From Chloracidobacterium thermophilum B (lineage in GTDB: Bacteria; Acidobacteriota; Blastocatellia; Chloracidobacteriales; Chloracidobacteriaceae), in the NCBI RefSeq assembly GCF_000226295.1, contig NC_016025.1, forward strand, positions 744,001 through 808,000: 64,000 nt of DNA, read 5' to 3'. Below, in pieces: positions 1-64,000 of this stretch. The position numbers were made by a program, and so were the translations under genes. The notes below the pieces were generated by a model. It made no database searches. It was not told the origin of the DNA and worked only from the letters and a program-made list of their open reading frames with translations. Within the stretch, counting starts at the first letter, position 1, and each line of letters opens with the position of its first letter.

Positions 1-76
1 ATCATCCCGACATTGGCTGGCTGTTGTAGCCAGAGGTAAACCGCCTGACCGGACGGATTCCAAACCCTGCCGGCAC

Positions 77-1156
77 TTACAGCAGGTCGGCCTGCCGGAT
101 GCGCGGCAGGTAACGACCGTCTTCGGTTGTCGCCAGCCAGCGGACGAGACCTTCCCGAACGGCCACGCGCAGGTCAAAGAGCTTGGCCGGCTCATCAGCG
201 GATACGGTGGCGCGCACGACGATGGAACGTTCGTTGACGTCGCTGACAATCAACCGGCAGACCTGTCCGTTCCAATTCGGGTCCGCTTCACAGAGCCGTT
301 GCAACTCCGCCCGCATGGCGTCCACGGGGACGCCGAAATCCGCCTGCACAAACACGGCGCCGATGAGTTCCGGCGTGTAGCGCGTCCAGTTCTGGAAAGG
401 GCGTTCGAGAAAGTACGACACCGGCAGAATGAGCTGCCGCTTGTCCCACAGCCGGACGACAACGAACGTAAAGGTAAGTTCCTCGATCTGGCCGTACTCG
501 TTTTCGACGATCACTGTGTCGCCGACCCGGATGGGCTGGGTAATGGCAATCTGGATGCCGGCGACGAAGTTCCCAATCGTCTTCTGGGCGGCAATACCGA
601 CCACAACACCCACGAGACCGGCCGAGGCCAGCAGCGAAACCCCAATCGTACGGACAACCTGAAACTGCATCAGAAACAGCGCCGCGCCGACGACGATGAT
701 GCCCACCTGGATAAGCCGCTGCAGAATCGCCAGCCAGGTCGCCGCCGAGCGGCGCCGTTGTTCATCCGTGCTGTTGGCTGCCGCCAGGCGCTGCAGAGCA
801 AACTCCGTTGCCACGGCCACCAGCTCAAAACCCAGCCAGAGGGCGACCAGTGTCAGCGTCACCTTGAAACCGGCTTCAATGCGGTTCTGAACCGACCGGG
901 GCAGTTCGATGAACTCCATCCCCAACGGCAACACCAGCAGCCACAGGAACGCCCGCACCGGATGGCGCAGCGCGTTGTAGGATGGCTCCAGCTCCGCTGC
1001 CGCCCGGCGCACGAGCGCCCGGATGCCGTGGGTCAGCAGCAGGACCAGCCCCCAGACCAGCGCCGCCCAGGCGAGCACAGTGAGCAATTCGAGGTAGGAC
1101 GTACGAAAGAACTGGATGAGGCGCGTCCAGAGCGGATCGACCAGAGCCAGTATCAT
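77..1156 (-). CDS. MscS-family mechanosensitive ion channel
   Basis: A 359-residue membrane protein of the small-conductance mechanosensitive channel family, which opens under membrane tension to release solutes on osmotic downshock. Hydrophobic segments lie near residues 20-40, 70-85, 95-115 and 145-165. They are followed by the Gly/Ala-rich pore helix (around GLVGVVVGIAAQKTIGNF, residues 175-200) and the beta domain with the family signature RVGDTVIVENEYGQIEEL. The C-terminal alpha/beta domain is complete. The ATG is preceded by AGAGG about 10 bases upstream. It lies 13 bases downstream of mqnC on the same strand, so they are probably co-transcribed, although no functional link is obvious. 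Family call is firm; the subfamily is not resolved. Confidence 0.9.
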   Translation of the reverse strand: MILALVDPLWTRLIQFFRTSYLELLTVLAWAALVWGLVLLLTHGIRALVRRAAAELEPSYNALRHPVRAFLWLLVLPLGMEFIELPRSVQNRIEAGFKVTLTLVALWLGFELVAVATEFALQRLAAANSTDEQRRRSAATWLAILQRLIQVGIIVVGAALFLMQFQVVRTIGVSLLASAGLVGVVVGIAAQKTIGNFVAGIQIAITQPIRVGDTVIVENEYGQIEELTFTFVVVRLWDKRQLILPVSYFLERPFQNWTRYTPELIGAVFVQADFGVPVDAMRAELQRLCEADPNWNGQVCRLIVSDVNERSIVVRATVSADEPAKLFDLRVAVREGLVRWLATTEDGRYLPRIRQADLL

Positions 1157-1169
1157 GCCGTGTCAGCCT

Positions 1170-2264
1170 CTATGCGACAGCTTCTGCCGCGGCCGGAGTC
1201 TCCAGCCGGCGGTAGGCCGCATTGCGCTTGCAGGGGATGAAACCGGCTTCCCGGATGATTTGCACCAGCCGGGCTTCGTCGGCGCGATACTTGGCACCGG
1301 CCGCCGAGACGACATTTTCCTCGATCATGATGCTGCCCATGTCGTTGGCCCCACCACGCAGGGCACGCCGCGCCACGTCAAACCCCTGCGTCAGCCACGA
1401 CACCTGCAGGTTGGGAATGTTGCGCAGGTACAGCCGCGCCGCTGCAAACCACCGCAGGTAGATGTCCGGCGCGATGCGGTCTGGAAATACCTTGCCGATG
1501 GGCACGGAATCCGGCTGGAGCGTCCAGGGAATGAAGGCGATGAAACCACCGGTCCGCGCCTGGAGTTCATAGATTTTGCGCAGATGCTCCAGCCGGTGTG
1601 CGTCGGTTTCACCCATGCCGTACATCATCGTGGCCGTGGTCGGGATGCCCAACTCGTGGGCCGTTTCCATAATCGCAAGCCATTCCTGGCTGTTGCACTC
1701 CGTCCGGCGGCGCATGCGAATTTCGTCCACGAGGATTTCGCCGCCGCCGCCCGGAATCGAATCCAGCCCGGCCGCACGCAGCCGCTGCAACACCTCACGC
1801 ACGGAAAGCCGGTTGACCCGCGCGAAGTTCAGAATCTCAGGCGGCGAGAAACAGTGCAGGTGAATGGGATAGCGCGCCTTGAACTGGCGCAGCAGTTCTT
1901 CGTACCACTCCAGCTTGAGGTCGGGATGCAGGCCGCCCTGCATGAGGATGCCGCTGCCGCCAAGCGCCAGTGTTTCCTCCACCTTGCGAAACAGCGTTTC
2001 GTAGTCGTGGACATACCCTTCCGGGTCGCCCGGCTTGCGGTAAAAGGCGCAGAACGTGCACACCGACGTGCAGATGTTCGAGTAGTTGATATTCCGGTCA
2101 ATGACATAGGTCACGACGTTATCCGGGTGCCAGTCAGCCCGCAGGCGGTCGGCCCAATACAACAACTCATCGAGTGGCGCGCGGTAAATCACCTCCAGCC
2201 AGACCTCGGCCGGCGGGCGCTCCCCACAGTACAGGCGTTCAAGCTGGGCGGAAACATCAGTCAT
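1170..2264 (-). CDS. mqnC: Cyclic dehypoxanthinyl futalosine synthase (MqnC), radical SAM
   Basis: Radical SAM enzyme of the futalosine route to menaquinone; it converts dehypoxanthine futalosine to its cyclic form. The cluster motif CTSVCTFC (CX3CX2C) follows a typical [19 protein letters not shown] lead-in (here [13 protein letters not shown]). [12 protein letters not shown] and the C-terminal [19 protein letters not shown] are hallmarks of the MqnC/MqnE/CofH superfamily, and the [13 protein letters not shown] form fits MqnC. The reading frame extends upstream to 2441, but homology begins at the ATG at 2264 ([12 protein letters not shown]), giving 364 residues, normal for the family. No strong ribosome-binding site is visible. 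The host therefore probably makes menaquinone without the classical Men pathway. Confidence 0.92.
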
Positions 2265-2544
2265 AAGCAGGTCACAAAGACGACACAAAGCAGGCTGCCA
2301 ACGCTTGACGGGCAACCTGAAGCTACACGCCCCACGGTGCCCGGCGCAACGCAACCTTGGGAAAATCACGGGGCCGAAAAACCACGCCGGCCGGACGTGG
2401 CTTCCGCGCATCCGTCGGGCAGCATAATTTCTGCGTGCCAAGTTTTGTACGTTCGACTACACTGGCGTCCGTTTCACCCCTACCCGCCGGACCTGCCGCC
2501 ACACGCCGGTACGGACATCACACTTTGGCGCCTGACCGGAAGCC
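2265..2544. promoter_or_regulatory. Divergent intergenic region mqnC / oxidoreductase
   Basis: This 280-base stretch separates two divergent genes and must hold promoters for both if they are transcribed independently. I could not pick convincing -35/-10 boxes by eye. An upstream extension of the mqnC frame runs through most of it but lacks family similarity. Confidence 0.4.
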
Positions 2545-3951
2545 ATGACCGAACACTTTGACATCGTCATCATCGGGGCCGGCTCCGGCGGGTTGACCGC
2601 GGCCGGCTTTGCGGCGCAGCTTGGCGCCAGGGTGGCCCTGGTCGAAAAGCACCGCATCGGCGGAGACTGCACCTGGACGGGCTGTGTTCCGAGCAAAGCC
2701 CTGCTCAAAGCGGCCAAAGTGGCCCACGAAGTGCGCCAGGCCGGGCACTACGGTATTGTCGCCGAACCGCCCCGGACGGATATGGCGCAGGTGCGGGCCT
2801 ATGTGCGGAGTGTCATTGATGAGATTTACGCCCACGAAGCGCCGGATGAACTGCGGCGCAGCGGGATTGACGTCATTCTGGCGCCGGGGCGCTTTCTGGA
2901 CGCCCAAACCCTGGCGGCCGGCGAGCGCACCCTGACGGCCCGGTATTTTCTCATCTGCACCGGCGCGCATCCCGTCCGCCCTGATCTGGCCGGGCTGGAC
3001 GAGGTGCCATTTCTCACCTACGAAACCATTTTCGACCTCGACGAACTTCCCCGGCGGATGATTGTCGTGGGCGGCGGGCCGATTGGCTGCGAAATGGCGC
3101 AGGCGTTCCAGCGGCTGGGCGCGCAGGTCATCCTTGTTGCAGAACGGCTGCTGCCGAAAGAAGAACCCGAAGTCAGCCAGACGCTTAGAACGGTCTTCGA
3201 GCGGGAGGGCATGCAGTTCATCCCCGGCCGGGCGCGGGCCGCGAGCCGGAAGAACGGAACCATCCGCGTGGAAAGTGAAGCCGGCACGGCCGAAGGCGAC
3301 CTGCTGTTCATTGCTACCGGCCGGCGTCCCAACATCGCGGGTCTTGATCTGGACCGGGCCGGCGTTCAGGCCGATGCCCGTGGCATTCCGGTGGACACAA
3401 GTCTGCGCACCAACGTCAAACACATTTTTGCGGCCGGCGATGTGCTGGGCGGACACCAGTTCACCCACTTTGCCGGCTGGCAGGCCTTTCTGGCCGTGCG
3501 CAATGCGCTTCTGCTCGGCAGCACGACCGGGTTTACGGACATTGTTCCCTGGGTGACGTTCACCGACCCGGAAGTGGCCCACGTCGGGATGACCGAAGCC
3601 CAGGCCCGCACCCGGTATGGAGACACCCTCAAGGTCAGCCGGTGGGAGATGAGCCGCACCGACCGGGCCGTGTGCGATGCCGATACGGATGGCTTTCTCA
3701 AGGTCATCTCGCGCAGCGATGGCACACTGCTTGGCGCGACGATGGTGGCCCCGCGCGCCGGAGAAGCCATTACGGAGTTCACCCTGGCGCTCAACCACCG
3801 GCTCAAGGTGACGGATGTGGCCAACGCCATCCATGCCTATCCGACCTACTCAACGGCGGCACAGCAACTGGCCGCCGGCGTAGCGGTCGAAAACTTCCTC
3901 ACCGGCACGGCCGGCAAGGTCATCCAGAGCCTGTCGAAAATCATGCGCTAG
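2545..3951 (+). CDS. FAD-dependent pyridine nucleotide-disulfide oxidoreductase (MerA/Lpd-like)
   Basis: Two-dinucleotide-binding flavoprotein of the lipoamide dehydrogenase/glutathione reductase/mercuric reductase family, 468 residues. The FAD-binding motif IIGAGSGGLTAA is at residues 8-20, the redox-active disulfide in GGDCTWTGCVPSKAL near residues 40-55, the NAD(P)-binding VVGGGPIGCEMAQ near 172-185, and the second FAD motif TNVKHIFAAGDV near 290. The C-terminal dimer-domain motif reads HAYPTYS rather than the HPTLSE of lipoamide dehydrogenases, as in MerA-like orphan reductases, and the vicinal C-terminal cysteines of MerA are absent. The substrate is therefore unknown; an E3 role is not supported because no 2-oxoacid dehydrogenase genes are nearby. 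Confidence 0.85.
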   Translation: MTEHFDIVIIGAGSGGLTAAGFAAQLGARVALVEKHRIGGDCTWTGCVPSKALLKAAKVAHEVRQAGHYGIVAEPPRTDMAQVRAYVRSVIDEIYAHEAPDELRRSGIDVILAPGRFLDAQTLAAGERTLTARYFLICTGAHPVRPDLAGLDEVPFLTYETIFDLDELPRRMIVVGGGPIGCEMAQAFQRLGAQVILVAERLLPKEEPEVSQTLRTVFEREGMQFIPGRARAASRKNGTIRVESEAGTAEGDLLFIATGRRPNIAGLDLDRAGVQADARGIPVDTSLRTNVKHIFAAGDVLGGHQFTHFAGWQAFLAVRNALLLGSTTGFTDIVPWVTFTDPEVAHVGMTEAQARTRYGDTLKVSRWEMSRTDRAVCDADTDGFLKVISRSDGTLLGATMVAPRAGEAITEFTLALNHRLKVTDVANAIHAYPTYSTAAQQLAAGVAVENFLTGTAGKVIQSLSKIMR

Positions 3952-4032
3952 GCGGCGCATCCTGCCGCCCCCGGACACCGTATGCCCTATGACCTGCCAG
4001 CCCGTTCCTGACGATGCCGCGATGGAATACGT

Positions 4033-4067
4033 TTCGCCGGGTTGGGTCTGTCTGACTGCCCGGCGAA
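4033..4067 (+). repeat. 9-bp perfect inverted repeat upstream of the Tes-like gene
   Basis: TTCGCCGGG at 4033-4041 is matched by CCCGGCGAA at 4059-4067 with a 17-base loop, ending 38 bases before the start of the radical SAM gene. There is no T-run after it, so it may be a leader hairpin, an operator, or a factor-dependent terminator of the upstream oxidoreductase. Confidence 0.5.
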
Positions 4068-4105
4068 GGATTCACCGATGCCTCTGACTGGAGAGAATCA
4101 CCGCC

Positions 4106-5665
4106 ATGAGCGACACCACGACCGTTCCTGAATGTTCACCTGCCACGGCCACTTCCCCGCCTTCTGCAGAACCGCCGCGCAAGCGGGATGCCAACTATGT
4201 GTTTCTGGAACTCACCCGCAGCATTTGCCCCGAATGCACCAAGGTGGTGGATGCCCACATCATCGTCCGCGACAACAAGGTGTTCATGCGCAAACGCTGC
4301 GACTGTGAACGTGCCAGAGGGAAACTCTACGAATCGCTGATTTACAGTAACGCGCAGGCGTATATCACCAACGTACGCTACAACAAGCCCGGCACCATCC
4401 CGCTGCACTTCAACAGTGAAGTCGTGGCGGGCTGTCCGCACGACTGCGGGCTGTGCCCTGACCACCAGCAGCACACCTGTCTGGGCATCATCGAAGTCAA
4501 CAGCGTCTGCAACATGGATTGTCCGCTGTGCTTTGCCGAGGCCGGGCCGGGCTTCAGCCTCACGCTCGAAGAAGTCCAATCCATTCTGGATGATTTCGTC
4601 CGGGCGGAAGGCCGCGCCGAGGTGGTGCAGTTTTCCGGCGGTGAGCCGACGGTGCATCCGCAGATTCTGGACTTTCTGCGCGAAGCCCAGAAGCGCCCCA
4701 TCAACCTCATCATGCTCAACACGAACGGCAAGCGCATCGCCCGCGACGACGCCTTCCTTGACGAACTGGCGGAGATTCAGCCGGCGCTGTACTTCCAGTT
4801 TGACGGTTTTGATCGGGAGACCTACCGCATCATCCGGGGTGAGCCGGATATTCTCGAAGAAAAAATCCGTGCTCTCGACCGTCTGGCAGCCAAAGGGCTG
4901 ACGGCCGTCCTCGTGCCGGCCATTGAGCGCGGCATCAACGACCACGAAGTCGGACGCATCGTCAAATTCGCCATGGAGCACCCGGCGGTGCGCGGCGTCA
5001 ACTTCCAGCCGGCCTTCCACGCCGGACGCCACCTGGAACACGATCCGCTCCAGCGGATGACGATTCCCGACATCCTGGACCTCATCGAGACGCAAACCGA
5101 CGGGCTGTTCCGCAAAAGTGACTTCGTACCCGTGCCATGCTGTTTCCCGACCTGCAACTCGGTGACGTACGCCTTCGTCGAGAATGGCACGGTCACGCCG
5201 CTGCCGCGCATCGTCAACGTGTATGACTATCTGGATTACATCACCAACAAGGTCATGCCGGACTACAGCGCCGAGATCAAAATTGCCCTCGAAGGCTTGT
5301 GGTCATCTTCGACGGCCCCCGGCACGGCCAAATCGGCCCGCGACCTTCAGATGTCCTGTCAGGCCTGTGGCTTCGAGTCGCTGAGCATCGGCGAAATTGC
5401 CGACCGGATGAAGATGATCATGCTCCAGGACTTCATGGACCCCTACACCTTCAACCAGAAAAATCTCATGAAGTGCTGCAAGGAGTTCCTGCTGCCGGGC
5501 GGCAAACAGGTGCCCTTCTGCGCCTACAACACCATCGGCTATCGCCAGCAGGCGCGGGAACAGCTCGAAGCCCTGGAGTGGGAGCGCAAGCTGGCGCGTA
5601 AGGAAGGCAAACCCTTTCAGGTCCGCCCCATCACCTTTTCCTTTCCCCGGGAGCCAAAAGCATGA
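4106..5665 (+). CDS. Tes-like radical SAM protein, candidate membrane-spanning lipid synthase
   Basis: A 519-residue radical SAM enzyme resembling the archaeal tetraether synthase (Tes) family and its bacterial relatives, which join lipid tails by carbon-carbon coupling. N-terminal cysteines form a CPEC (41-44) plus CDC (65-67) site. A second Cys group, CPHDCGLC at 110-117 with C125, precedes the radical SAM motif CNMDCPLC at 135-142. FSGGEPTVHP follows as the SAM-binding GGE segment, and a further Cys-rich C-terminal region includes CQACGF and KCCKEF. This multi-cluster layout is characteristic of that family. The ATG has GGAGAG upstream. The stop overlaps the next methyltransferase start (ATGA), so the two are coupled. 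In an acidobacterium the expected product is iso-diabolic acid; that assignment is inference. Confidence 0.75.
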   Translation: MSDTTTVPECSPATATSPPSAEPPRKRDANYVFLELTRSICPECTKVVDAHIIVRDNKVFMRKRCDCERARGKLYESLIYSNAQAYITNVRYNKPGTIPLHFNSEVVAGCPHDCGLCPDHQQHTCLGIIEVNSVCNMDCPLCFAEAGPGFSLTLEEVQSILDDFVRAEGRAEVVQFSGGEPTVHPQILDFLREAQKRPINLIMLNTNGKRIARDDAFLDELAEIQPALYFQFDGFDRETYRIIRGEPDILEEKIRALDRLAAKGLTAVLVPAIERGINDHEVGRIVKFAMEHPAVRGVNFQPAFHAGRHLEHDPLQRMTIPDILDLIETQTDGLFRKSDFVPVPCCFPTCNSVTYAFVENGTVTPLPRIVNVYDYLDYITNKVMPDYSAEIKIALEGLWSSSTAPGTAKSARDLQMSCQACGFESLSIGEIADRMKMIMLQDFMDPYTFNQKNLMKCCKEFLLPGGKQVPFCAYNTIGYRQQAREQLEALEWERKLARKEGKPFQVRPITFSFPREPKA

Positions 5666-6486
5666 GCACCATCGCTGGAACCTTTGCCGGAGAGTCCACC
5701 GCCCCGGAGGCGGTCAAGTCCTGTTGTGCGCAGTTTTATGAAAGCGATGTGGTGCGCTTTCTGTTCGGTGAGTCTTTTCATCCGGGCGGGCTGGCGCTGA
5801 CCGAACGGCTGGGGCAGGTGCTTGGCCTTCGGGCCGGCGCGCGCGTACTCGATGTCGCGGCCGGACGCGGCACAAGCGCCCTGCATCTGGCGGAAACCTT
5901 TGGTTGTGAAGTGGTCGGCGTGGATTTCGGCGCTGAAAACGTGCGCCTGGCCAACGAAGCCGCCGCCGTGCGCGGACTGGCCGACCGGGTTCGGTTTGTC
6001 GTCGGCGACGCCGAACGGCTCGCCGCCGATGCCGCCAGCTTCGACGCCATCGTGTGTGAGTGCGCCTACTGCACCTTCCCGGACAAGCCCCAGGCGGCGC
6101 GGGAGTTTTTCCGCGTGCTGAAACCCGGCGGGCAGGTTGGCCTCAGTGATCTGACGCGGCGCGGGCCGCTGGCTCCGGAACTGGAGACCCTGCTCGCCTG
6201 GGTGGCCTGCATTGCCGATGCGCAGCCGGTGGAAACCTATGTGGCGCTGCTCGGTGCAGCCGGGTTTGCGCCGGGACTTGTGGAAAACCACGACGCGGCG
6301 CTGGCCGACATGGTGGCGGGTGTCCGGGCGAAAATTCTGGGCGCGGAACTCATGGTGGCCCTGAAAAAGCTCACACTGCCGGATGTGGATTTCCCCAGGG
6401 CCAAGCAGGTCACACAAAGCGCCGCCGCAGCCATCGAGCGGGGGGAACTTGGCTACGCCATCATCACGGCGGTCAAGCCGTCCTGA
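5662..6486 (+). CDS. Class I SAM-dependent methyltransferase coupled to the Tes-like enzyme
   Basis: A 274-residue Rossmann-fold methyltransferase. Motif I is VLDVAAGRGTSALHLA near residue 60, then an acidic GVDF at the end of beta 2, and the post-I region with VVGDAERL. The N-terminus carries a conserved-looking Cys pair in SCCAQFYESDVVRFLFG, followed by SFHPGG, a pattern I associate with a bacterial methyltransferase family that accompanies radical SAM genes. Its start overlaps the stop of the Tes-like gene, implying translational coupling and a joint pathway. The substrate cannot be read from sequence; a lipid or a lipid-derived intermediate is the contextual guess. Its end overlaps the convergent methyltransferase by 14 bases. 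Confidence 0.8.
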   Translation: MSTIAGTFAGESTAPEAVKSCCAQFYESDVVRFLFGESFHPGGLALTERLGQVLGLRAGARVLDVAAGRGTSALHLAETFGCEVVGVDFGAENVRLANEAAAVRGLADRVRFVVGDAERLAADAASFDAIVCECAYCTFPDKPQAAREFFRVLKPGGQVGLSDLTRRGPLAPELETLLAWVACIADAQPVETYVALLGAAGFAPGLVENHDAALADMVAGVRAKILGAELMVALKKLTLPDVDFPRAKQVTQSAAAAIERGELGYAIITAVKPS

Positions 6487-7183
6487 GCTGGGCTTCCTGA
6501 GCCGGCGACCGGGCCTGCCAGGCGGTAATGTAACCGAAGGCCGTCGGAATCTCGGCGCAGACTTCGACGGCCGTCAACCCGGCGGCCTGCAGAAGCCCCG
6601 GCAGCGCGCCCTGCACGTGCGCTTCCGTGGCATCGAAGCCGTCAAAGAGACGCACTGGGAGGAAAGCCAGCCGCTCCAGCCAGGTACGTGGCGCGTCGTA
6701 ATCGGCCAGCAGCAGCCTTCCCTCCGGGCGCAGGACGCGCCGGATTTCCCCCAGTGCCTGTTCTTTCTGCGGCGTCGTCAGATGGTGAAAGACCAGCGAA
6801 GTCACGACAGCGTCGAAGCAGCCGTCGGGAAAGGGCAGCCGGGTGGCCGAGGCTGCCAGCAGCGACCAGTTGACCCTCTGCTGCCGCCCTTTCTGTTCGG
6901 CCAGCGCCAAGGCGTCCGGGTCGGCGTCCACGCCGAACAACCGGGCTTCAGGTTGCCGCTCGTGCAGGCGGAGGAGCAGGGTGCCCGTACCGCAGCCCAC
7001 GTCCAGAACGGACTGCCCCGGCACCAGGGGAAGCAGCTCAGACAGACGGCGCTTGAGGAAGTCATCCCGCACGGCCACCCTGGCCACGACATCGAACCAA
7101 GGCGTCAGAGCCGTAAAGGCCAGCGCCGGACGAAACTCCGGTGTGGGCAATGTGGCGCGTCGTTCAGGGAAGTCGGTTGGCAC
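6473..7183 (-). CDS. Class I SAM-dependent methyltransferase
   Basis: A methyltransferase of about 236 residues with motif I VLDVGCGTGTLLLRLHE, an acidic GVDAD after beta 2, and the motif DAVVTSLVFHHL followed by EIRRVLRPEGRLLLADYD, typical of ubiquinone/menaquinone-type small-molecule methyltransferases. The frame stays open to 7279, but the GTG at 7183 is preferred because GGAGG lies at 7195-7199, 11 bases upstream. It converges on, and overlaps by 14 bases, the preceding methyltransferase. The true substrate is unknown. Confidence 0.75.
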   Translation of the reverse strand: MPTDFPERRATLPTPEFRPALAFTALTPWFDVVARVAVRDDFLKRRLSELLPLVPGQSVLDVGCGTGTLLLRLHERQPEARLFGVDADPDALALAEQKGRQQRVNWSLLAASATRLPFPDGCFDAVVTSLVFHHLTTPQKEQALGEIRRVLRPEGRLLLADYDAPRTWLERLAFLPVRLFDGFDATEAHVQGALPGLLQAAGLTAVEVCAEIPTAFGYITAWQARSPAQEAQLRTA

Positions 7184-7441
7184 GGGCGTAGAGACCTCCA
7201 GACAAAAAATGCGGTGGGGGAAACCACCGCGCAAGCAGAGAGGAGGAATGTACACTACGCCACGAGCAACCGTAGCCACGTCTGCCGGGCAAGTGCCGGG
7301 CAGGCCAGCCGGCTACCGTTACTCTCAAGGCGGGTTGAACTGTGACGTATTGGAAAAGTTCCAGAAAAATTCCGGTCTTTTTTACCTGCACCGGTGATGC
7401 GGCGGAAAGCACCCGGCAGGCTTTACAAGCTGTGCCTGCCG

Positions 7442-7759
7442 CTATTCGGCCGGCTCGATGGTACACAGCAGCGGAAACTCATTGGCACGGGCAAGCTGAA
7501 TGGTCTGCATCATCTTGGTTTCGGCAATCTCGTATGGATAGATGCCGGCCACGCCGATGCCCCGCCGGTGCACGTTGAGCATGATGCGCGTGGCTTCGCT
7601 TTCCGAGTGATGGAAAATGTGCTGGAGGACGTACACGACAAAGGGCATCGTCGTGTAGTCGTCGTTGTGGAGCAGGACGCGAAACATCGGCGGTTCCTTG
7701 GTTGTCGTATGCTCTTTGACGAGCACGCCCTCATCGCGGTCTGGTGTCAGCTTCGGCAT
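7442..7759 (-). CDS. clpS: ATP-dependent Clp protease adaptor ClpS
   Basis: A 105-residue adaptor that delivers N-degron substrates to ClpA/ClpC-ClpP. The signature VLLHNDDYTTMPFVVYVL, with the acidic pair that contacts N-terminal residues, is followed by IMLNVHRRGIGVAGIYPYEIAETK, matching the family along its length. The ATG has a purine-rich GGGGGGAGAG just upstream. It lies 14 bases downstream of a small membrane protein gene on the same strand. clpA/clpC is not in the window. Confidence 0.93.
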   Translation of the reverse strand: MPKLTPDRDEGVLVKEHTTTKEPPMFRVLLHNDDYTTMPFVVYVLQHIFHHSESEATRIMLNVHRRGIGVAGIYPYEIAETKMMQTIQLARANEFPLLCTIEPAE

Positions 7760-7773
7760 GGCTACTCTCCCCC

Positions 7774-7971
7774 CTACTGGATGTCACCGGTGGTCTTCGC
7801 AGGTGTGGCCGCGAGGCCCTTCCCTGACCGCAGGACTGCCTGCCGGCAGCCACAGGCGGAGGTGCAGCCTGGCGCTGGCGACTGCCACGCCCGTACGGCC
7901 TGCCACGCACGGTGGAGCAAGAAACCGGCTGCCCCGGCGACAACCATCAGGCTGATCCAATCCTGCATCAT
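7774..7971 (-). CDS. Small single-pass membrane protein with Cys cluster
   Basis: A predicted 65-residue protein with one hydrophobic helix (around DWISLMVVAGAAGFLLH) followed by a cytoplasmic tail containing CTSACGC. The layout resembles small FeoB-associated Cys-rich membrane proteins, but no feoB is adjacent. The start at 7971 (or the ATG immediately after it) is supported by AGGAAA upstream; the longer frame reaching 8166 shows no coding character in its first half. It sits directly upstream of clpS and is probably transcribed with it. Function unknown. Confidence 0.5.
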   Translation of the reverse strand: MMQDWISLMVVAGAAGFLLHRAWQAVRAWQSPAPGCTSACGCRQAVLRSGKGLAATPAKTTGDIQ

Positions 7972-8365
7972 CGGTTTCCTTTCCCTGACCGGTATCCCCA
8001 ATCGCCGTACATCACGCCAAGACATCCCTGGCGGCCCCGGTCTCCAGCCCACATCAGCCGCCCACACCTGCTGATTCGCCCAAGCAGGTACGACTTCCCC
8101 ATAATTTCTACCTATGTGGTCATTCCAAGTAAACCATCCCCGGCTGGCTCGCTGCCTGCGGAACACGGTACGCAGACCAACCGACAGAAGCCTGGTTGGT
8201 GACTATTGTCCTGTGTCAAGCGCGTGTCGTGTCTCCACATTGCAGCCCCCGATGGACATGCCGCGCGAAAGTGATGCACGGGCTGGTTATGTCTGCTAAC
8301 GTACCCACCCGACGTCATGTTCACCACGGCGAAACGGTTGTGTACGGACACAGTTTCGCCCGCTC
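7972..8365. other. 394-base divergent intergenic region
   Basis: No gene is supported here. It separates the clpS unit (minus) from the ABC1-kinase gene (plus) and should contain both promoters. The only clear structure is an inverted repeat, ACCAACC at 8176-8182 and GGTTGGT at 8194-8200 (11-base loop), without a T-run on either strand; it could be an operator. Confidence 0.45.
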
Positions 8366-9922
8366 ATGGTAGCTATGTCCGCGCAGACGCTCGATGCTCC
8401 GGTTCTTTCGCGCGCGTTATCACTTGGTGAAAACCTGCGCCATCTACGACGCTTTGTTGTCGTCTCCATCGCGCTTTTGCCGTTTCTGGTCAGCTTTCTG
8501 CGCGACCGGCGGCGGTGGATCAAGTGGGGCGCTCCGCGCACACTGACAGAGGAGCAGCATGCCCGTCGCGCCAAAAAGCTGGTGGATACCTTTGCCCGGC
8601 TGGGAACGTCATACATCAAGCTGTCGCAAATCCTGGCTGTACGGGAGGACCTGATTCCCAAAACTTATGCGCGGGAATTTGCCCGGCTGCTTGACCAGAC
8701 CCCGGCGGCCGGCATGGACTACGTCAGCGCCGTCATCCGTCGCCGCACGGGCAAAAACCCGGAGGACATCTTCACCGACTTCAATCCCAACGCCATTGCC
8801 TCGGCATCAGTCGGGCAAGTTCACCGGGCGCGGTACAAGGGCGTTGATGTCGTCGTCAAAGTCCGGCGGCCCAACGTGGTGGAAACCATCACCCTCGACA
8901 ACGCCATCCTGAGTACGCTGCTGGAGTGGCTGCGGCCGTTTTTTGGCGAGCACTACCTGTACCGCGGCTTTGAAGTTCTGTTTACGGAATATAAGCGGAT
9001 TGTCGTTGGCGAACTGGACTTCCGCATCGAAGCACAAAACGCCGAGCGTCTGCGCGCCCAACAGCCCCGGCATCCCCGGCTGGTCATCCCGGAAATTGCG
9101 CACGAACTGACCTATGAAGACCTGCTTGTGATGGAGTTCTGTGAGGGGGTGCGGATTGACGCGGTGGAGACCATTCGCAGCTATGGTCTCGACCTTGGCG
9201 AACTCGTCGAAGCCCTGCTCGAAATCGTTTTCTCACAGCTTCTCGTCCACGGCTTTTTCCATGCCGATCCCCATCCGGGGAACATTCTCATCAACCGCCG
9301 GGGCGACATCATCCTGCTCGACTACGGCATGGTGGACGAACTCGACCCGGTGACGCGCGACCGGTTTCTGGGCCTTATCCTGGCCGCCAACGCCAATCAG
9401 TACGACGAAGTGGTGGCCAAGCTCTATGAACTGGAGATGGTGGCCCCGGATACCCCGGCCGAGCAACTGACCTACGTGACGGAAACCATCATGAACCTGC
9501 GGCACCTGGCGCGTACCAACCAGCGCCAGGTTCAGATGGCCGTCGAGCAGCTTTTCGAGAAAACGCGCATCCTGCATCACCTGCGCATGCCCCGGCAGAT
9601 GGTGTATCTGTTTCGGATGGCGACACTTATCGAAGGCGTGGCGATCCGCTTCGACAATCACTTTGACAGCATTCGGGACGCGGTTCCGATTGCCAAGCGG
9701 GTTGGGTTCAAACTTATTGCCCGCATTGTGCCGGCCGCCACGGCCCTGCGCTATGCGGCGGAAGTCTTTGCCGAGCGGTTTGATGCCTACCTGAGCCGGG
9801 TGATGCAGCGCAAAAAGGTCTCCTATGCCAAGGATTTCGTACGGCGTATGTGGCAGGGCACGCCGGACAAAACCGTGGTGTCGGCGCCCACGCCACCACC
9901 CAGCCTGACGCTGCCTTCCTGA
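8366..9922 (+). CDS. ABC1/UbiB-family atypical protein kinase-like protein
   Basis: A 518-residue member of the ABC1/UbiB/ADCK family, linked in other organisms to isoprenoid-quinone synthesis or lipid homeostasis. It has the Ala-rich loop ASASVGQVHRA, the catalytic-loop motif HADPHPGNILIN and the metal-binding LLDYGMV. The N-terminal family motif KxGQ reads K-L-S-Q (in GTSYIKLSQILAVREDLIP). C-terminal residues near 440-465 could contact the membrane. Two possible ATG starts are nine bases apart (8366 and 8375). Ubiquinone itself is unlikely in a futalosine-pathway organism, so a menaquinone or lipid role is more plausible. Confidence 0.88.
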   Translation: MVAMSAQTLDAPVLSRALSLGENLRHLRRFVVVSIALLPFLVSFLRDRRRWIKWGAPRTLTEEQHARRAKKLVDTFARLGTSYIKLSQILAVREDLIPKTYAREFARLLDQTPAAGMDYVSAVIRRRTGKNPEDIFTDFNPNAIASASVGQVHRARYKGVDVVVKVRRPNVVETITLDNAILSTLLEWLRPFFGEHYLYRGFEVLFTEYKRIVVGELDFRIEAQNAERLRAQQPRHPRLVIPEIAHELTYEDLLVMEFCEGVRIDAVETIRSYGLDLGELVEALLEIVFSQLLVHGFFHADPHPGNILINRRGDIILLDYGMVDELDPVTRDRFLGLILAANANQYDEVVAKLYELEMVAPDTPAEQLTYVTETIMNLRHLARTNQRQVQMAVEQLFEKTRILHHLRMPRQMVYLFRMATLIEGVAIRFDNHFDSIRDAVPIAKRVGFKLIARIVPAATALRYAAEVFAERFDAYLSRVMQRKKVSYAKDFVRRMWQGTPDKTVVSAPTPPPSLTLPS

Positions 9923-10070
9923 CAAACAGAGCGCACGGCAACAACTTCCTGGCTTCCCCTTCATCCAAGGCGGGGCAAGCTTTGCGGTTGCAAACACACA
10001 CTGCCCGACTACGCTCTATTCTCCAAACTTGCTGTTGACGGATGTTTGGGTATGCTGACGGTTCGGGGGT

Positions 10071-10088
10071 TCAGCCTCTGAAGGCTGA
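10071..10088 (+). repeat. Short leader hairpin before the first TIG gene
   Basis: TCAGCCT and AGGCTGA form a perfect 7-bp stem with a CTGA tetraloop about 50 bases upstream of the start at 10141. There is no T-run. It may be a 5' untranslated-region hairpin; otherwise the 218-base gap shows nothing recognisable. Confidence 0.35.
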
Positions 10089-10140
10089 CAGATGACCAAC
10101 TGCGGCAGCACCGATCCAGAACTCACGTGGAGTTCATCCC

Positions 10141-12681
10141 ATGCGACTGGTTTTTCTCGAAAGGCTTACTGCACTCTGGCTTGGTAGTTTTGTTCTTCTA
10201 CTGGGCGCGCCATGGGTTGGCGTGCAAGATGCTCTGGCATTTCAAGCTACTCCATTTACACCTTTCATTTCCGGCTTCACACCAACTTCGGGGCCGGTTG
10301 GAACTTCTGTCACCATCTTTGGTTCAAACTTCTTTGAAGTGACCGGTGTCCGCTTTGGCGGCGTTGCGGCGACGTTTACCGTCAACAGTCCCACGCAAAT
10401 CACCGCAACAGTACCGCCTGGTGCTACAACCGGTTTGATTACACTCATAACCGCATTTGGCCTCACCGCAACAAGTCAAGCCCCCTTCGTCGTCCTTGAG
10501 ACACCCATCGTCACCGGCTTTTCTCCCACCTCCGGCCCTGTCGGCACGGTAGTCACCATCTCCGGTACCGGCTTTGCTCAGGTGTCTGCTGTCCGCTTTA
10601 ATGGCGTTGCGGCCACATTCACAGTCAGCAGTTCGACGCAAATCACGGCAATCGTCCCGACCGGCGCCACCACTGGCCCTATCAGCGTGACCGGTCCCGG
10701 CGGCACAGCCATTAGCAGCACACCGTTCACCGTCCTTGAGGCGCCCACCCTCACCAGCTTTTCACCTGCGTCCGGTCCCGTCGGCACAGTGGTCACCATC
10801 ACCGGCACCGGCTTTGTTCAGGTGTCCGCTGTCCGCTTCAACGGTGTTGCAGCCACATTTACGGTCAGCAGTCCCACGCAAATCACGGCAATCGTGCCGA
10901 CCGGAGCCACCACCGGGCCAATCAGTGTGACCGGTTCCGGCGGCACGGCTATCAGCCGCGAACCCTTTGTCGTCCTTGAGACGCCCACCCTCACCAGCTT
11001 TTCACCCACGTCCGGTCCCGTCGGCACACCTGTCACCATCACCGGCACCAGCTTCCTCAACGTCAGCAGCGTCACCTTTGGCGACCTGCCAGCGCGCTTC
11101 ACCGTCACCAGCCCCACCCAACTCACCGCCACTGTCCCCGCCGGAGCCGTGACCGCCCCCATCCGGGTTGTCACCCCCGCCGGCAGCGCCACCAGCGCCA
11201 CCAGCTTCACCGTCATCCCCCGTGTGCCGCCCCAGACCATCGGCGTCTGGCGTCCCAACCAAGGCTTCCTCCTGCGCCAGTCCAACACCGCCGGTCCGCC
11301 CGACATTGCTGTTCCCTTGGGTCAGCCCGGCGACCAGCCCGTGGTCGGCGACTGGGACGGCGACGGCAAAACCACCGTCGCCCTCTTCCGCGCCGGGCAG
11401 TTTCTTCTGCGCAACGAGAACGCCGTCGGTGCGCCCGTCACCACCGTGGCCTTTGGGCAGGCGGGCGATATACCCGTGGCAGGCGACTGGACGGGCAAGG
11501 GCTTTGACAGTGTTGGGGTCTTCCGGCGCGGCGTCTTCCTGCTGCGCAACACCAACACCTCTGGTGCGCCCGACATCATCATCAACTACGGACTGCCGAC
11601 CGACCTGCCCGTGACAGGCGACTGGGACGGCGACGGGCGGACGACCATTGGCGCGTTTCGACCGTCCACGGGCTTTTTCTTCCTGCGCAACGACAACAGC
11701 TCCGGCAACGCCGACCTGAGTTTCTTCTACGGTCTGGCGAACGACCTGCCGGTGGCCGGCGACTGGGACGGCGACGGGGTGACGACGGTGGGCATTTTCC
11801 GGGCGGGGACGTTTTTCCTGCGCAACACCAACACGGCGGGTTTTGCCGATGTGGCGGTAGGTTTTGGGCAGGCGGGGGATGTGCCGCTGGCCGGGCGCTG
11901 GAAGACGCCGCCGGTTGTGCCGCCGGGGGACTTTCAGACCGGGAACTCGACCGTGGTCTGGCGCAACCAGACGACGGGGGAGACAGCCCTGTGGGTGATG
12001 CAGGGGACGAGCTTTGTGCGCAGCGAGGCGTTGCCGTTTGTAGAGGACTGCTGGGTTGTGGGCGGAGTGGCGGATTTCACCGGCGACGGGGCGACCGACC
12101 TGCTGTGGCGCAACCAGGACATCACCGGCTTTGACGCGGTGTGGAGCTTTGCCGGGCTGCGTCCGGTGGCGGCGCTCCCCGTCACGCCCGAACAGACCGA
12201 CCGCAACTGGTTCATCAGTTGCACGGGGGACTTCAACCGCGACGGGCAGCCGGACATCGTACGGCGCAATCTGGCGACGGATGCCGTGGAGGTGTGGCTG
12301 ATGAACGGGCGGACGCGGAGTGCCGTCATTCCGCTGGTCATCCCCGGTCTGACGGCGGACGAACGGATTGTGGGGAGCGGGGATTTTGAGGGCAACGGGC
12401 AGTTGGGTCTGCTGCTGCACCGGCAGGGGGCCGGAACGGCGCGGGTGGTGACGTTCATCGGGGCGACGGCGGTGGGGAGTCGTCCGCTGCCGGCGCTGGG
12501 GCCGGAGTGGCGGCTGGGGGCGGTGGGCGACTACAACCGCGACGGGCAGCCGGACGTGGTGTGGCGCAATGAGCGCACGGGGCAGAACGTCATCTGGCTG
12601 CTGCGGAATCTGTCGCTGGTGCAGAGTGTGGGGCTGCCGGCGGTGCCTGACCAGCGGTGGCAGATTGTGGGTCCGCGCTAG
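10141..12681 (+). CDS. Secreted IPT/TIG-repeat and VCBS/FG-GAP-repeat protein
   Basis: An 846-residue predicted exported protein. A signal peptide occupies about residues 1-34. Four IPT/TIG immunoglobulin-like domains follow, each opening with a variant of FSPTSGPVGTxVTITGTxF (about residues 42-360). Next come five FG-GAP/VCBS-like repeats with the core GDWDGDGxTTVGxFR and a linking FLRNxNT, containing calcium-binding-like Asp clusters. The last third has four related blades built on VVWRNQTTG and DFNRDGQPDIV. A beta-propeller surface or extracellular role is likely; the ligand is unknown. The last 1.73 kb is nearly identical to the end of the gene at 12994-17805. Confidence 0.85.
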   Translation: MRLVFLERLTALWLGSFVLLLGAPWVGVQDALAFQATPFTPFISGFTPTSGPVGTSVTIFGSNFFEVTGVRFGGVAATFTVNSPTQITATVPPGATTGLITLITAFGLTATSQAPFVVLETPIVTGFSPTSGPVGTVVTISGTGFAQVSAVRFNGVAATFTVSSSTQITAIVPTGATTGPISVTGPGGTAISSTPFTVLEAPTLTSFSPASGPVGTVVTITGTGFVQVSAVRFNGVAATFTVSSPTQITAIVPTGATTGPISVTGSGGTAISREPFVVLETPTLTSFSPTSGPVGTPVTITGTSFLNVSSVTFGDLPARFTVTSPTQLTATVPAGAVTAPIRVVTPAGSATSATSFTVIPRVPPQTIGVWRPNQGFLLRQSNTAGPPDIAVPLGQPGDQPVVGDWDGDGKTTVALFRAGQFLLRNENAVGAPVTTVAFGQAGDIPVAGDWTGKGFDSVGVFRRGVFLLRNTNTSGAPDIIINYGLPTDLPVTGDWDGDGRTTIGAFRPSTGFFFLRNDNSSGNADLSFFYGLANDLPVAGDWDGDGVTTVGIFRAGTFFLRNTNTAGFADVAVGFGQAGDVPLAGRWKTPPVVPPGDFQTGNSTVVWRNQTTGETALWVMQGTSFVRSEALPFVEDCWVVGGVADFTGDGATDLLWRNQDITGFDAVWSFAGLRPVAALPVTPEQTDRNWFISCTGDFNRDGQPDIVRRNLATDAVEVWLMNGRTRSAVIPLVIPGLTADERIVGSGDFEGNGQLGLLLHRQGAGTARVVTFIGATAVGSRPLPALGPEWRLGAVGDYNRDGQPDVVWRNERTGQNVIWLLRNLSLVQSVGLPAVPDQRWQIVGPR
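10954..12681 (+). repeat. Copy 1 of a 1.73-kb collinear coding duplication
   Basis: This segment aligns base for base with 16078-17805 at a constant offset of 5124, without insertions or deletions, down to the stop codon. At protein level I count fewer than 20 differences over about 570 residues by eye. The identity ends upstream, where the two genes carry different numbers of TIG domains. Confidence 0.85.
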
Positions 12682-12993
12682 AGGCAGGCAGCAACGGGCA
12701 GGATGGCTGCCGGCAACAGGGGTGGCGGTCCTGCCGCGTGGTTGTTAGGGGCTGCATACCTGTGGCGTCACCGGGATCCGGGTGTGCCGTGACGCGCGTC
12801 AGAAGCGGCCGGTTTTTTGTTGGCAAACGTACACTACCGGACTAAGCTTCCCATAATTTCACAAGCCGTTATTTGACAGGCCTTCGGAAGTGCCTTGCAC
12901 TTTGTACCTGTGCGTCATCAGCCCTTGGGTGACGTGCAGGGCGTCCCGGCTCACACTTTCATTGCCCGCCCATAACACACGGAGATTCCCCCC
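12682..12993. other. Intergenic region between the two TIG/VCBS genes
   Basis: No gene is supported in these 312 bases. Just after the stop there is a hairpin with arms GGCAGGA (12697-12703) and TCCTGCC (12729-12735); a similar hairpin follows the paralogous gene at 17834-17874. A better terminator candidate lies further down. The remainder presumably holds the promoter of the second gene, whose ATG is preceded by GGAGA. Confidence 0.5.
12786..12818 (+). terminator. Possible intrinsic terminator of the first TIG gene
   Basis: A stem built from GCCG-TGAC and GTCA-(bulge)-CGGC with a GCGC loop is followed within three bases by six T residues at 12813-12818. The stem is imperfect, so the call is moderate. 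Confidence 0.45.
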
Positions 12994-15900
12994 ATGCGTC
13001 AGATTTCATTCTCAAGGATTGTTGCTCTCTCGCTCTGTGGATTCGCTTTACTGCTGTGCAGCCGGTGGACCGGGGAGCCATACGTTCAGGCGGCATTGGA
13101 AACGAGGCTTGAAACAGCACGCCCGGAAAACGTTTGCCAGCCCCACCTGTTACCGGACACGGGCCGTCTCAAACGTCCCCTGCGGCAACCAACTGTGCGT
13201 TGCCAACTGCGGCAGCTTCGGGCGCTTGTCCCTGGATTTCTGACACCGGTCGCAATTGCTCCACCGGCCAGGTCGGCCTTTGAGCCCATATCCGGTAAAC
13301 AGGTATCCGCCTCCGCGCCAACGACCGATGCCGTAGCTGAGCCAAGTGGGATCATAACCGGATTCGTTCCTTTTTCGCCTGCATCGGCACTGGATTCATC
13401 CGCCTCTCCTCAGTTCCCACCACCCATCATTTCCAGCTTCACGCCCACATCCGGGGTCATTGGCACATCCGTTACCATCGTGGGCGAGAATTTTTTGCTT
13501 TCGCGGTTGTCAAACCGGGAAACGGTGACGGACGTTCGATTCAACGGTGTCAGCGCCGTCTTCAACATTGTTGACTCAGAAACCATTACGGCGACTGTAC
13601 CGGTGGGAGCGACCACCGGCCCCATCAGTGTGACCGGCCCTGGCGGCACTGCCACCAGCAGCACCAACTTCGTCGTCATCCTGCCGCCGACGATTTCCAG
13701 CTTCTCACCCACCTCCGGTCCGGTTGGCACCTCCGTCACCATCACCGGCACGAACTTTGCTGGCACGACCGATGTCCGCTTCAACGGCATTGCGGCGGCC
13801 TTCACTGTCAACAGCAACACGCAAATCACAGCGACGGTGCCGGCGGGCGCCACCACCGGACCCATCACCGTCACCAATCCGGCCGGCACCGCCACCAGCG
13901 GCACCAACTTTGTCGTCATCCTGCCGCCGACCATCGTCAGCTTTTCACCTGCTTCAGGGCTCATCGGCACTTCAGTCATCATCACCGGCACGAACTTCAC
14001 CGGCACGACCGATGTCCGCTTCAACGGCATTGCGGCGGCCTTCACTGTCAACAGCAACACGCAAATCACAGCGACGGTGCCGGTGGGCGCCACCACCGGA
14101 CCCATCACCGTCACCAATCCGGCCGGCACGGCCACCAGCGGCACCAACTTCGTCGTCATCCTGCCGCCGACGATTTCCAGCTTCTCACCCACGTCGGGAC
14201 CCGTCGGCGCGTCCGTCACCATCACCGGCACAAACTTCACCGGCACGACCGATGTCCGCTTCAACGGCGTTGCGGCGACCTTCACCGTCAACAGCAACAC
14301 GCAAATCACGGCGACGGTGCCGGCGGGCGCCACCACCGGGCCCATCACCGTCACCAATCCGGCCGGCACGGCCACCAGCGGCACCAGCTTCGTTGTCATC
14401 CTGCCGCCGACCATTGCCAGCTTCTCGCCCACTTCAGGCCTCATCGGCGCTTCCGTCATCATCACCGGCACAAACTTCACCGGCACGACGGATGTCCGCT
14501 TCAACGGCGTTGCGGCGACCTTCACCGTCAACAGCAGCACGCAAATCACGGCGACGGTGCCGGCGGGCGCGACCACCGGGCCCATCACCGTCACCAATCC
14601 GGCCGGCACGGCCACCAGCGGCACCAACTTCGTCGTCATTCTGCCGCCGACCATCGCCAGCTTCTCGCCCACCTCGGGCCTCATCGGCGCCTCCGTCACC
14701 ATTACCGGCACAAACTTCGCCGGCACGACCGATGTCCGCTTCAACGGCATTGCGGCGACCTTCACCGTCAACAGCAACACGCAAATCACGGCGACGGTGC
14801 CGGCAGGCGCCACCACCGGGCCCATCACCGTCACCAATCCGGCCGGCACCGCCACCAGCGGCACCAGCTTCGTCGTCATCCTGCCGCCGACCATCGCCAG
14901 CTTTTCACCCCTGTCGGGCCCCGTCGGTGCGTCCGTCACCATCACCGGCACGAACTTCACCGGCACGACCGATGTCCGCTTCAACGGCATCAGCGCCATC
15001 TTCAACATCGTTGACCCGGAAAACATTACGGCGACAGTGCCGGTGGGCGCAACCACCGGCCCCATCACCGTCACCAACCCGGCCGGCACCGCCACCAGCG
15101 GGACGCCGTTTGTCGTTCCTCAAACACCGTCCATCTCCAGCTTTTCACCCACGGCAGGAACCGTCGGCACCAGCGTCACCATTCTGGGGGTGAACTTTGT
15201 TGAGGTCACAGATGTGCGCTTCAACGGCGTCAATGCCTCGTTTACCGTCAACAGCCCCACCCAAATCACGGCGACGGTGCCGGCGGGCGCCACCACCGGC
15301 CCCATCACCGTCACCAATCCGGCCGGCACGGCCACCAGCAGCGCCAGTTTTGTTGTCATCCTGCCGCCGACGATTGCCAGCTTCTCACCCACGTCGGGAC
15401 CCGTCGGCGCGTCCGTCACCATCACCGGCACGAACTTCACCGGCACGACCGATGTCCGCTTCAACGGCATCACGGCGGTCTTTACGCTCAACAGCAACAC
15501 GCAAATCACAGCGACGGTGCCGGCGGGCGCCACCACCGGACCCATCACCGTCACCAATCCGGCCGGCACAGCGACCAGCGGCGCCAACTTTGTCGTCCTC
15601 CTGCCGCCAACCATTTCCGGCTTTTCGCCCACAGCAGGGGCAGTCGGGGCACTCATCACCATTTCCAGTGACAATCTCATTGTCTTGGGTGAAAGTTTTG
15701 CCGGCGTGACAGCAGTGAACTTCAACGGGGTTGCGGCAACATTTACTGTTGTCAGCCCGACACAGATCACGGCGACCGTGCCGGCGGGCGCCACCACCGG
15801 CCCTATCAGCATCACCGGTCCCGGCGGCACCACCACCAGCAGCACGCCGTTCGTCGTCCTTGAAACGCCTACTCTCACCGGCTTTGCACCCACCTCCGGG

Positions 15901-17805
15901 CCCGTGGGTACAATCGTGACCATCTCCGGTAGCGGTTTCGTTCAGGTGTCCGAGGTCCGCTTTGGCGGCGTTGCGGCAACCTTCACCGTCAACAGTCCCA
16001 CGCAGATCACCGCCACCGTCCCGCCCGGCGCGGCCACTGGCCCCATCTCCATCGCGGCCGCCGGCGTCATTGCCACCAGCCGCGAACCCTTCGTCGTCCT
16101 TGAGGCGCCCACCCTCACCAGCTTTTCACCCGCGTCCGGTCCCGTCGGCACACCTGTCACCATCACCGGCACCAGCTTCCTCAACGTCAGCAGCGTCACC
16201 TTTGGCGACCTGCCGGCGCCCTTCACCGTCACCAGCCCCACCCAACTCACCGCCACCGTCCCTGTCGGCGCCGTGACCGCCCCCATCCGCGTCATCACCC
16301 CGGCCGGCAGCGCCACCAGCGCCACCAGCTTCACCGTCGTCCCACGTGTGCCACCCCAGACCATCGGCGTCTGGCGTCCCAACCAGGGCTTTCTCCTGCG
16401 CCAGTCCAACACCGCCGGTCCGCCCGACATTGCCGTTCCCTTGGGTCAGCCCGGCGACCAGCCCGTGGTCGGTGACTGGGACGGCGACGGCAAAACCACC
16501 GTCGCCCTCTTCCGCGCCGGGCAGTTTCTCATCCGCAACGAGAATGCCGTCGGCGCGCCTGTCACCACTGTTGCCTTTGGGCAGGCAGGCGACATCCCTG
16601 TGGCGGGCGACTGGACGGGCAAGGGCTTTGACAGTGTTGGGGTCTTCCGGCGCGGCGTGTTCCTGCTGCGCAACACCAACACTTCTGGTGCGCCCGACAT
16701 CATCATCAACTACGGACTGCCGACCGACCTGCCCGTGGTCGGCGACTGGGACGGCGACGGGCGGACGACCATTGGCGCGTTTCGTCCGTCCACGGGCTTT
16801 TTCTTCCTGCGCAACGACAACAGCTCCGGCAACGCCGACCTGAGTTTCTTCTACGGTCTGGCGAACGACCTGCCGGTGGCCGGCGACTGGGACGGCGACG
16901 GGGTGACGACGGTGGGCATTTTCCGGGCGGGGACGTTTTTCCTGCGCAACACCAACACGGCGGGCTTTGCCGATGTGGCGGTAGGTTTTGGGCAGGCGGG
17001 GGACGTGCCGCTGGCCGGGCGCTGGAAGACGCCGCCCGTCATCCCGCCGGGCGATTTTCAGACCGGGAACTCGACCGTGGTCTGGCGCAACCAGACGACG
17101 GGCGAAAGCGCCATCTGGGTGATGCAGGGGACGAGCTTTGTGCGCAGCGAGGCGTTGCCCTTCGTGGAGGACTGCTGGGTTGTGGGCGGAGTGGCGGATT
17201 TCACCGGCGACGGGGCGACCGACCTGCTGTGGCGCAATCAGGACATCACCGGCTTTGACGCGGTGTGGAGCTTTGCCGGGCTGCGTCCGGTGGCGGCGCT
17301 TCCCGTCACGCCCGAACAGACCGACCGCAACTGGTTCATCAGTTGCACGGGGGACTTCAACCGGGACGGGCAGCCGGACATCGTACGGCGCAATCTGGCG
17401 ACGGATGCCGTGGAGGTGTGGCTGATGAATGGGCGGACGCGGAGTGCCGTCATTCCGCTGCGGATTCCCGGTCTGGCGGCGGACGAACGGATTGTGGGGA
17501 GCGGGGATTTTGAGGGCAACGGGCAGTTGGGTCTGCTGCTGCACCGGCAGGGGGCCGGAACGGCGCGGGTGGTGACGTTCATCGGGGCGACGGCGGTGGG
17601 GAGTCGTCCGCTGCCGGCGCTGGGGCCGGAGTGGCGGCTGGGGGCGGTGGGCGACTACAACCGCGACGGGCAGCCGGACGTGGTGTGGCGCAACGAGCGT
17701 ACGGGCCAGAACGTCATCTGGCTGCTGCGGAATCTGTCGCTGGTGCAGAGTGTGCCGCTGCCGGACATTTCCGACCAGCGGTGGCAGATTGTCGGTCCGC
17801 GCTAG
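12994..17805 (+). CDS. Large secreted IPT/TIG-repeat and VCBS-repeat protein
   Basis: A 1603-residue exported protein, paralogous to the gene just upstream. A hydrophobic signal segment lies at about residues 5-30, followed by a low-complexity linker to about residue 145. Twelve IPT/TIG domains of about 80 residues then run to about residue 1120; several are almost identical. The C-terminal 570 residues are the same FG-GAP/VCBS propeller-like region as in the upstream protein. Two TIG domains (the first and the seventh) carry an alternative central segment, AVFNIVDSE/AIFNIVDPE, suggesting domain shuffling. The ATG follows GGAGATTCCCCCC. Likely a cell-surface or extracellular adhesin-like protein; no enzymatic domain is visible. 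Confidence 0.85.
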   Translation: MRQISFSRIVALSLCGFALLLCSRWTGEPYVQAALETRLETARPENVCQPHLLPDTGRLKRPLRQPTVRCQLRQLRALVPGFLTPVAIAPPARSAFEPISGKQVSASAPTTDAVAEPSGIITGFVPFSPASALDSSASPQFPPPIISSFTPTSGVIGTSVTIVGENFLLSRLSNRETVTDVRFNGVSAVFNIVDSETITATVPVGATTGPISVTGPGGTATSSTNFVVILPPTISSFSPTSGPVGTSVTITGTNFAGTTDVRFNGIAAAFTVNSNTQITATVPAGATTGPITVTNPAGTATSGTNFVVILPPTIVSFSPASGLIGTSVIITGTNFTGTTDVRFNGIAAAFTVNSNTQITATVPVGATTGPITVTNPAGTATSGTNFVVILPPTISSFSPTSGPVGASVTITGTNFTGTTDVRFNGVAATFTVNSNTQITATVPAGATTGPITVTNPAGTATSGTSFVVILPPTIASFSPTSGLIGASVIITGTNFTGTTDVRFNGVAATFTVNSSTQITATVPAGATTGPITVTNPAGTATSGTNFVVILPPTIASFSPTSGLIGASVTITGTNFAGTTDVRFNGIAATFTVNSNTQITATVPAGATTGPITVTNPAGTATSGTSFVVILPPTIASFSPLSGPVGASVTITGTNFTGTTDVRFNGISAIFNIVDPENITATVPVGATTGPITVTNPAGTATSGTPFVVPQTPSISSFSPTAGTVGTSVTILGVNFVEVTDVRFNGVNASFTVNSPTQITATVPAGATTGPITVTNPAGTATSSASFVVILPPTIASFSPTSGPVGASVTITGTNFTGTTDVRFNGITAVFTLNSNTQITATVPAGATTGPITVTNPAGTATSGANFVVLLPPTISGFSPTAGAVGALITISSDNLIVLGESFAGVTAVNFNGVAATFTVVSPTQITATVPAGATTGPISITGPGGTTTSSTPFVVLETPTLTGFAPTSGPVGTIVTISGSGFVQVSEVRFGGVAATFTVNSPTQITATVPPGAATGPISIAAAGVIATSREPFVVLEAPTLTSFSPASGPVGTPVTITGTSFLNVSSVTFGDLPAPFTVTSPTQLTATVPVGAVTAPIRVITPAGSATSATSFTVVPRVPPQTIGVWRPNQGFLLRQSNTAGPPDIAVPLGQPGDQPVVGDWDGDGKTTVALFRAGQFLIRNENAVGAPVTTVAFGQAGDIPVAGDWTGKGFDSVGVFRRGVFLLRNTNTSGAPDIIINYGLPTDLPVVGDWDGDGRTTIGAFRPSTGFFFLRNDNSSGNADLSFFYGLANDLPVAGDWDGDGVTTVGIFRAGTFFLRNTNTAGFADVAVGFGQAGDVPLAGRWKTPPVIPPGDFQTGNSTVVWRNQTTGESAIWVMQGTSFVRSEALPFVEDCWVVGGVADFTGDGATDLLWRNQDITGFDAVWSFAGLRPVAALPVTPEQTDRNWFISCTGDFNRDGQPDIVRRNLATDAVEVWLMNGRTRSAVIPLRIPGLAADERIVGSGDFEGNGQLGLLLHRQGAGTARVVTFIGATAVGSRPLPALGPEWRLGAVGDYNRDGQPDVVWRNERTGQNVIWLLRNLSLVQSVPLPDISDQRWQIVGPR
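13681..15600 (+). repeat. 240-bp in-frame tandem repeat array (eight units)
   Basis: Units beginning CTGCCGCCGAC recur at 13681, 13921, 14161, 14401, 14641 and 14881, exactly 240 bases apart; the register continues through 15121 (diverged) and 15361 and ends before 15601. Each unit encodes one 80-residue TIG domain. Length is perfectly conserved while substitutions are distributed in a mosaic way, as expected from unequal crossing-over and gene conversion. Confidence 0.9.
16078..17805 (+). repeat. Copy 2 of the 1.73-kb collinear coding duplication
   Basis: Partner of 10954-12681; see that entry for the alignment. It encodes the last TIG domain and the entire VCBS propeller-like region of the larger protein. 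Confidence 0.85.
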
Positions 17806-17833
17806 AGACCACGCCAGAAACCATACCAGAAAC

Positions 17834-17874
17834 GGGCAGGACGGCTGCCGGTGACGCCCGCGGCGGTCCTGTCC
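17834..17874 (+). terminator. Hairpin between convergent TIG and kinase genes
   Basis: GGGCAGGAC at 17834-17842 can pair with GTCCTGTCC at 17866-17874 (one G-U pair). A related hairpin lies at the same place after the paralogous TIG gene. No T-run follows, so termination here is only possible, not shown. Confidence 0.4.
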
Positions 17875-17882
17875 TGTGGCTG

Positions 17883-19277
17883 TCACGCGCTGCGTTCGCG
17901 CAAAAAGGCTTCGTAACGACGGCGGTCGTCGCGGGGCATTTCCTTGATGTAGATGTACACCACCCAGTTGCGGCCGTCCGGGGCGCGCTGGTAGCGCACG
18001 GCATAACCGTTCATCCGCACTGTCCCATCCGGCAGGTCAACTTCAATCGCCAGCCGGTTCTTGAAGGCCACCGTGTGATCGCGAATGATGTTGAGCTGTC
18101 CGGTTTCAACCGTGCCGGTCAAAATCCGCATCCCCTGCGGTGATGCTTCCTGTACCCGCCCCGGAATAGTGCGGGAGCGATTGCCTTCGTCGTCGGCGTC
18201 AATGATCGTCAGCCGCAATGGCAGGTCATAGGAAGCTGTCAGCAGCGGAGCCACACCTGGTGCAGCATCGGATGAAGCCGGAGCCGCAGCCGCAGCGCCA
18301 TCCGGCGGGGAAGATGGTATGAAACCTTCGGGCCCCTCCTGACTTTGCAACCAGCGCCAGCAGACATCCCCGACTTCCTGCATCGTCTGGGGACGCTCCG
18401 CCGGTTGCTTGGCCAGCATGCGCATCGTGAGTTGGACGAGCGCTTCGGGAAGCGACGGATTGATGAGTGAAAGAGGCTTGGGCGGCGTGTCCGTCTGCAT
18501 CGCCAAAACCTGGCCCGGTGACTTGGCGTAAAATGGCGGACGACCAGCCAGCATCTCGTACAGGATGACACCCAGGCTGTAGATGTCCGTTCGCCAGTCC
18601 AGTGCCTCGCCGTGGCATGCCTCCGGTGAGGTGTAGTAGGGCAGACGCGCAATTTCCGAACCCGTGTCATCCGTCACCGAGCCGGCCAGCCCTTCTTTCA
18701 GACAGGCCAAGCCCACGTCTGCCACCTTCACCCGCAGCGCCTGGGTTTCGGCATCGGCAAACAGCAGGATGTTCTCCGGCTTGAGGTCGAGATGTGGAAT
18801 GCCGACGGCATGGGCTGCGGCCATCCCCTGCGCAACCCCGGCAGTAACCGTTGCCGCACGGCGGGGTGACAGCGGCCGGTGTTCGGCCAATTCCTCGCGC
18901 AGGTCATGCCCGACGACATACTCCGTCACCAGCGCCACATGCCCCTGCCCCATCTCGATGACCGCCTGATAAGCCACCAGGTTGGGCACCTGCAACGTCG
19001 TCAGCCGCGTGAGATTCGCCGTGAACTGCTGACAACTCTCCGCATTGGAAAACAGGTGGGCTGGCAGGGCTTTGATGAGAACGTGGTGGTTGGCAACGGC
19101 ATCCGTAGCCAGATAGGCATCCCCCATCCGCCCGGTGGACAGCAGACGCAAAAACCGGAAGCGGTCGCCGGGCAGCAGCGTCGGGCCAGGCAATCCGGTG
19201 AGCAACTGCGTGCCATCGCGGACACAAAACCGGGCGCTGTCCTCATAGCAGGTGTGACAAACGGGGCATAGCTTCAT
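17883..19277 (-). CDS. Ser/Thr protein kinase with zinc ribbon and PilZ-like C-terminus
   Basis: A 464-residue Hanks-type kinase. The N-terminal CPVC...C zinc-ribbon-like segment (C4, C7, C10, C18) precedes the kinase domain (about 38-310). The glycine loop is STGRMGDAY, the ATP-binding lysine is K69 in HVLIKALP, the catalytic loop is HLDLKPEN (D164; HLD instead of HRD), and the metal-binding motif is DVG (187-189) instead of DFG. The key Asp and Lys residues are therefore kept. After a Pro/Ala linker, residues about 345-460 look PilZ-like (VQEASPQGMRIL, then NGYAVRYQR), which might sense a cyclic dinucleotide, although the RxxxR motif is not evident. There is no transmembrane helix, so it is probably cytosolic. 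Confidence 0.8.
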   Translation of the reverse strand: MKLCPVCHTCYEDSARFCVRDGTQLLTGLPGPTLLPGDRFRFLRLLSTGRMGDAYLATDAVANHHVLIKALPAHLFSNAESCQQFTANLTRLTTLQVPNLVAYQAVIEMGQGHVALVTEYVVGHDLREELAEHRPLSPRRAATVTAGVAQGMAAAHAVGIPHLDLKPENILLFADAETQALRVKVADVGLACLKEGLAGSVTDDTGSEIARLPYYTSPEACHGEALDWRTDIYSLGVILYEMLAGRPPFYAKSPGQVLAMQTDTPPKPLSLINPSLPEALVQLTMRMLAKQPAERPQTMQEVGDVCWRWLQSQEGPEGFIPSSPPDGAAAAAPASSDAAPGVAPLLTASYDLPLRLTIIDADDEGNRSRTIPGRVQEASPQGMRILTGTVETGQLNIIRDHTVAFKNRLAIEVDLPDGTVRMNGYAVRYQRAPDGRNWVVYIYIKEMPRDDRRRYEAFLRERSA

Positions 19278-19456
19278 GGCAACTCAGACGGCAGGCACGA
19301 GCGCAAGGCTTCGACTTGTACCACGCAACAGATGCAGGGACAGGCGCGCTGCGCCGGGCCAGGCAGGGAAATCCAGCCCCGTCATCATACCGATTCGTTT
19401 GGCCACACTTCCAGCCGGCAACTCGCCGGAAGAACGCTTCCAGTCCGAATGGTGGA

Positions 19457-19945
19457 CTACTTGGCCTTTTTGGTTGCCTTTTTGGGCGTTTCAGCTTCGG
19501 CTTCCTTCTTTTTGGCCTTCTTTGGGGCCGCCGGTGCTGGCTCAGGTGCCTCCGCCTCCGCCTTCGCCGCAGCCTTCTTCTTCCCGGTGGCCGCCTTCTT
19601 CGTCGTTGGAGCGTCGGCCGTCACCGTCGAAGCCGGCTTGGCTTCCGCCACCGGTGCAGACTTGGCTTTCGTCTTCTTCCCGGCAGCCTCTGCCTTCGGT
19701 GCAGGTGTAGCGTCTGAAGTCCTGGCCGGGGCTTTCGTCTTTTTCGGCGTGGCTTTGGCCGGGGCTTTTTCCACCTCGACGGCCTTGGCCGTCTCTTTGG
19801 GCGGGGTGGCTTTCTTGGCCGTGGCCTTTTTGGCTGTTGTCGCTACGGTAGCTTCAACCGTGGCTTCTTTTTTCTTGGCTGCGGTCTTTTTGGCCGGCGC
19901 TTCGGGTTCCGGGTTGCTGGCTGCGGCTTTGCGTTTGGTTGCCAT
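19457..19945 (-). CDS. Histone H1-like Lys/Ala/Pro-rich protein
   Basis: A 162-residue low-complexity basic protein made of KKA, AAKK, APKKT and PAKAT motifs, resembling the C-terminal tail of eukaryotic histone H1 and bacterial Hc1/Hc2-like or AlgP-like DNA-binding proteins. The start is taken at the ATG at 19945 (MATKRKAAA), with AGGAGA eight to nine bases upstream; an upstream in-frame extension is not needed. No globular domain is present. A nucleoid-associated role is likely from composition, but low-complexity proteins are easily misassigned. Confidence 0.7.
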   Translation of the reverse strand: MATKRKAAASNPEPEAPAKKTAAKKKEATVEATVATTAKKATAKKATPPKETAKAVEVEKAPAKATPKKTKAPARTSDATPAPKAEAAGKKTKAKSAPVAEAKPASTVTADAPTTKKAATGKKKAAAKAEAEAPEPAPAAPKKAKKKEAEAETPKKATKKAK

Positions 19946-20223
19946 GGAGAATCTCCTGATATTGGGATGCTGGAGGGAGCCAACCACAACCGGCTGTGGA
20001 GCGACTTTGATTGTGCTCAAGCCGTATATCTCCACAACATCTTGTGTGTGACTCTGTATAGGTAAGGATTCTCCGGCTTGTCAATCTTTTTTCCACTCAA
20101 TGTCGCCCGGTTGGGCGGGTGGCTGGCCGTGAAAGCTCCGCCGCTGGCAACCGGATGCCGGGCAACTTGCGCCGGTGCAAAAAGACCGTAGTATTTCAGC
20201 GGGCAGAAACGGAGAGGCGCAGC

Positions 20224-20781
20224 GTGTTGTTCAAAGGAATGCCGACATACTGGGTGGGGCTTGGGCTTTTGTTCCCAACTGTGCTGGGGACAACTGGGAA
20301 GGCAGCAGGGCGCCCGGCGGCGGTGCCGACGATGCCACTTGCTCCAAAGGCACAAACGCCCAGCGAACATCTACAGGATATGAAAACGCGGCAGCAGATT
20401 GACCGCGAGGAACGTTCCCTGCGCGATCTGCGGGAAGCCGGCCGCGCCCTCGAAACGCTGACCCGCCGCCTGGCCAAACGCTTCGATGCCGTGCCCAAAG
20501 GGACGCGCCCACAACTGTCGAAGCAGGACCTCGAAGACCTCAAGCAGGTCGAGAAACTGGCCAAGCGCGTGCGCGACCTTCAGGGCGCCCGGGGGGATGG
20601 CGAAGACGCCACGCCCCTGCCAGGTGATTTCAGCGAACAGATCGCGCTGCTGGCGCAACTGGGCACGGAAGTTCGGCAGCAATCCGAACAGGTTTCACGC
20701 CATACGGTCTCCGTCGGCATCCTCGCGCGAACGACGCGCCTCCTGCGTCTGTCGCGCGTGCTGCGCGCAACCGATCTCTGA
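20224..20781 (+). CDS. Exported coiled-coil protein of unknown function
   Basis: About 185 residues from the GTG at 20224, chosen because GGAGAG lies seven bases upstream and because it places a hydrophobic signal-like segment (YWVGLGLLFPTVLG) at the N-terminus. The rest is highly charged and helical (residues about 50-130, for example ERSLRDLREAGRALETLTRR and LSKQDLEDLKQVEKLAKRVRDL). I do not recognise a family. It is followed 63 bases later by a VWFA protein; they may share a transcript. Confidence 0.55.
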   Translation: MLFKGMPTYWVGLGLLFPTVLGTTGKAAGRPAAVPTMPLAPKAQTPSEHLQDMKTRQQIDREERSLRDLREAGRALETLTRRLAKRFDAVPKGTRPQLSKQDLEDLKQVEKLAKRVRDLQGARGDGEDATPLPGDFSEQIALLAQLGTEVRQQSEQVSRHTVSVGILARTTRLLRLSRVLRATDL

Positions 20782-20844
20782 AGCCGGCCCGTTCGTCCCC
20801 GTACGTTCCAGCCCGTCCAAAGTCCAATGCAGTGAGGTGTGCAG

Positions 20845-21795
20845 GTGTCAAACGACCGTGGTCTCCGCTTCCCGGAACGTCGCCGCTGGCTGCAAACCTG
20901 GCTGGCCGCCTGCGGGGTTGGACTGGGTTGTGCCCTGGGCGGCCGCCCGCTTCTGGCGCAACGGCCCACATCCCCTGAAGAAGAAGACACCCTGCGCCTG
21001 ACGACGGAACTGGTTCTTGTCAATGTCACCGTCATGGACGGTCAGGGGAAGTACGTCCGTGGACTGCGCGTGGAGGATTTCAGCCTCCTTCAGGACGGTG
21101 TTCCGCAGCGCATCGAGCATTTCAGCGCCGATGACGCTCCCTTCTGTGCCGCCGTGATGCTTGACACCAGCGACAGCATGCGCACGAAGCTGCGGAGAGC
21201 CTGCGCGGCAGCCGCGCATTTCCAGTCCCTGGTTCGTACAAATGACGCCGTGGCCATCTATGCCTTTGGCAGCGACATTGAGCGGCTCCAGGAATTTTCT
21301 TCGTCACCGACCGTTACCCCACGGGTGTGGCGCCTGCGCGCGCGTGGGAAAACCCGCCTTTACGACGGGCTGCGCGCCGTCATTGAGGCACTCGATGCCC
21401 GTCCCGAGCAGCGGCGGGCCATTCTGCTCATTTCCGACGGAGCCGACACCGCCAGCGAAACCCGCGCACCGGCCGTCGTGCGCACGGCGGCTCAGGCGGA
21501 CGTGCTGGTGTATGCCGTTGACCTCCAGAATGCCAACTTTCCGGGGCGGACTCCCGAACAGGCGCGACACGCGGAATGGCTGGCGGAACTGGCGGCGGCC
21601 ACCGGAGGGCGCTACATCAGGTCTCCCGGCGGCGCGCATCTGGAAATCCGCTTTCAGGAAGTCGTCGAGGAACTGCGCGCCCAATATACGCTGGGCTTTT
21701 ACCCGCCGCAGGGCTACGACGGGCAGCCGCACACGATTCGCGTCACCGTGCGCCGCCCGCGCGTCACATGGCGTGCGCGGACAAGCTACACCTGA
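20845..21795 (+). CDS. VWFA-related acidobacterial domain protein
   Basis: About 316 residues, exported, with an N-terminal RRRWLQTWLAACG stretch that could be a Tat- or Sec-type signal. The mature part opens with TTELVLVNVTVMDGQGKYV and VEDFSLLQDGVPQ, the standard introduction of the acidobacterial VWFA-related family, and contains the metal-site motif DTSDSM (MIDAS DxSxS), a TRLYDGL segment and LLISDGAD. The C-terminus has the family TLGFYPP motif. The GTG at 20845 is preferred over the one at 20839 because GAGG is seven bases upstream. Role unknown; probably protein-protein interaction outside the cytoplasm. Confidence 0.85.
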   Translation: MSNDRGLRFPERRRWLQTWLAACGVGLGCALGGRPLLAQRPTSPEEEDTLRLTTELVLVNVTVMDGQGKYVRGLRVEDFSLLQDGVPQRIEHFSADDAPFCAAVMLDTSDSMRTKLRRACAAAAHFQSLVRTNDAVAIYAFGSDIERLQEFSSSPTVTPRVWRLRARGKTRLYDGLRAVIEALDARPEQRRAILLISDGADTASETRAPAVVRTAAQADVLVYAVDLQNANFPGRTPEQARHAEWLAELAAATGGRYIRSPGGAHLEIRFQEVVEELRAQYTLGFYPPQGYDGQPHTIRVTVRRPRVTWRARTSYT

Positions 21796-21817
21796 CCACA
21801 TTTCCATCATCACCCCC

Positions 21818-22798
21818 GTGCAGCACCTGCTTTTTACGCACACCGGCACGAATGTTGAGTTTCTGCTGGCGCTACCGGCAATACAGGCCGCCCGGCGACA
21901 CTTCGACGGGACGCAGATTTGGCTGGCAGCGCCGGACCGGGCCTGCGAACTGGCGCGGCTGGCAGACTGCACCGACACAACCCTGGCGCTGGGGCCAGCG
22001 CTTTCGACTATCACTCAACCATCGGTCTTCAAGAGCCTGCGCGCCATTGCAGCCCTGCGCGAGCAGACCTTTGACGCGGTGGTGAGCCTCACCGGGGCGT
22101 TTCTGGAACATGCCAGTGCCATGCTGTTGCGTGCCCGGCGGCGGCTCGTGCTTCAGGCCGGTAACGCGCGCCCCCGTCGCCACTTCACCGATGCGGCGGC
22201 GGAGCTTGTTGCCCGGCTTGGCGTTCCCAAAACGGCACCAGTTCCGCATCTGCGGCTCCCGCCAGCCGTGCGCGCCGCCGAACAGCAAAAACTTGCCCGG
22301 CTCGGCTGGCGTGACGACCGGCTCACCATTGCCCTGCACCCGACCGTCGGCTTTGCTCCCCAGGTCTGGCCCAGCGAGCAGTTTCCGCCTCTGGCCGTCC
22401 GTCTCGCCGCCGAGTATGACGCGCAACTGCTGGTCATTGAGACCGAAGAAGAAACCGGTCTGACCGAGCGGCAGCGTGCCGCCTGGAAACAGCACCGGCT
22501 TGCGCCCCTCTTTCTGCGCCGTCCCAGCCTGGCGTTACTCGCTGTCGCTTTGGCGCAAGCCTCAGTGATTGTGGGGAGCAATCGGCTGCCGGTTCACCTG
22601 GCCGCCGCCGTTCAAACACCCGGCGTGGTCATCATGGATGGCACGTCAGATTCCGGCTGGCTGGCTCCCCGCCACCGGCACAGCCGGTTGCTCTATGCCC
22701 AACCATCGCGTCCGGCCACGGTGGATGACGTGTTTGGACTCGTGTGCCAAGTGATGGCGGCCAGTCGGACCGCCGCGTTGTTCACTTCGGACGACTGA
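21818..22798 (+). CDS. Glycosyltransferase family 9 (heptosyltransferase-like)
   Basis: About 326 residues with the GT9 two-domain layout. The N-terminal domain contains FLLALPAIQAARRHF, matching the usual LGDxLLxxPxxxALRxxFP region, but the G-D of that motif is replaced by T-N-V-E-F. The C-terminal donor-binding domain has IALHPTVGFAPQVWPSEQF, then VIVGSNRLPVHLAAAVQTPGVVI, where GSNRLPVHLAAA takes the place of the usual GxDSGxxHLAAA. The start is a GTG without a strong ribosome-binding site, 22 bases after the VWFA gene. Probably transfers a sugar in lipopolysaccharide or glycan assembly; substrate unknown. Confidence 0.75.
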   Translation: MQHLLFTHTGTNVEFLLALPAIQAARRHFDGTQIWLAAPDRACELARLADCTDTTLALGPALSTITQPSVFKSLRAIAALREQTFDAVVSLTGAFLEHASAMLLRARRRLVLQAGNARPRRHFTDAAAELVARLGVPKTAPVPHLRLPPAVRAAEQQKLARLGWRDDRLTIALHPTVGFAPQVWPSEQFPPLAVRLAAEYDAQLLVIETEEETGLTERQRAAWKQHRLAPLFLRRPSLALLAVALAQASVIVGSNRLPVHLAAAVQTPGVVIMDGTSDSGWLAPRHRHSRLLYAQPSRPATVDDVFGLVCQVMAASRTAALFTSDD

Positions 22799-22860
22799 CC
22801 GCTTCACCATCGCGGGGACAGTTCAAAACCGGTGGACGTTGCTTTTTGCCGCGGCTGGCC

Positions 22861-23784
22861 TTACTTCAGCAGATTGACGAGTTCCTGCACGGCCGCGGCT
22901 GACTTTTTGAGCGCCGCCGCTTCGTCTTCCGTCAGCTTGATCTCAATGATCTGCTCGACTCCACCCCGGCCGAGCTTGACCGGAACGCCGATAAACAGCC
23001 CGTCGATCCCATATTCGCCCTGAAGCAGCGCCGCGCAGGGCAGGATTTTTTTCTTGTCCTTGATAATAGCCTCGACCATTTCGACCGTTGCCGAAGCGGG
23101 CGCATACCAGGCTGACGTTCCCAGCAGCTTGACGATTTCCGCCCCGCCATGGCGTGTCCGCTCGACTATCGCCGCAATGGTGTCTTCCGGGAGCAGTTCA
23201 GGAATGGGAATCCCGGCGCAGGTCGAGTAACGCGGCAGCGGCACCATGGTGTCGCCGTGGCCGCCCAGCACAAAGGCCGTAATGTTTTCCACCGAAACCT
23301 GAAGCGCGTCGGCGAGAAAGTAGCGCATCCGGGCTGAATCCAGCACGCCAGCCATGCCCACGACGCGCTCCCGTGGAAACCCTGACACCCGATGCGCCAC
23401 CGTGCACATGGCGTCCAGCGGGTTGGCGACGACGACCAGAATGGCGTTGGGTGAACGGGGCGCGACCTGTTCCGTCACACTGGCCACAATCTTCTGGTTG
23501 ATCTCCACCAGGTCGTCGCGGCTCATACCGGGCTTGCGTGGCGCGCCGGAAGTGATGACGACCACATCGGAATCCTTGGTTTCATCGTAGCCATTGGTTC
23601 CGGTCACAAGTGCATCGTAGCCTTCAACCGGCGCCATTTCGTTCAAATCCAACCCTTTCCCCTGGGGCAGCCCCTCGACGATGTCCACCAGAACAACATT
23701 CCCCAACTCCTTGAGTACAAGCAGTTCGGCAACCGTCGCGCCAACGTTGCCAGCCCCGACAACAGTGATCTTTTTGCGTCCCAT
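22861..23784 (-). CDS. mdh: Malate dehydrogenase
   Basis: A 307-residue LDH-like malate dehydrogenase catalysing malate/oxaloacetate interconversion with NAD. Visible motifs are the Rossmann [11 protein letters not shown], Asp for NAD selection in VVLVDIVEG, the substrate loop [12 protein letters not shown] with the Arg residues expected for malate specificity, NPLDAM, the [12 protein letters not shown] segment and the catalytic HGDTMVPL. The ATG at 23784 has GAGGAAGG upstream. The C-terminus is Lys/Ala-rich and regular. The gene is convergent with the glycosyltransferase. Confidence 0.93.
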
Positions 23785-24025
23785 GATGACCTTCCTCAGA
23801 CCGGGAAAATGAATGTGGCGAGCCACAGCCCACCGCGCGCCGAGCCTAGCGCAACTCCCGGCGGGTTTTCACGCGCTTTGTGCGTTGGCACACACTCACT
23901 CCAAAACACCGGAACCGGAAGCTGTGGCTGGACGAACCTTCCGCCCATCCGTCATGCTCGGTTGCCGGTTGTGGTTCACCCCAGGGCGTGGCCACGCCAT
24001 CTTCCCTGTCTGTTCACGATGTCTG

Positions 24026-24991
24026 ATGCTTGCTGAAGAATCCGTACAACTGGAAAAGCACGCCGGGCTGGCCGTTGTGACGCTCAACCGGCCACAGGTC
24101 ATCAACGTCCTGACGACGGACATGCTGCGGCGGCTCGATGCGTTCCTCGATGAAGTTGCTGCCGACGAACAGCTCCACACCCTGGTACTCCGTGGGGCCG
24201 GCGCGCGCGGTTTCTGCGCCGGCGCTGATGTGAAATGGCTGCGGCAGTGCGTTCTGGAGGGTCAGCCGGAACGCGGAGATGAGTTCTTTGCTGTTGAATA
24301 CGCCCTTGACCTGCGGTTGCACCGGTTTCCAAAACCCATCGTGGCGCTGATGGAAGGCGTCACGATGGGCGGCGGGCTGGGACTGGCCATCGGGGCGCGC
24401 TACCGGATCGCCACGCCAACCACCCGCCTGGCCATGCCGGAAGTCCACATCGGCTTTTTCCCGGATGTCGGAGCAAGTTGGTTTCTCAACCAGCTTCCCG
24501 GCGCATGGGGGCGGTATCTTGCCCTGACCGGCGAGAGCATTGACGGCGCAACAGCACAGGCGCTCGGTCTGGCAACCCACTACCTGGACAGGCTGCCAAC
24601 CGCTGAACTGATGGAACGCCTGCAGGCCAATCCCGACCCATCCTGGCTGGATGTGCTCAGCCAGCCGGACCGGACGACGGTCGTCCATGACGACTGGGTA
24701 GCCACGCACTTTGGTCAGCCTTCACTCGAAGCCATCCGGTCCTCGCTCGAAGCTGCCGCCGACGAACGCTCACAGAAAGCGGCCCAGGCACTGCGGGCCG
24801 CCTCGCCCTACAGCCTGGCGCTCGCCTGGCATCTGCTCAGTACAGAACCGCCAACGTCCCTTGAGGAAGCCTTTGCCCGGGAAGCTGCGTTGGCCCGGCA
24901 GGCCATCCGGCACCCGGATTACGCTGAGGGCGTCCGGGCGCGGCTCGTGGACAAAGACTTCCGCCCCCGGTGGCAAGCCGGGAACACCTGA
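24026..24991 (+). CDS. Enoyl-CoA hydratase/3-hydroxyisobutyryl-CoA hydrolase family protein
   Basis: A 321-residue crotonase-fold protein. The oxyanion-hole segments are GARGFCAGADVKWL and MEGVTMGGGLGLAIGARYRIAT, and the motif MPEVHIGFFPDVGASWFLNQL is characteristic of 3-hydroxyisobutyryl-CoA hydrolases (valine degradation) rather than plain enoyl-CoA hydratases. The length fits the hydrolase group. The frame is open far upstream, but similarity begins at the ATG at 24026 (MLAEESVQLEKH). No other valine catabolism genes are nearby. Confidence 0.85.
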   Translation: MLAEESVQLEKHAGLAVVTLNRPQVINVLTTDMLRRLDAFLDEVAADEQLHTLVLRGAGARGFCAGADVKWLRQCVLEGQPERGDEFFAVEYALDLRLHRFPKPIVALMEGVTMGGGLGLAIGARYRIATPTTRLAMPEVHIGFFPDVGASWFLNQLPGAWGRYLALTGESIDGATAQALGLATHYLDRLPTAELMERLQANPDPSWLDVLSQPDRTTVVHDDWVATHFGQPSLEAIRSSLEAAADERSQKAAQALRAASPYSLALAWHLLSTEPPTSLEEAFAREAALARQAIRHPDYAEGVRARLVDKDFRPRWQAGNT

Positions 24992-25030
24992 AAAAAAGAC
25001 CCCTTTTCCCTGAACAGAGCACAAGGGAAA
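24991..25030 (-). terminator. Intrinsic terminator downstream of ribA
   Basis: Read on the minus strand, a stem formed by TTTCCCT (25024-25030) and AGGGAAA (25005-25011), extended by G/C pairs past a mismatch, is followed by GGGGTC and then seven T residues (the A-run at 24991-24997). This fits termination of ribA transcription. The plus strand lacks a T-run. Confidence 0.65.
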
Positions 25031-25120
25031 GAGGCCGTCGCTGGGCGGGAACGTGGAAAAGGTGAAACGGTACAGGGCCGCCGGGGGTCGGCCCGTTCCC
25101 GTCCACACCAGCCGGCGTCG

Positions 25121-25759
25121 TCAGACGACGCTCAGCAAGTGTCCCATTTTTTCCTTTTTCGTGCGGAGGTAGTTGACCGAAGGCGCCCGTGGCGCCAGTT
25201 CTATAGGCACGCGCTCAACGACCTCCAGCCCGGCATTCTGAAGTGCTGCCAGTTTGAGCGGGTTGTTTGACATCAGACGGATTTTCTTCAGCCCAAGCTC
25301 CTGCAAAATCTCGACGCACTGGGTGTAATCGCGGGCATCCACGTCAAAGCCCAACCGGACGTTGGCCTCAATGGTATCCGCGCCCTGATCCTGCAGGGCA
25401 TAGGCCCGAATCTTGTTCAAAATCCCGATGCCACGCCCTTCCTGGTGCTGATAGACAATGACACCGAGACCTGCCGCCGCAATTTTTTCCATAGCGCGCT
25501 GCAACTGGGGGCCGCAGTCACACTTGATGGAATGAAAGACATCGCCCGTCAGGCATTGGGAGTGAATGCGGACCAGCGTTGGTACGTGTGGGGATGGCAC
25601 CCCTTTGAGCAACACCACAAACTCCTCATCACTCGTCAGACTGCGGTACCCGATAATGCGAAACAGACCAAACTCTGTGGGAAGATTCGCTTCAGCCACC
25701 CGCTCAATCGTCCAGGCCGGACGGCTCTCCGTCGTTCCTTCCCCTGATATGGCTTCCAT
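25121..25759 (-). CDS. ribA: GTP cyclohydrolase II
   Basis: A 212-residue stand-alone RibA catalysing the first step of riboflavin synthesis. The zinc-binding and catalytic signature [21 protein letters not shown] is intact, followed by [17 protein letters not shown] and the C-terminal [13 protein letters not shown]. The ATG at 25759 is preferred, with GGAG 11 bases upstream; a GTG at 25777 is possible. It is not fused to RibB as in many bacteria, and no other rib genes are adjacent. A terminator follows. Confidence 0.93.
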
Positions 25760-25959
25760 TGTAATGAATGTCTCCACTTTCTATTTGTTGTCCCACCCCG
25801 GCAAAGCCCTGGTGGGCTGGCTCCGGCTTCGTGGGGCAAAAAGCCGGATGCGTTTTGCTTCATCGTAGAAAGAGCACCCAGCAACGGCAAGCGTGCTTTC
25901 CGCACTTGGGCAGCCTTTCTCCAACAAGGCTTACCCTGGCTGGAAAGCGCCGGGCCTGA

Positions 25960-28900
25960 TCAGGGGCGGCGGTCGAATGCTTCACGGGTCAGCGGTTCGA
26001 TGACCGCCAGGTTCCGGGCCTTCAGCGCGGCATTGACCGGGGACAACTCATCCGTCATGAGCTTCCTGAGCTGGGCTTCGGCCTGCTCGACGGCCTGCCG
26101 GTAAGGCACCACGAGCGCCAACTGCGAGGCTGAAGGCCGCCCACTGTAGTAGCTGAGCTTGCCGTAGAGATCGGCCAGCTTTTCACGTAACTGCTCCTCA
26201 CCGGTAATACCGCCTTCGCGGGTGGCCACAAGGGTCGCCCGCAACGCCTGACAACGGTCAGCAAAGGCCGTGAGCTGTTTGCCCAGTGCGTCCTCGGCCG
26301 TCAGCCCCTTGGCGCGCGCCCGTGCAGCATCACGGGCTTCAGTAAGCGCTGCATCAACATAAGCCAGACGCTCCAGCAGGGCGTAGAGTTCAAGCTGTGT
26401 CCGCTGCCGCAGCTCGCGGTCGGCCGGGCGATGGGGCGAAGTTGGGTCGGCTGCCAACGTGATCGCGCCGGTGTACACCTGCTTGTCTTTGATGAGCTTG
26501 ACCGTATAGGTCCCTTCCAGCACCGTCGGGCCCGGAAGTGGGAACGGCGCAGCTTCCGAGCGCGGCACCCGGGGCGGCTTGAGCCGGGTTGGCCATTCCA
26601 CCCGGTTGATGCCTTTCCGTTTGCCGCCGGGCAGCGTCGAAATCAACTCCCCGACCGGATTGTAGATTTCCACGCGGAAATCGCCGACCACGTGCCGTTC
26701 CTTCAGGTAGTAGGTGATGATGGCGGCGTCCGGCAGTGGCGTGCCGCGAAACTCATCGTCGCCGGAGAAGCTCTGGGAAATGACCGGCGTCCGCAACAGG
26801 GATGGACGTGTTTCCAGAAAAGCCACTTCACGTCCGAGCACTTCCGGCGTCAACCGCCGCAGCGGCGAAATATCGTCCACGATGTAGATGCCCCGCCCGT
26901 GGGTCGCCAGAATCACATCACCTTCGCGTGGGTGAACAAACAGGTCGTAGATCGGCAGCCCGTTCGGCAGCCCGCCGGTAAACTTCACCCACCGCTCGCC
27001 CCGGTCAATGGAGACGAAAAAGCCCATTTCCGTACCGAGAAACAGCAGGTTGCGAACAACCGTGTCTTCCCGGATGACGTGTGCATAACCGGTCGCATCC
27101 CCTTGGGAGAGGCGCTGCCAGGTCTGGCCGAAGTCATCCGTCCGATAGACGTACGTCGCCATATCCCCGGTGCGGTGGCCGTCAAACGTGGCGTAGGCCG
27201 TTCCAGCCGCAAAACGGGATGCCTCGACACAACTGCACCAGGTGTTGGGCGGCAGCCCCGGAATGTTGCGCACGACATTCGTCCACGTCCGGCCGCCATC
27301 ACGGGTCACCTGCAGGTTGCCGTCGTCAGTGCCAACCCAGATGATCTTGTCATCCAGCGGCGACTCGCTGATGGTGAAAATCGTGCAGTGATTCTCCGCC
27401 GTGGTGTTATCCACGGTCAGCCCGCCGGATTCTTCCTGCTTCTGCTTGCTGGGGTCATTGGTAGTGAGGTCGGGGGAAATCCGCGTCCAGGATTCACCCC
27501 TGTCGCGCGACAAAAACAGATACTGCGCGCCGAAGTAGAGGTTGGCCGGATTTTTGCGCCCAACGGCAATGGGGCTGTTCCAGTTGAAACGGAGCCTTTC
27601 GCCAAGCACCTCCGGCGGCGCAATGAACTTCGTCTCATTGGTACGCCGGTCCCACCGCGCCAGATTGCCGCCCTGCGATTCGAGATAGACCACGTTGGCG
27701 TCGGTCGGGTCAGGTATGGCCCAGAAGCCATCTCCAAACCCGATGTTGTGCCAGTCGGCATTGGTGATGCCGCCCGGCTTGTGTGATGGCCCCATCCAGG
27801 TGCCGTTGTCCTGCAAGCCGCCATAGACGTTGTACGGCCGCGCGTTGTCGGCCGTCACGTGGTAAAACTGCGCCACCGGCAGTGCGCGCAGCAGGCGGAA
27901 CGTCCGGCCGCCGTTGAGCGATTCATACACGCCGCCATCCGTGCCGAGCAGCAGGTGGTCGGTATTGGCTGGATTGATCCAGAGGGCGTGGTGATCGCTG
28001 TGTGTGCTGCCGGCAATGGTCTCAAAGGTCTTGCCGCCGTCCTGACTGCGGGCCAGCGTGGTGGCCGGCTTGTACACCCGCCGGTAATCCTTCGGGTCAA
28101 CCACCAGCAGGCTGAAATAAAACGGGCGCGACCTGACGCTGGCATTGGCATCGTTGACCTTCGTCCAGCTTTCACCCAAATCCTGCGACACATAGAGCGC
28201 CGTCTTGCGGCTCTCGACGTTGGCATAGACGACATTCGGGCGCGACGGCGCAACAGCGAGGGCAATTCGCCCCAGGTCGCCTTCGGGCAGGCCTACGGTC
28301 AGCTTCTTCCAGGTCTTGCCGCCGTCGATGGATTTATGCAGCCCACTTCCGGGGCCGCCGGAAGCAAATGTCCATGGCTGACGGCGGAACTGCCACATGG
28401 CAGCATAGATGATGTCCGGCTCCTGGGGATCGAGAGCAACGTCGGCGCAGCCCGTATCGGCATTGACGTAGAGGATTTTCGTCCAGGTCTTGCCGCCGTC
28501 GGTGGTTTTGTACAGCCCGCGTTCCTCGCCGGATGACCACAACGGCCCCAGCGCCGCCACATAAACCGTGTCGGGACGGCGCGGATCAACGACAATGCGG
28601 GCAATCCGTTCGGTTTTTTCCAGCCCCATGCGCGTCCAGGTTTCGCCGCCATCCGTCGTCTTATAGACGCCGTTGCCGACCGAAACCGAGTTGCGCGTCC
28701 AGCCTTCCCCGGTGCCTACCCAAACAGTTTCCGGGCGGCTCTGGTCAATGGTCAGCGCACCGATGGACTGGGTGTGTTTGTCAAAGACCGGGCGGAAGGT
28801 CAGACCGCCGTCGGCCGACTTCCACACGCCGCCGCTGGCTGCGCCGACATAGATGGTTTTCGGGTTGGTGTTGACGACATCAAGGGCGGCAATCCGGCCG

Positions 28901-29082
28901 CTCATCGTTGCCGGGCCGATGGCCCGTGCGGTGAAAGCTCCGAGCATCGAGGCATCCAGTGCCACCGGGGCCGGGGCGGTGGCGGCTGGCGTCGGGTTGG
29001 AAGATTGCTGGGCCAGACTACCAGGCGAAAACAGGCAGCACAGGACGAGCGCCGCCCTGAACAGTGGCTTGAGGGTGTACAT
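25960..29082 (-). CDS. Exported Vps10/sortilin-like BNR-repeat protein
   Basis: About 1040 residues. The ATG at 29082 gives a clear signal peptide (LFRAALVLCCLFSPGSLAQQ). The body contains roughly eleven Asp-box (BNR) motifs of the form SxDGGxTW (for example TTDGGETWTRM, SIDGGKTWKKL, TRDGGRTWTNV), spaced as in a large beta-propeller of the sortilin/Vps10 or glycosyl-hydrolase-like type, through about residue 750. Then come a beta-rich domain (VGDFRVEIYNPVGEL) and a helical C-terminal region of about 150 residues. Such proteins are abundant in acidobacteria and are often labelled glycosyl hydrolases; no catalytic residues can be identified, so a binding or scaffold role is equally possible. 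Confidence 0.8.
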   Translation of the reverse strand: MYTLKPLFRAALVLCCLFSPGSLAQQSSNPTPAATAPAPVALDASMLGAFTARAIGPATMSGRIAALDVVNTNPKTIYVGAASGGVWKSADGGLTFRPVFDKHTQSIGALTIDQSRPETVWVGTGEGWTRNSVSVGNGVYKTTDGGETWTRMGLEKTERIARIVVDPRRPDTVYVAALGPLWSSGEERGLYKTTDGGKTWTKILYVNADTGCADVALDPQEPDIIYAAMWQFRRQPWTFASGGPGSGLHKSIDGGKTWKKLTVGLPEGDLGRIALAVAPSRPNVVYANVESRKTALYVSQDLGESWTKVNDANASVRSRPFYFSLLVVDPKDYRRVYKPATTLARSQDGGKTFETIAGSTHSDHHALWINPANTDHLLLGTDGGVYESLNGGRTFRLLRALPVAQFYHVTADNARPYNVYGGLQDNGTWMGPSHKPGGITNADWHNIGFGDGFWAIPDPTDANVVYLESQGGNLARWDRRTNETKFIAPPEVLGERLRFNWNSPIAVGRKNPANLYFGAQYLFLSRDRGESWTRISPDLTTNDPSKQKQEESGGLTVDNTTAENHCTIFTISESPLDDKIIWVGTDDGNLQVTRDGGRTWTNVVRNIPGLPPNTWCSCVEASRFAAGTAYATFDGHRTGDMATYVYRTDDFGQTWQRLSQGDATGYAHVIREDTVVRNLLFLGTEMGFFVSIDRGERWVKFTGGLPNGLPIYDLFVHPREGDVILATHGRGIYIVDDISPLRRLTPEVLGREVAFLETRPSLLRTPVISQSFSGDDEFRGTPLPDAAIITYYLKERHVVGDFRVEIYNPVGELISTLPGGKRKGINRVEWPTRLKPPRVPRSEAAPFPLPGPTVLEGTYTVKLIKDKQVYTGAITLAADPTSPHRPADRELRQRTQLELYALLERLAYVDAALTEARDAARARAKGLTAEDALGKQLTAFADRCQALRATLVATREGGITGEEQLREKLADLYGKLSYYSGRPSASQLALVVPYRQAVEQAEAQLRKLMTDELSPVNAALKARNLAVIEPLTREAFDRRP

Positions 29083-29168
29083 AGGCTTTGGGAAAACGGC
29101 GTGCTGGAGTTGAACTGAAGGTGAAAGCTGCCCGGAAGAACGCCAGTCAGCAGAGTGCGTCGGCGTCA

Positions 29169-29200
29169 TGACCGGGCCGGCCGGATGACCGGCCCGGTCA
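29169..29200 (-). terminator. Perfect 12-bp GC hairpin after the LolA-like gene
   Basis: TGACCGGGCCGG at 29169-29180 pairs perfectly with CCGGCCCGGTCA at 29189-29200, with an 8-base loop, starting 10 bases past the stop of the LolA-like gene on the minus strand. No T-run follows, so it would be a non-canonical terminator or an RNA-stabilising 3' hairpin. Confidence 0.55.
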
Positions 29201-29210
29201 ACCGGTCAGG

Positions 29211-29960
29211 TTATTCTTCGGGCATCCTGAACAGACCGTCTTCAACCTCGACGTTGTATTCCACCCGATCAAACACAATCTGGATGAACGGTTGCCCGCC
29301 AATAAGCCGGTCAATGGCATGGGCGGTCATGATCCCGTTGACTTCCTTGTAGTTGGAGAGCAACGTCTCGACTTCAACCTCATTGCCCCGGATTTTTTCC
29401 TTGCCCCGGACCTTAAGAATGAGACCGCTCCCGGCATCCACGTAGTAGGTTTCAACCTTGCCGCGCTTGTTGGTCACTTTGACGACGTGTACCGGCGTCC
29501 CGTCGAGTTCCTCATCCGCCGCCAGCTCCAGCTTGTAGCCCTTCCTGGCCGAATCCACGAAGGGGCCGTCCATGTCGGCGGCATCCATCAAAACACTGGC
29601 CTCATCTTCAGCCATTTTTTCGGGTTTGGAAGAGCCGGTAAAGGGATTGATTTGCCAGGCCGTCGTACCATCGTAGGCCTGCACGAGTTTGGCCCCACCC
29701 AGACTGATTTCCTGGCGTACTTTGCCGGGACGCGCCACGAAACCGACCAGCGGCCCCTCGGCCTGCCCACCGCCGAAGACCAGCTTGCCGGTTGTCTTGA
29801 TGGATTTGATGGTTTTCAGTTTTTCTCCGCCTTGCGCCTTGACAATCTGGGCAACGACGGCTTCAAGCGTCGGTTCATCGGCAGCCCGGACGCTGCCAAA
29901 AGCCAGTGCCAGAACACATACCAAAAGCCCACAGGACAACAGCGAGGCGCGACGCAGCAT
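29211..29960 (-). CDS. LolA-like periplasmic outer-membrane lipoprotein-sorting protein
   Basis: A 249-residue exported protein with a signal peptide (about residues 1-26, ending in VRAAD). The mature part has the LolA/LolB-like beta half-barrel pattern: repeated strands such as IKTTGKLVFGGG, PGKVRQEISLGG, GTTAWQINPFTG and a C-terminal SNYKEVNGIMTAHAIDR. These proteins bind lipids or lipoproteins in the periplasm, and many acidobacterial copies are annotated as outer membrane lipoprotein-sorting proteins. The ATG is preceded by GGAG. No LolCDE genes are near, so the cargo is unknown. Confidence 0.7.
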   Translation of the reverse strand: MLRRASLLSCGLLVCVLALAFGSVRAADEPTLEAVVAQIVKAQGGEKLKTIKSIKTTGKLVFGGGQAEGPLVGFVARPGKVRQEISLGGAKLVQAYDGTTAWQINPFTGSSKPEKMAEDEASVLMDAADMDGPFVDSARKGYKLELAADEELDGTPVHVVKVTNKRGKVETYYVDAGSGLILKVRGKEKIRGNEVEVETLLSNYKEVNGIMTAHAIDRLIGGQPFIQIVFDRVEYNVEVEDGLFRMPEE

Positions 29961-30050
29961 GCAAAAGCTCCTTTGTGAAGAAAGTTTGTTCGATCAAGTG
30001 GAAGGTGTGCGCGATCGTTGCACAGTACGCCAACACCCGCCGCAAAGTTC

Positions 30051-30545
30051 TCAGGAAGTTTCCCCGGACGCCAGATTCATCGGACGGTTTCCCCCGGTGT
30101 GCTGCTCCCTGGCAGCCCCCTGGGGCGCGAACAGTTCGGCGGCATGGCGGAAGGCTTTGAATTCCAGATGGTTGCCGGCCGGATCGCAGAAAAACATCGT
30201 TGCCTGCTCGCCGACCTGGCCGGCAAAGCGGATGTATGGCGGGACGACGAACGTCACGCCCACCCGGGTGAGTCGTTCTGCCAGCGCATGAAAGGTCTCC
30301 CAGTCAAGCACTACACCAAAGTGCGGCACGGGGATGGCTTTGCCGTCCACCGGGTTGTGGCCCGCCACCGGCGCGCGGCCGGCAATGCGGTGCGCCGTGA
30401 TTTGGTGTCCCCAGAAGTCAAAGTCAATCCAGTCGTCGCTTTCCCGTCCCACCCGACAGCCGAGCAGCTCGACATAAAAGCGCCGGGTAGCCGCCAGGTC
30501 TGTGACCGGAAAAGCCAGATGAAAGGGATACAATGTCGCTTGCAT
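30051..30545 (-). CDS. VOC (glyoxalase/dioxygenase fold) family protein
   Basis: A 164-residue protein with paired beta-alpha-beta-beta-beta modules. The N-terminus [23 protein letters not shown] and the C-terminal [15 protein letters not shown] are classic VOC motifs, with potential metal ligands H (FHLAF), H (VPHFGV) and E (LEFK). It resembles the VOC gene at 44870. It lies 37 bases downstream of ctaA, and the gap contains one arm of a REP-like element. The metal, substrate and reaction are unknown. Confidence 0.8.
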
Positions 30546-30556
30546 GGCGTGCCTTC

Positions 30557-30626
30557 CCCTGGGAGCGCGGGCTTCCAGCCTGCTATTGCATCGCCATCTG
30601 CGGGCGGGACGCCCGCGCTCCCAGGG
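30557..30626. repeat. REP-like palindromic element
   Basis: CCCTGGGAGCGCGGGC at 30557-30572 is perfectly complementary to GCCCGCGCTCCCAGGG at 30611-30626, and each side has its own smaller hairpin (GCGGGC...GCCTGC and GCGGGC...GCCCGC). This matches the intergenic REP/BIME-like repeats with a GGGAGCGCGGGC core seen in many bacterial genomes. Here the element overlaps the end of ctaA. No second copy was noticed in the window. Confidence 0.75.
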
Positions 30627-31581
30627 TAGCGGGTGTCACCGTCTCAGCATCCTGACCAAGTGCCGCCGCCGCCAGCAGTATCAACGCCACCCACAGGGCA
30701 TCGGCCAAAAACAGGTGAATGAGCTGCATCCAGATGGGTGCCAGCAACCAGACGTTGACGATTCCGAGTATGAACTGCGCGCCCACGATGGCAAGGACAA
30801 CTGCGGACATCCGCGCCGTTGCGGGGCCCGTGCGCAGCCGGGCGGCCGCCATCACGATGACGGCGCTCGCCAGTACGGCCGCCACCGGATGCAGCCAGCG
30901 GAGTTTGACTGTGAAGTGCGCCAGGCTTGAGAACTCCTCGGCAATCCCCTGCGCCAGTGAAGTGGCCGGAAACAGCGTGTCGCCCAGCGCCGCAATCGCG
31001 CCCGTGACGCCCACCACCAGCGCCGCCACGAAGGCCGCCAACAGATGGCGGACGGTCCTTTCGTGACCGGACAACCGCACCGGCGGAAAACCGCTGATCC
31101 AGTAGGCCGTCAGGGTCAGCGCGCCAAGCAGCAGAAACGTGTTCACCAGATGCACGGACATATAGACCGCCCGCGCCACCGAGCGGTTGTCGGCCACAAG
31201 TTCCAGCTTGACAAGTAACGCGCCAATGAGCGCCTCGATGAGGATGAAGGCCAGGGACCAGCCGGCCGCCCGGCGGACGTGATGCCCGCGCGCAAAGCGC
31301 CGGAACGACCAGATCACCAGCGCCACCACGCCCAGCAGGGCAATGCCGCTCGTGGCCCGGTGCATAAACTCCACGAACGTGGCGAACTGTCCCGCCGGCG
31401 GGACGACCTCGCCGTTACACAGCGGCCAGTGACTTCCGCAGCCGTCGCCGGATTTTGACGCCCGGACGTAAGCCCCCCAGACGATCACCAGCACATTCCA
31501 CCCAACCACGCCCCAGGCAAAACGGCGCAACCGTTCTTCTGCCGGCACTCCGGCGGTCAATCCCTCATGTTCACCTGTCAT
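30583..31581 (-). CDS. ctaA: Heme A synthase (COX15/CtaA family)
   Basis: A 332-residue, eight-helix membrane enzyme that oxidises heme O to heme A for cytochrome c oxidase. Family marks include the [13 protein letters not shown] loop with a Cys pair near residue 50, and conserved His residues in [27 protein letters not shown] and [11 protein letters not shown]. Its ATG overlaps the stop of the preceding recombinase-like gene (ATGA). The last about 14 residues ([12 protein letters not shown]) are encoded by the REP-like element, so the natural end may have been replaced. No oxidase subunit genes are present in the window. Confidence 0.88.
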
Positions 31582-32408
31582 ACGTCTGTCACTGAACCTT
31601 CTTCCGGTGCTTGGGCACGCGCGGCCCGGCGTATCATCTGGGGGTTGAGTGCCGGATAGTCAAGCAGTTCACCGTACCGCCGCACGAGCTTGAAGATGAA
31701 ACGGGGCGTCAGGGGACGCCCCCCGACCGGACGGTTGGCTGCCGTGCCCTGAATGAGCGCCGCCTCCGGCCCAAACCCTTTGGCCAACCGACGCAACGGC
31801 AGATCGCGCCGCAGATAATCATCCAGCGCCACCTTGACCGCCGGCGACAGCCCCACCGTACGCGCCCAGCGGGTGCCCCGTCCCACCTGAAGCCCCAGGC
31901 CGGTTTCCACAGCAGGACAGCGCACCACATCCTGCTGCCGGAGCAGGCAGATTTCGGACACGCGCAAGCCCAACTCCCCAAGCAGCCGCAGCACACAGGC
32001 ATCGCGCAGCCCAACCAGTGTACGCTTGTCCGGCAGCGCCAGAAGCGCCGTCAGCATCGGCGCATCGCAAACTGTTGTCTCCCGACGACCGCGCGTGGAC
32101 GGCCCCACAATCCGGGCCGGGTTACGCTCCACCAGATGGTGCGCGGCCAGCTCGGTGTAGAACTTCCGCAGTGCCGTCAGCCGGACGCCAACCGTCGGCG
32201 GGGATACCCGCGCCAGCAGAAACTGACAAAAGGCGTTGACATCTTCCGGTGTGGCATCCAGCCAGCCCTTGCCCTGCTCCCGGAGCCAGGCATCGAACTG
32301 CACCAGCGCCGCCGCATAGACCCGCCGGGTCGTCTCTGACCCCAGACGGGCGAGAAATGCCCACCGGCAGGCATCCAGCCTGCCAGCCGCCAGCCGGAGG
32401 CCGGTCAT
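31578..32408 (-). CDS. Degenerate tyrosine recombinase (phage integrase family)
   Basis: About 276 residues. The N-terminal SAM-like core-binding domain (SETTRRVYAAALVQFDAWL ... VGVRLTALRKFYTEL) and the beginning of the catalytic domain with the first active-site Arg (LGLRVSEICLL) are recognisable. The region where HxLRH should be reads LNPQMIRRAARAQ, and the protein ends 14 residues later, so the second catalytic His, the H/W and the nucleophilic Tyr are missing. It is unlikely to recombine DNA. Its ATG overlaps the upstream gene (ATGA) and its stop overlaps ctaA, so it is retained in a tightly coupled operon; perhaps a repurposed DNA-binding protein or a decaying gene. Confidence 0.7.
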   Translation of the reverse strand: MTGLRLAAGRLDACRWAFLARLGSETTRRVYAAALVQFDAWLREQGKGWLDATPEDVNAFCQFLLARVSPPTVGVRLTALRKFYTELAAHHLVERNPARIVGPSTRGRRETTVCDAPMLTALLALPDKRTLVGLRDACVLRLLGELGLRVSEICLLRQQDVVRCPAVETGLGLQVGRGTRWARTVGLSPAVKVALDDYLRRDLPLRRLAKGFGPEAALIQGTAANRPVGGRPLTPRFIFKLVRRYGELLDYPALNPQMIRRAARAQAPEEGSVTDV

Positions 32409-32803
32409 CCGGCAGCTTCCTGCGCGCGCTGCCGCCGCGCCTGCACGAATGAGTTGATGCACAGGGCAAGCATCTCGCCGCAGATCAGCAGCATGCCGAT
32501 TTGCAGCGCCAGCGCCAGCGGCCGCGCGCCAAACGTGCCATTCACCAGACTCATGACGATGGGAACGAGCCCGCCAACCGTACCGAGCAGGGCCACGGCC
32601 GAAGCCGCGTGCATGGCGTGTTTGCGGAGCGATTCACGCTGTGCCAGCACGCCACACAGGACAAGCAGCACGCCAAACGCGCCCGGTATCAGCGCCGTCC
32701 TGCCGCTGTTGGCCGGGTCCTTGAGTACGTAACCAATCACACTCAACGCCATCAGGGCAGCGCCGTTGGCAATCGAAAGCAATGGCATCGGTAGGGACTT
32801 CAT
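32405..32803 (-). CDS. Small four-helix membrane protein
   Basis: A 132-residue hydrophobic protein with four predicted transmembrane segments (about residues 10-27, 38-54, 68-88 and 98-115) and a basic C-terminal tail (QARRQRAQEAAG). No family was recognised. It is the first gene of a translationally coupled trio with the recombinase-like gene and ctaA, which hints at a role connected with heme A or oxidase assembly, but this is only context. AAGGA lies upstream of the ATG. Confidence 0.6.
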   Translation of the reverse strand: MKSLPMPLLSIANGAALMALSVIGYVLKDPANSGRTALIPGAFGVLLVLCGVLAQRESLRKHAMHAASAVALLGTVGGLVPIVMSLVNGTFGARPLALALQIGMLLICGEMLALCINSFVQARRQRAQEAAG

Positions 32804-32863
32804 GGTTTCTCATCCTTCACGGGCCCTGCATCCAGGGCGCAACTTGAGCGCCATTCAAAAGAT

Positions 32864-32890
32864 GAGCGCCGCACCCATCGTACGGCGCTC
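32864..32890 (-). terminator. Terminator-like hairpin after the C25 peptidase gene
   Basis: GAGCGCCG (32864-32871) and CGGCGCTC (32883-32890) form a perfect 8-bp stem with an 11-base loop. On the minus strand it is followed by ATCTTTTG. It lies about 45 bases past the stop of the C25 gene and would end the six-gene operon. Confidence 0.6.
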
Positions 32891-32935
32891 ACCAGCCTCA
32901 ATCAAGCAATGGAAGCCTTGCCACAGCCGGTCGTG

Positions 32936-35900
32936 CTACCGCCGGGGTATCTCCCGCACGCGCAGCGTCGGGTCGCCCAACAGCGTCCACGACCGCCGGA
33001 CTTCCAGGCTGTTCGTCCCCAGCTTCGCACGCCGGATGGCATCGCCCAGACGCGCGGCCGGCTCCAGCCCGTACAGGGCATCGAGCAGCCCCACATTCGC
33101 CCCGTGCTGGTCAGGGCTGACCGTCAGCGACGACGACGTCCACGTCGCCACCGCCCCGCCCGGCGCCAGCACCAGCGCCTTGCCCAGGCTGGTCGTGTAC
33201 AGGTCGTGGTGAAGACCGTTCAGGCAGGTCATCCCGACGACAATCGCCGGCTGCCCCGTGTTCATCAGCCCGGCCGCATCGGCGCTGGTCAGAAGGTTCT
33301 CGGCCGCCCAGTTCTGGGTTGAACCGTGCCCAACGTAGTTGACCAGCCCGGCTCCGCTGTTGAAGCCCGCCAGCACGGCCGCCCGCGCCCCGGCCGCGCC
33401 CAGCACACTCAGCCGGATGGGCGTCACCTGCGCCGGATCGGGCGCCAGACCGATGATGTCTGTCGCCGCCTGGTCAAAATCGCCACCGGCGTCAGGATTG
33501 TCCGCCACGACCACCACCCGCTGCTTCCAGTCGGCCGCACCGGCCTGCTCATAGGTCAGTATCTTGCCGATGACAATCTCCGCTTCGGCTGGCGTCCTGA
33601 CCGGCAACCGCCCAATCGCCAACTGCGCCAGTCCCGTCCCGCCAAAGTCGCCAAACCAGTCGTCCACGGCCGTTTCCAGCGTGCCGACCGCCAGCAGCTT
33701 CGTCGGGATGAAGTGCCCGCCAAAGCCCAGATAGTCGCGCGGGTCAAACGTCGCATTCCCCACCAGCAGCGCATACCGCGCCGGCCGCGCCCAGCGCAAA
33801 GCCGCCGTCTCCAGAAACGCCCGCACCGCGGCCGTAGAGGGCGCGCCATAGCCCCACTCGTCATAGACATCCGTGATGTCCACGACGACCGTCCGCAGCC
33901 CTTCTGCCTGCCGCGTCCGGGCCAGCCGTTCGGCAGCCGGGCGGAAAGCGCCGTGGGTGAGAATGACAAAATCCGCCGCCACGTCCGTGCGATGCCAGGC
34001 TGAAGGTGTGTTGGCTTCCACCTGCGGCGACCACATCGCCCCCGTTGTCGTCAGCAGGATGTCCCGCCCTGCCGCGGCCCCCAGCATCGCCGTCTGCCCC
34101 ATCATCCGCACCGGAAGCTGCACCGGCGCCTCCGGCTGCGTGATGTCAAAGGCAACAGCCGGAGCCGTAAAGCCTGTCACCTGCAGCGTGTGCCGCCCGC
34201 CCGTGCGTGGTACGTGAACCAGCAGCCGGTCATCCGCCGCCTGAAGCTGCCGGGCATACTCGACCGTCAGCGTCTTGACCAGGTTGACATCCCCGGCTTC
34301 CGACGCCTGAAGCGTCACGGTATTCGCACCGTTGATGACCTGTTCGGCCGGCACGGTCCACGTCGCCTGCCCCACACTCCGCCCGGTGTACGTCACCGCG
34401 CCAAGCGGCTGCCCGTTCCACAAGACGTTCACCGTGTGCGCGCCGAGCGAGACGCCCTGCAGCTCGACGCTCACCTGCGCCGGCTCGCCGCTCGCCGTCG
34501 CCGGATCACGTACCACGATGTCCTGCGCTACGGGGCTGTTGGTGACGACACTGCCGAAGAAGTTGTCCTCGTCGCCGTTGAGCAGCGCCGCAAAGTAGAT
34601 GGTCTTGTCGGCGCGCGTCACCCGCGAGCGGAAGTGCTGCAATGTCGGGCGCAGCATGGGCGCGCCAGCGCCCGGCCCCACCCGGTTGCCCGGTGTCCGC
34701 CCCTCAATCAGCCAATACACCCGCTCGCCGCTGTCCGGCGTGTCGTCGGCCACGCCGTAAAACTCGATGCCCTCAGCCGTCACCCGCAGCGGCACCTGCC
34801 GCCCGTGGGCATACAGTTGCAGCCGCTCCCGATCAGCCGTCGGCGACAGCCCCGCCGCCGCCAGCGCCCCAAACGTCACCCGCTGCCACCCCGTCCGTGT
34901 CACCCGCAGCTTGACCGCCGGCTGCGCCGCCAGCCACTGCTGCATCTCCAAATCGCCCGGCGGCTCCAGCCCGACGCCAGCCCCGGCCTTGTACCGGGAA
35001 GCCTCCTTGCTGCCGGTCAGTTCGGCACCCGCCGGTGCGGCATCATCCTCAATCTGCCGCCCCAGCCGGGACGTGCTGTGTCCCAGCAACGGCGAGTTCT
35101 TCAGCAACGCCAGCGGCACAGCCTCGCGCGTCTGGCGCAGGGTGACAGGGCCGTACCACTGCCGCGAACCATCCAGATCGTAAGCTTCCAGCCAGTAGAT
35201 GGCGCTGCCCTTTACCAGCCGCGCCGTTTCATCGCGCCACGTGTAGCGTTGCCCGGCCGTCAGGGCATCACTGGTCAGCAGGGCACTGCCGGCAATGAGT
35301 TCCGGCGTCAGGCGCTCACGCCGCCCGTCGCGTTCGCGCCAGAGGTGAAAGCCCAAATGCGCGCTTTCGTAACCCGTCGCCCACTGCACCAGCACGTCGC
35401 CGGTCGCGTAGCGCGTCGCCTCGAAACCGGTCAGGTCAACTTTTGTGGGGGTCGGTGGTGGCGAACTGTCTGTACAGCCAGCGCAAGCGCCATTCCGGTT
35501 CACGGCCAGCTCGCAGAGCGGACCAAAGGTGTAGGTGGCCCGCTCCTGGGTCGTGTTGCCGGTCTCATCCCGCCAGACGGCCGTTGTGCCTTCCGGCGTC
35601 CCGCCCGGCGTCCCCGTGACATTCATCACACAGGGTGAGCCTGTGGTTGGTGAAACCCGGATGACGTAGTACAGCGAAGCGGCGCTGTTGGCGGCAATTG
35701 TGTCGGGCGTCCAAGTGATGCTCCCCGAAGTGGCGCCGTCGGCCGGCTGGGTAAACGTCCCCTGGGTTACCTGCGCCCCACCGTAGGTGGAGTCGTTGAC
35801 ATAGGCAACTTCCGGCACACCAGGAAGGTTTGCCACCACCTGCCGCGTCCGTGTGCCGAAAACCGGACCGGTGATGGTCGTGCCGTCCAGCACGATGTCA

Positions 35901-37165
35901 TGATCGGTCGGGTTGACGATGTCCACCCGCACCCGGTAGAAGGTCGTCTGAGGACTGTTACACGGTGGGTTCGGACCATTCCCCGGATTGCCAATGTGAA
36001 ACAGGCGCTGCGTCATGTAGGGCTTGAGTGGTGCGGTTGTGGCCCCCGCATCGCCCGGAAAGTAAACCCGGAACTTGTCCCCCTGCCGCCAGACCGTCGT
36101 GTTGGGGATAGCCGCGCTGCCGTTGCCGGAGGGCACGGCGGCAGCGTGGTTGCCAATGTAGTAGGTGATGTGGTTGTTGCCGGAGGCGCTGATGGTGATG
36201 TTGTTGCGCCAGATACCGTAGTCCACGGCGCTGACGCTGGTCGTCCAGGGACCAACCTCAAAGCTTCCCCACACCGTTGCCCCGGAGACCGTCGTGGTGT
36301 TGAAGGTTTGGCTCCCGGTCCGGCTCGTGAAGGCAATCGTGCCGGTACCGCCGATGTTGGCATCCCAGTCAAAGTCGTTGGCGCGGCACGTACAACCGCT
36401 GGTGATGTAGGGGTAGTAGTTCCACGTAATGGGAGGTTGGCGCTCAGTATTCTGCGGACCAAGATGGATGCCCGGATCAAAGTACATGTTCAGCCCGCGA
36501 CCGGTCGTGGGGCCGCCCAGGTTCTGATCCCGGTTGGCCCCGGGATCAAGCGTGTGCGCCGCCACCCCGAAGGGATTGACGCCGCTATCACCTCCACCGG
36601 GCTGGATGATGCGCAGTTCCCAGTGGCCGGCTGCCGGATTTTCCCTCGTGAAGAAGTTCTTCCACTGGTCGTTGGCGGCTCTGGTGTCGGGGCCGTTCGT
36701 GCCCACGGCCGAGTTGTCACCCTGGGTGAAGTTCAGCCCTGTACCGCTCAGGGAAGTATTGAGAGGGATGGATGTACCGGCGGGATCAAACAGGGAGTAG
36801 TTTGTTGTTATGTTCCCCACCCGGTTGTCAAAACGGTTCACCCCGGACGGCCCGCCTGTCGAACCATAGTCAGCGTCGTAAATGTCAATCGTCAGCCGCG
36901 AAGTGCCGCTCGGCACCTCGATGAACACCGAGTAGTACGTGTTGAGACCCGGCGAAGCCGAACAGCCCACAAAATCACCATTTCCCAAGGGTGCGCCGCT
37001 GTCGCGGACGGTGATCATCTGCGCGTTGAGCGGGGTTCTGGCCGCCCGCACTTCCGGCCGCCTGACCACCGGCGGCACCACCCCTGCCAGTAACCCAACC
37101 AGCACCAGCACGTAAAGCGGTCTGACTGTGGCCCAAAAACGAGTCCTATTCATCTGCGGTTTCAT
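32936..37165 (-). CDS. Exported gingipain-family (C25) cysteine peptidase
   Basis: About 1409 residues. An N-terminal membrane or signal segment (PLYVLVLVGLLAGVVPP) leads into about 500 residues of beta-rich extracellular sequence, then a linker (SSPPPTPTKVDL), a fibronectin-like segment and a C-terminal peptidase domain. The catalytic dyad of family C25 is visible as His in VNYVGHGS (about H1280) and Cys in VGMTCLNG (about C1314), preceded by DFVILTH and YALLVGNATFDPRDY. C25 enzymes cleave after basic residues and some act as sortases in type IX secretion. The start is the ATG at 37165 with GGAG upstream; it overlaps the S26 peptidase stop (ATGA). It is the last gene of the RiPP-like operon. 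Confidence 0.85.
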   Translation of the reverse strand: MKPQMNRTRFWATVRPLYVLVLVGLLAGVVPPVVRRPEVRAARTPLNAQMITVRDSGAPLGNGDFVGCSASPGLNTYYSVFIEVPSGTSRLTIDIYDADYGSTGGPSGVNRFDNRVGNITTNYSLFDPAGTSIPLNTSLSGTGLNFTQGDNSAVGTNGPDTRAANDQWKNFFTRENPAAGHWELRIIQPGGGDSGVNPFGVAAHTLDPGANRDQNLGGPTTGRGLNMYFDPGIHLGPQNTERQPPITWNYYPYITSGCTCRANDFDWDANIGGTGTIAFTSRTGSQTFNTTTVSGATVWGSFEVGPWTTSVSAVDYGIWRNNITISASGNNHITYYIGNHAAAVPSGNGSAAIPNTTVWRQGDKFRVYFPGDAGATTAPLKPYMTQRLFHIGNPGNGPNPPCNSPQTTFYRVRVDIVNPTDHDIVLDGTTITGPVFGTRTRQVVANLPGVPEVAYVNDSTYGGAQVTQGTFTQPADGATSGSITWTPDTIAANSAASLYYVIRVSPTTGSPCVMNVTGTPGGTPEGTTAVWRDETGNTTQERATYTFGPLCELAVNRNGACAGCTDSSPPPTPTKVDLTGFEATRYATGDVLVQWATGYESAHLGFHLWRERDGRRERLTPELIAGSALLTSDALTAGQRYTWRDETARLVKGSAIYWLEAYDLDGSRQWYGPVTLRQTREAVPLALLKNSPLLGHSTSRLGRQIEDDAAPAGAELTGSKEASRYKAGAGVGLEPPGDLEMQQWLAAQPAVKLRVTRTGWQRVTFGALAAAGLSPTADRERLQLYAHGRQVPLRVTAEGIEFYGVADDTPDSGERVYWLIEGRTPGNRVGPGAGAPMLRPTLQHFRSRVTRADKTIYFAALLNGDEDNFFGSVVTNSPVAQDIVVRDPATASGEPAQVSVELQGVSLGAHTVNVLWNGQPLGAVTYTGRSVGQATWTVPAEQVINGANTVTLQASEAGDVNLVKTLTVEYARQLQAADDRLLVHVPRTGGRHTLQVTGFTAPAVAFDITQPEAPVQLPVRMMGQTAMLGAAAGRDILLTTTGAMWSPQVEANTPSAWHRTDVAADFVILTHGAFRPAAERLARTRQAEGLRTVVVDITDVYDEWGYGAPSTAAVRAFLETAALRWARPARYALLVGNATFDPRDYLGFGGHFIPTKLLAVGTLETAVDDWFGDFGGTGLAQLAIGRLPVRTPAEAEIVIGKILTYEQAGAADWKQRVVVVADNPDAGGDFDQAATDIIGLAPDPAQVTPIRLSVLGAAGARAAVLAGFNSGAGLVNYVGHGSTQNWAAENLLTSADAAGLMNTGQPAIVVGMTCLNGLHHDLYTTSLGKALVLAPGGAVATWTSSSLTVSPDQHGANVGLLDALYGLEPAARLGDAIRRAKLGTNSLEVRRSWTLLGDPTLRVREIPRR

Positions 37166-37587
37166 GGCGTCTTCTCCAATACAGGCTTCAAAAAGAACTT
37201 CCACCGCGCACAACGCTGCCCGAACCGCCGGACGGCCCCGGCCAGCCGTGCGCGGCAGGAACGTGGCGGCAACAGCACGCGCCCCAGAATGGCCCGGCGC
37301 GGCACAACATCGGTTGCCTGCCCCTGGGCGTCGCCGCGCAGTACAAACCACGTGTCATCAGCAGCGGAACGAACTGCGATGATGCGATGCGCAATCAGCC
37401 GGCCGTCCACCTGCGCCAGAACGATTTCCCCACGCCCCGGCTGCTCATCGGCGCCCAGCGGCCGGACGGTAATCGTCTCGCCGTCGGCAATGGTCGGCGC
37501 CATGCTGCGCCCCGGCGCGGTGAACCGCACCGGCAGTCCCTGCGCCAGAAGACTTCGGACCAGCGTTGTCCAGCCGGCGTTGGTCAC
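37162..37587 (-). CDS. S24/S26-family peptidase, His-type signal peptidase
   Basis: A 141-residue protein with the serine-site motif PGRSMAPTIADG (Ser about residue 28) and the downstream boxes GEIVLAQVDGRLIAHRI and FVLRGDAQG. The general-base position carries His (AHRI) where bacterial signal peptidase I has Lys, as in SipW/Sec11 ER-type signal peptidases. There is no clear N-terminal membrane anchor. It begins at a GTG that overlaps the HprK-like stop, and its stop overlaps the C25 gene, so the three are coupled. In this context it is a candidate for removing a leader or signal segment from the precursor peptide or the C25 protein. Confidence 0.75.
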   Translation of the reverse strand: MTNAGWTTLVRSLLAQGLPVRFTAPGRSMAPTIADGETITVRPLGADEQPGRGEIVLAQVDGRLIAHRIIAVRSAADDTWFVLRGDAQGQATDVVPRRAILGRVLLPPRSCRARLAGAVRRFGQRCARWKFFLKPVLEKTP

Positions 37588-38447
37588 GGCTGCATCCTCC
37601 GTACGTAGTCCACAACGGCCGGCGTCGGACGAAACACGAGTTCGTAACAGGGAACGGCCGTCACCAGCCGCTCCAGAAAACCAACCGTGAAATCGAGCGC
37701 CGCGGCGTCATAAAAAGGTGGAAAAGCGCGGGCAAACAGCCGGGCCGCCGCCAGCCCCGGTGGTAGCGGGCGGGCCGCGTCTTCGGCGCCCTTGCACAAA
37801 ATGAACAGGGCGTTGAGAGGCGCGGCAGCCGGCGCGGCAAACTCGCCTTCCCCGTGCCACGGCGTTCCAAACATCAGCCACTGCCCATCGCACTGGCGGA
37901 CGATGACCCGGTCATCACTGAGCACCGTCGCCCCGGCCCGCGTCCAGAGCCGGGCGGTTGTGGTCTTGCCGTCACCCGACTGCCCGACAAAGAGGAACCC
38001 GCGCCCGTCCGTATCCACCACGGCGCAGGCGTGGAGTTCGACACCCTGCCCACGCGCCAGCAGGTTTGTCACCAGCAGTTCATCCACGGGATATTCCAGC
38101 GGCGACTGCATGGCGGCGATGACGGCCGGCAGGCGGCGATACCAGATGCAGCCGGTCTGGTAGGCCGGGTCAAACCAAGCAATGCGGTAGGGTTCAGGGC
38201 CGAACACCGGCGCGGCAATGTCGTAGCGATACCCACCGGCGGCCCGGTACAGCGTCCACATCCCGCCGGAGGCAAAGACCAGTTCCATCGGCTCCGGCAG
38301 CGCCGCCTCATCCAGCCAGCCAACGCGGATCGCCGCGTCTGCCGGCGCGTCCTCCCACGGTACAACAAAGCGCGCGGTCGGGCCGCTGATGTGCATGGGC
38401 AAGCCGAGGCCCCTGGCGTCCACGGCCAGCCGCAGCCCGCCAATCAT
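37584..38447 (-). CDS. HprK-related serine kinase-like protein
   Basis: About 287 residues from the ATG at 38447 (28 bases after the precursor stop); a longer frame starts at 38519 inside the precursor gene. The C-terminal half is an HPr-kinase-like P-loop domain with Walker A GQSGDGKTT at about 155-163, then SDDRVIV and GTPWHGEGEFA, as in HprK homologues that accompany peptide-modification clusters. Some HprK relatives in lasso-peptide clusters phosphorylate a serine of the precursor. Here no PTS HPr is present, so a peptide-tailoring or regulatory role is more plausible than sugar-uptake control. Its stop overlaps the S26 peptidase start (GTGA). Confidence 0.8.
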   Translation of the reverse strand: MIGGLRLAVDARGLGLPMHISGPTARFVVPWEDAPADAAIRVGWLDEAALPEPMELVFASGGMWTLYRAAGGYRYDIAAPVFGPEPYRIAWFDPAYQTGCIWYRRLPAVIAAMQSPLEYPVDELLVTNLLARGQGVELHACAVVDTDGRGFLFVGQSGDGKTTTARLWTRAGATVLSDDRVIVRQCDGQWLMFGTPWHGEGEFAAPAAAPLNALFILCKGAEDAARPLPPGLAAARLFARAFPPFYDAAALDFTVGFLERLVTAVPCYELVFRPTPAVVDYVRRMQP

Positions 38448-38475
38448 CAACCGGGTTTGCCGGGAACAGAGGCGT

Positions 38476-38676
38476 TCAGGAAGCAATGGAGCTACATGCG
38501 AGGGTCGTACATTGAGCATTGGACGGTCCGGCGGTGCTGGTGGTCTTGCAGGCCCCCAGTACGGCTTCTTCAGCGCGCAACTCGACCCGGACGATGGATG
38601 GTTTGGTGTAGGGACGCCGCGCCGGCTTTTCCGGCACCCCCGAAGCTGATGTGGATGGTGAATGCGGTTCTGTCAT
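38476..38676 (-). CDS. Putative RiPP precursor peptide
   Basis: A 66-residue peptide between the radical SAM gene and the kinase gene. The ATG at 38676 has AAGGA about 10 bases upstream (a longer start at 38715 is less likely). Residues 1-40 look like a leader with RPYTKPSIVRVELRAEEAVL; residues 41-66 look like a core, Ser/Thr-rich with Cys at 43, 56 and 61 (CX12CX4C) and Ser as the final residue. The order leader-VLGAC-core and the KPxI motif recall precursor peptides of radical SAM/SPASM clusters. No toxin or ribosomal family matches by eye. The exact leader/core boundary and modification are unknown. Confidence 0.7.
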   Translation of the reverse strand: MTEPHSPSTSASGVPEKPARRPYTKPSIVRVELRAEEAVLGACKTTSTAGPSNAQCTTLACSSIAS

Positions 38677-38725
38677 GGAATGCGGTCCTTTCGGTCGTGG
38701 GAAACGGATAAGCATGGTTGGAACG

Positions 38726-39979
38726 TTATGGTGTGGGTTCTGCTACAACGGGACGTGCCTGAAGTACCGGCAAGGCCCGGCGGGATTGGAAAGTCAGTTC
38801 GACACCCAGTTCCTGCGCCCGGGCGCGCAAAGCTGCCACAGAAGCCTGGATGTCCTCGTAACGCTCGCTTCCCGGACGGTACTCGCACAGCGGGTTGGGC
38901 TTCAGATCAAGCCCAAGCAGGTAGGCGCGCAGATGATTCGTCCGGCAGAAGAAATCCACAGCGGCTTCCTTGTCGCCGTTTTCCAGTTCGTTGACAGCGG
39001 CGCAGCTCGTGCACATGAGGCGGATTTCGCAGCTTGTGCACTTGGCCGGACGGGTTCGGGTCTGAAGGCGCACCCGCCGCAGAAACTGCTCCCAGCCCTC
39101 GCGGAAACTGCCCTGGCGCAGGTCGTAGGTGTCCACCTGCGACAGCACACAGATGGACATCTCGCCGTACGGGTTCACGGCAAAGGAACCAACGCCGCCG
39201 CCGCAGTCATAGACGGTGTTGGAAACGTATGGGGCCACGGCAGCCGTCCGGTAGCGGTCGTTGAGGTCGCGCCAGGCGGTCATACGGCGCGGATCGCGCA
39301 GGTCCAGCTCGACGACTTCTTCGGGCGTCAGGCGCACTTCCAGTGGCGACTGCGAACAGTCAACCCGTGGGTTGATCATGCTGTCGAACTTGAACGGCAC
39401 GCCCAGACTTTCGGCAAAATCGCGCATGGCGAAGATTTCATCTCTGGTGATGGTTGTGCCGACGGTCTTGAGCTTGAGCGGCAGCCGGCGTTCAAGCAGC
39501 AGGCGGATGCCCTGGTGACAGCGGTCGTAGGAGCCGGGCACGCGGGTCAGCCGCTCATAGGTTTCGCGGGTGTGGCCGTAGAGCGTGATCTCGATGGCAA
39601 AGGGACGCCATTCGGCCAGATAGTCGGCAATGCGCGGCGTCAGCAGTGTGCCGTTGGTAAACAGCGTGATGATGAAGCCCCGGCGCCTGGCTTCGGTGTA
39701 GATGTCCAGAAAGTCCCGGCGCGCAAAAATTTCCCCGCCGGTAAAGAGCACCCACAGCGTTCCGGCTTCGGCAATTTCGTCGAAAATCCGCCGGTATTCA
39801 TCCAGCGAAAGCTCGCGCCGCCGGGCGGCGTGGTCATTCATTGGCAGGTTGTTGTAGCAGTGCTGGCAGGCCAGCGGGCAGCGGCGGCTTACCTCAAAGG
39901 TGGCTTCCAGCGGGATGCGCTGGGCCAGCAGCCGCTCGTGCAACCGGCGACTGAGTTCTGCATACGGGATGCTTTCCAT
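38726..39979 (-). CDS. Radical SAM/SPASM peptide-modifying enzyme
   Basis: About 417 residues from the ATG at 39979 (AGAGGGAAG upstream). The radical SAM motif CPLACQHC is at C34, C38 and C41; GGE appears in LFTGGEIF. A C-terminal SPASM domain is shown by a Cys series: YDCGGG, ICVLSQ, CTSCEIRLMCTSC and FFCRTN, which would hold two auxiliary clusters. This is the layout of PqqE/AlbA-type enzymes that cross-link or modify ribosomal peptides. It lies 10 bases after a PqqD-like gene and 49 bases before the candidate precursor. The expected chemistry (thioether, carbon-carbon bond or other) cannot be read from sequence. Confidence 0.88.
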   Translation of the reverse strand: MESIPYAELSRRLHERLLAQRIPLEATFEVSRRCPLACQHCYNNLPMNDHAARRRELSLDEYRRIFDEIAEAGTLWVLFTGGEIFARRDFLDIYTEARRRGFIITLFTNGTLLTPRIADYLAEWRPFAIEITLYGHTRETYERLTRVPGSYDRCHQGIRLLLERRLPLKLKTVGTTITRDEIFAMRDFAESLGVPFKFDSMINPRVDCSQSPLEVRLTPEEVVELDLRDPRRMTAWRDLNDRYRTAAVAPYVSNTVYDCGGGVGSFAVNPYGEMSICVLSQVDTYDLRQGSFREGWEQFLRRVRLQTRTRPAKCTSCEIRLMCTSCAAVNELENGDKEAAVDFFCRTNHLRAYLLGLDLKPNPLCEYRPGSERYEDIQASVAALRARAQELGVELTFQSRRALPVLQARPVVAEPTP

Positions 39980-39989
39980 GGCTTCCCTC

Positions 39990-40289
39990 TCAGGCGGCAG
40001 AGCTGGCAGCGTGGCGAAACTCGACAATGCCGCTTTCCTCAAGTGCGGCCAGAAATTCAGCGACATCCTGCGCGGCCTGTTCCGGTGACACCTCGAAAGC
40101 CTCACAGAGCACCGCGCCGAGCGCAGCTACGTCTCCGGTTGTATCGAGCTGTGACCAGAGCAAGGCGGCCGTGTCGTTCAGGACGTAGATGGCATCCAGA
40201 TCAGCCGCCTGCCCGCGAATCGGGATCAACAGGGTTTCGTCGGCAATGCGGCGCGTCACACATGGAAGTTTTTTGACAAGGTTGTTCAT
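39990..40289 (-). CDS. PqqD-family peptide chaperone
   Basis: A 99-residue protein with the PqqD-type winged-helix pattern: an N-terminal strand region (CVTRRIADETLLIPIRGQ), IYVLNDTAALLWSQLD (the conserved LN-x-T/S-A-x-x-LW segment), DVAALGAVLCEAFEV, then DVAEFLAALEESGIVEF. These proteins act as RiPP recognition elements that bind the leader peptide and present it to the radical SAM enzyme. The start is the ATG at 40289, with an A-rich weak ribosome-binding site; the longer upstream frame is not supported. It is the first gene of the operon. Confidence 0.85.
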   Translation of the reverse strand: MNNLVKKLPCVTRRIADETLLIPIRGQAADLDAIYVLNDTAALLWSQLDTTGDVAALGAVLCEAFEVSPEQAAQDVAEFLAALEESGIVEFRHAASSAA

Positions 40290-40658
40290 AAGATTTTTCC
40301 AGCTTTCGGGTTGTTTTTTTATGAGTTTCACTTCATACCCATAAAGAGTTGCAATTGTGTTGCACCAGCTTGTCAGTCCAGGACAGTCTCCCAAAAAAGT
40401 TCTCACCTCGCTCAGACGCTCCCACCGGCAGCGGCGGCACATGCCTTCCAAAATTTTTTGCCTTCGGGACTGCGCAACGCCGCCTGCCAGCGTCAGAAAC
40501 GTCCTGCTCCGGGCGAAACCGGCACGTTGGCTTTCGACTTGGCCTTTCAGCGGTGCTTGGTGAGAATGGGCGCTTGTTTTCGCGCGCCGCCACGGCGAAT
40601 GCTGGTGGGGGATCGCTTCCAAATACGTTGGATGACGCTCTTAAGGATGACCTTGTTG
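40290..40658. promoter_or_regulatory. Divergent region between RiPP operon and kelch gene
   Basis: A 369-base gap with an A/T-rich segment at about 40290-40380 that contrasts with the high G+C around it and probably holds the minus-strand operon promoter. I see no confident -35/-10 pair. The kelch reading frame stays open across the plus strand here, but with no signal-peptide or domain character before 40632. Confidence 0.5.
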
Positions 40659-43600
40659 ATGTCTTCACGCCTGTTGACCCGTCTCGGTCTGGTTCTGATG
40701 TTGTGCCTGCATCCGTTGCTGTTGTCTCTCCCGCCCACGCTGGCGTCCAGTGGAACACCACGGCCACTGCGCCCTTCCCAACCCCCAGCGCACACCAGAA
40801 CGGCTCCGACAACCCTTGCCCTTCCGGGGGCTGCACAGTGGCGTACACTCACACTCGATGAGCGGGTGCGTTACCGCCGGGCGATTGAACAGGTCTATTG
40901 GAAACGGCGGCGCTGGGAGGCCACGACACCCAAGCCGGCTTTCGACCGTCTTTTTTCCCAGCCGCAACTCCGCGCCCTCGTCGAAGACGAACTGCGCCAG
41001 CAGCACGCGCTGGACATGCTCTGGCATCACGCGCCGACGCCCGCCGAACTCCATGCCGAAGTCAGCCGGATGATGCGCCATTCCAAACAACCGGAAGTGT
41101 TGCAGGAGCTGTTTGCGGCGCTGGACAACGACCCCATTGCCATTGCCGAATGCCTGGCGCGGCCGGTGCTGGTCAGACAGCGGTTGCAGGCGGACTATGC
41201 CCGTGACCGGCGGTTTCACGGCCGGCTCGAAGCCCAGGTGCGCCAGGCGCTGGAAATCGCGCCCGCGGTTGAGACGCTCTCCCGGCTGGGCGCGGTCTGC
41301 ACCGAAGTCGAGTTCATCCGCCGTGACCGGCCTGAAGCCTTCGCGGTTGCCGACCTACGCCGCCTGCCGGTGTCCGGCGCGGACTGGGAACACGAAATGG
41401 CCCGGCTTGCAGAACGCTTCGGAAGCCACCCGGCCAAACTGGCGCCCGGTATGGTGACGCCTCTGTGTGAAGACGACGAGCGGTTTTTCGTCCAGCAGCT
41501 TCAGGCGATTGAAGGCGGCCGGGTGCGGCTTGCCACGGCCGAATGGCGCAAAGTGGACTTCGATACCTGGTGGGCGCAGGTCAGGGCCAACTACAGCCCC
41601 GTCATCCCGACAGTCTCCGGGTCGTTTCCAGAACTCCGGCTGCCGGTCACGGCGGAAAGTGCCCTCCCCAAGGCCATTGCCGGCAACGACAACCGCTGGG
41701 CGCAGGATGCCGGCGATGGTGTCCCGTCCGCGCGTTTCCGCCATACGGCAGTCTGGACGGGCGTCGAAATGATTGTGTGGGGCGGTTTCCGGGGGACGTT
41801 CAGCGGCGGCAGCCCGCTCAACACCGGCGGGCGCTACAACCCGATTACCGACACCTGGACGCCGACGCGCGTTGCCCCCAGCGCCATCGGCGCCACCGAT
41901 GCCGCGCCAGCGCCACGGGTCAACCATACGGCCGTGTGGACCGGCACGCGGATGATTGTCTGGGGCGGCGTCAGCGGCACGCCGGTCAACTCCGGCGCAC
42001 TCTACGATCCGGTCGAAAACAAGTGGACGGCGACCCGTACCGACCCCAGTTCATCCACGGCCAACGACGGCGCACCGGCCGCCCGGTTCAGCCACGTTGC
42101 TGTCTGGCTGGCGCAGGCCGGGCGGATGGTTGTCTGGGGCGGCAACCTCAACTTTGTCGGCAGCGTTCCCATCCCAACCAATACCGGCGGCGTCTATAAC
42201 CCCGAAACCAACGCCTGGAGCGCCACGGCCACGACGGGCGCACCACAGGCGCGGACCGACCACGTGGCGGTTTCGACCGGAACGGCGATGATTGTCTTCG
42301 GCGGCGTCAACGCCGACGGCGGCCGCCTCAACAGCGGCGGCATTTATACGCCCAGCAACAACACCTGGACGGCGACAAGCACGACCAATGCCCCCGGACT
42401 GTTCACCCCCAGCGCCGTATGGACGGGAACGGAACTTCTCGTCTGGGGCAGCGTGGCCGGCGCGCCAGCGCCAACCGTGGCCGGTGCCCGTTACAACCCG
42501 GCCAACAACACCTGGACAGCGATTGCCACGGCTGGCGCGCCGACGCCCCGCGTCAACCAGAGTACCGTCTGGACCGGCACGGAAATGATTGTCTGGGGCG
42601 GGGCGGCGCTCGACGTACGTTTCAACGACGGTGGACGCTACAACCCGGCGACGAACACCTGGACGCCGGTCACAACGGTCGGCGCTCCGTCGGGACGTGA
42701 AAACCACACGGCCATCTGGACGGATGCCTACGCCGAACCGAACCAGAACGCCACGAAGTACATGATTGTCTGGGGCGGACAGGGCGGCGACGCCACCGGC
42801 GGCCGCTACGATCCCCTCACGAACACCTGGCTTCCGACGGCGACCACGCCCGTTCCGATCGCCCGCGAAGGCCACACAGCGGTCAACACCGGCGTGGAAA
42901 TGATCATCTGGGGCGGTGCATCAGCCGGTGTGCGGACGCTGACCGGCGGGCGCTACAACCTCGCCACGGCCCAGTGGCTGCCCACGTCCACCCAGGGCGC
43001 GCCCGGCGCGGCGATCAACCTGCCGCCCGTGGGCCACACCGCCGTGTGGACAGGCAGCGAAATGATCATCTGGGGCGGACAGACCAACGCTGGCGGGCGC
43101 TACAACCCCGTCACGAACACCTGGACGCCCACCTCGCTGACGAATGCCCCCTCGGCACGGGAAGAACACACCGCCGTGTGGACGGGCAGTGAAATGATCG
43201 TCTGGGGCGGACGTTTCACGAATCCGTCCAACAATGAGACCAACTACTTTGACAACGGCGGGCGGTACAACCCCGCAACGGATACGTGGGCGGCGACGGC
43301 AGCGGATGGTCGCCCCGGGCCGCGCTCCCGGCACACGGCCGTCTGGACGGGCAGCGAAATGATCGTCTGGGGCGGCGTGACCTTTGCCGACAACCGCTTT
43401 TCCGAACTGCGCACCGGCGGACGCTACAACCCGACGACGAACACCTGGACGCCCACGCGCACCGATCCGACCAGCTCCGGCGGGACGGACGGCGCGCCGG
43501 ATGCCCGTTTTGACCACACGGCCATCTGGACGGGCGACCGGATGATCGTCTGGGGCGGGGCGACCACCGCCGCCCGGGCGTTCAACTCCGGGGCGCTGTA

Positions 43601-44588
43601 CAACCCGGCTGCCGACACCTGGGCGGCCACCTCCGCCAACGGCGTACCGGCGGCGCGTTCCGGCCACACAGCCGTCTGGACGGGCCGCGAAATGATCGTC
43701 TGGGGTGACGCCGGCGCCACCGGCGGACGCTACAACCCGACGTTCGACTTCTGGCGGCCGGTCGAAACCGAGGGCGCGCCGGATTTGACCGCCAGCCACA
43801 CGGCGATCTGGGACGCCACCCGCCGGCAGATGGTCGTCTGGGGCGGACGTGGCAGCGGCGGTGTCTCCAATGCGCTGGGGGCTTACGGGGCCCGGGGTGA
43901 ACAGGGCGACACCGTGGGCATCTTCCGCCGGGGGCAGTTTTTCCTGCGCAACTCGAACACTTCGGGCAACGCCGACCTGGCTTTCGCGTTTGGTGCGGAC
44001 GGCGACGTGCCCCTGGCCGGCGACTGGAACGGCGACGGCATCACCACCGTCGGGGTCTTCCGCAACGGCACGTTCTTCCTGCGCAACAGCAACGACAGCG
44101 GCGTGGCCGACATTGCCTTTGCCTATGGCGGCGCGGAGGACATCCCGCTGGCCGGCGACTGGGACGGCAATGGCACGACGACCATTGGCGTCTATCGCCC
44201 GGCGACGCGGACGTTCTTCCTGCGCAACAGCAACACGGCCGGCAACCCGGACATCGTCGTGGTCTATGGCGAGGAAGGCGACCGCCCGATTGTCGGCGAC
44301 TGGGACGGCAACGGCACGACGACGGTTGGCGTGGTGCGCGGCAACACCTTCCTGCTGCGCAATGCCAACACGGGCGGCGATGCCGATCTGGTGTTCAACT
44401 TTGGCAACCCCGATGACAAGGTTGTGGTCGGGGACTTCGACGGCGATGGCGTGGATACGGTCGGCGTCTATCGCGTGCCGACGTTCTTCCTGCGCAACAC
44501 CAACCTGCCCGGCACGGCTGACTTCCTGCTGGTCTATGGCGCGGATGGCGACATACCGCTTGTCGGCAACTGGGACGGGCAGTTGTAG
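40659..44588 (+). CDS. Exported kelch-repeat and VCBS-repeat protein
   Basis: About 1309 residues, choosing the ATG at 40659 (AAGGA upstream; 40632 and 40647 are alternatives), which gives a signal peptide rich in Leu (LGLVLMLCLHPLLLSLPP). Residues about 60-330 form a charged helical domain (VRYRRAIEQVYWKRR ... QPEVLQELFAALDNDP) that I do not recognise. Then come about 13-14 kelch blades of the form HTAVWTGxEMIVWGG ... GGRYNPxTNTWTPT, followed by five VCBS/FG-GAP repeats (GDWNGDGITTVGVFR, FLRNSNT) of the same type as in the TIG proteins at 10-18 kb. Two consecutive beta-propellers are likely; surface or extracellular. Divergent from the RiPP operon. Confidence 0.8.
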   Translation: MSSRLLTRLGLVLMLCLHPLLLSLPPTLASSGTPRPLRPSQPPAHTRTAPTTLALPGAAQWRTLTLDERVRYRRAIEQVYWKRRRWEATTPKPAFDRLFSQPQLRALVEDELRQQHALDMLWHHAPTPAELHAEVSRMMRHSKQPEVLQELFAALDNDPIAIAECLARPVLVRQRLQADYARDRRFHGRLEAQVRQALEIAPAVETLSRLGAVCTEVEFIRRDRPEAFAVADLRRLPVSGADWEHEMARLAERFGSHPAKLAPGMVTPLCEDDERFFVQQLQAIEGGRVRLATAEWRKVDFDTWWAQVRANYSPVIPTVSGSFPELRLPVTAESALPKAIAGNDNRWAQDAGDGVPSARFRHTAVWTGVEMIVWGGFRGTFSGGSPLNTGGRYNPITDTWTPTRVAPSAIGATDAAPAPRVNHTAVWTGTRMIVWGGVSGTPVNSGALYDPVENKWTATRTDPSSSTANDGAPAARFSHVAVWLAQAGRMVVWGGNLNFVGSVPIPTNTGGVYNPETNAWSATATTGAPQARTDHVAVSTGTAMIVFGGVNADGGRLNSGGIYTPSNNTWTATSTTNAPGLFTPSAVWTGTELLVWGSVAGAPAPTVAGARYNPANNTWTAIATAGAPTPRVNQSTVWTGTEMIVWGGAALDVRFNDGGRYNPATNTWTPVTTVGAPSGRENHTAIWTDAYAEPNQNATKYMIVWGGQGGDATGGRYDPLTNTWLPTATTPVPIAREGHTAVNTGVEMIIWGGASAGVRTLTGGRYNLATAQWLPTSTQGAPGAAINLPPVGHTAVWTGSEMIIWGGQTNAGGRYNPVTNTWTPTSLTNAPSAREEHTAVWTGSEMIVWGGRFTNPSNNETNYFDNGGRYNPATDTWAATAADGRPGPRSRHTAVWTGSEMIVWGGVTFADNRFSELRTGGRYNPTTNTWTPTRTDPTSSGGTDGAPDARFDHTAIWTGDRMIVWGGATTAARAFNSGALYNPAADTWAATSANGVPAARSGHTAVWTGREMIVWGDAGATGGRYNPTFDFWRPVETEGAPDLTASHTAIWDATRRQMVVWGGRGSGGVSNALGAYGARGEQGDTVGIFRRGQFFLRNSNTSGNADLAFAFGADGDVPLAGDWNGDGITTVGVFRNGTFFLRNSNDSGVADIAFAYGGAEDIPLAGDWDGNGTTTIGVYRPATRTFFLRNSNTAGNPDIVVVYGEEGDRPIVGDWDGNGTTTVGVVRGNTFLLRNANTGGDADLVFNFGNPDDKVVVGDFDGDGVDTVGVYRVPTFFLRNTNLPGTADFLLVYGADGDIPLVGNWDGQL

Positions 44589-44646
44589 CGCAAGAACCTC
44601 CCGACGCCCTGCCCGTCAACCAGGACAAGAGCGCACCCGAAAAAAT

Positions 44647-44683
44647 CCCTGTGACAACCGAAGCCGTGGCTCCTCACAGGGAA
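44647..44683. terminator. Perfect 9-bp hairpin flanked by an A6 tract
   Basis: TCCCTGTGA (44647-44655) and TCACAGGGA (44675-44683) enclose a 19-base loop 58 bases after the kelch stop. Six A residues precede it, so on the minus strand it looks like an intrinsic terminator, although no minus-strand gene reads into it. On the plus strand it lacks a T-run. Confidence 0.5.
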
Positions 44684-44869
44684 ATGTGCCGCCCACGATA
44701 ATCTAACCGGAAGGTTCTGTTGGGTTTGTATGCACCTGGGACTGCGCCCGGTCTGGCCGTCGTCGGTTGTCTCGCCTCTGGCGCGCGGCTTAAGATGAAC
44801 ACGCCGCCGGATGAAAACGCCATCCCAGAAGGCGGCAGAGACTTTTCAAAACCTTTCCAAACACGGCTT

Positions 44870-45310
44870 ATGTTGAACGCACCCTGCTTTCACCTGGCAT
44901 TCCCTGTGACCGACCTTGAGGCGACCCGCCGTTTTTATGTTGACGGACTTGGCTGCACTCCGGGCCGAACCTCAGAGCGGGCGCTGATTCTCAACTTCTT
45001 TGGGCACCAGCTTGTCGCCCATCTTGTTTATGAGCCACCGCCGCCACAGACCGGCATCTACCCGCGTCACTTCGGCATGGTGTTTCCGACGGAAACGGCC
45101 TGGGCTGAAGTTGCAGCACGGGCAAAAGCGCAGGGGCTACGCTTCCGTCACCCACCACGAGTCCGCTTTCCCGGCGAACCGACCGAACACCGGACATTCT
45201 TTCTGGAAGACCCGTCGGGCAACCTGCTGGAGTTCAAGCATTACACCAACCCTGAAGCCGTCTTTGGCTGCGCCGAACTCCCTGAAGTTGGCGATGACAC
45301 CGACCGATGA
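44870..45310 (+). CDS. VOC (glyoxalase/dioxygenase fold) family protein
   Basis: About 146 residues starting at the ATG at 44870, chosen by alignment with the VOC gene at 30051-30545 ([23 protein letters not shown]); in-frame starts at 44795 and upstream exist. Motifs: [38 protein letters not shown] and FLEDPSGNLLEFKHY, giving potential metal ligands His, His and Glu. Its stop overlaps the start of the S9 peptidase gene (ATGA). Substrate unknown. Confidence 0.8.
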   Translation: MLNAPCFHLAFPVTDLEATRRFYVDGLGCTPGRTSERALILNFFGHQLVAHLVYEPPPPQTGIYPRHFGMVFPTETAWAEVAARAKAQGLRFRHPPRVRFPGEPTEHRTFFLEDPSGNLLEFKHYTNPEAVFGCAELPEVGDDTDR

Positions 45311-47826
45311 GTGTGGCTATGCCTTCCTACCATCAACCGCTTCCCTGTCGTAAGTGGGCCGCTGTGCTCTGCCTGCTTGGTTGGCTGAGCAGCATTTTCC
45401 TGCTTCCAGCACCCGCCCAAATCCCCTATCGCACCCCCCCAAAAGCCATCGCCGACCTGGTGGATGCCCCCCTGCCACCGGTGGCTCTGCTGAGTCCGCA
45501 ACGGAACTGGCTGCTGCTGGCCGACCGTCCCACCCTGCCGCCCATTGCCGAAGTCGCCCAGCCCGAACTCCGCCTGGGCGGTATCCGCTTCAACCCAAAG
45601 ACCAACGGCCCCAGCCAACCGTCCTACCTGACCGGACTCACCCTGGTGCGCCTGACGGACGGGACGAAACGCCCTGTGACCGGACTTCCCAACCCGGCGC
45701 GCCTGAGCGACCTCAGTTGGTCGCCGGACGAACGCTTCCTGGCGTTGACCCACACCACGACTGATCGTGTCGAACTGTGGCTGCTCGATGTCGAACAGGC
45801 CGCCGTGCGCCGGCTGGGTGATTTCCAGCTCAACGCCATCGCTGGACGCCCCTTCCAGTGGCTTCCCAACAGCCAGGCGCTGCTGTGCCGAACCGTACCG
45901 GCCAAGCGCGGTGCACCGCCATCACCGCCAGCCGCGCCGGACGGACCCATCGTGCAGGAAAACCGCGGACGGGTCACGGCCGCCCGTACCTTCCAGGACC
46001 TGCTGCGCAATCCCTACGACGAAACGCTGTTTGACTACTATCTTACGTCCCAGCTCGTCCGGGTTGACCTGAACGGCCGTACCAAACCCATCGGCACCCC
46101 GGCCATTTTCCAGAGTGCTGTGCCCTCACCCAACGGGCAGTATTTCCTGGTGCAGATACTGCATCGCCCCTATTCCTACACCCTGCCGGCAAGCTATTTC
46201 CCCAACCGGATTCAGGTCTGGGACGAAAACGGGAACGTTGTCCGCGAAGTTGCCGACCTGCCGCTGCGGGATGACATCCCGACGAGCTTTGACGCCGTTG
46301 CCAAAGGCCCCCGCAACGTACAGTGGCGCAGCGATGCCCCGGCCACGCTCGTCTGGGTGGAAGCTCAGGATGAGGGCAACCCGGCCGTCAAAGCCGACAT
46401 TCGGGACCGTCTCTTCTTCCTGTCCGCGCCGTTTGCCGGCACCCCCACACCCAGCCTTGGCTTTGCCTACCGTTTTCTGGCCGTCCAGTGGCACAGCGGA
46501 CAGTTGGCCATTGCCTACGAAGGCTGGCGCAAAACGCGCCTGCGCCGTACCTGGCGATTCCAACCGGATGCCCCCGACGCGGCACCAACGCTTGTGTTTG
46601 AACGTTCAACCGAAGACCGCTATGCCGACCCCGGCAACTTTCTCACCACCACAGCCCCTGATGGCACACCCCGCCTGCTTTCGCCTGATGGCGGCAGGAC
46701 GCTCTACCTGACCGGCGAAGGCGCTTCGCCGGAAGGCGACCGCCCGTTTCTGGATCGCTTCGAGGTAGCCACGGGCCAGACAACACGGCTGTGGCGGTCA
46801 GAACCGCCCTACTATGAAAACCCCGTAGCCCTGCTTGACCCCGCAGCCACGCGCGTTCTGCTCACGCGCGAGTCGCCAACCGCGCCGCCCAACTACTTCA
46901 TCCGGGACATGGAGACAGGCCGGATGACGGCGCTCACGGACTTCCCCCACCCGACGCCCCAGCTCATCGGCATCCAGAAAGAGCAAATCCGCTACAAACG
47001 GGCCGACGGCGTTGATCTGACGGCAACGCTCTACCTGCCGCCCGGCTATGACCCCCAACGCGACGGCCCCCTGCCGCTGATGATGTGGGCCTACCCACAG
47101 GAATTCGTCAGCGCCACGGCCGCCAGTCAGGTACAGGGGTCGCCCTACCGGTTCGTCCGTGTCAGCTACTGGGGGCCACTTTTCCTGCTGACGCAGGGGT
47201 ATGCCGTCCTCGATGACCCCTCCTTCCCTATCGTGGGCGAAGGCGGCCGCGAACCGAATGACACCTACATCGAGCAGCTCGTAGCCTCGGCCAAGGCGGC
47301 CATTGATGAATGTGTCCGGCGCGGTGTCGCCGACCCCAACCGCGTCGCCATCGGTGGCCACTCCTACGGGGCGTTCATGACGGCCAACCTGCTGGCCCAC
47401 TCGCGGCTGTTCCGCGCCGGGATTGCCCGCAGCGGCGCTTACAACCGGACGCTCACCCCCTTTGGCTTTCAGGCCGAAGAGCGTACCTACTGGCAGGCCC
47501 GCGAGGTGTATCACCGCATGTCGCCGTTCAACTACGCCGACCAGATACGCGACCCGCTGCTGCTGATTCACGGCGAAGCCGACGACAACTCCGGCACCTT
47601 CCCCATCCAGAGCGAACGGCTGTTTCAGGCCATCAAGGGCCTTGGCGGGACAGTACGGCTGGTGATGCTGCCTCACGAACGCCATGGCTACCGGGCGCGC
47701 GAATCCATCCTGCACATGCTCTGGGAGATGCACACCTGGCTGGAAGAGCACGTCAAGGCGGCCAAACCGCTGGAAGCCGAAACAAAACCGGCCGGGACCC
47801 GTTCCGGCCAGCCGGAACAGCGCTGA
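45307..47826 (+). CDS. Exported S9-family prolyl oligopeptidase-like peptidase
   Basis: An 839-residue enzyme with a signal peptide (WAAVLCLLGWLSSIFLLPAPA), an N-terminal beta-propeller (about 60-570) and a C-terminal alpha/beta-hydrolase domain. The catalytic triad can be placed as Ser in GGHSYGAFM, Asp in HGEADDNSGT and His in ERHGYRA. The propeller and the FPIVGEGGREPNDTY segment resemble the glutamyl endopeptidase/dipeptidyl peptidase group (S9) found in acidobacteria. Likely degrades peptides outside the cytoplasm. Coupled to the VOC gene upstream; followed 10 bases later by an alpha/beta hydrolase. Confidence 0.88.
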   Translation: MSVAMPSYHQPLPCRKWAAVLCLLGWLSSIFLLPAPAQIPYRTPPKAIADLVDAPLPPVALLSPQRNWLLLADRPTLPPIAEVAQPELRLGGIRFNPKTNGPSQPSYLTGLTLVRLTDGTKRPVTGLPNPARLSDLSWSPDERFLALTHTTTDRVELWLLDVEQAAVRRLGDFQLNAIAGRPFQWLPNSQALLCRTVPAKRGAPPSPPAAPDGPIVQENRGRVTAARTFQDLLRNPYDETLFDYYLTSQLVRVDLNGRTKPIGTPAIFQSAVPSPNGQYFLVQILHRPYSYTLPASYFPNRIQVWDENGNVVREVADLPLRDDIPTSFDAVAKGPRNVQWRSDAPATLVWVEAQDEGNPAVKADIRDRLFFLSAPFAGTPTPSLGFAYRFLAVQWHSGQLAIAYEGWRKTRLRRTWRFQPDAPDAAPTLVFERSTEDRYADPGNFLTTTAPDGTPRLLSPDGGRTLYLTGEGASPEGDRPFLDRFEVATGQTTRLWRSEPPYYENPVALLDPAATRVLLTRESPTAPPNYFIRDMETGRMTALTDFPHPTPQLIGIQKEQIRYKRADGVDLTATLYLPPGYDPQRDGPLPLMMWAYPQEFVSATAASQVQGSPYRFVRVSYWGPLFLLTQGYAVLDDPSFPIVGEGGREPNDTYIEQLVASAKAAIDECVRRGVADPNRVAIGGHSYGAFMTANLLAHSRLFRAGIARSGAYNRTLTPFGFQAEERTYWQAREVYHRMSPFNYADQIRDPLLLIHGEADDNSGTFPIQSERLFQAIKGLGGTVRLVMLPHERHGYRARESILHMLWEMHTWLEEHVKAAKPLEAETKPAGTRSGQPEQR

Positions 47827-47836
47827 CGCAACATCC

Positions 47837-48712
47837 ATGGAACAACCTTTGAACCCATCGTCACACTACTTCCACTCGCACCGGCTCAAGCTGCACTACT
47901 GGGACTACGGCGGGCCCGACGACCGCCTGCCGCTCATTCTCGTCCACGGCACGCAGGATCACGCGCGAAGCTGGGATGACTTTGCGCGGGAGTTCCGCCG
48001 CGAGTACCACGTTTATGCCCTTGACCTGCGCGGCCATGGCGACAGCGCGTGGGTGGAAGGTGCGATGTACGCTTTCCCGGAGTTCATGCTCGACCTGGTG
48101 GCCTTCGGCGGTGTCGTGCAGCGGTTTCCGGCGGCCATCGTCGGGCACTCGCTGGGCGGCATTGTGGCCATGCACTACGCCGGCGCGTTTCCCGAACGGG
48201 TCTCGGCCGTCGTCAACATCGAAGGCTGGGGCCCGCCCCCGGCGACAAGGACGAAGACCTACACGGAACGGCTGCGCACCTGGGCAGAACGGGTGCTGGC
48301 CGCCGAAAGCCGGACGCCGCGCCGCTATGCCTCCATCGAGGAAGCCACGGCCCGGATGAAGGAAGCCAATCCGCATCTTTCCGATGCCATGGCCGCGCAC
48401 CTGACGCGCTACGGCACGAACCGTACGGCCGACGGCAGCCTCATCTGGAAGTTCGATCCCTACCTGCGCAACCTGCCGCCGCTGGGACTGCCGACCGAAC
48501 TGGCCAGGGAACTCTTTGCGGCCGTGCAATGCCCGGTACTGTGCATCCGGGGCGCGAAAAGCTGGGCGGCCAACCTTGCGCAGAGTCCGCAGCTTCAGAT
48601 GATCGAGCGGATGCAGTACGTCGAAATTCCCGACGCCGGCCACTGGGTTCACCACGACCAGTTTGAAGCCGTCGTGGACGCAACGCGCCGCTTTCTGGCC
48701 GATGTTGCGTAG
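47837..48712 (+). CDS. Alpha/beta-fold hydrolase
   Basis: A 291-residue cytosolic hydrolase starting at MEQPLNPSSHYFHSHRLKLHY. The oxyanion region is HGTQDHARSWDDFA, the nucleophile elbow is VGHSLGGI (Ser about residue 108), and the catalytic His lies in DAGHWVHHDQ. The acidic residue of the triad is not certain (CIRGAKSW sits where the Asp is usual). The length and LRGHGDSAW motif fit the esterase/epoxide-hydrolase-like group. It lies 10 bases after the S9 peptidase gene and is probably in the same transcript. Substrate unknown. Confidence 0.82.
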   Translation: MEQPLNPSSHYFHSHRLKLHYWDYGGPDDRLPLILVHGTQDHARSWDDFAREFRREYHVYALDLRGHGDSAWVEGAMYAFPEFMLDLVAFGGVVQRFPAAIVGHSLGGIVAMHYAGAFPERVSAVVNIEGWGPPPATRTKTYTERLRTWAERVLAAESRTPRRYASIEEATARMKEANPHLSDAMAAHLTRYGTNRTADGSLIWKFDPYLRNLPPLGLPTELARELFAAVQCPVLCIRGAKSWAANLAQSPQLQMIERMQYVEIPDAGHWVHHDQFEAVVDATRRFLADVA

Positions 48713-48733
48713 GCCGGGCGCGCCCTTCCTGCG

Positions 48734-50062
48734 TCAGGAAACCAGCTTTGTCAGGCGGTTGAGCGTGTCCTGGAAATCGGCTTTCTCGCTCGTGGGCTGG
48801 CGCAAAAACTGGTTGACGGCGTCAATTTTGGAAATGGCGTAGTCGGTGCGCTTGTCCTTGCCGCTTTTGTAGGCCCCGATAAGAATGAGGTCCTTCTGCG
48901 ACTCGTAGGCGTCGAGGATGTCGCGCAGTTTCATGGCCTTGGCGATGTGGTCCTTGTCGGCCACGGCCGTCATGACGCGCGACACCGAGTGCCGTACATC
49001 AATCGCCGGATAATGCCCGGCCGCCGCCAGCGCCCGCGAGAGAATGATATGCCCGTCGAGAATCGAGCGGGTTTCGTCGGCAATGGGTTCCGTCATGTCA
49101 TCGCCTTCGACCAGAACGGTGTAAAACGCCGTGATCGAGCCGCGCTGGGAATTGCCCGTCCGTTCGAGCAGCTTGGGCAACTCGCTGAACACCGAAGGCG
49201 GAAAACCGGCGCGCGCCGGCGGCTCCCCCGTGGCGAGACCGACTTCGCGCAGCGCGCGCGCAAAGCGCGTCACGGAATCCATCATCAGCAGCACCTTTTT
49301 GCCCTGGTCGCGGAAGTATTCGGCAATGGCCGTGGCCACGTGCGCGGCCTTGAGGCGCACCAGCGATGGCTCGTTTGAAGTGGCAACCACGATGACCGAG
49401 CGTTTGAGACCTTCCGGGCCAAGGTCGTGTTCAAGGAAGTCGCGCACTTCACGACCACGTTCGCCGATGAGCGCGATGACGTTGACTTCGGCTTCGGTAT
49501 TGCGCGCCAGCATGCCGAGCAGGGTGGATTTCCCCACACCAGCCGCCGCAAAGACGCCGACGCGCTGCCCTTCGCCAACCGTCAGGGTAGCATCTATGGC
49601 GCGGACGCCAGTCATAAACCGCCTGGTCACGCGCTGGCGCTTCATCGGGTCCGGCGGGCGTGCCGTGACGGACACCTCCACGGCATTCGGAATCGGCCCC
49701 TTGCCATCCATCGGCTCGCCCAGGCCGTCGAGCACCCGCCCCAGCAGCGCATCACCCACCCGGACCTTGAGCGAGCCACCGGTTGAAATGACTTCCGCCC
49801 CCATGGCGACATCCTGCAACTCGCCCAAGGGCATGAGAATGATCTCTGACCCCCGGAATCCGACGACCTCGGCCTTGAGGTCCTGCGCCCGGTGCGGCGA
49901 CCGAATCAGGCACAGCTCTTCAATGCGGGCACCCGGTACGGAAGCCCGTACCAGCAGGCCGACCAGTTCCGTCACGCGCCCCCGGACTTCCACCGACGGC
50001 AGCCAGTCAAGCGCCCGGACGTAGGGCGACAGGTCAAGTTTCGGTACTGCCAGGGTCTCCAT
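48734..50062 (-). CDS. FliI/SctN-type secretion ATPase, isolated copy
   Basis: A 442-residue F1-like ATPase. Walker A is [18 protein letters not shown], followed by [19 protein letters not shown], Walker [21 protein letters not shown] and [23 protein letters not shown], all diagnostic of flagellar FliI or type III secretion SctN ATPases rather than ATP-synthase beta or Rho. The start is the ATG at 50062 with GGAAAGG upstream. No flagellar or type III genes (fliH, fliJ, flhA, sct) flank it: neighbours are a hydrolase and a peptide transporter. Either the remaining apparatus is elsewhere in the genome or this ATPase has another job. Confidence 0.88.
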
Positions 50063-50285
50063 GGCCTTTCCACAGCCTCCAGCTTCGGCAGAAATGTTTC
50101 GGCAGAAATGTTGAAGCGATGATAGCGGCCGGCAGCTTTCTGTCATACCTGGACAGACCGGCCCGGGCAGACCGGCCCGGCGGCCAAAGTTTTCGCGCCA
50201 TGCATTTCATCCGTGTACGAACGACGTGAATGCGTTATTGTGCGCAGCCAAATTCATTTCGATTCCCGTCAAGGAAGCTCACACC

Positions 50286-51836
50286 ATGTCGGCTGCCATT
50301 GCAGAGACGCCGGAAGGCGTCATGTCAGGAAAGCAGTTTTTCGGCCATCCCATCGGCCTGATGACGCTGTTTTTTACGGAACTGTGGGAGCGTTTCAGCT
50401 ACTACGGCATGCGGGCGCTCCTCGTTTTGTACATGACGGCCAGCCACGAAAACGGCGGGCTGGGCTATTCCAACGCGCAGGCGGCGCTGGTCTATGGCAC
50501 GTACACCTCCGCCGTCTATCTGCTGGCTATGCCCGGCGGTTGGGCGGCTGACCGGCTGCTGGGTCTGAAATACGCCGTTTTCATTGGCGGCATCATCATT
50601 GCCGCCGGTCACTTTTCCATGGCTTTTGAGTCGGAAGTGGCCTTTTACACCGGTCTCGTGCTGATTGTGCTCGGCACGGGTCTTCTGAAGCCCAACATCA
50701 GCGCCATTGTCGGACGGCTCTATCGGCCGGAAGACCAGCGCCGGGATGCCGGTTTCTCGATTTTTTACATGGGCATCAACATCGGAGCCTTTCTCGCGCC
50801 GCTGGCCTGCGGCTTTCTGGCCCAATCCGACACGTGGAAACACACCATTGCCGGCTGGGGCTTTCAGCCGAGTTCAAGCTGGCACTGGGGCTTTGCCGCC
50901 GCCGGCATCGGGATGACGCTGGGACTGGTGCAGTACATTGTCGGCTTCAAGTACCTGGAAGGCGTCGGCGAACGTCCGGTGCGCGAAGATGGCAACACAA
51001 CGCCGGTCTGGGAGGGGCTGGCGTCATACCTGGCCGTGGCCTTTGCCCTGTTTGCCGTCGTCGCGGGCCTTCAGCAACTCCACGGGCTGGTTGTGGGCCG
51101 TCTGGGCAATGCGGCCGGCTATGCCTACATTGCGCTGGTTTTTGCCGGCATCATTGCCCTGGTCTGGTTTTCCTTCCTCCGTACCCTGGCGGAAGACGAA
51201 CTCAAACGGATGCTGGCCATTGTGTATTTCTTCCTGGCCTCGATTGTGTTCTGGGCGCTTTTCGAGCAGGCCGGATCGAGCCTCAACCTCTATGCCGACC
51301 GGCTGACGGACTGCCGCATCTTCGGTTTTGCGTTTCCTTCGAGTTACTTCCAGTCGCTCAACCCCATCCTCATTATCTTCCTGGCGCCGGTCTTCGCCTG
51401 GCTCTGGGTGCAGTGGGGCGACCGGCAGCCGTCCAGCCCGGCCAAGTTTTCCGTCGGCATCCTGCTGGTCGGCGTCGGCTTCGTTGTAGCCGCCGTGGGC
51501 GTGGCCTTTCTCAACGGCGGCAAGCTGAGTCCGTGGTGGCTGGTGGCGGTCTATCTCATCCACACGGTGGGCGAACTGTGCCTGAGTCCGGTGGGCCTGA
51601 GTACGATGACCAAGCTGGCCCCGGAACGGCTGAGCGGGTTGGTGATGGGGATATGGTTTCTGGGTCCGACCTTCGGCAACTACATTGGTGGTCTCATTGC
51701 CGGTCACTTCGACGAAACCCGCCCGGAAAGCGTCGGTTCGCTGTTTTACCAGGTGGCGGCGACCGGGATCGTGGTTTCCGTGGTGGCGTTTGCCCTCACA
51801 CCGTTCATCCGCCGCCTTATGGGTAACGTGCGCTAG
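50286..51836 (+). CDS. POT/PTR-family proton-dependent peptide transporter
   Basis: A 516-residue major-facilitator protein with about twelve to fourteen helices. The family signature ELWERFSYYGMRALLVLY (ExxERFxYY, proton coupling) is at about residues 33-50, and GTGLLKPNISAIVGRLY follows as the second PTR2 motif, with FSIFYMGINIGAFLAPLACGFL. The start at 50286 is backed by AAGGAAG; an ATG-containing extension to 50226 is less likely. It would import di- and tripeptides, fitting an organism with several exported peptidases nearby (S9, C25). Confidence 0.9.
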   Translation: MSAAIAETPEGVMSGKQFFGHPIGLMTLFFTELWERFSYYGMRALLVLYMTASHENGGLGYSNAQAALVYGTYTSAVYLLAMPGGWAADRLLGLKYAVFIGGIIIAAGHFSMAFESEVAFYTGLVLIVLGTGLLKPNISAIVGRLYRPEDQRRDAGFSIFYMGINIGAFLAPLACGFLAQSDTWKHTIAGWGFQPSSSWHWGFAAAGIGMTLGLVQYIVGFKYLEGVGERPVREDGNTTPVWEGLASYLAVAFALFAVVAGLQQLHGLVVGRLGNAAGYAYIALVFAGIIALVWFSFLRTLAEDELKRMLAIVYFFLASIVFWALFEQAGSSLNLYADRLTDCRIFGFAFPSSYFQSLNPILIIFLAPVFAWLWVQWGDRQPSSPAKFSVGILLVGVGFVVAAVGVAFLNGGKLSPWWLVAVYLIHTVGELCLSPVGLSTMTKLAPERLSGLVMGIWFLGPTFGNYIGGLIAGHFDETRPESVGSLFYQVAATGIVVSVVAFALTPFIRRLMGNVR

Positions 51837-51847
51837 ATTGACATACT

Positions 51848-51867
51848 CCCCTGCCTAAAGGCAGGGG
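51848..51867. repeat. Right-end hairpin of the IS element
   Basis: CCCCTGCC and GGCAGGGG enclose TAAA, 12 bases after the stop of the peptide transporter gene. It may also serve as a terminator for that gene. In related elements this end is part of the TnpB guide (omega) RNA. Confidence 0.75.
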
Positions 51868-51991
51868 ATTCTTGTTCTTGGTTCTGCGAGCGCACTTACT
51901 TCATCAGGTTGCCCCTCTAAAGCAGCAGTGCATCTCTCCCCAAGCGTTCCCTCTTTCGAGGCAGTTCCCTTTTGCCCAAAGGTACTGTAGT

Positions 51992-52106
51992 GGCGAGTAG
52001 CAAATAGCGAACAGGGAGCGAGTAGCGAGCAGCGAGTAGCGAGTAGCGAATTACCTTCCGAACCACTCGCCACTCGCCTCTGAACCACTCGCCACTCGCC
52101 ACTCGC
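51992..52106. repeat. Facing heptad repeats inside the IS element
   Basis: The left half (51992-52050) consists of degenerate GCGAGTA heptads; the right half (52061-52106) consists of CACTCGC heptads, which are close to the reverse complement. Together they could form an imperfect stem of several turns. They sit exactly where the last part of tnpB should be, just past its premature stop. Confidence 0.8.
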
Positions 52107-52132
52107 TTCCTTATTGAGGACAACTATGGGTT

Positions 52133-53158
52133 CTAGTGGATAGGGTTTTTACTACCATAATGCCCACAGTTACTACAGTCCTGTGTGGTGTACTGCGGCG
52201 GTACGCTGACTACTGCCTTGTCCCACACCTTGCCGTAGTAGTCCAGCCACGCAGTGAATTGAGACCAGCCAGCATCATGAATGGATTTGGCAAGATGATG
52301 ATTTTTGACCAGGTTCTTCACCTGCAAGTCTTCATACGCCACGACATCGTGAGATGCCACCACGCACCGTGCCTGCTTAATTGCCCAGTCTTTACGCTGG
52401 CGTTGGACTTTCAGATGCACTTTGCCCAGTCGCTTTCTTTGCTTGTGGTAGTTCTTGGATTGGGATTTTGCCCCCTTCTTGAACTTCCGACTTAATCTGC
52501 GCTGGTGTTGCTTTAACCTTCTTTCACTACGCCTCAAAAACTTAGGATACTCTACAGGGTTGCCGTTCTGGTCGGTGTAGAAAGCCTTCAAGCCCAAGTC
52601 AATGCCAATAACATTGCCTGTGTATGCTCCCTGCTCTTTGCGCTCCACATCCAGGCAGAACTGAGCATAGTACCCATCTGCCCTGCGTATCACCCGCACC
52701 CGATTGATTTTGGAGTTTAGGATATGGTGTCTTGCCTCACCATTGCAGTACAGAGCAAAAGCACCAGCATTGAAGCCATCAGTGAAGGTGATAGACATTC
52801 CATCTCCTGACAGCTTCCAGCCAGATACCTTGTATTCCACAGAACGGCAATGCTTCTTGAACTTGGGATACCCTTTCTTGACCGCCTTGTTTCTGCAGTT
52901 GGTATAGAACCGGGAAATGGAAGCCCAAGCTCGCTCTGCACTTGCCTGCCTTGCCGCTGAGTTTAACTTCTTGACAAAGTCAAACTCTTTGGCCAGGTCT
53001 TTGCAGTGGGCATAGAGAACAGCTTTGTTTACACTCTTGTTGTCCATCCAGTACCGCACACATTTGTTTCTGACAAACTGTGCGGTACGGATGGCTTCAT
53101 CCAGAGCCTGATACTGCTCTGCTGTCCCGTTTAGTAGCTTGGCTTCCATTACTCTCAT
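52133..53158 (-). CDS. tnpB: Truncated TnpB/IS1341-type RNA-guided nuclease
   Basis: A 341-residue IS200/IS605 OrfB protein. RuvC-I Asp is in GIDLGLKAFY and RuvC-II Glu in VVAYEDLQVKNL; the helical basic domain (RRLKQHQRRLSRK) and the first half of the zinc finger (DCSNCGHY) are present. It then stops after GSKNPIH: the second CxxC of the zinc finger and the RuvC-III DRDxNAA motif are absent. A remnant of the expected C-terminus (KGTASKEGTLGERC ... LAEPRTRIPCL) can be read further downstream on the same strand. TnpB is a guide-RNA-directed nuclease in intact elements; this copy should lack DNA cleavage. Confidence 0.85.
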   Translation of the reverse strand: MRVMEAKLLNGTAEQYQALDEAIRTAQFVRNKCVRYWMDNKSVNKAVLYAHCKDLAKEFDFVKKLNSAARQASAERAWASISRFYTNCRNKAVKKGYPKFKKHCRSVEYKVSGWKLSGDGMSITFTDGFNAGAFALYCNGEARHHILNSKINRVRVIRRADGYYAQFCLDVERKEQGAYTGNVIGIDLGLKAFYTDQNGNPVEYPKFLRRSERRLKQHQRRLSRKFKKGAKSQSKNYHKQRKRLGKVHLKVQRQRKDWAIKQARCVVASHDVVAYEDLQVKNLVKNHHLAKSIHDAGWSQFTAWLDYYGKVWDKAVVSVPPQYTTQDCSNCGHYGSKNPIH

Positions 53159-53209
53159 ACTGCTATTTTATCACAGGTTTGGCTTGATAAAACAGCGTGC
53201 GCCTTATAT

Positions 53210-53229
53210 CCCTGCCCTAAAGTGCAGGG
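53210..53229. repeat. Left-end hairpin of the IS element
   Basis: CCCTGC (53210-53215) and GCAGGG (53224-53229) enclose CCTAAAGT, followed by CTTTACGGCG, matching the usual left end of IS605-group elements. It lies about 20 bases upstream of the next gene's first possible start. Confidence 0.7.
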
Positions 53230-53251
53230 CTTTACGGCGTTTTTTCGGTAA

Positions 53252-54358
53252 ATGCTACCGGACGAATTGGTGCAGAAGCTCATGGCAGGACTGAAACCAA
53301 CAACCTCTCCACAAACTTCCTTTGCCCGGCGCTATCCCTTCGCAGCGCGTCTGCTGCGGGTAGGCCTCGTGCTGTTCACCTTGGGACTGCTCGGCTATGT
53401 CGGCGCAGGCGTTTACTTCTACACCCGTCAGCATGCCATGGTGTTCCGTCCTGTCGCCCGTGGGGAACAGGCCCGGCGGCAGGTGGCGGCGCCGCTGGGC
53501 GCAAGCTACGTCACGTTTTCAGCGGCGCGGGGCGAGACCATTACGGCGTTGTTCGGCCCGGCGCTCGACGAACACGGCGACCGGGTGCTTCCCGATGCCG
53601 CCCGCCGCCCGACCCTGCTGTTCTTCTACGGCGTCGGCGAATACCTCAACTATCCGTTTCTCCGCAATCAGATAGAAGTCTTCCGCCGGGCCGGGTTCAA
53701 CGTTCTGGTGCCGGAATACATCGGGTTGGGACTCAGCAGCGGAGAGCCAAGCGAACAGGGGCTGTATGACACGGCGCTGGCTGCCTTTGAATATCTCAAA
53801 CGGCGGCCGGACGTTGACCCGCAGCGGATTTTCATCGTCGGGCATTCACTGGGCGGCGCGCCGGCCGTGGATTTGGCGGCGCGGGTGCAGCCGGCCGGAC
53901 TGATGACCCTGGCCACCTTCACCTCCCTGCCCGATATTGCCGCCCTGCGCTACCCGATGTTTCCCTGCCACTACCTGACGCGCATCCGCTGCCCGAACGT
54001 CGAAAAAATCCGGCAGGTGCGCGCGCCGATTCTCATCCTGCATGCCGAAAACGACACGACTGTGCCGCTCTGGATGGCCGAGGCGCTGACCAAAGCGGCC
54101 TTTGAAGGCGGCAATCAGCAGGTGGTGCAGATCACCATCCCCAGCGGGAATCACGACACGATCTTTGCCCTGCCCAAGGGGGAGGCTGTCCGCGCCATGC
54201 AGGCGTTTGCCGGGATTGCACCTGTGACCCCAGAGAAGGGCCGCCCGGAGACGCCGCAACCGGCTCAGGCCGCCGGCGGTGTCGGGTCCACACCTTCCGC
54301 TGCTGTCCGCAACATTGCTGTCGGGACGACCACCGCGGCCACAATGAACAGGCAGTAG
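53252..54358 (+). CDS. Membrane-anchored alpha/beta hydrolase (BEM46/ABHD13-like)
   Basis: A 368-residue protein with one N-terminal transmembrane helix (about residues 35-57) and a hydrolase domain: oxyanion FFYGVGEYL, nucleophile elbow VGHSLGGAPAV (Ser about 197), acid in LHAENDTTVPLW, and His in SGNHDTIF. It resembles the BEM46/ABHD13 family of membrane-associated serine hydrolases. The start could be the ATG at 53252 or at 53282. The IS element ends only a few bases upstream, so the native promoter was probably displaced. The last 94 bases overlap a convergent membrane-protein gene. Confidence 0.8.
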   Translation: MLPDELVQKLMAGLKPTTSPQTSFARRYPFAARLLRVGLVLFTLGLLGYVGAGVYFYTRQHAMVFRPVARGEQARRQVAAPLGASYVTFSAARGETITALFGPALDEHGDRVLPDAARRPTLLFFYGVGEYLNYPFLRNQIEVFRRAGFNVLVPEYIGLGLSSGEPSEQGLYDTALAAFEYLKRRPDVDPQRIFIVGHSLGGAPAVDLAARVQPAGLMTLATFTSLPDIAALRYPMFPCHYLTRIRCPNVEKIRQVRAPILILHAENDTTVPLWMAEALTKAAFEGGNQQVVQITIPSGNHDTIFALPKGEAVRAMQAFAGIAPVTPEKGRPETPQPAQAAGGVGSTPSAAVRNIAVGTTTAATMNRQ

Positions 54359-54717
54359 CCGAGCGCCATGAGCACGGTGCCGCGCCCGCCATACTGTCCA
54401 CGGGACAGGAAAAACGTCCAGAAGGTGGCCGCGCCGACTTCGACCAGCGGCAACAGCAACAGGCGGCGATTGGCGACTGGATCAAGCCCGATGAGGAAGT
54501 ACGCCGCCGCGACAACACACAGCGCAATGCCATACTGCTGCGTCATCGCCGGGTCCCTGATCTCCCAGCCGTAGAAGCTGGCCGCCGCATCCTGAAAAAA
54601 GAGCGCCATGAGCGCGTTGGCCAACTCAACGCCGGCAAGCAGAAAGAACACCGCTTGCAGCCAGTAGCGGGCATAGGTGGCTGACCTGGAAAGTGGTGCA
54701 GGATTCGCGCGTTCCAT
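54265..54717 (-). CDS. Four-helix membrane protein of unknown function
   Basis: About 150 residues from the ATG at 54717, with four predicted transmembrane segments (around [57 protein letters not shown] and [17 protein letters not shown]). No named family is recognised with confidence. It overlaps the 3' end of the convergent hydrolase by 94 bases, and its start is about 95 bases from the divergent acs gene. Confidence 0.6.
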
Positions 54718-54811
54718 ACCTTTCAAGCTACATTTCACCTGTCCCGCCGACAACCCGCCTTGCCGTCGGGCCGGCCCCCGTCATTTCGCTGAATCTGGAG
54801 TCACGCAAGCC

Positions 54812-56761
54812 ATGACTGAATCCTATGCCATCGAGTCTCACCAGCATGAAACCAGACAGTTTCCACCGCCGCCGGACTTTGCCCGGCAGGCCAACGTCAC
54901 GCCGGAACTCGCCGCCCAACTCTATGCCGAAGCGGAAGCTGACTTCGAGGCTTTCTGGGCCAAACAGGCGGAGGCCCTCGACTGGATGACGCCCTGGACG
55001 CACGTTCTGGAGTGGAACCCACCCCACGCCAAGTGGTTCATCGGCGGCAAACTCAACATTTCTGCCAACTGCCTTGACCGTCACCTGAAAACCTGGCGGC
55101 GCACGAAAGCGGCCATCGTGTGGGAAGGCGAGCCGGGCGACACCCGGACGCTGACGTACTGGGAATTGCACCGCGAAGTCTGCCGGTTTGCCAATGTTCT
55201 GAAGAAGTTTGGCGTCCGGGCCGGCGACCGCGTGGCCATTTACATGCCGATGACGCCGGAAATCGCCATCGCCATGCTGGCCTGCGCCCGCATCGGGGCG
55301 ACACACTCCGTCGTTTTCGGCGGTTTCTCGGCTGAAGCCCTGCGCGACCGCATCAACGACGCCGGCTGCAAACTTGTCGTCACGGCCGACGGCTGCTGGC
55401 GACGCGGGACGGAAGTCCGCCTCAAACCGGCCGTGGATGCGGCCCTTGAGCAAACGCCAACCGTTGAAACCTGTCTCGTGTTGCGACGCACCGGCTCGAA
55501 GGTGGACATGCAGCCCGGACGCGATCACTGGTGGCACGAAATGCTCGAAACGGTAGGCGACGACTGTCCGCCGGAAGCGCTCGATGCCGAACATCCGCTG
55601 TTCATCCTCTACACCAGCGGCACGACCGGCAAACCCAAGGGCATCCTGCACACGACGGGCGGCTACCTGACACAGGTGGCGGCCACGGCCCGGTGGGTGC
55701 TCGACCTCAAGGACGATGATGTGTACTGGTGCACGGCCGATGTCGGCTGGGTGACAGGCCACAGCTACGTCGTCTATGGGCCGCTGGCCAACGGGGCCAC
55801 GGTGATGATGTACGAAGGCGCGCCCAACCATCCTGAGCCGGACCGCTTCTGGCGCATCGTGGACCGCCACGGCGTGACGATTCTTTACACCGCCCCGACT
55901 GCCATCCGGGCGTTTATCCGCTGGGGGGAGCAGTGGGTGCTGAAACATCGCCTCGACAGCCTGCGCCTGCTTGGTACGGTTGGCGAACCCATCAACCCCG
56001 AAGCCTGGATGTGGTATCGCCAGGTGGTGGGGAAAGGACGCTGCCCCATCGTGGACACCTGGTGGCAAACCGAAACCGGCGGCATGATGATTGCGCCCCT
56101 GCCGGGGGCCACGACGACGACGCCCGGTACGGCCACCCGTCCGCTGCCGGGCATCAGCGCCGATATTCGTCTGAAAGACGGCCGCTCGGTTGATGCCAAC
56201 GAAGGAGGCTATCTCGTTCTGACGCGGCCCTGGCCCGCGATGCTGCGTACCATCTGGGGCGACGACGAACGCTACCGCCGGCAATACTGGAGCGAGATCG
56301 AAGGCGTCTATTTTGCTGGCGACGGCGCACGGCGCGATGAACATGGCAACTACTGGATCATGGGGCGGGTGGATGATGTCATCAACGTCAGCGGCCACCG
56401 GCTGGGCACGGCTGAAATCGAAAGCGCGCTGGTGTCGCACGAAGCCGTGGCCGAGGCGGCGGTCGTCGGCCGGCCTGATGAACTCAAAGGCTCAGCGATT
56501 GTGGCGTTTGTCACGCTTCAGGGCGGCCGGGCCGGGGATGATGCCCTCCGGGCTGCCCTGCGCGAGCATGTGGCGAAGGAAATCGGCGCGCTGGCCAAGC
56601 CGGACGACATCCGCTTTACCGATGCACTGCCCAAGACGCGCTCCGGTAAAATCATGCGCCGCCTGCTGCGCGAAATCGCCGCCAGCGGCAATGTCGTCGG
56701 GGATGTCACCACGCTGGAGGATTTTTCGGTACTCGAAAAGCTCCGCGCTGATGAGGATTGA
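54812..56761 (+). CDS. acs: Acetyl-CoA synthetase (AMP-forming)
   Basis: A 649-residue adenylating enzyme making acetyl-CoA from acetate, ATP and CoA. Core motifs: A3 [16 protein letters not shown]5 [12 protein letters not shown]8-region [27 protein letters not shown], and the C-terminal catalytic lysine segment [11 protein letters not shown] that is controlled by acetylation in other bacteria. The N-terminal acs-type lead-in ([24 protein letters not shown]) separates it from other acyl-CoA synthetases. The start ATG has GGAG upstream. Followed within 10 bases by a DsbD-like gene. Confidence 0.93.
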
Positions 56762-56770
56762 GGTTTGATG

Positions 56771-58981
56771 ATGCAACACAGGTGGAAACACGGCCGGCTG
56801 TGGTTGGCGGCCGTTGCTCTGGGACTCTTCTCGATTGGTTGGCCGGGTGGGCTGTGGACCAGCCCGGCAATGGCGGCGCCCGTGGAACAACCGCACGTCA
56901 AAGCCGAACTGATTGCCGAAACGACGGCCATCCGGCCCGGCGTGCCGTTCTGGGTGGCAATCCGCTTTGAGCTGGAAGAACACTGGCACACGTACTGGCG
57001 CAACCCCGGCGATTCCGGGCAACCCACGTCCATCAAGTGGAAACTGCCGCCCGGTTTCAAAGCCGACGACATTCAGTGGCCGATTCCCAAACGCATCGAG
57101 GTCAGCGGACTGGTCGGCTATGGCTACGAAAAGGAAGTCCTGCACCTGATCCGCATCACACCGCCGGACAAGCTTCCGGTCGGCAGGCCGGTGACGCTGG
57201 CCGGCAAGGTGCGCTGGCTCGTGTGCCGGGAAGAATGTATCCCCGGCGACGCCGAGTTGACCCTGACGTTGCCCGTGACCAACGACGTGCCCCAGCCTTC
57301 GCCGTGGACGGAGGCATTTTCCCGCGCCCGCGCGCAGTTGCCGCTGGCGACTTCGGAATGGAAGCTGCGCGCGGCACAGGACGGCGACCATCTGGTGCTG
57401 TTGCTGACGCCGCCGCCGGGAGCCGAACCGCTGACGGAAGTGACGTTTTTTCCTTTCGAGGAACTCGTCATCGAAGGCGCTGAACCGCAGCGCCTGCTGC
57501 GCGTCAAAGGTGGGTATGCCCTGCGCCTGGCGCGCTCGAAGGTCGCTGAAAAGACGCCGACCCAACTGGCCGGGGTGATTGTCACGCCTACCGGCTGGCG
57601 TGGGGCCGGAACAGAACCGGGGTTGACGGTGGAAGTGCCAATTGAACCGCTGACGGCGCTGGGCGATCTGCTGACACCAGTCGCCGGCACCCGGTCTGAC
57701 CGGTCATCGTCGGGCGGTCAACCGCTGGGCTGGCTGGCGCTGCTCGTCACGCTGGGCGGCGCGTTTCTCGGCGGGCTGATTCTGAACCTGATGCCCTGTG
57801 TGCTGCCGGTGCTTTCGATCAAGGTGCTGGGTTTTGTCGAGCAGGCCAGGGCCGGGCGGGGCGAGGCCTGGCAGCACGGGTTGGTGTTTACGGCCGGCGT
57901 CGTGCTGTCGTTCTGGGCGCTGGCCGGCATCCTGCTTGCGCTGCGGGCCGGCGGACAACAGCTTGGCTGGGGCTTTCAGTTGCAGGAACCGGCCTTTGTC
58001 GCCTTTCTCGTGGCCGTGCTGTTTGTTTTCGGGCTGGTGCTGTTTGGCGTCTTTGAAGTGGGACTGACGCTGACCACGGTTGGCGGTGCGGCCATGAACC
58101 GGAGCGGGCTGGCCGGCTCGTTTTTCACAGGCGTACTGGCGACGGTGGTTGCCACGCCGTGCACGGCCCCGTTCATGGGGTCGGCGCTGGGGGTGGCGCT
58201 GGCGCAACCGACGGCCGTGGCGCTGCTCATCTTCACGGCGCTGGCGCTGGGGATGTCCGCGCCGTACCTGATTCTGGCCGCCGCGCCGCAGCTTCTCCGC
58301 TTTGTCCCCCGACCGGGCGCGTGGATGGAGAGTTTCAAGCAGTTCATGGGCTTTCTGCTCATGGGGTCGGTCGTCTGGCTGCTGTGGGTGCTGGGGCTGG
58401 AAGTTGGCGTGGACGGGCTGGCGCTGATGCTCGGCATGCTCGTCCTCATCGGGCTGGGCGGCTGGATTTGGGGACGCTGGGGCAGCCTGACACGGACGCC
58501 GGCCGTCCGGCGCATCGCCATGGCCACGGCTTTGTTGATCATCGTGGGCAGCACGGTCTTTGGGGTAACGACGATTCACCAGCTTCCGCCGGCCGCCAGT
58601 GCGGCGACCGGTTCCAGGGAAACCAAGTCTGGCGGCATCCGGTGGGAGCCGTTCTCACCGGCCCGGGTCGAAGAACTGCGCCGGGCCGGCAAGCCGGTCT
58701 TTGTGGATTTCACGGCTGCCTGGTGCCTAAGCTGTAAGGCCAACGAAAAGGTGGCGCTGGAGACCGAAGCCGTACGGCAGGAAATCGAGCAGCGCGGCAT
58801 CGTCATGGTCAAGGCTGACTGGACGAACCGCGAGGAAGAAATCACCCGCACCCTGGCCGAGTTTGGACGGAGCGGCGTACCGCTCTACGTGTTTTATCCG
58901 GCCAACGGCGGGGAGCCGAAAGTTCTGCCGGAGGTCATCACGCCGGGACTCATCCTGGAAACCTTCCGGGAAAACTCCTGA
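56771..58981 (+). CDS. DsbD/ScsB-like thiol:disulfide interchange protein
   Basis: About 736 residues. A signal peptide is followed by an exported N-terminal domain (about 38-270) with WLVCREECIPG holding a Cys pair (CREEC). Eight transmembrane helices (about 315-600) follow with the functional Cys residues in LNLMPCVLPVLS and VATPCTAPFMG, then a C-terminal thioredoxin domain with active-site AAWCLSCKANE. Electrons pass from cytosolic thioredoxin across the membrane to periplasmic thiol proteins, supporting disulfide isomerisation or cytochrome c maturation. The N-terminal domain is of the ScsB-like type. ATG 56771 is preferred, seven bases after GAGG; ATG 56768 is also possible. Confidence 0.88.
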   Translation: MQHRWKHGRLWLAAVALGLFSIGWPGGLWTSPAMAAPVEQPHVKAELIAETTAIRPGVPFWVAIRFELEEHWHTYWRNPGDSGQPTSIKWKLPPGFKADDIQWPIPKRIEVSGLVGYGYEKEVLHLIRITPPDKLPVGRPVTLAGKVRWLVCREECIPGDAELTLTLPVTNDVPQPSPWTEAFSRARAQLPLATSEWKLRAAQDGDHLVLLLTPPPGAEPLTEVTFFPFEELVIEGAEPQRLLRVKGGYALRLARSKVAEKTPTQLAGVIVTPTGWRGAGTEPGLTVEVPIEPLTALGDLLTPVAGTRSDRSSSGGQPLGWLALLVTLGGAFLGGLILNLMPCVLPVLSIKVLGFVEQARAGRGEAWQHGLVFTAGVVLSFWALAGILLALRAGGQQLGWGFQLQEPAFVAFLVAVLFVFGLVLFGVFEVGLTLTTVGGAAMNRSGLAGSFFTGVLATVVATPCTAPFMGSALGVALAQPTAVALLIFTALALGMSAPYLILAAAPQLLRFVPRPGAWMESFKQFMGFLLMGSVVWLLWVLGLEVGVDGLALMLGMLVLIGLGGWIWGRWGSLTRTPAVRRIAMATALLIIVGSTVFGVTTIHQLPPAASAATGSRETKSGGIRWEPFSPARVEELRRAGKPVFVDFTAAWCLSCKANEKVALETEAVRQEIEQRGIVMVKADWTNREEEITRTLAEFGRSGVPLYVFYPANGGEPKVLPEVITPGLILETFRENS

Positions 58982-59116
58982 GCGCAGCACCAGTCAGACA
59001 CAGGAACGGCCGGGCGGGCGGCAGCACCGGATTACTTTTGCCCGTCCCGCCGGCGCCAAAACCCGTCGTCCCGTGACGGCCATCGGGCAGCCACGGGTGA
59101 TGTGGGAGAAACCATC

Positions 59117-60268
59117 ATGAGCGAACGTGGAACCCCCCGGTTCACACGCCTGCAACTTCGCAACTGGAAGAATTTTAGCGACTGCGACGTGGAGATTGGC
59201 CGGCGGCTCTTTCTCGTCGGGCCCAATGCTGCGGGCAAGTCCAACTTTCTGGATGCCTTCCGGTTCCTGCGCGATCTGGCCATTCCCGGCGGCGGCCTGC
59301 AGGAAGCCGTGCGCCGGCGCGGAGGGGTCAGCACCCTCCGCTGCCTGGCGGCACGCCGCTTTCCCGATGTTGAGATAACAGCCACGCTCGAAGTGGCCGA
59401 TCACATCCAGTGGACCTACCAGGTGGCTTTCAACCAGAAGCAGGGCCGCCTGCACCTGCGCAGGGAACAGGTCCGGCGCAACGGAGAGGTCATCCTCGAC
59501 CGCCCCACGGCGGATGACCGGCGCGACCCCGAACGACTGACGCAAACCTACTTGGAGCAGGTCAATGTCAATCAGCCGTTCCGTGAAATTGCCACGTTCT
59601 TTGTCTCCGTACGCTACCTGCACCTCGTTCCCCAACTGGTCAGGGAACCCGACCGCTCGGTGGGACGTGCCCATGACCCCTTCGGCGGCGACTTTCTGGA
59701 GCAGGTGGCCAAGACACCTGCCAAGACGCAGAAAGCCCGGCTGCAACGCATCCAGGAGGCGCTGCAAGTGGCCGTGCCCCAGATGCAGGCCATAGAACTC
59801 TGGCGCGACGCACGGGGCACACCGCACCTGCGCGGGCGCTACCAGCACTGGCGTCCACAGGGGGCATGGCAGACCGAGGAACAGTTGTCAGATGGCACCC
59901 TGCGGCTGCTGGGACTGCTGTGGGCTGTGACAGACGGCACGGGGCCGCTCCTTTTGGAGGAGCCGGAACTTTCCCTGCATCCGGGCATCGTCAGCACCCT
60001 GCCGCAGATGCTGGCCCGCATCCAGCGCCGGAACGGACGGCAGATTTTCCTGAGCACCCATTCGCCCGAACTGCTCCGTGATGAAGGTATTGGCCTGAAT
60101 GAAGTCCTGCTGCTGCTTCCGGCTCTGGAAGGCACAACCGTCACGCCGGCCAGCTCCATCGAAACCATCCGCCAGCTTCTGGAAGGCGGTCTCTCCATCG
60201 CCGATGCTGTCCTGCCCCACACCTCGCCCAGGCACGCGGAGCAACTCATGCTCTTTGGGGAGAGCTAG
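59117..60268 (+). CDS. AAA/ABC-type ATPase of the RecF/OLD-like class
   Basis: A 383-residue ATPase. Walker A is LVGPNAAGKSNFLDAFRFL (G35-S42), the signature region is LSDGTLRLLGLLWA, Walker B is PLLLEEPELSLHPG, and the H-loop is FLSTHSPELL. The compact insert, without a long coiled coil, matches small AAA_21-like ATPases that pair with a separate nuclease. Start ATG 59117 has GGGAGA seven to eight bases upstream. The next gene begins three bases after the stop and encodes a TOPRIM/DUF4276-like protein, a pairing often seen in phage-defence or DNA-repair modules. Confidence 0.85.
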   Translation: MSERGTPRFTRLQLRNWKNFSDCDVEIGRRLFLVGPNAAGKSNFLDAFRFLRDLAIPGGGLQEAVRRRGGVSTLRCLAARRFPDVEITATLEVADHIQWTYQVAFNQKQGRLHLRREQVRRNGEVILDRPTADDRRDPERLTQTYLEQVNVNQPFREIATFFVSVRYLHLVPQLVREPDRSVGRAHDPFGGDFLEQVAKTPAKTQKARLQRIQEALQVAVPQMQAIELWRDARGTPHLRGRYQHWRPQGAWQTEEQLSDGTLRLLGLLWAVTDGTGPLLLEEPELSLHPGIVSTLPQMLARIQRRNGRQIFLSTHSPELLRDEGIGLNEVLLLLPALEGTTVTPASSIETIRQLLEGGLSIADAVLPHTSPRHAEQLMLFGES

Positions 60269-60271
60269 CGC

Positions 60272-60880
60272 ATGCGGGCGAGGATTTACGCGGCCGTTGA
60301 AGGAAAAACGGACAAGGTGGTGGTTGAGCGGCTCATGGTGCATGTCGGGGCTGACGTGGGGCCGGTGTACGTGGCGGAAGGCAAGCCCAATCTCAAAAAG
60401 CGGATTGCTGGTTACAACCAGGCCGCCCAGCATTCCCTGTGGCTGGTTCTGGTGGATTTGGACCGCGACGGCTGTGCGCCGTCGCTGCGGGCCGCCTGGC
60501 TGCCGGAGCCTTCTTCCGGGCTGTGCTTCCGCGTTGCCGTGCACGCCGTCGAAGCGTGGCTGATGGCAGACGCCGAAACGCTCGCCGGTTTTCTGGGCGT
60601 GGCGCGCAGCAACATTCCGGCCAACCCGGAATCGCTGCCCGATCCGAAAGCGACGCTGGTCGGACTGGCGGCCAGCTCACGTCACCGGGACATCCGCGAA
60701 GACATGGCTCCGCAGCCGGGGAGCGGACGGCGGGTTGGCCCGGCTTATACGTCGCGCATCATCGAGTATGCCGGCCAACACTGGCGTCCCGGCACGGCGG
60801 CGCTCCAGTCCGGGAGCCTGGAACGCACCATCCGATGCCTGCGCCGGTTGGCTGCCGGCGCGTTGTCGCCTACGCCGTAA
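60272..60880 (+). CDS. TOPRIM/DUF4276-like protein, partner of the AAA ATPase
   Basis: A 202-residue protein. AAVEGKTDKVVVERL (E10) and LVLVDLDRDG (D62, D64) form the glutamate and DxD motifs of TOPRIM-type nuclease/primase folds. The HAVEAWLMADAETL segment is typical of DUF4276-family proteins encoded next to small AAA ATPases. It begins three bases after the ATPase gene and is surely in the same transcript. By analogy with OLD-type systems, in which an ATPase and TOPRIM nuclease are joined, the pair may act as an ATP-controlled nuclease; this is inference. Confidence 0.75.
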   Translation: MRARIYAAVEGKTDKVVVERLMVHVGADVGPVYVAEGKPNLKKRIAGYNQAAQHSLWLVLVDLDRDGCAPSLRAAWLPEPSSGLCFRVAVHAVEAWLMADAETLAGFLGVARSNIPANPESLPDPKATLVGLAASSRHRDIREDMAPQPGSGRRVGPAYTSRIIEYAGQHWRPGTAALQSGSLERTIRCLRRLAAGALSPTP

Positions 60881-60909
60881 ACCTTCTGCCCGAGGGTAAA
60901 GGGCGGCGC

Positions 60910-62151
60910 TCAGGCTTCGTTGACGACGTACAGGTGAAAGCCGCCGTAAATGGCGCAGCGATCCTGAGTGAACAGCTCGGCCGAACGTTCCCGTTCGTAG
61001 CGCACGCGCGCCCGCAGCTCCGGCGGAAGCGCCTGTTCCACCGGCGAAGTTTCCGGGGCCGTACGGAAGATGACCCGCGAACCGGCCGGGGCAACCCGCA
61101 GCACTTCGCGCCACAGGGCGGCAATTTCCTCGTCTTTCATCCAGTCCTGGGCATCGAGAAACACAAACCGGTCGTAAGCCCCGGCCGGCTGCCGGCGCAG
61201 GTGGTCCGTCAGCGAAGTCACCTCGGTCGTGACCCGCGCAATGTTGGCGCGCAGCGTCCCAAAGTGTTCGGCTCTGAGGTATTCGGGAATCGCCCGGCGG
61301 TGTGCGGTATCGTAGCGCCGTGCCAGCGCCTGCCAGGCAAAGTAGTTTTCCTCGATGGGAAAATCGCAGATGAAGCGCCGGACGCGCCGGCGGTACATCG
61401 CCAGAATGTTCTCCGGCGTTTCGCGGCGCATGGCTTCGTACTGCCGGGGTGGAATCCCCAAGCCAAAGACAATGAAGGGCAGCTTGGAGAGCAGGCGTAC
61501 CAGCCAGTGGTCGAAATAACGCCCAATAGTGGCATCAAAGACGCGGGCGCGTTCGTCCGGGTCGGTGATGTGCACCATGCGGTCCGGGTAAATGCCCATC
61601 AGGTGGGCAAGTTTTTCAAGGAAGCGCAGATAGAAGCCGTTGCGGGCGTGGTTGTACAGATTGTCGGCGAAAAAGTGGATGCGCCGCTTGCCGAACATCG
61701 TCAGCCCTTCCCAGAAATCCCGCGTGGCCCCGTCCAGGTGCGCACTCAGATAGGTGTCGTATGCCCTGACGTTGCGTGGGTCATTGGCTTCCCCAAACAT
61801 GCGGAAGAACGTCTCGTGGTCGGGCAGATGGCGCACGGCTGCCAGCTTCAACCGCAGCAGTGCCAGGTGGTAGCGGTTCAGATCAATCGCCGTTATCTGT
61901 GCCGGACCGTGAATCAGGTAGTTGAGAACGTTACAGCCGCCGGAAGAAATCGTCAGGATGCGGCTTTCGGGCCTGAGTTCCAGCGCCGCCAGGTCAACCC
62001 GTGGGTCTTCCCAGATTTGGTTATAGACGAACGCATCGAAGTACGCCGTAAAAAGCCGTTCCAGCAGGCCCTGCTTTGAGGTGATGGGGCTTTGGTGAAC
62101 GGCGGCGCGCAGCAGTTGGGCCGTATCGGTTGCCACGAATGAATGCCTCAC
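60910..62151 (-). CDS. btaA: BtaA: SAM:diacylglycerol 3-amino-3-carboxypropyltransferase
   Basis: A 413-residue DUF3419-family protein. It transfers the aminocarboxypropyl group of SAM to diacylglycerol, making diacylglycerylhomoserine, the first step of betaine-lipid synthesis. Family marks: VYNQIWEDPRVDLAALEL, ILTISSGGCNVLNYLI (the SAM-binding glycine motif), ITAIDLNRYHLALLRLKLAA and the C-terminal FVFLDAQDWM and VIFRTAPETSP. It begins with a GTG at 62151 (or a later GTG at 62136), 20 bases after btaB on the same strand. Confidence 0.9.
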   Translation of the reverse strand: MRHSFVATDTAQLLRAAVHQSPITSKQGLLERLFTAYFDAFVYNQIWEDPRVDLAALELRPESRILTISSGGCNVLNYLIHGPAQITAIDLNRYHLALLRLKLAAVRHLPDHETFFRMFGEANDPRNVRAYDTYLSAHLDGATRDFWEGLTMFGKRRIHFFADNLYNHARNGFYLRFLEKLAHLMGIYPDRMVHITDPDERARVFDATIGRYFDHWLVRLLSKLPFIVFGLGIPPRQYEAMRRETPENILAMYRRRVRRFICDFPIEENYFAWQALARRYDTAHRRAIPEYLRAEHFGTLRANIARVTTEVTSLTDHLRRQPAGAYDRFVFLDAQDWMKDEEIAALWREVLRVAPAGSRVIFRTAPETSPVEQALPPELRARVRYERERSAELFTQDRCAIYGGFHLYVVNEA

Positions 62152-62171
62152 AAGGGGAGTCGTTTTCAGGA

Positions 62172-62846
62172 TCAGGAAACCGCCCCGGCAGCGCCGGGAA
62201 CGGCCGTCTCAAAGAGCGCAATGAAAGCGTAGCGTCCGCCGACGGATTCGACGGTGAGTTTTCCCTCGCCCCGGTCGCGGCGGGCCGCCAGCACATCGAG
62301 AATTTCGGGGCGTGGCGTCACATCGAAGCGCCGTACCCACGCCGTCAGGATTTTTTCAAACCACATTGGCAATTCTTTCTGGTCCCAGAAATCCACCACG
62401 GCCAGACAGCCGCCCGGACGGACGCTGGCCAACGCCGTTGCCAGCGCCGCCTGCCAGTCGGGAATCATCGAGAGCGAATAGGAAAAAAAGGCGACATCAA
62501 ACGGCACTTCAAGACCAAACAATCGGTGGTGGTCCGGCGCTTCGGCCGCGGCCAGCGCCACGGTGACGTTTTCCACGCGACGGCGACGGATGTTGGCACG
62601 CGCCGAGCGCAGCATTTCGTTCGAGATGTCAATGCCGTAGAACTGCGCCTGGGGATGCCGACCGGCCAGAATCACCAGATTGCGCGCTGTGCCGCAGCCG
62701 ATTTCAAGGACGCGGGCGGCCGGGCGCACCGGCAGCCGGGCCAGCAGCCGATCGCGTCCAAACAGGAAGTATTTGCGGGACAGATCGTAGATGTATCGCT
62801 GCCGCCGATACATCGCATCCATTTTCGCGGCGTGGGGGTTCGTCAT
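62172..62846 (-). CDS. btaB: BtaB: diacylglycerylhomoserine N-methyltransferase
   Basis: About 224 residues from the ATG at 62846 (MTNPHAAKMDAMYRRQRYIYD), where BtaB similarity begins; a longer ATG start at 63011 exists. SAM motifs: VLEIGCGTARNLVIL, FYGIDISNEML and VRPGGCLAVVDFWDQ. MYRRQRYIYDLSRKYFLFGRDRLL is the diagnostic N-terminus of the family that methylates diacylglycerylhomoserine three times to the betaine lipid DGTS. Directly followed by btaA, so the operon covers the whole head-group pathway. A related product such as DGTA cannot be excluded. Confidence 0.87.
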   Translation of the reverse strand: MTNPHAAKMDAMYRRQRYIYDLSRKYFLFGRDRLLARLPVRPAARVLEIGCGTARNLVILAGRHPQAQFYGIDISNEMLRSARANIRRRRVENVTVALAAAEAPDHHRLFGLEVPFDVAFFSYSLSMIPDWQAALATALASVRPGGCLAVVDFWDQKELPMWFEKILTAWVRRFDVTPRPEILDVLAARRDRGEGKLTVESVGGRYAFIALFETAVPGAAGAVS

Positions 62847-63061
62847 CGGGTTTACGAGTGTGGCGCGAAACTGTGGCGACCGGGCCAGGTTGAAGCTGGC
62901 GTAACTTAGTCGGCCGGACGCGGTTCCGTCAATTGACCGCCAAACGTCGGCCGCAACGGTCAGCCCCCCCTTGTTTTTCGCCAGCCCGTGATACTGTTTC
63001 CGGACAAACATCGCGTCATGAGGTACAAACCACTTCCCCCTGGAAAGGCAGGCTTATCCCT

Positions 63062-63906
63062 ATGTCGGTTGCAAAAGTCTCTATCAAAGCCGGTTTCTTC
63101 ATCGCGGCGGCCCTGTCTGCTGGTGGGTTCCTGTTGGCGCAGTCCGGGCCGGGGGGGGCGATGATCAAGTCCGCGATGCCTTCATCCGCACGCGCCCAAC
63201 GTCAGTCAAGCAGGCACGCCCGGTTGTGGCCCGCAACAAATCACCGAAACAGCGCCCAACCAATCCCGCCAGCCTGGAGCCACTCGGCCTGGGTTACACG
63301 CTCTATGCCAGGAATCCGCAGGGACGCCCGGAGCGGGTTGATCCCGGGCGGGTTTTCAACACGGGCGATGAAATCCGCTTCGTGGTGGAAGCCAACCAGG
63401 ATGCTTACCTCTACGTTTTCAACGCTGATTCCAGGGGCGCACTGCGGATGATTTATCCGCACGCGCGCCTGCAAAACGGCGACAACTTCATCCAGGCGCA
63501 CGTGCCTTACCAGATTCCCTCAGCCAAGGAACCTGACCCCGAAGCCCAGTGGTTTGCCTTTCTGACACCGGGTGAAGTACGCGAAAAAATCTTCTTCGTG
63601 CTATCGCGGTCACCACTGCCGGATGTGCCAACCAATGAACGGCTCATCCAGGCCGTACGTCAGTCCGGGCAGGAAGTCTGGACGCCTCCGGGCAACGTCT
63701 GGGCACGAGTCGAGACAGCCATGGAACAGCCGGTCAAGCGCACGATTGTGCGGCAGGAACTGGGACGCCTCCAGTCTCCCGACGAGGCGCTGGCGATCAC
63801 CCGCGAAATCGGCCTGCGCCCCAATGTGGCAGCCCCATCGGTCATCCATCTGAGTGAGTCGGCGGCGGATGCCCTGGTCGTGGGACTTGAACTCGTCAAA
63901 CAGTGA
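63062..63906 (+). CDS. DUF4384 exported protein, frame broken at a G8 tract
   Basis: The ATG at 63062 starts a signal peptide (SIKAGFFIAAALSAGGFLLAQ). After SGP the frame enters a run of eight G (63151-63158) and continues into unrelated sequence. In another frame, directly after the run, GGGDDQVRDAFIRTRPTS leads into a complete DUF4384-type domain (LGYTLYARN ... VFNTGDEIRFVVEANQDAYLYVF ... WFAFLTPGEVREKIFFVLS) to the stop at 63906. Nine G would join both parts into one protein of about 280 residues. A sequencing error, a pseudogene or phase variation are all possible. The domain's function is unknown. Confidence 0.75.
63151..63158 (+). repeat. Homopolymer tract of eight G
   Basis: The tract lies about 30 codons into the DUF4384 gene, at the junction where the reading frame changes. 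Adding one G restores a single continuous frame; removing one leads to a stop two codons later. Confidence 0.85.
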
Positions 63907-64000
63907 ATGCACGTGAAGGGTGCTGGCAGAGGGTGAAAGCCACGGTGAACCCACGCCGACGTGTGACCTGACCGGCAGGTTTGTATGGGGGACATCACGC

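Follow-up and report, generated by a model that had tools for sequence, protein, structure and literature searches.

Two adjacent genes, A and B, in the window (the whole stretch of 64,000 nucleotides from Chloracidobacterium thermophilum B that was analysed) probably form a HEC-01-type two-gene module with a putative role in defence, amounting to an OLD/PARIS protein cut in two, in which an ATPase (A), presumably docked on the replication clamp, would control a TOPRIM nuclease (B). HEC-01 is already known as a catalogued candidate system, and the pair is a further member of it; what is new is the clamp-like tail of A, for which no precedent was found among the matches listed from the open-licence PubMed Central literature. 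The features of the locus are as follows.

58982..59116, + strand: 135-base spacer after a DsbD-like gene, presumed promoter of the pair and putative start site (ORF map).
59117..60268, + strand: gene A, HEC-01A, a 383-aa ABC/SMC-head-like ATPase (PDLC04180, E 3e-158; Pfam; model).
59219..59242, + strand: Walker A of A, GPNAAGKS, residues 35-42 (G35, N37, A38, G40, K41 and S42 invariant, n = 21).
59888..59905, + strand: ABC signature-like SDGTLR of A, residues 258-263 (invariant, n = 21 sequences).
59948..59962, + strand: Walker B of A, LLLEE, residues 278-282 (L279, E281 and E282 invariant, n = 21).
60242..60256, + strand: C-terminal QLMLF of A, residues 376-380 of 383, fitting the beta-clamp-binding consensus given in passages of PMC13254535.
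60272..60880, + strand: gene B, HEC-01B, a 202-aa TOPRIM nuclease-like protein, DUF4276-related (PDLC04194, E 2.8e-64; model).
60299..60301, + strand: Glu10 of B, TOPRIM glutamate (kept in 23 of 24 homologues).
60455..60463, + strand: Asp62-Leu-Asp64 of B, TOPRIM DxD (D62 in 24 of 24; position 64 carries D in 21 homologues and N in the other 3).
60551..60571, + strand: Glu94-Ala-Trp96...Asp100 of B, signature stretch of the family and possible second metal site (E94, W96 and D100 in 24 of 24).

The first-pass annotation had described an AAA ATPase gene and a TOPRIM/DUF4276-like partner three bases apart at 59117-60880, and this layout was confirmed, with genes on the same strand at 59117-60268 and 60272-60880 and a gap of 3 bases. 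Gene A runs from an ATG at 59117 to a TAG ending at 60268, with a GTG at 59102 as a possible alternative start in the ORF listing. The PADLOC search that had been proposed for the pair matched A to the HEC-01A model PDLC04180 (protein residues 8-379, profile positions 2-380 of 382) and B to the HEC-01B model PDLC04194 (residues 3-194 of 202), and the pair is therefore a member of an already catalogued type. Adjacency of A and B on one strand, which we took as the HEC-01 rule, was found here with the 3-base gap. The name stands for Hma-embedded candidate 1 in PADLOC-DB; HECs were introduced by a preprint (doi 10.1101/2024.01.29.577857). Passages of a 2026 archaeal defence paper (PMC12988326) state that several HECs, HEC-06 included, showed antiviral activity, and HEC-01 is listed among defence systems in PMC12724379. 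In the open-licence PubMed Central literature, we found nothing on HEC-01 beyond that list entry and no mechanism for it, and no mention of DUF4276. The existing PADLOC name, as well as the clamp-motif tail of the ATPase, goes beyond the first-pass annotation.

The assignment of A as an AAA ATPase was upheld by a Pfam scan (PF13304, AAA_21, E 5.7e-34) and by its motifs, all of which are intact, namely Walker A GPNAAGKS, the signature SDGTLR, Walker B LLLEEPE and the H-loop STHS, and most of the residues in these motifs showed little or no variation across 21 aligned sequences. The model of A (pLDDT 88.2) has the form of a compact ABC/SMC-head ATPase and aligned with SMC heads, Rad50 heads and PtuA (from Septu and retrons) at Z 19.4-22.1 among the 50 entries listed in the structural alignment. 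The best PDB sequence match of A was GajA (E 8.3e-10), and AriA models in PADLOC matched it at E 2.4e-31 and 4.1e-16, the first of these models having a length and match range identical to those of the generic AAA_21 profile. PARIS membership by way of these AriA models was not accepted. No NCBIfam model reached its cut-off for A or B. Between the window genome and its sister species (G004), dN/dS was about 0.08 for A, about 0.27 (some three times that of A) for B, and about 0.10 for the neighbouring DUF3419 gene. Judged from these substitution ratios, A and B both look to be under constraint, and the values for the two genes argue against chance ORFs.

The partner gene matched PF14103 (DUF4276) at 24.1 bits, under the curated cut-off of 30.2 bits, and its assignment to the TOPRIM fold, together with the earlier view of the pair as an OLD-like ATPase-nuclease split into two proteins, was borne out by its structural neighbours, OLD and AriB. 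The model of B was predicted with a mean pLDDT of 94.6 (AlphaFold2, alignment of 23 sequences). Its top six matches in VIA-align were four OLD C-terminal regions (Z 9.6-9.0; best 6nk8, Z 9.6 over 162 residues at 3.7 A) and two PARIS entries, 8ux9 (Z 8.9) and 8v46 (Z 8.2), which we read as AriB chains, followed by PH0156 (Z 8.1) and Thermus OLD 6p74 (Z 7.8); retron Eco2 appeared at Z 5.8-5.5, among unrelated folds at Z of 6.0 or less. Such Z values are only moderate, and the TOPRIM assignment rests on the pattern of related matches. Foldseek of B against the PDB returned nothing at E <=0.001, with Thermus OLD at rank 49, and a PDB sequence search with B returned one unrelated chain only (E 0.65).

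Loss of the catalytic residues in homologues, which the first-pass annotation had named as an observation that would speak against its proposal, was not found: E10, D62, E94, D100 and K126 were present in 23-24 of 24 homologues, with N at position 64 in 3 of 24. S136, like K126, was present in all 24, and residue 14 was D in 17 of 24. Passages of PMC7049728 on Thermus OLD assign E, D and D to metal A, and the D four residues after that E, followed by S and E, to metal B; E10, D14, D62, D64 and E94 of B resemble these residues when matched by order and rough spacing. B can be described, from its sequence or model, as a TOPRIM domain in which the likely metal-binding residues are retained. The TOPRIM and SMC-head fold assignments would give HEC-01 a definite chemistry, that of a metal nuclease under the control of an SMC-head ATPase.

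The earlier picture of the pair standing alone between metabolic genes is fair, given an acetyl-CoA-synthetase-like gene and the DsbD-like gene upstream and genes for a DUF3419 protein and a methyltransferase downstream (Pfam); in the window, no defence gene adjoins the pair. Of the seven genomes of the genus, three carried A and B together, with two different sites among them, and the pair was not detected in the other four, one of which is only about 85% complete, so that conservation in all relatives at one locus, also named beforehand as an argument against a defence role, was not observed. A search of the contigs with B returned two loci only. The window genome and G004 have the pair at a common site, with identities of 98% for A, 91% for B and 98% for the flanking DUF3419 protein. 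The two blocks that flank the window pair are separated by about 32 kb in G005 and 27 kb in G006, in changed order, and are on different contigs in G001-G003. This arrangement of the flanking blocks in the five genomes places the pair at a junction of rearranged blocks and not in a simple insertion.

The copy in G005 occupies the other site, within about 14.7 kb between two blocks whose counterparts in the window genome are separated by about 100 bases, and lies beside a helicase (best PADLOC match HKD+Snf2) and a type IIG-like methylase. The left flank of this site was present in all seven genomes and the right-hand stretch in two. Between the G005 and window copies, identity is 71% for A and 56% for B, less than for the orthologues of the DsbD-like (83%) and DUF3419 (87%) genes, a difference that points to separate acquisition or rapid divergence. 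In G005, the orthologue of the DUF3419 gene (L028, G005:C2:124548-125777) contains an in-frame TGA. The window genome also carries a transposable element at 51837-53262 (ORF 52133-53158, - strand), which we take to belong to the OrfB/TnpB-like family; since the otherwise approximately 95% identical locus of G004 does not have it, this element, some 6 kb from the pair, probably inserted recently.

Beyond the genus, HEC-01B matches at E <=1e-8 were found in 28 of the 396 genomes of a phylum sample. The two genes travel together: among 55 non-redundant HEC-01A homologues, 46 had B on the same strand, within 60 bases in 44 of these, while for eight a search of about 1.5 kb around A detected no B (L124, L125, L126, L128, L129, L131, L132, L133). 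Hma, restriction, methylase or helicase genes occurred among the four nearest ORFs per side at 8 of 22 loci (L060, L071, L075, L079, L082, L084, L087, L088) in a survey in which 16 of 149 neighbour ORFs were picked by eye for the PADLOC scan; L079 was counted on a UvrD/NERD helicase match alone. At L075, HmaB directly adjoins the pair and HmaC lies a few genes downstream, and L071 has HmaA. For the other 14 loci, 51 ORFs were scanned as one set, one of which (L072) was also in the eye-picked survey, and gave, among the 25 of 36 PADLOC families listed, kinase-type families with one member each; L072 had a weak match to a helicase family (DpdF). The first-pass proposal of a candidate defence module thus agrees with the matches to both HEC-01 models, the patchy occurrence, the second site in a congener and the Hma or restriction neighbours in some relatives.

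In tblastn searches of plasmid and phage collections, neither B (at E <=0.001) nor A (at E <=1e-30 and 1e-15) had a match, and IMG/VR gave one relative only, whose A tail is without the motif; with these results, mobility of the pair is not obvious. No tRNA genes were found in L060, L094, L090 or L059.

Several relatives depart from the two-gene arrangement. Six genomes of the genus g223 (L124, L125, L128, L129, L131, L132) have the ATPase without a detected TOPRIM partner; at L124, the solo A has rlmN on one side and a gene for an M16 peptidase on the other (Pfam), and ORFs with the same starts flank A at L129 and L131. The solo A of this genus is possibly a domesticated orphan ATPase, and its constant neighbours in several genomes of one lineage suggested that some members may serve other purposes than defence. 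A stop codon interrupts the ATPase gene beside the partner gene in L121/L083 (G246), and the ATPase gene is in two ORFs in L147 (G799), reflecting decay or sequencing error in each case. In two genomes of the f16 family (L073, L078), the pair appears to have a gyrA-like gene as its neighbour, the two scanned gyrA-like members being assigned to these loci through similar N-termini; a shared position of this kind would be consistent with vertical inheritance there. An ORF of L089 (G375; 7769-8650, - strand, 293 aa) matches both the HEC-01A profile (81-158) and HEC-01B, as a rearranged or fused remnant.

A ends in ...AEQLMLFGES. The beta-clamp motif is given in passages of PMC13254535 as QL[S/D]LF and, in its revised form, as Q-phi-x-[L/M]-[F/L] or Q-phi-x-[L/M]-x-[F/L], with phi being L, I, V or A. 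Tails were compared in a set obtained from 77 rows by removing 8 duplicates and keeping HEC-01A ORFs above 400 bits (filter HMM built from 22 members) with a closed 3' end, which left 55. Dropped were L076 and L083 (fragments), L146 (contig end), L147 (A in two ORFs), L007 and L054 (no A) and eight distant relatives (L089, L051-L053, L055-L058); the motif was absent from all eight of the latter. The baseline consisted of all 1482 other ORFs of at least 110 aa in the same loci, wrong-frame ORFs included.

The revised consensus lay within the last 20 residues in 31 of the 55 homologues, which are not independent of one another (31 of the 46 with B), as compared with 5 of the 1482 baseline ORFs, one of them the C-terminal A piece of L147, and with 1 of 1011 internal 20-residue blocks of A. 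When the homologues were clustered at 70% identity, 16 of 30 clusters carried the motif. Typical tails were QLSLF, QLDLF, QLALF, QLTLF, QMDLF and similar; the 24 homologues outside the consensus had QMDLF, QRPLF or other near misses, and some had nothing similar. Earlier, looser patterns had given 30 (strict) and 46 (loose) of 55, with 1 and 29 of 1482 in the baseline. In 28 of the 30 strict-pattern tails, the motif was followed by 1-3 residues, and its third position was D, A, T or S in 25. In the model of A, the pLDDT at the tail had block means of 67 and 52 versus 89 before it, and a short helix was assigned to residues 374-379. Among the eight homologues without a detected B, six, from one genus, keep QRPLF, which falls outside the published consensus, L133 has QLDLF 19 residues before its end and was scored as a miss, and L126 has none. 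That QLDLF or QRPLF persists where A has no detected partner speaks against a tail that serves only to bind B.

QVSLF is present in the C-terminal half of the host DnaE. The host dnaE gene lies in two pieces about 1.4 Mb apart (L151:1486-4206 and L152:1345-2697, at about 1.11 and 2.56 Mb of G000:C1), and the first piece ends in a weak match to the intein-splicing family PF14890 (E 0.003, below cut-off), which on sequence grounds suggests a split-intein DnaE.

The clamp motif is a property of this clade of HEC-01A, in which clamp binding is predicted. Among the matches listed in open-licence PubMed Central, no paper joined a clamp-binding motif with phage defence, and none from 2015 onward in the same literature joined one with anti-phage work. 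We tentatively suggest, stopping short of calling it probable, that HEC-01A of this clade is a clamp-docked immune sensor that would place an SMC-head ATPase and a TOPRIM nuclease on replicating DNA, with phage replication or a phage-altered clamp or fork as the trigger. The tail hints at where HEC-01 acts in the cell and at what it senses, and direct coupling of a defence ATPase to the replication clamp, if true, could be tested by a peptide-binding assay and one tail mutant.

In the mechanism that we propose for the clamp-docked module, A would dimerise on ATP, keep B inactive, and dock through its C-terminal Q-L-x-L-F tag onto the replication clamp DnaN, thereby patrolling replicating DNA. 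An abnormal state of replication or recombination brought about by a phage (an unusual fork, ends, a phage clamp or an inhibitor) would alter the nucleotide state of A, which may then free or activate B, and B would cleave nucleic acid, either DNA as OLD does or tRNA as AriB does, halting the phage or the cell. OLD and AriB match the structure of B almost equally well, and we state no preference between the two substrates.

A rather unlikely alternative is that the HEC-01 pair is PARIS-like and works without clamp docking, A binding a phage trigger and releasing B, which would cut host tRNA, while the tail serves as an internal packing or B-docking element. The presence of AriB within about 1 Z of OLD among the best matches of B, the AriA model matches of A and the short helix modelled at the tail are consistent with this; however, no AriB model was among the 13 PADLOC families that B matched up to E 1, the tail is the least confident C-terminal part of the model, and the tail motif is retained where A has no detected partner. 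A repair or genome-maintenance module, in which a clamp-docked Rad50-like ATPase would work with a structure-specific TOPRIM nuclease on stalled forks or mismatched DNA, is unlikely, since the pair is undetected in four of seven congeners, the two lineages use different sites, and Hma or restriction genes lie near it in some relatives, although SMC and Rad50 heads are among the best matches of A, RecB and similar repair proteins carry clamp motifs according to passages of PMC13254535, the solo A of g223 has the same neighbours in the three loci read, and two f16 genomes have the pair beside gyrA-like genes. A toxin-antitoxin-like stabilising cassette, in which A would neutralise B and phage defence would be incidental, is very improbable: it draws on the operon-like layout of two genes, the description of AAA_21 as a putative AbiEii toxin family and the name antitoxin given to AriA in some PDB entries, and the 8 of 55 A genes without a detected B, which count against it, fit an antitoxin outlasting its toxin equally with an independent role.

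Among known systems, the pair is closest to HEC-01 itself, whose A and B models its adjacent genes match near full length. The naming context of HEC-01 is a position in or beside an Hma system, which we took as non-obligatory; the window copy has no Hma gene nearby, unlike its relatives L075 and L071, where Hma genes adjoin the pair. OLD proteins of classes 1 and 2, GajA included, also combine an ABC ATPase with a TOPRIM nuclease, but in a single polypeptide, whereas the window pair encodes two proteins, A ending at a TAG (60266-60268) and B having a start of its own at 60272. The TOPRIM-type domain of OLD appears to be present in B, judging from the alignments of its model with 6nk8 and 6p74 and from the conserved E, DxD and E. 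Gabija differs in having a UvrD-like partner, GajB, and no helicase was found among the two upstream and three downstream neighbours of the window pair that were scanned. In PARIS, the ATPase and the TOPRIM protein are likewise encoded by separate genes, and AriB is the next best structural match of B after OLD; B is, however, shorter (202 aa) than the aligned AriB chains (305-306 residues). Septu, too, has a two-gene layout of ATPase and nuclease, and the model of A is as near to PtuA as to SMC and Rad50 heads, but the Septu partner PtuB is an HNH nuclease, whereas B is TOPRIM-like.
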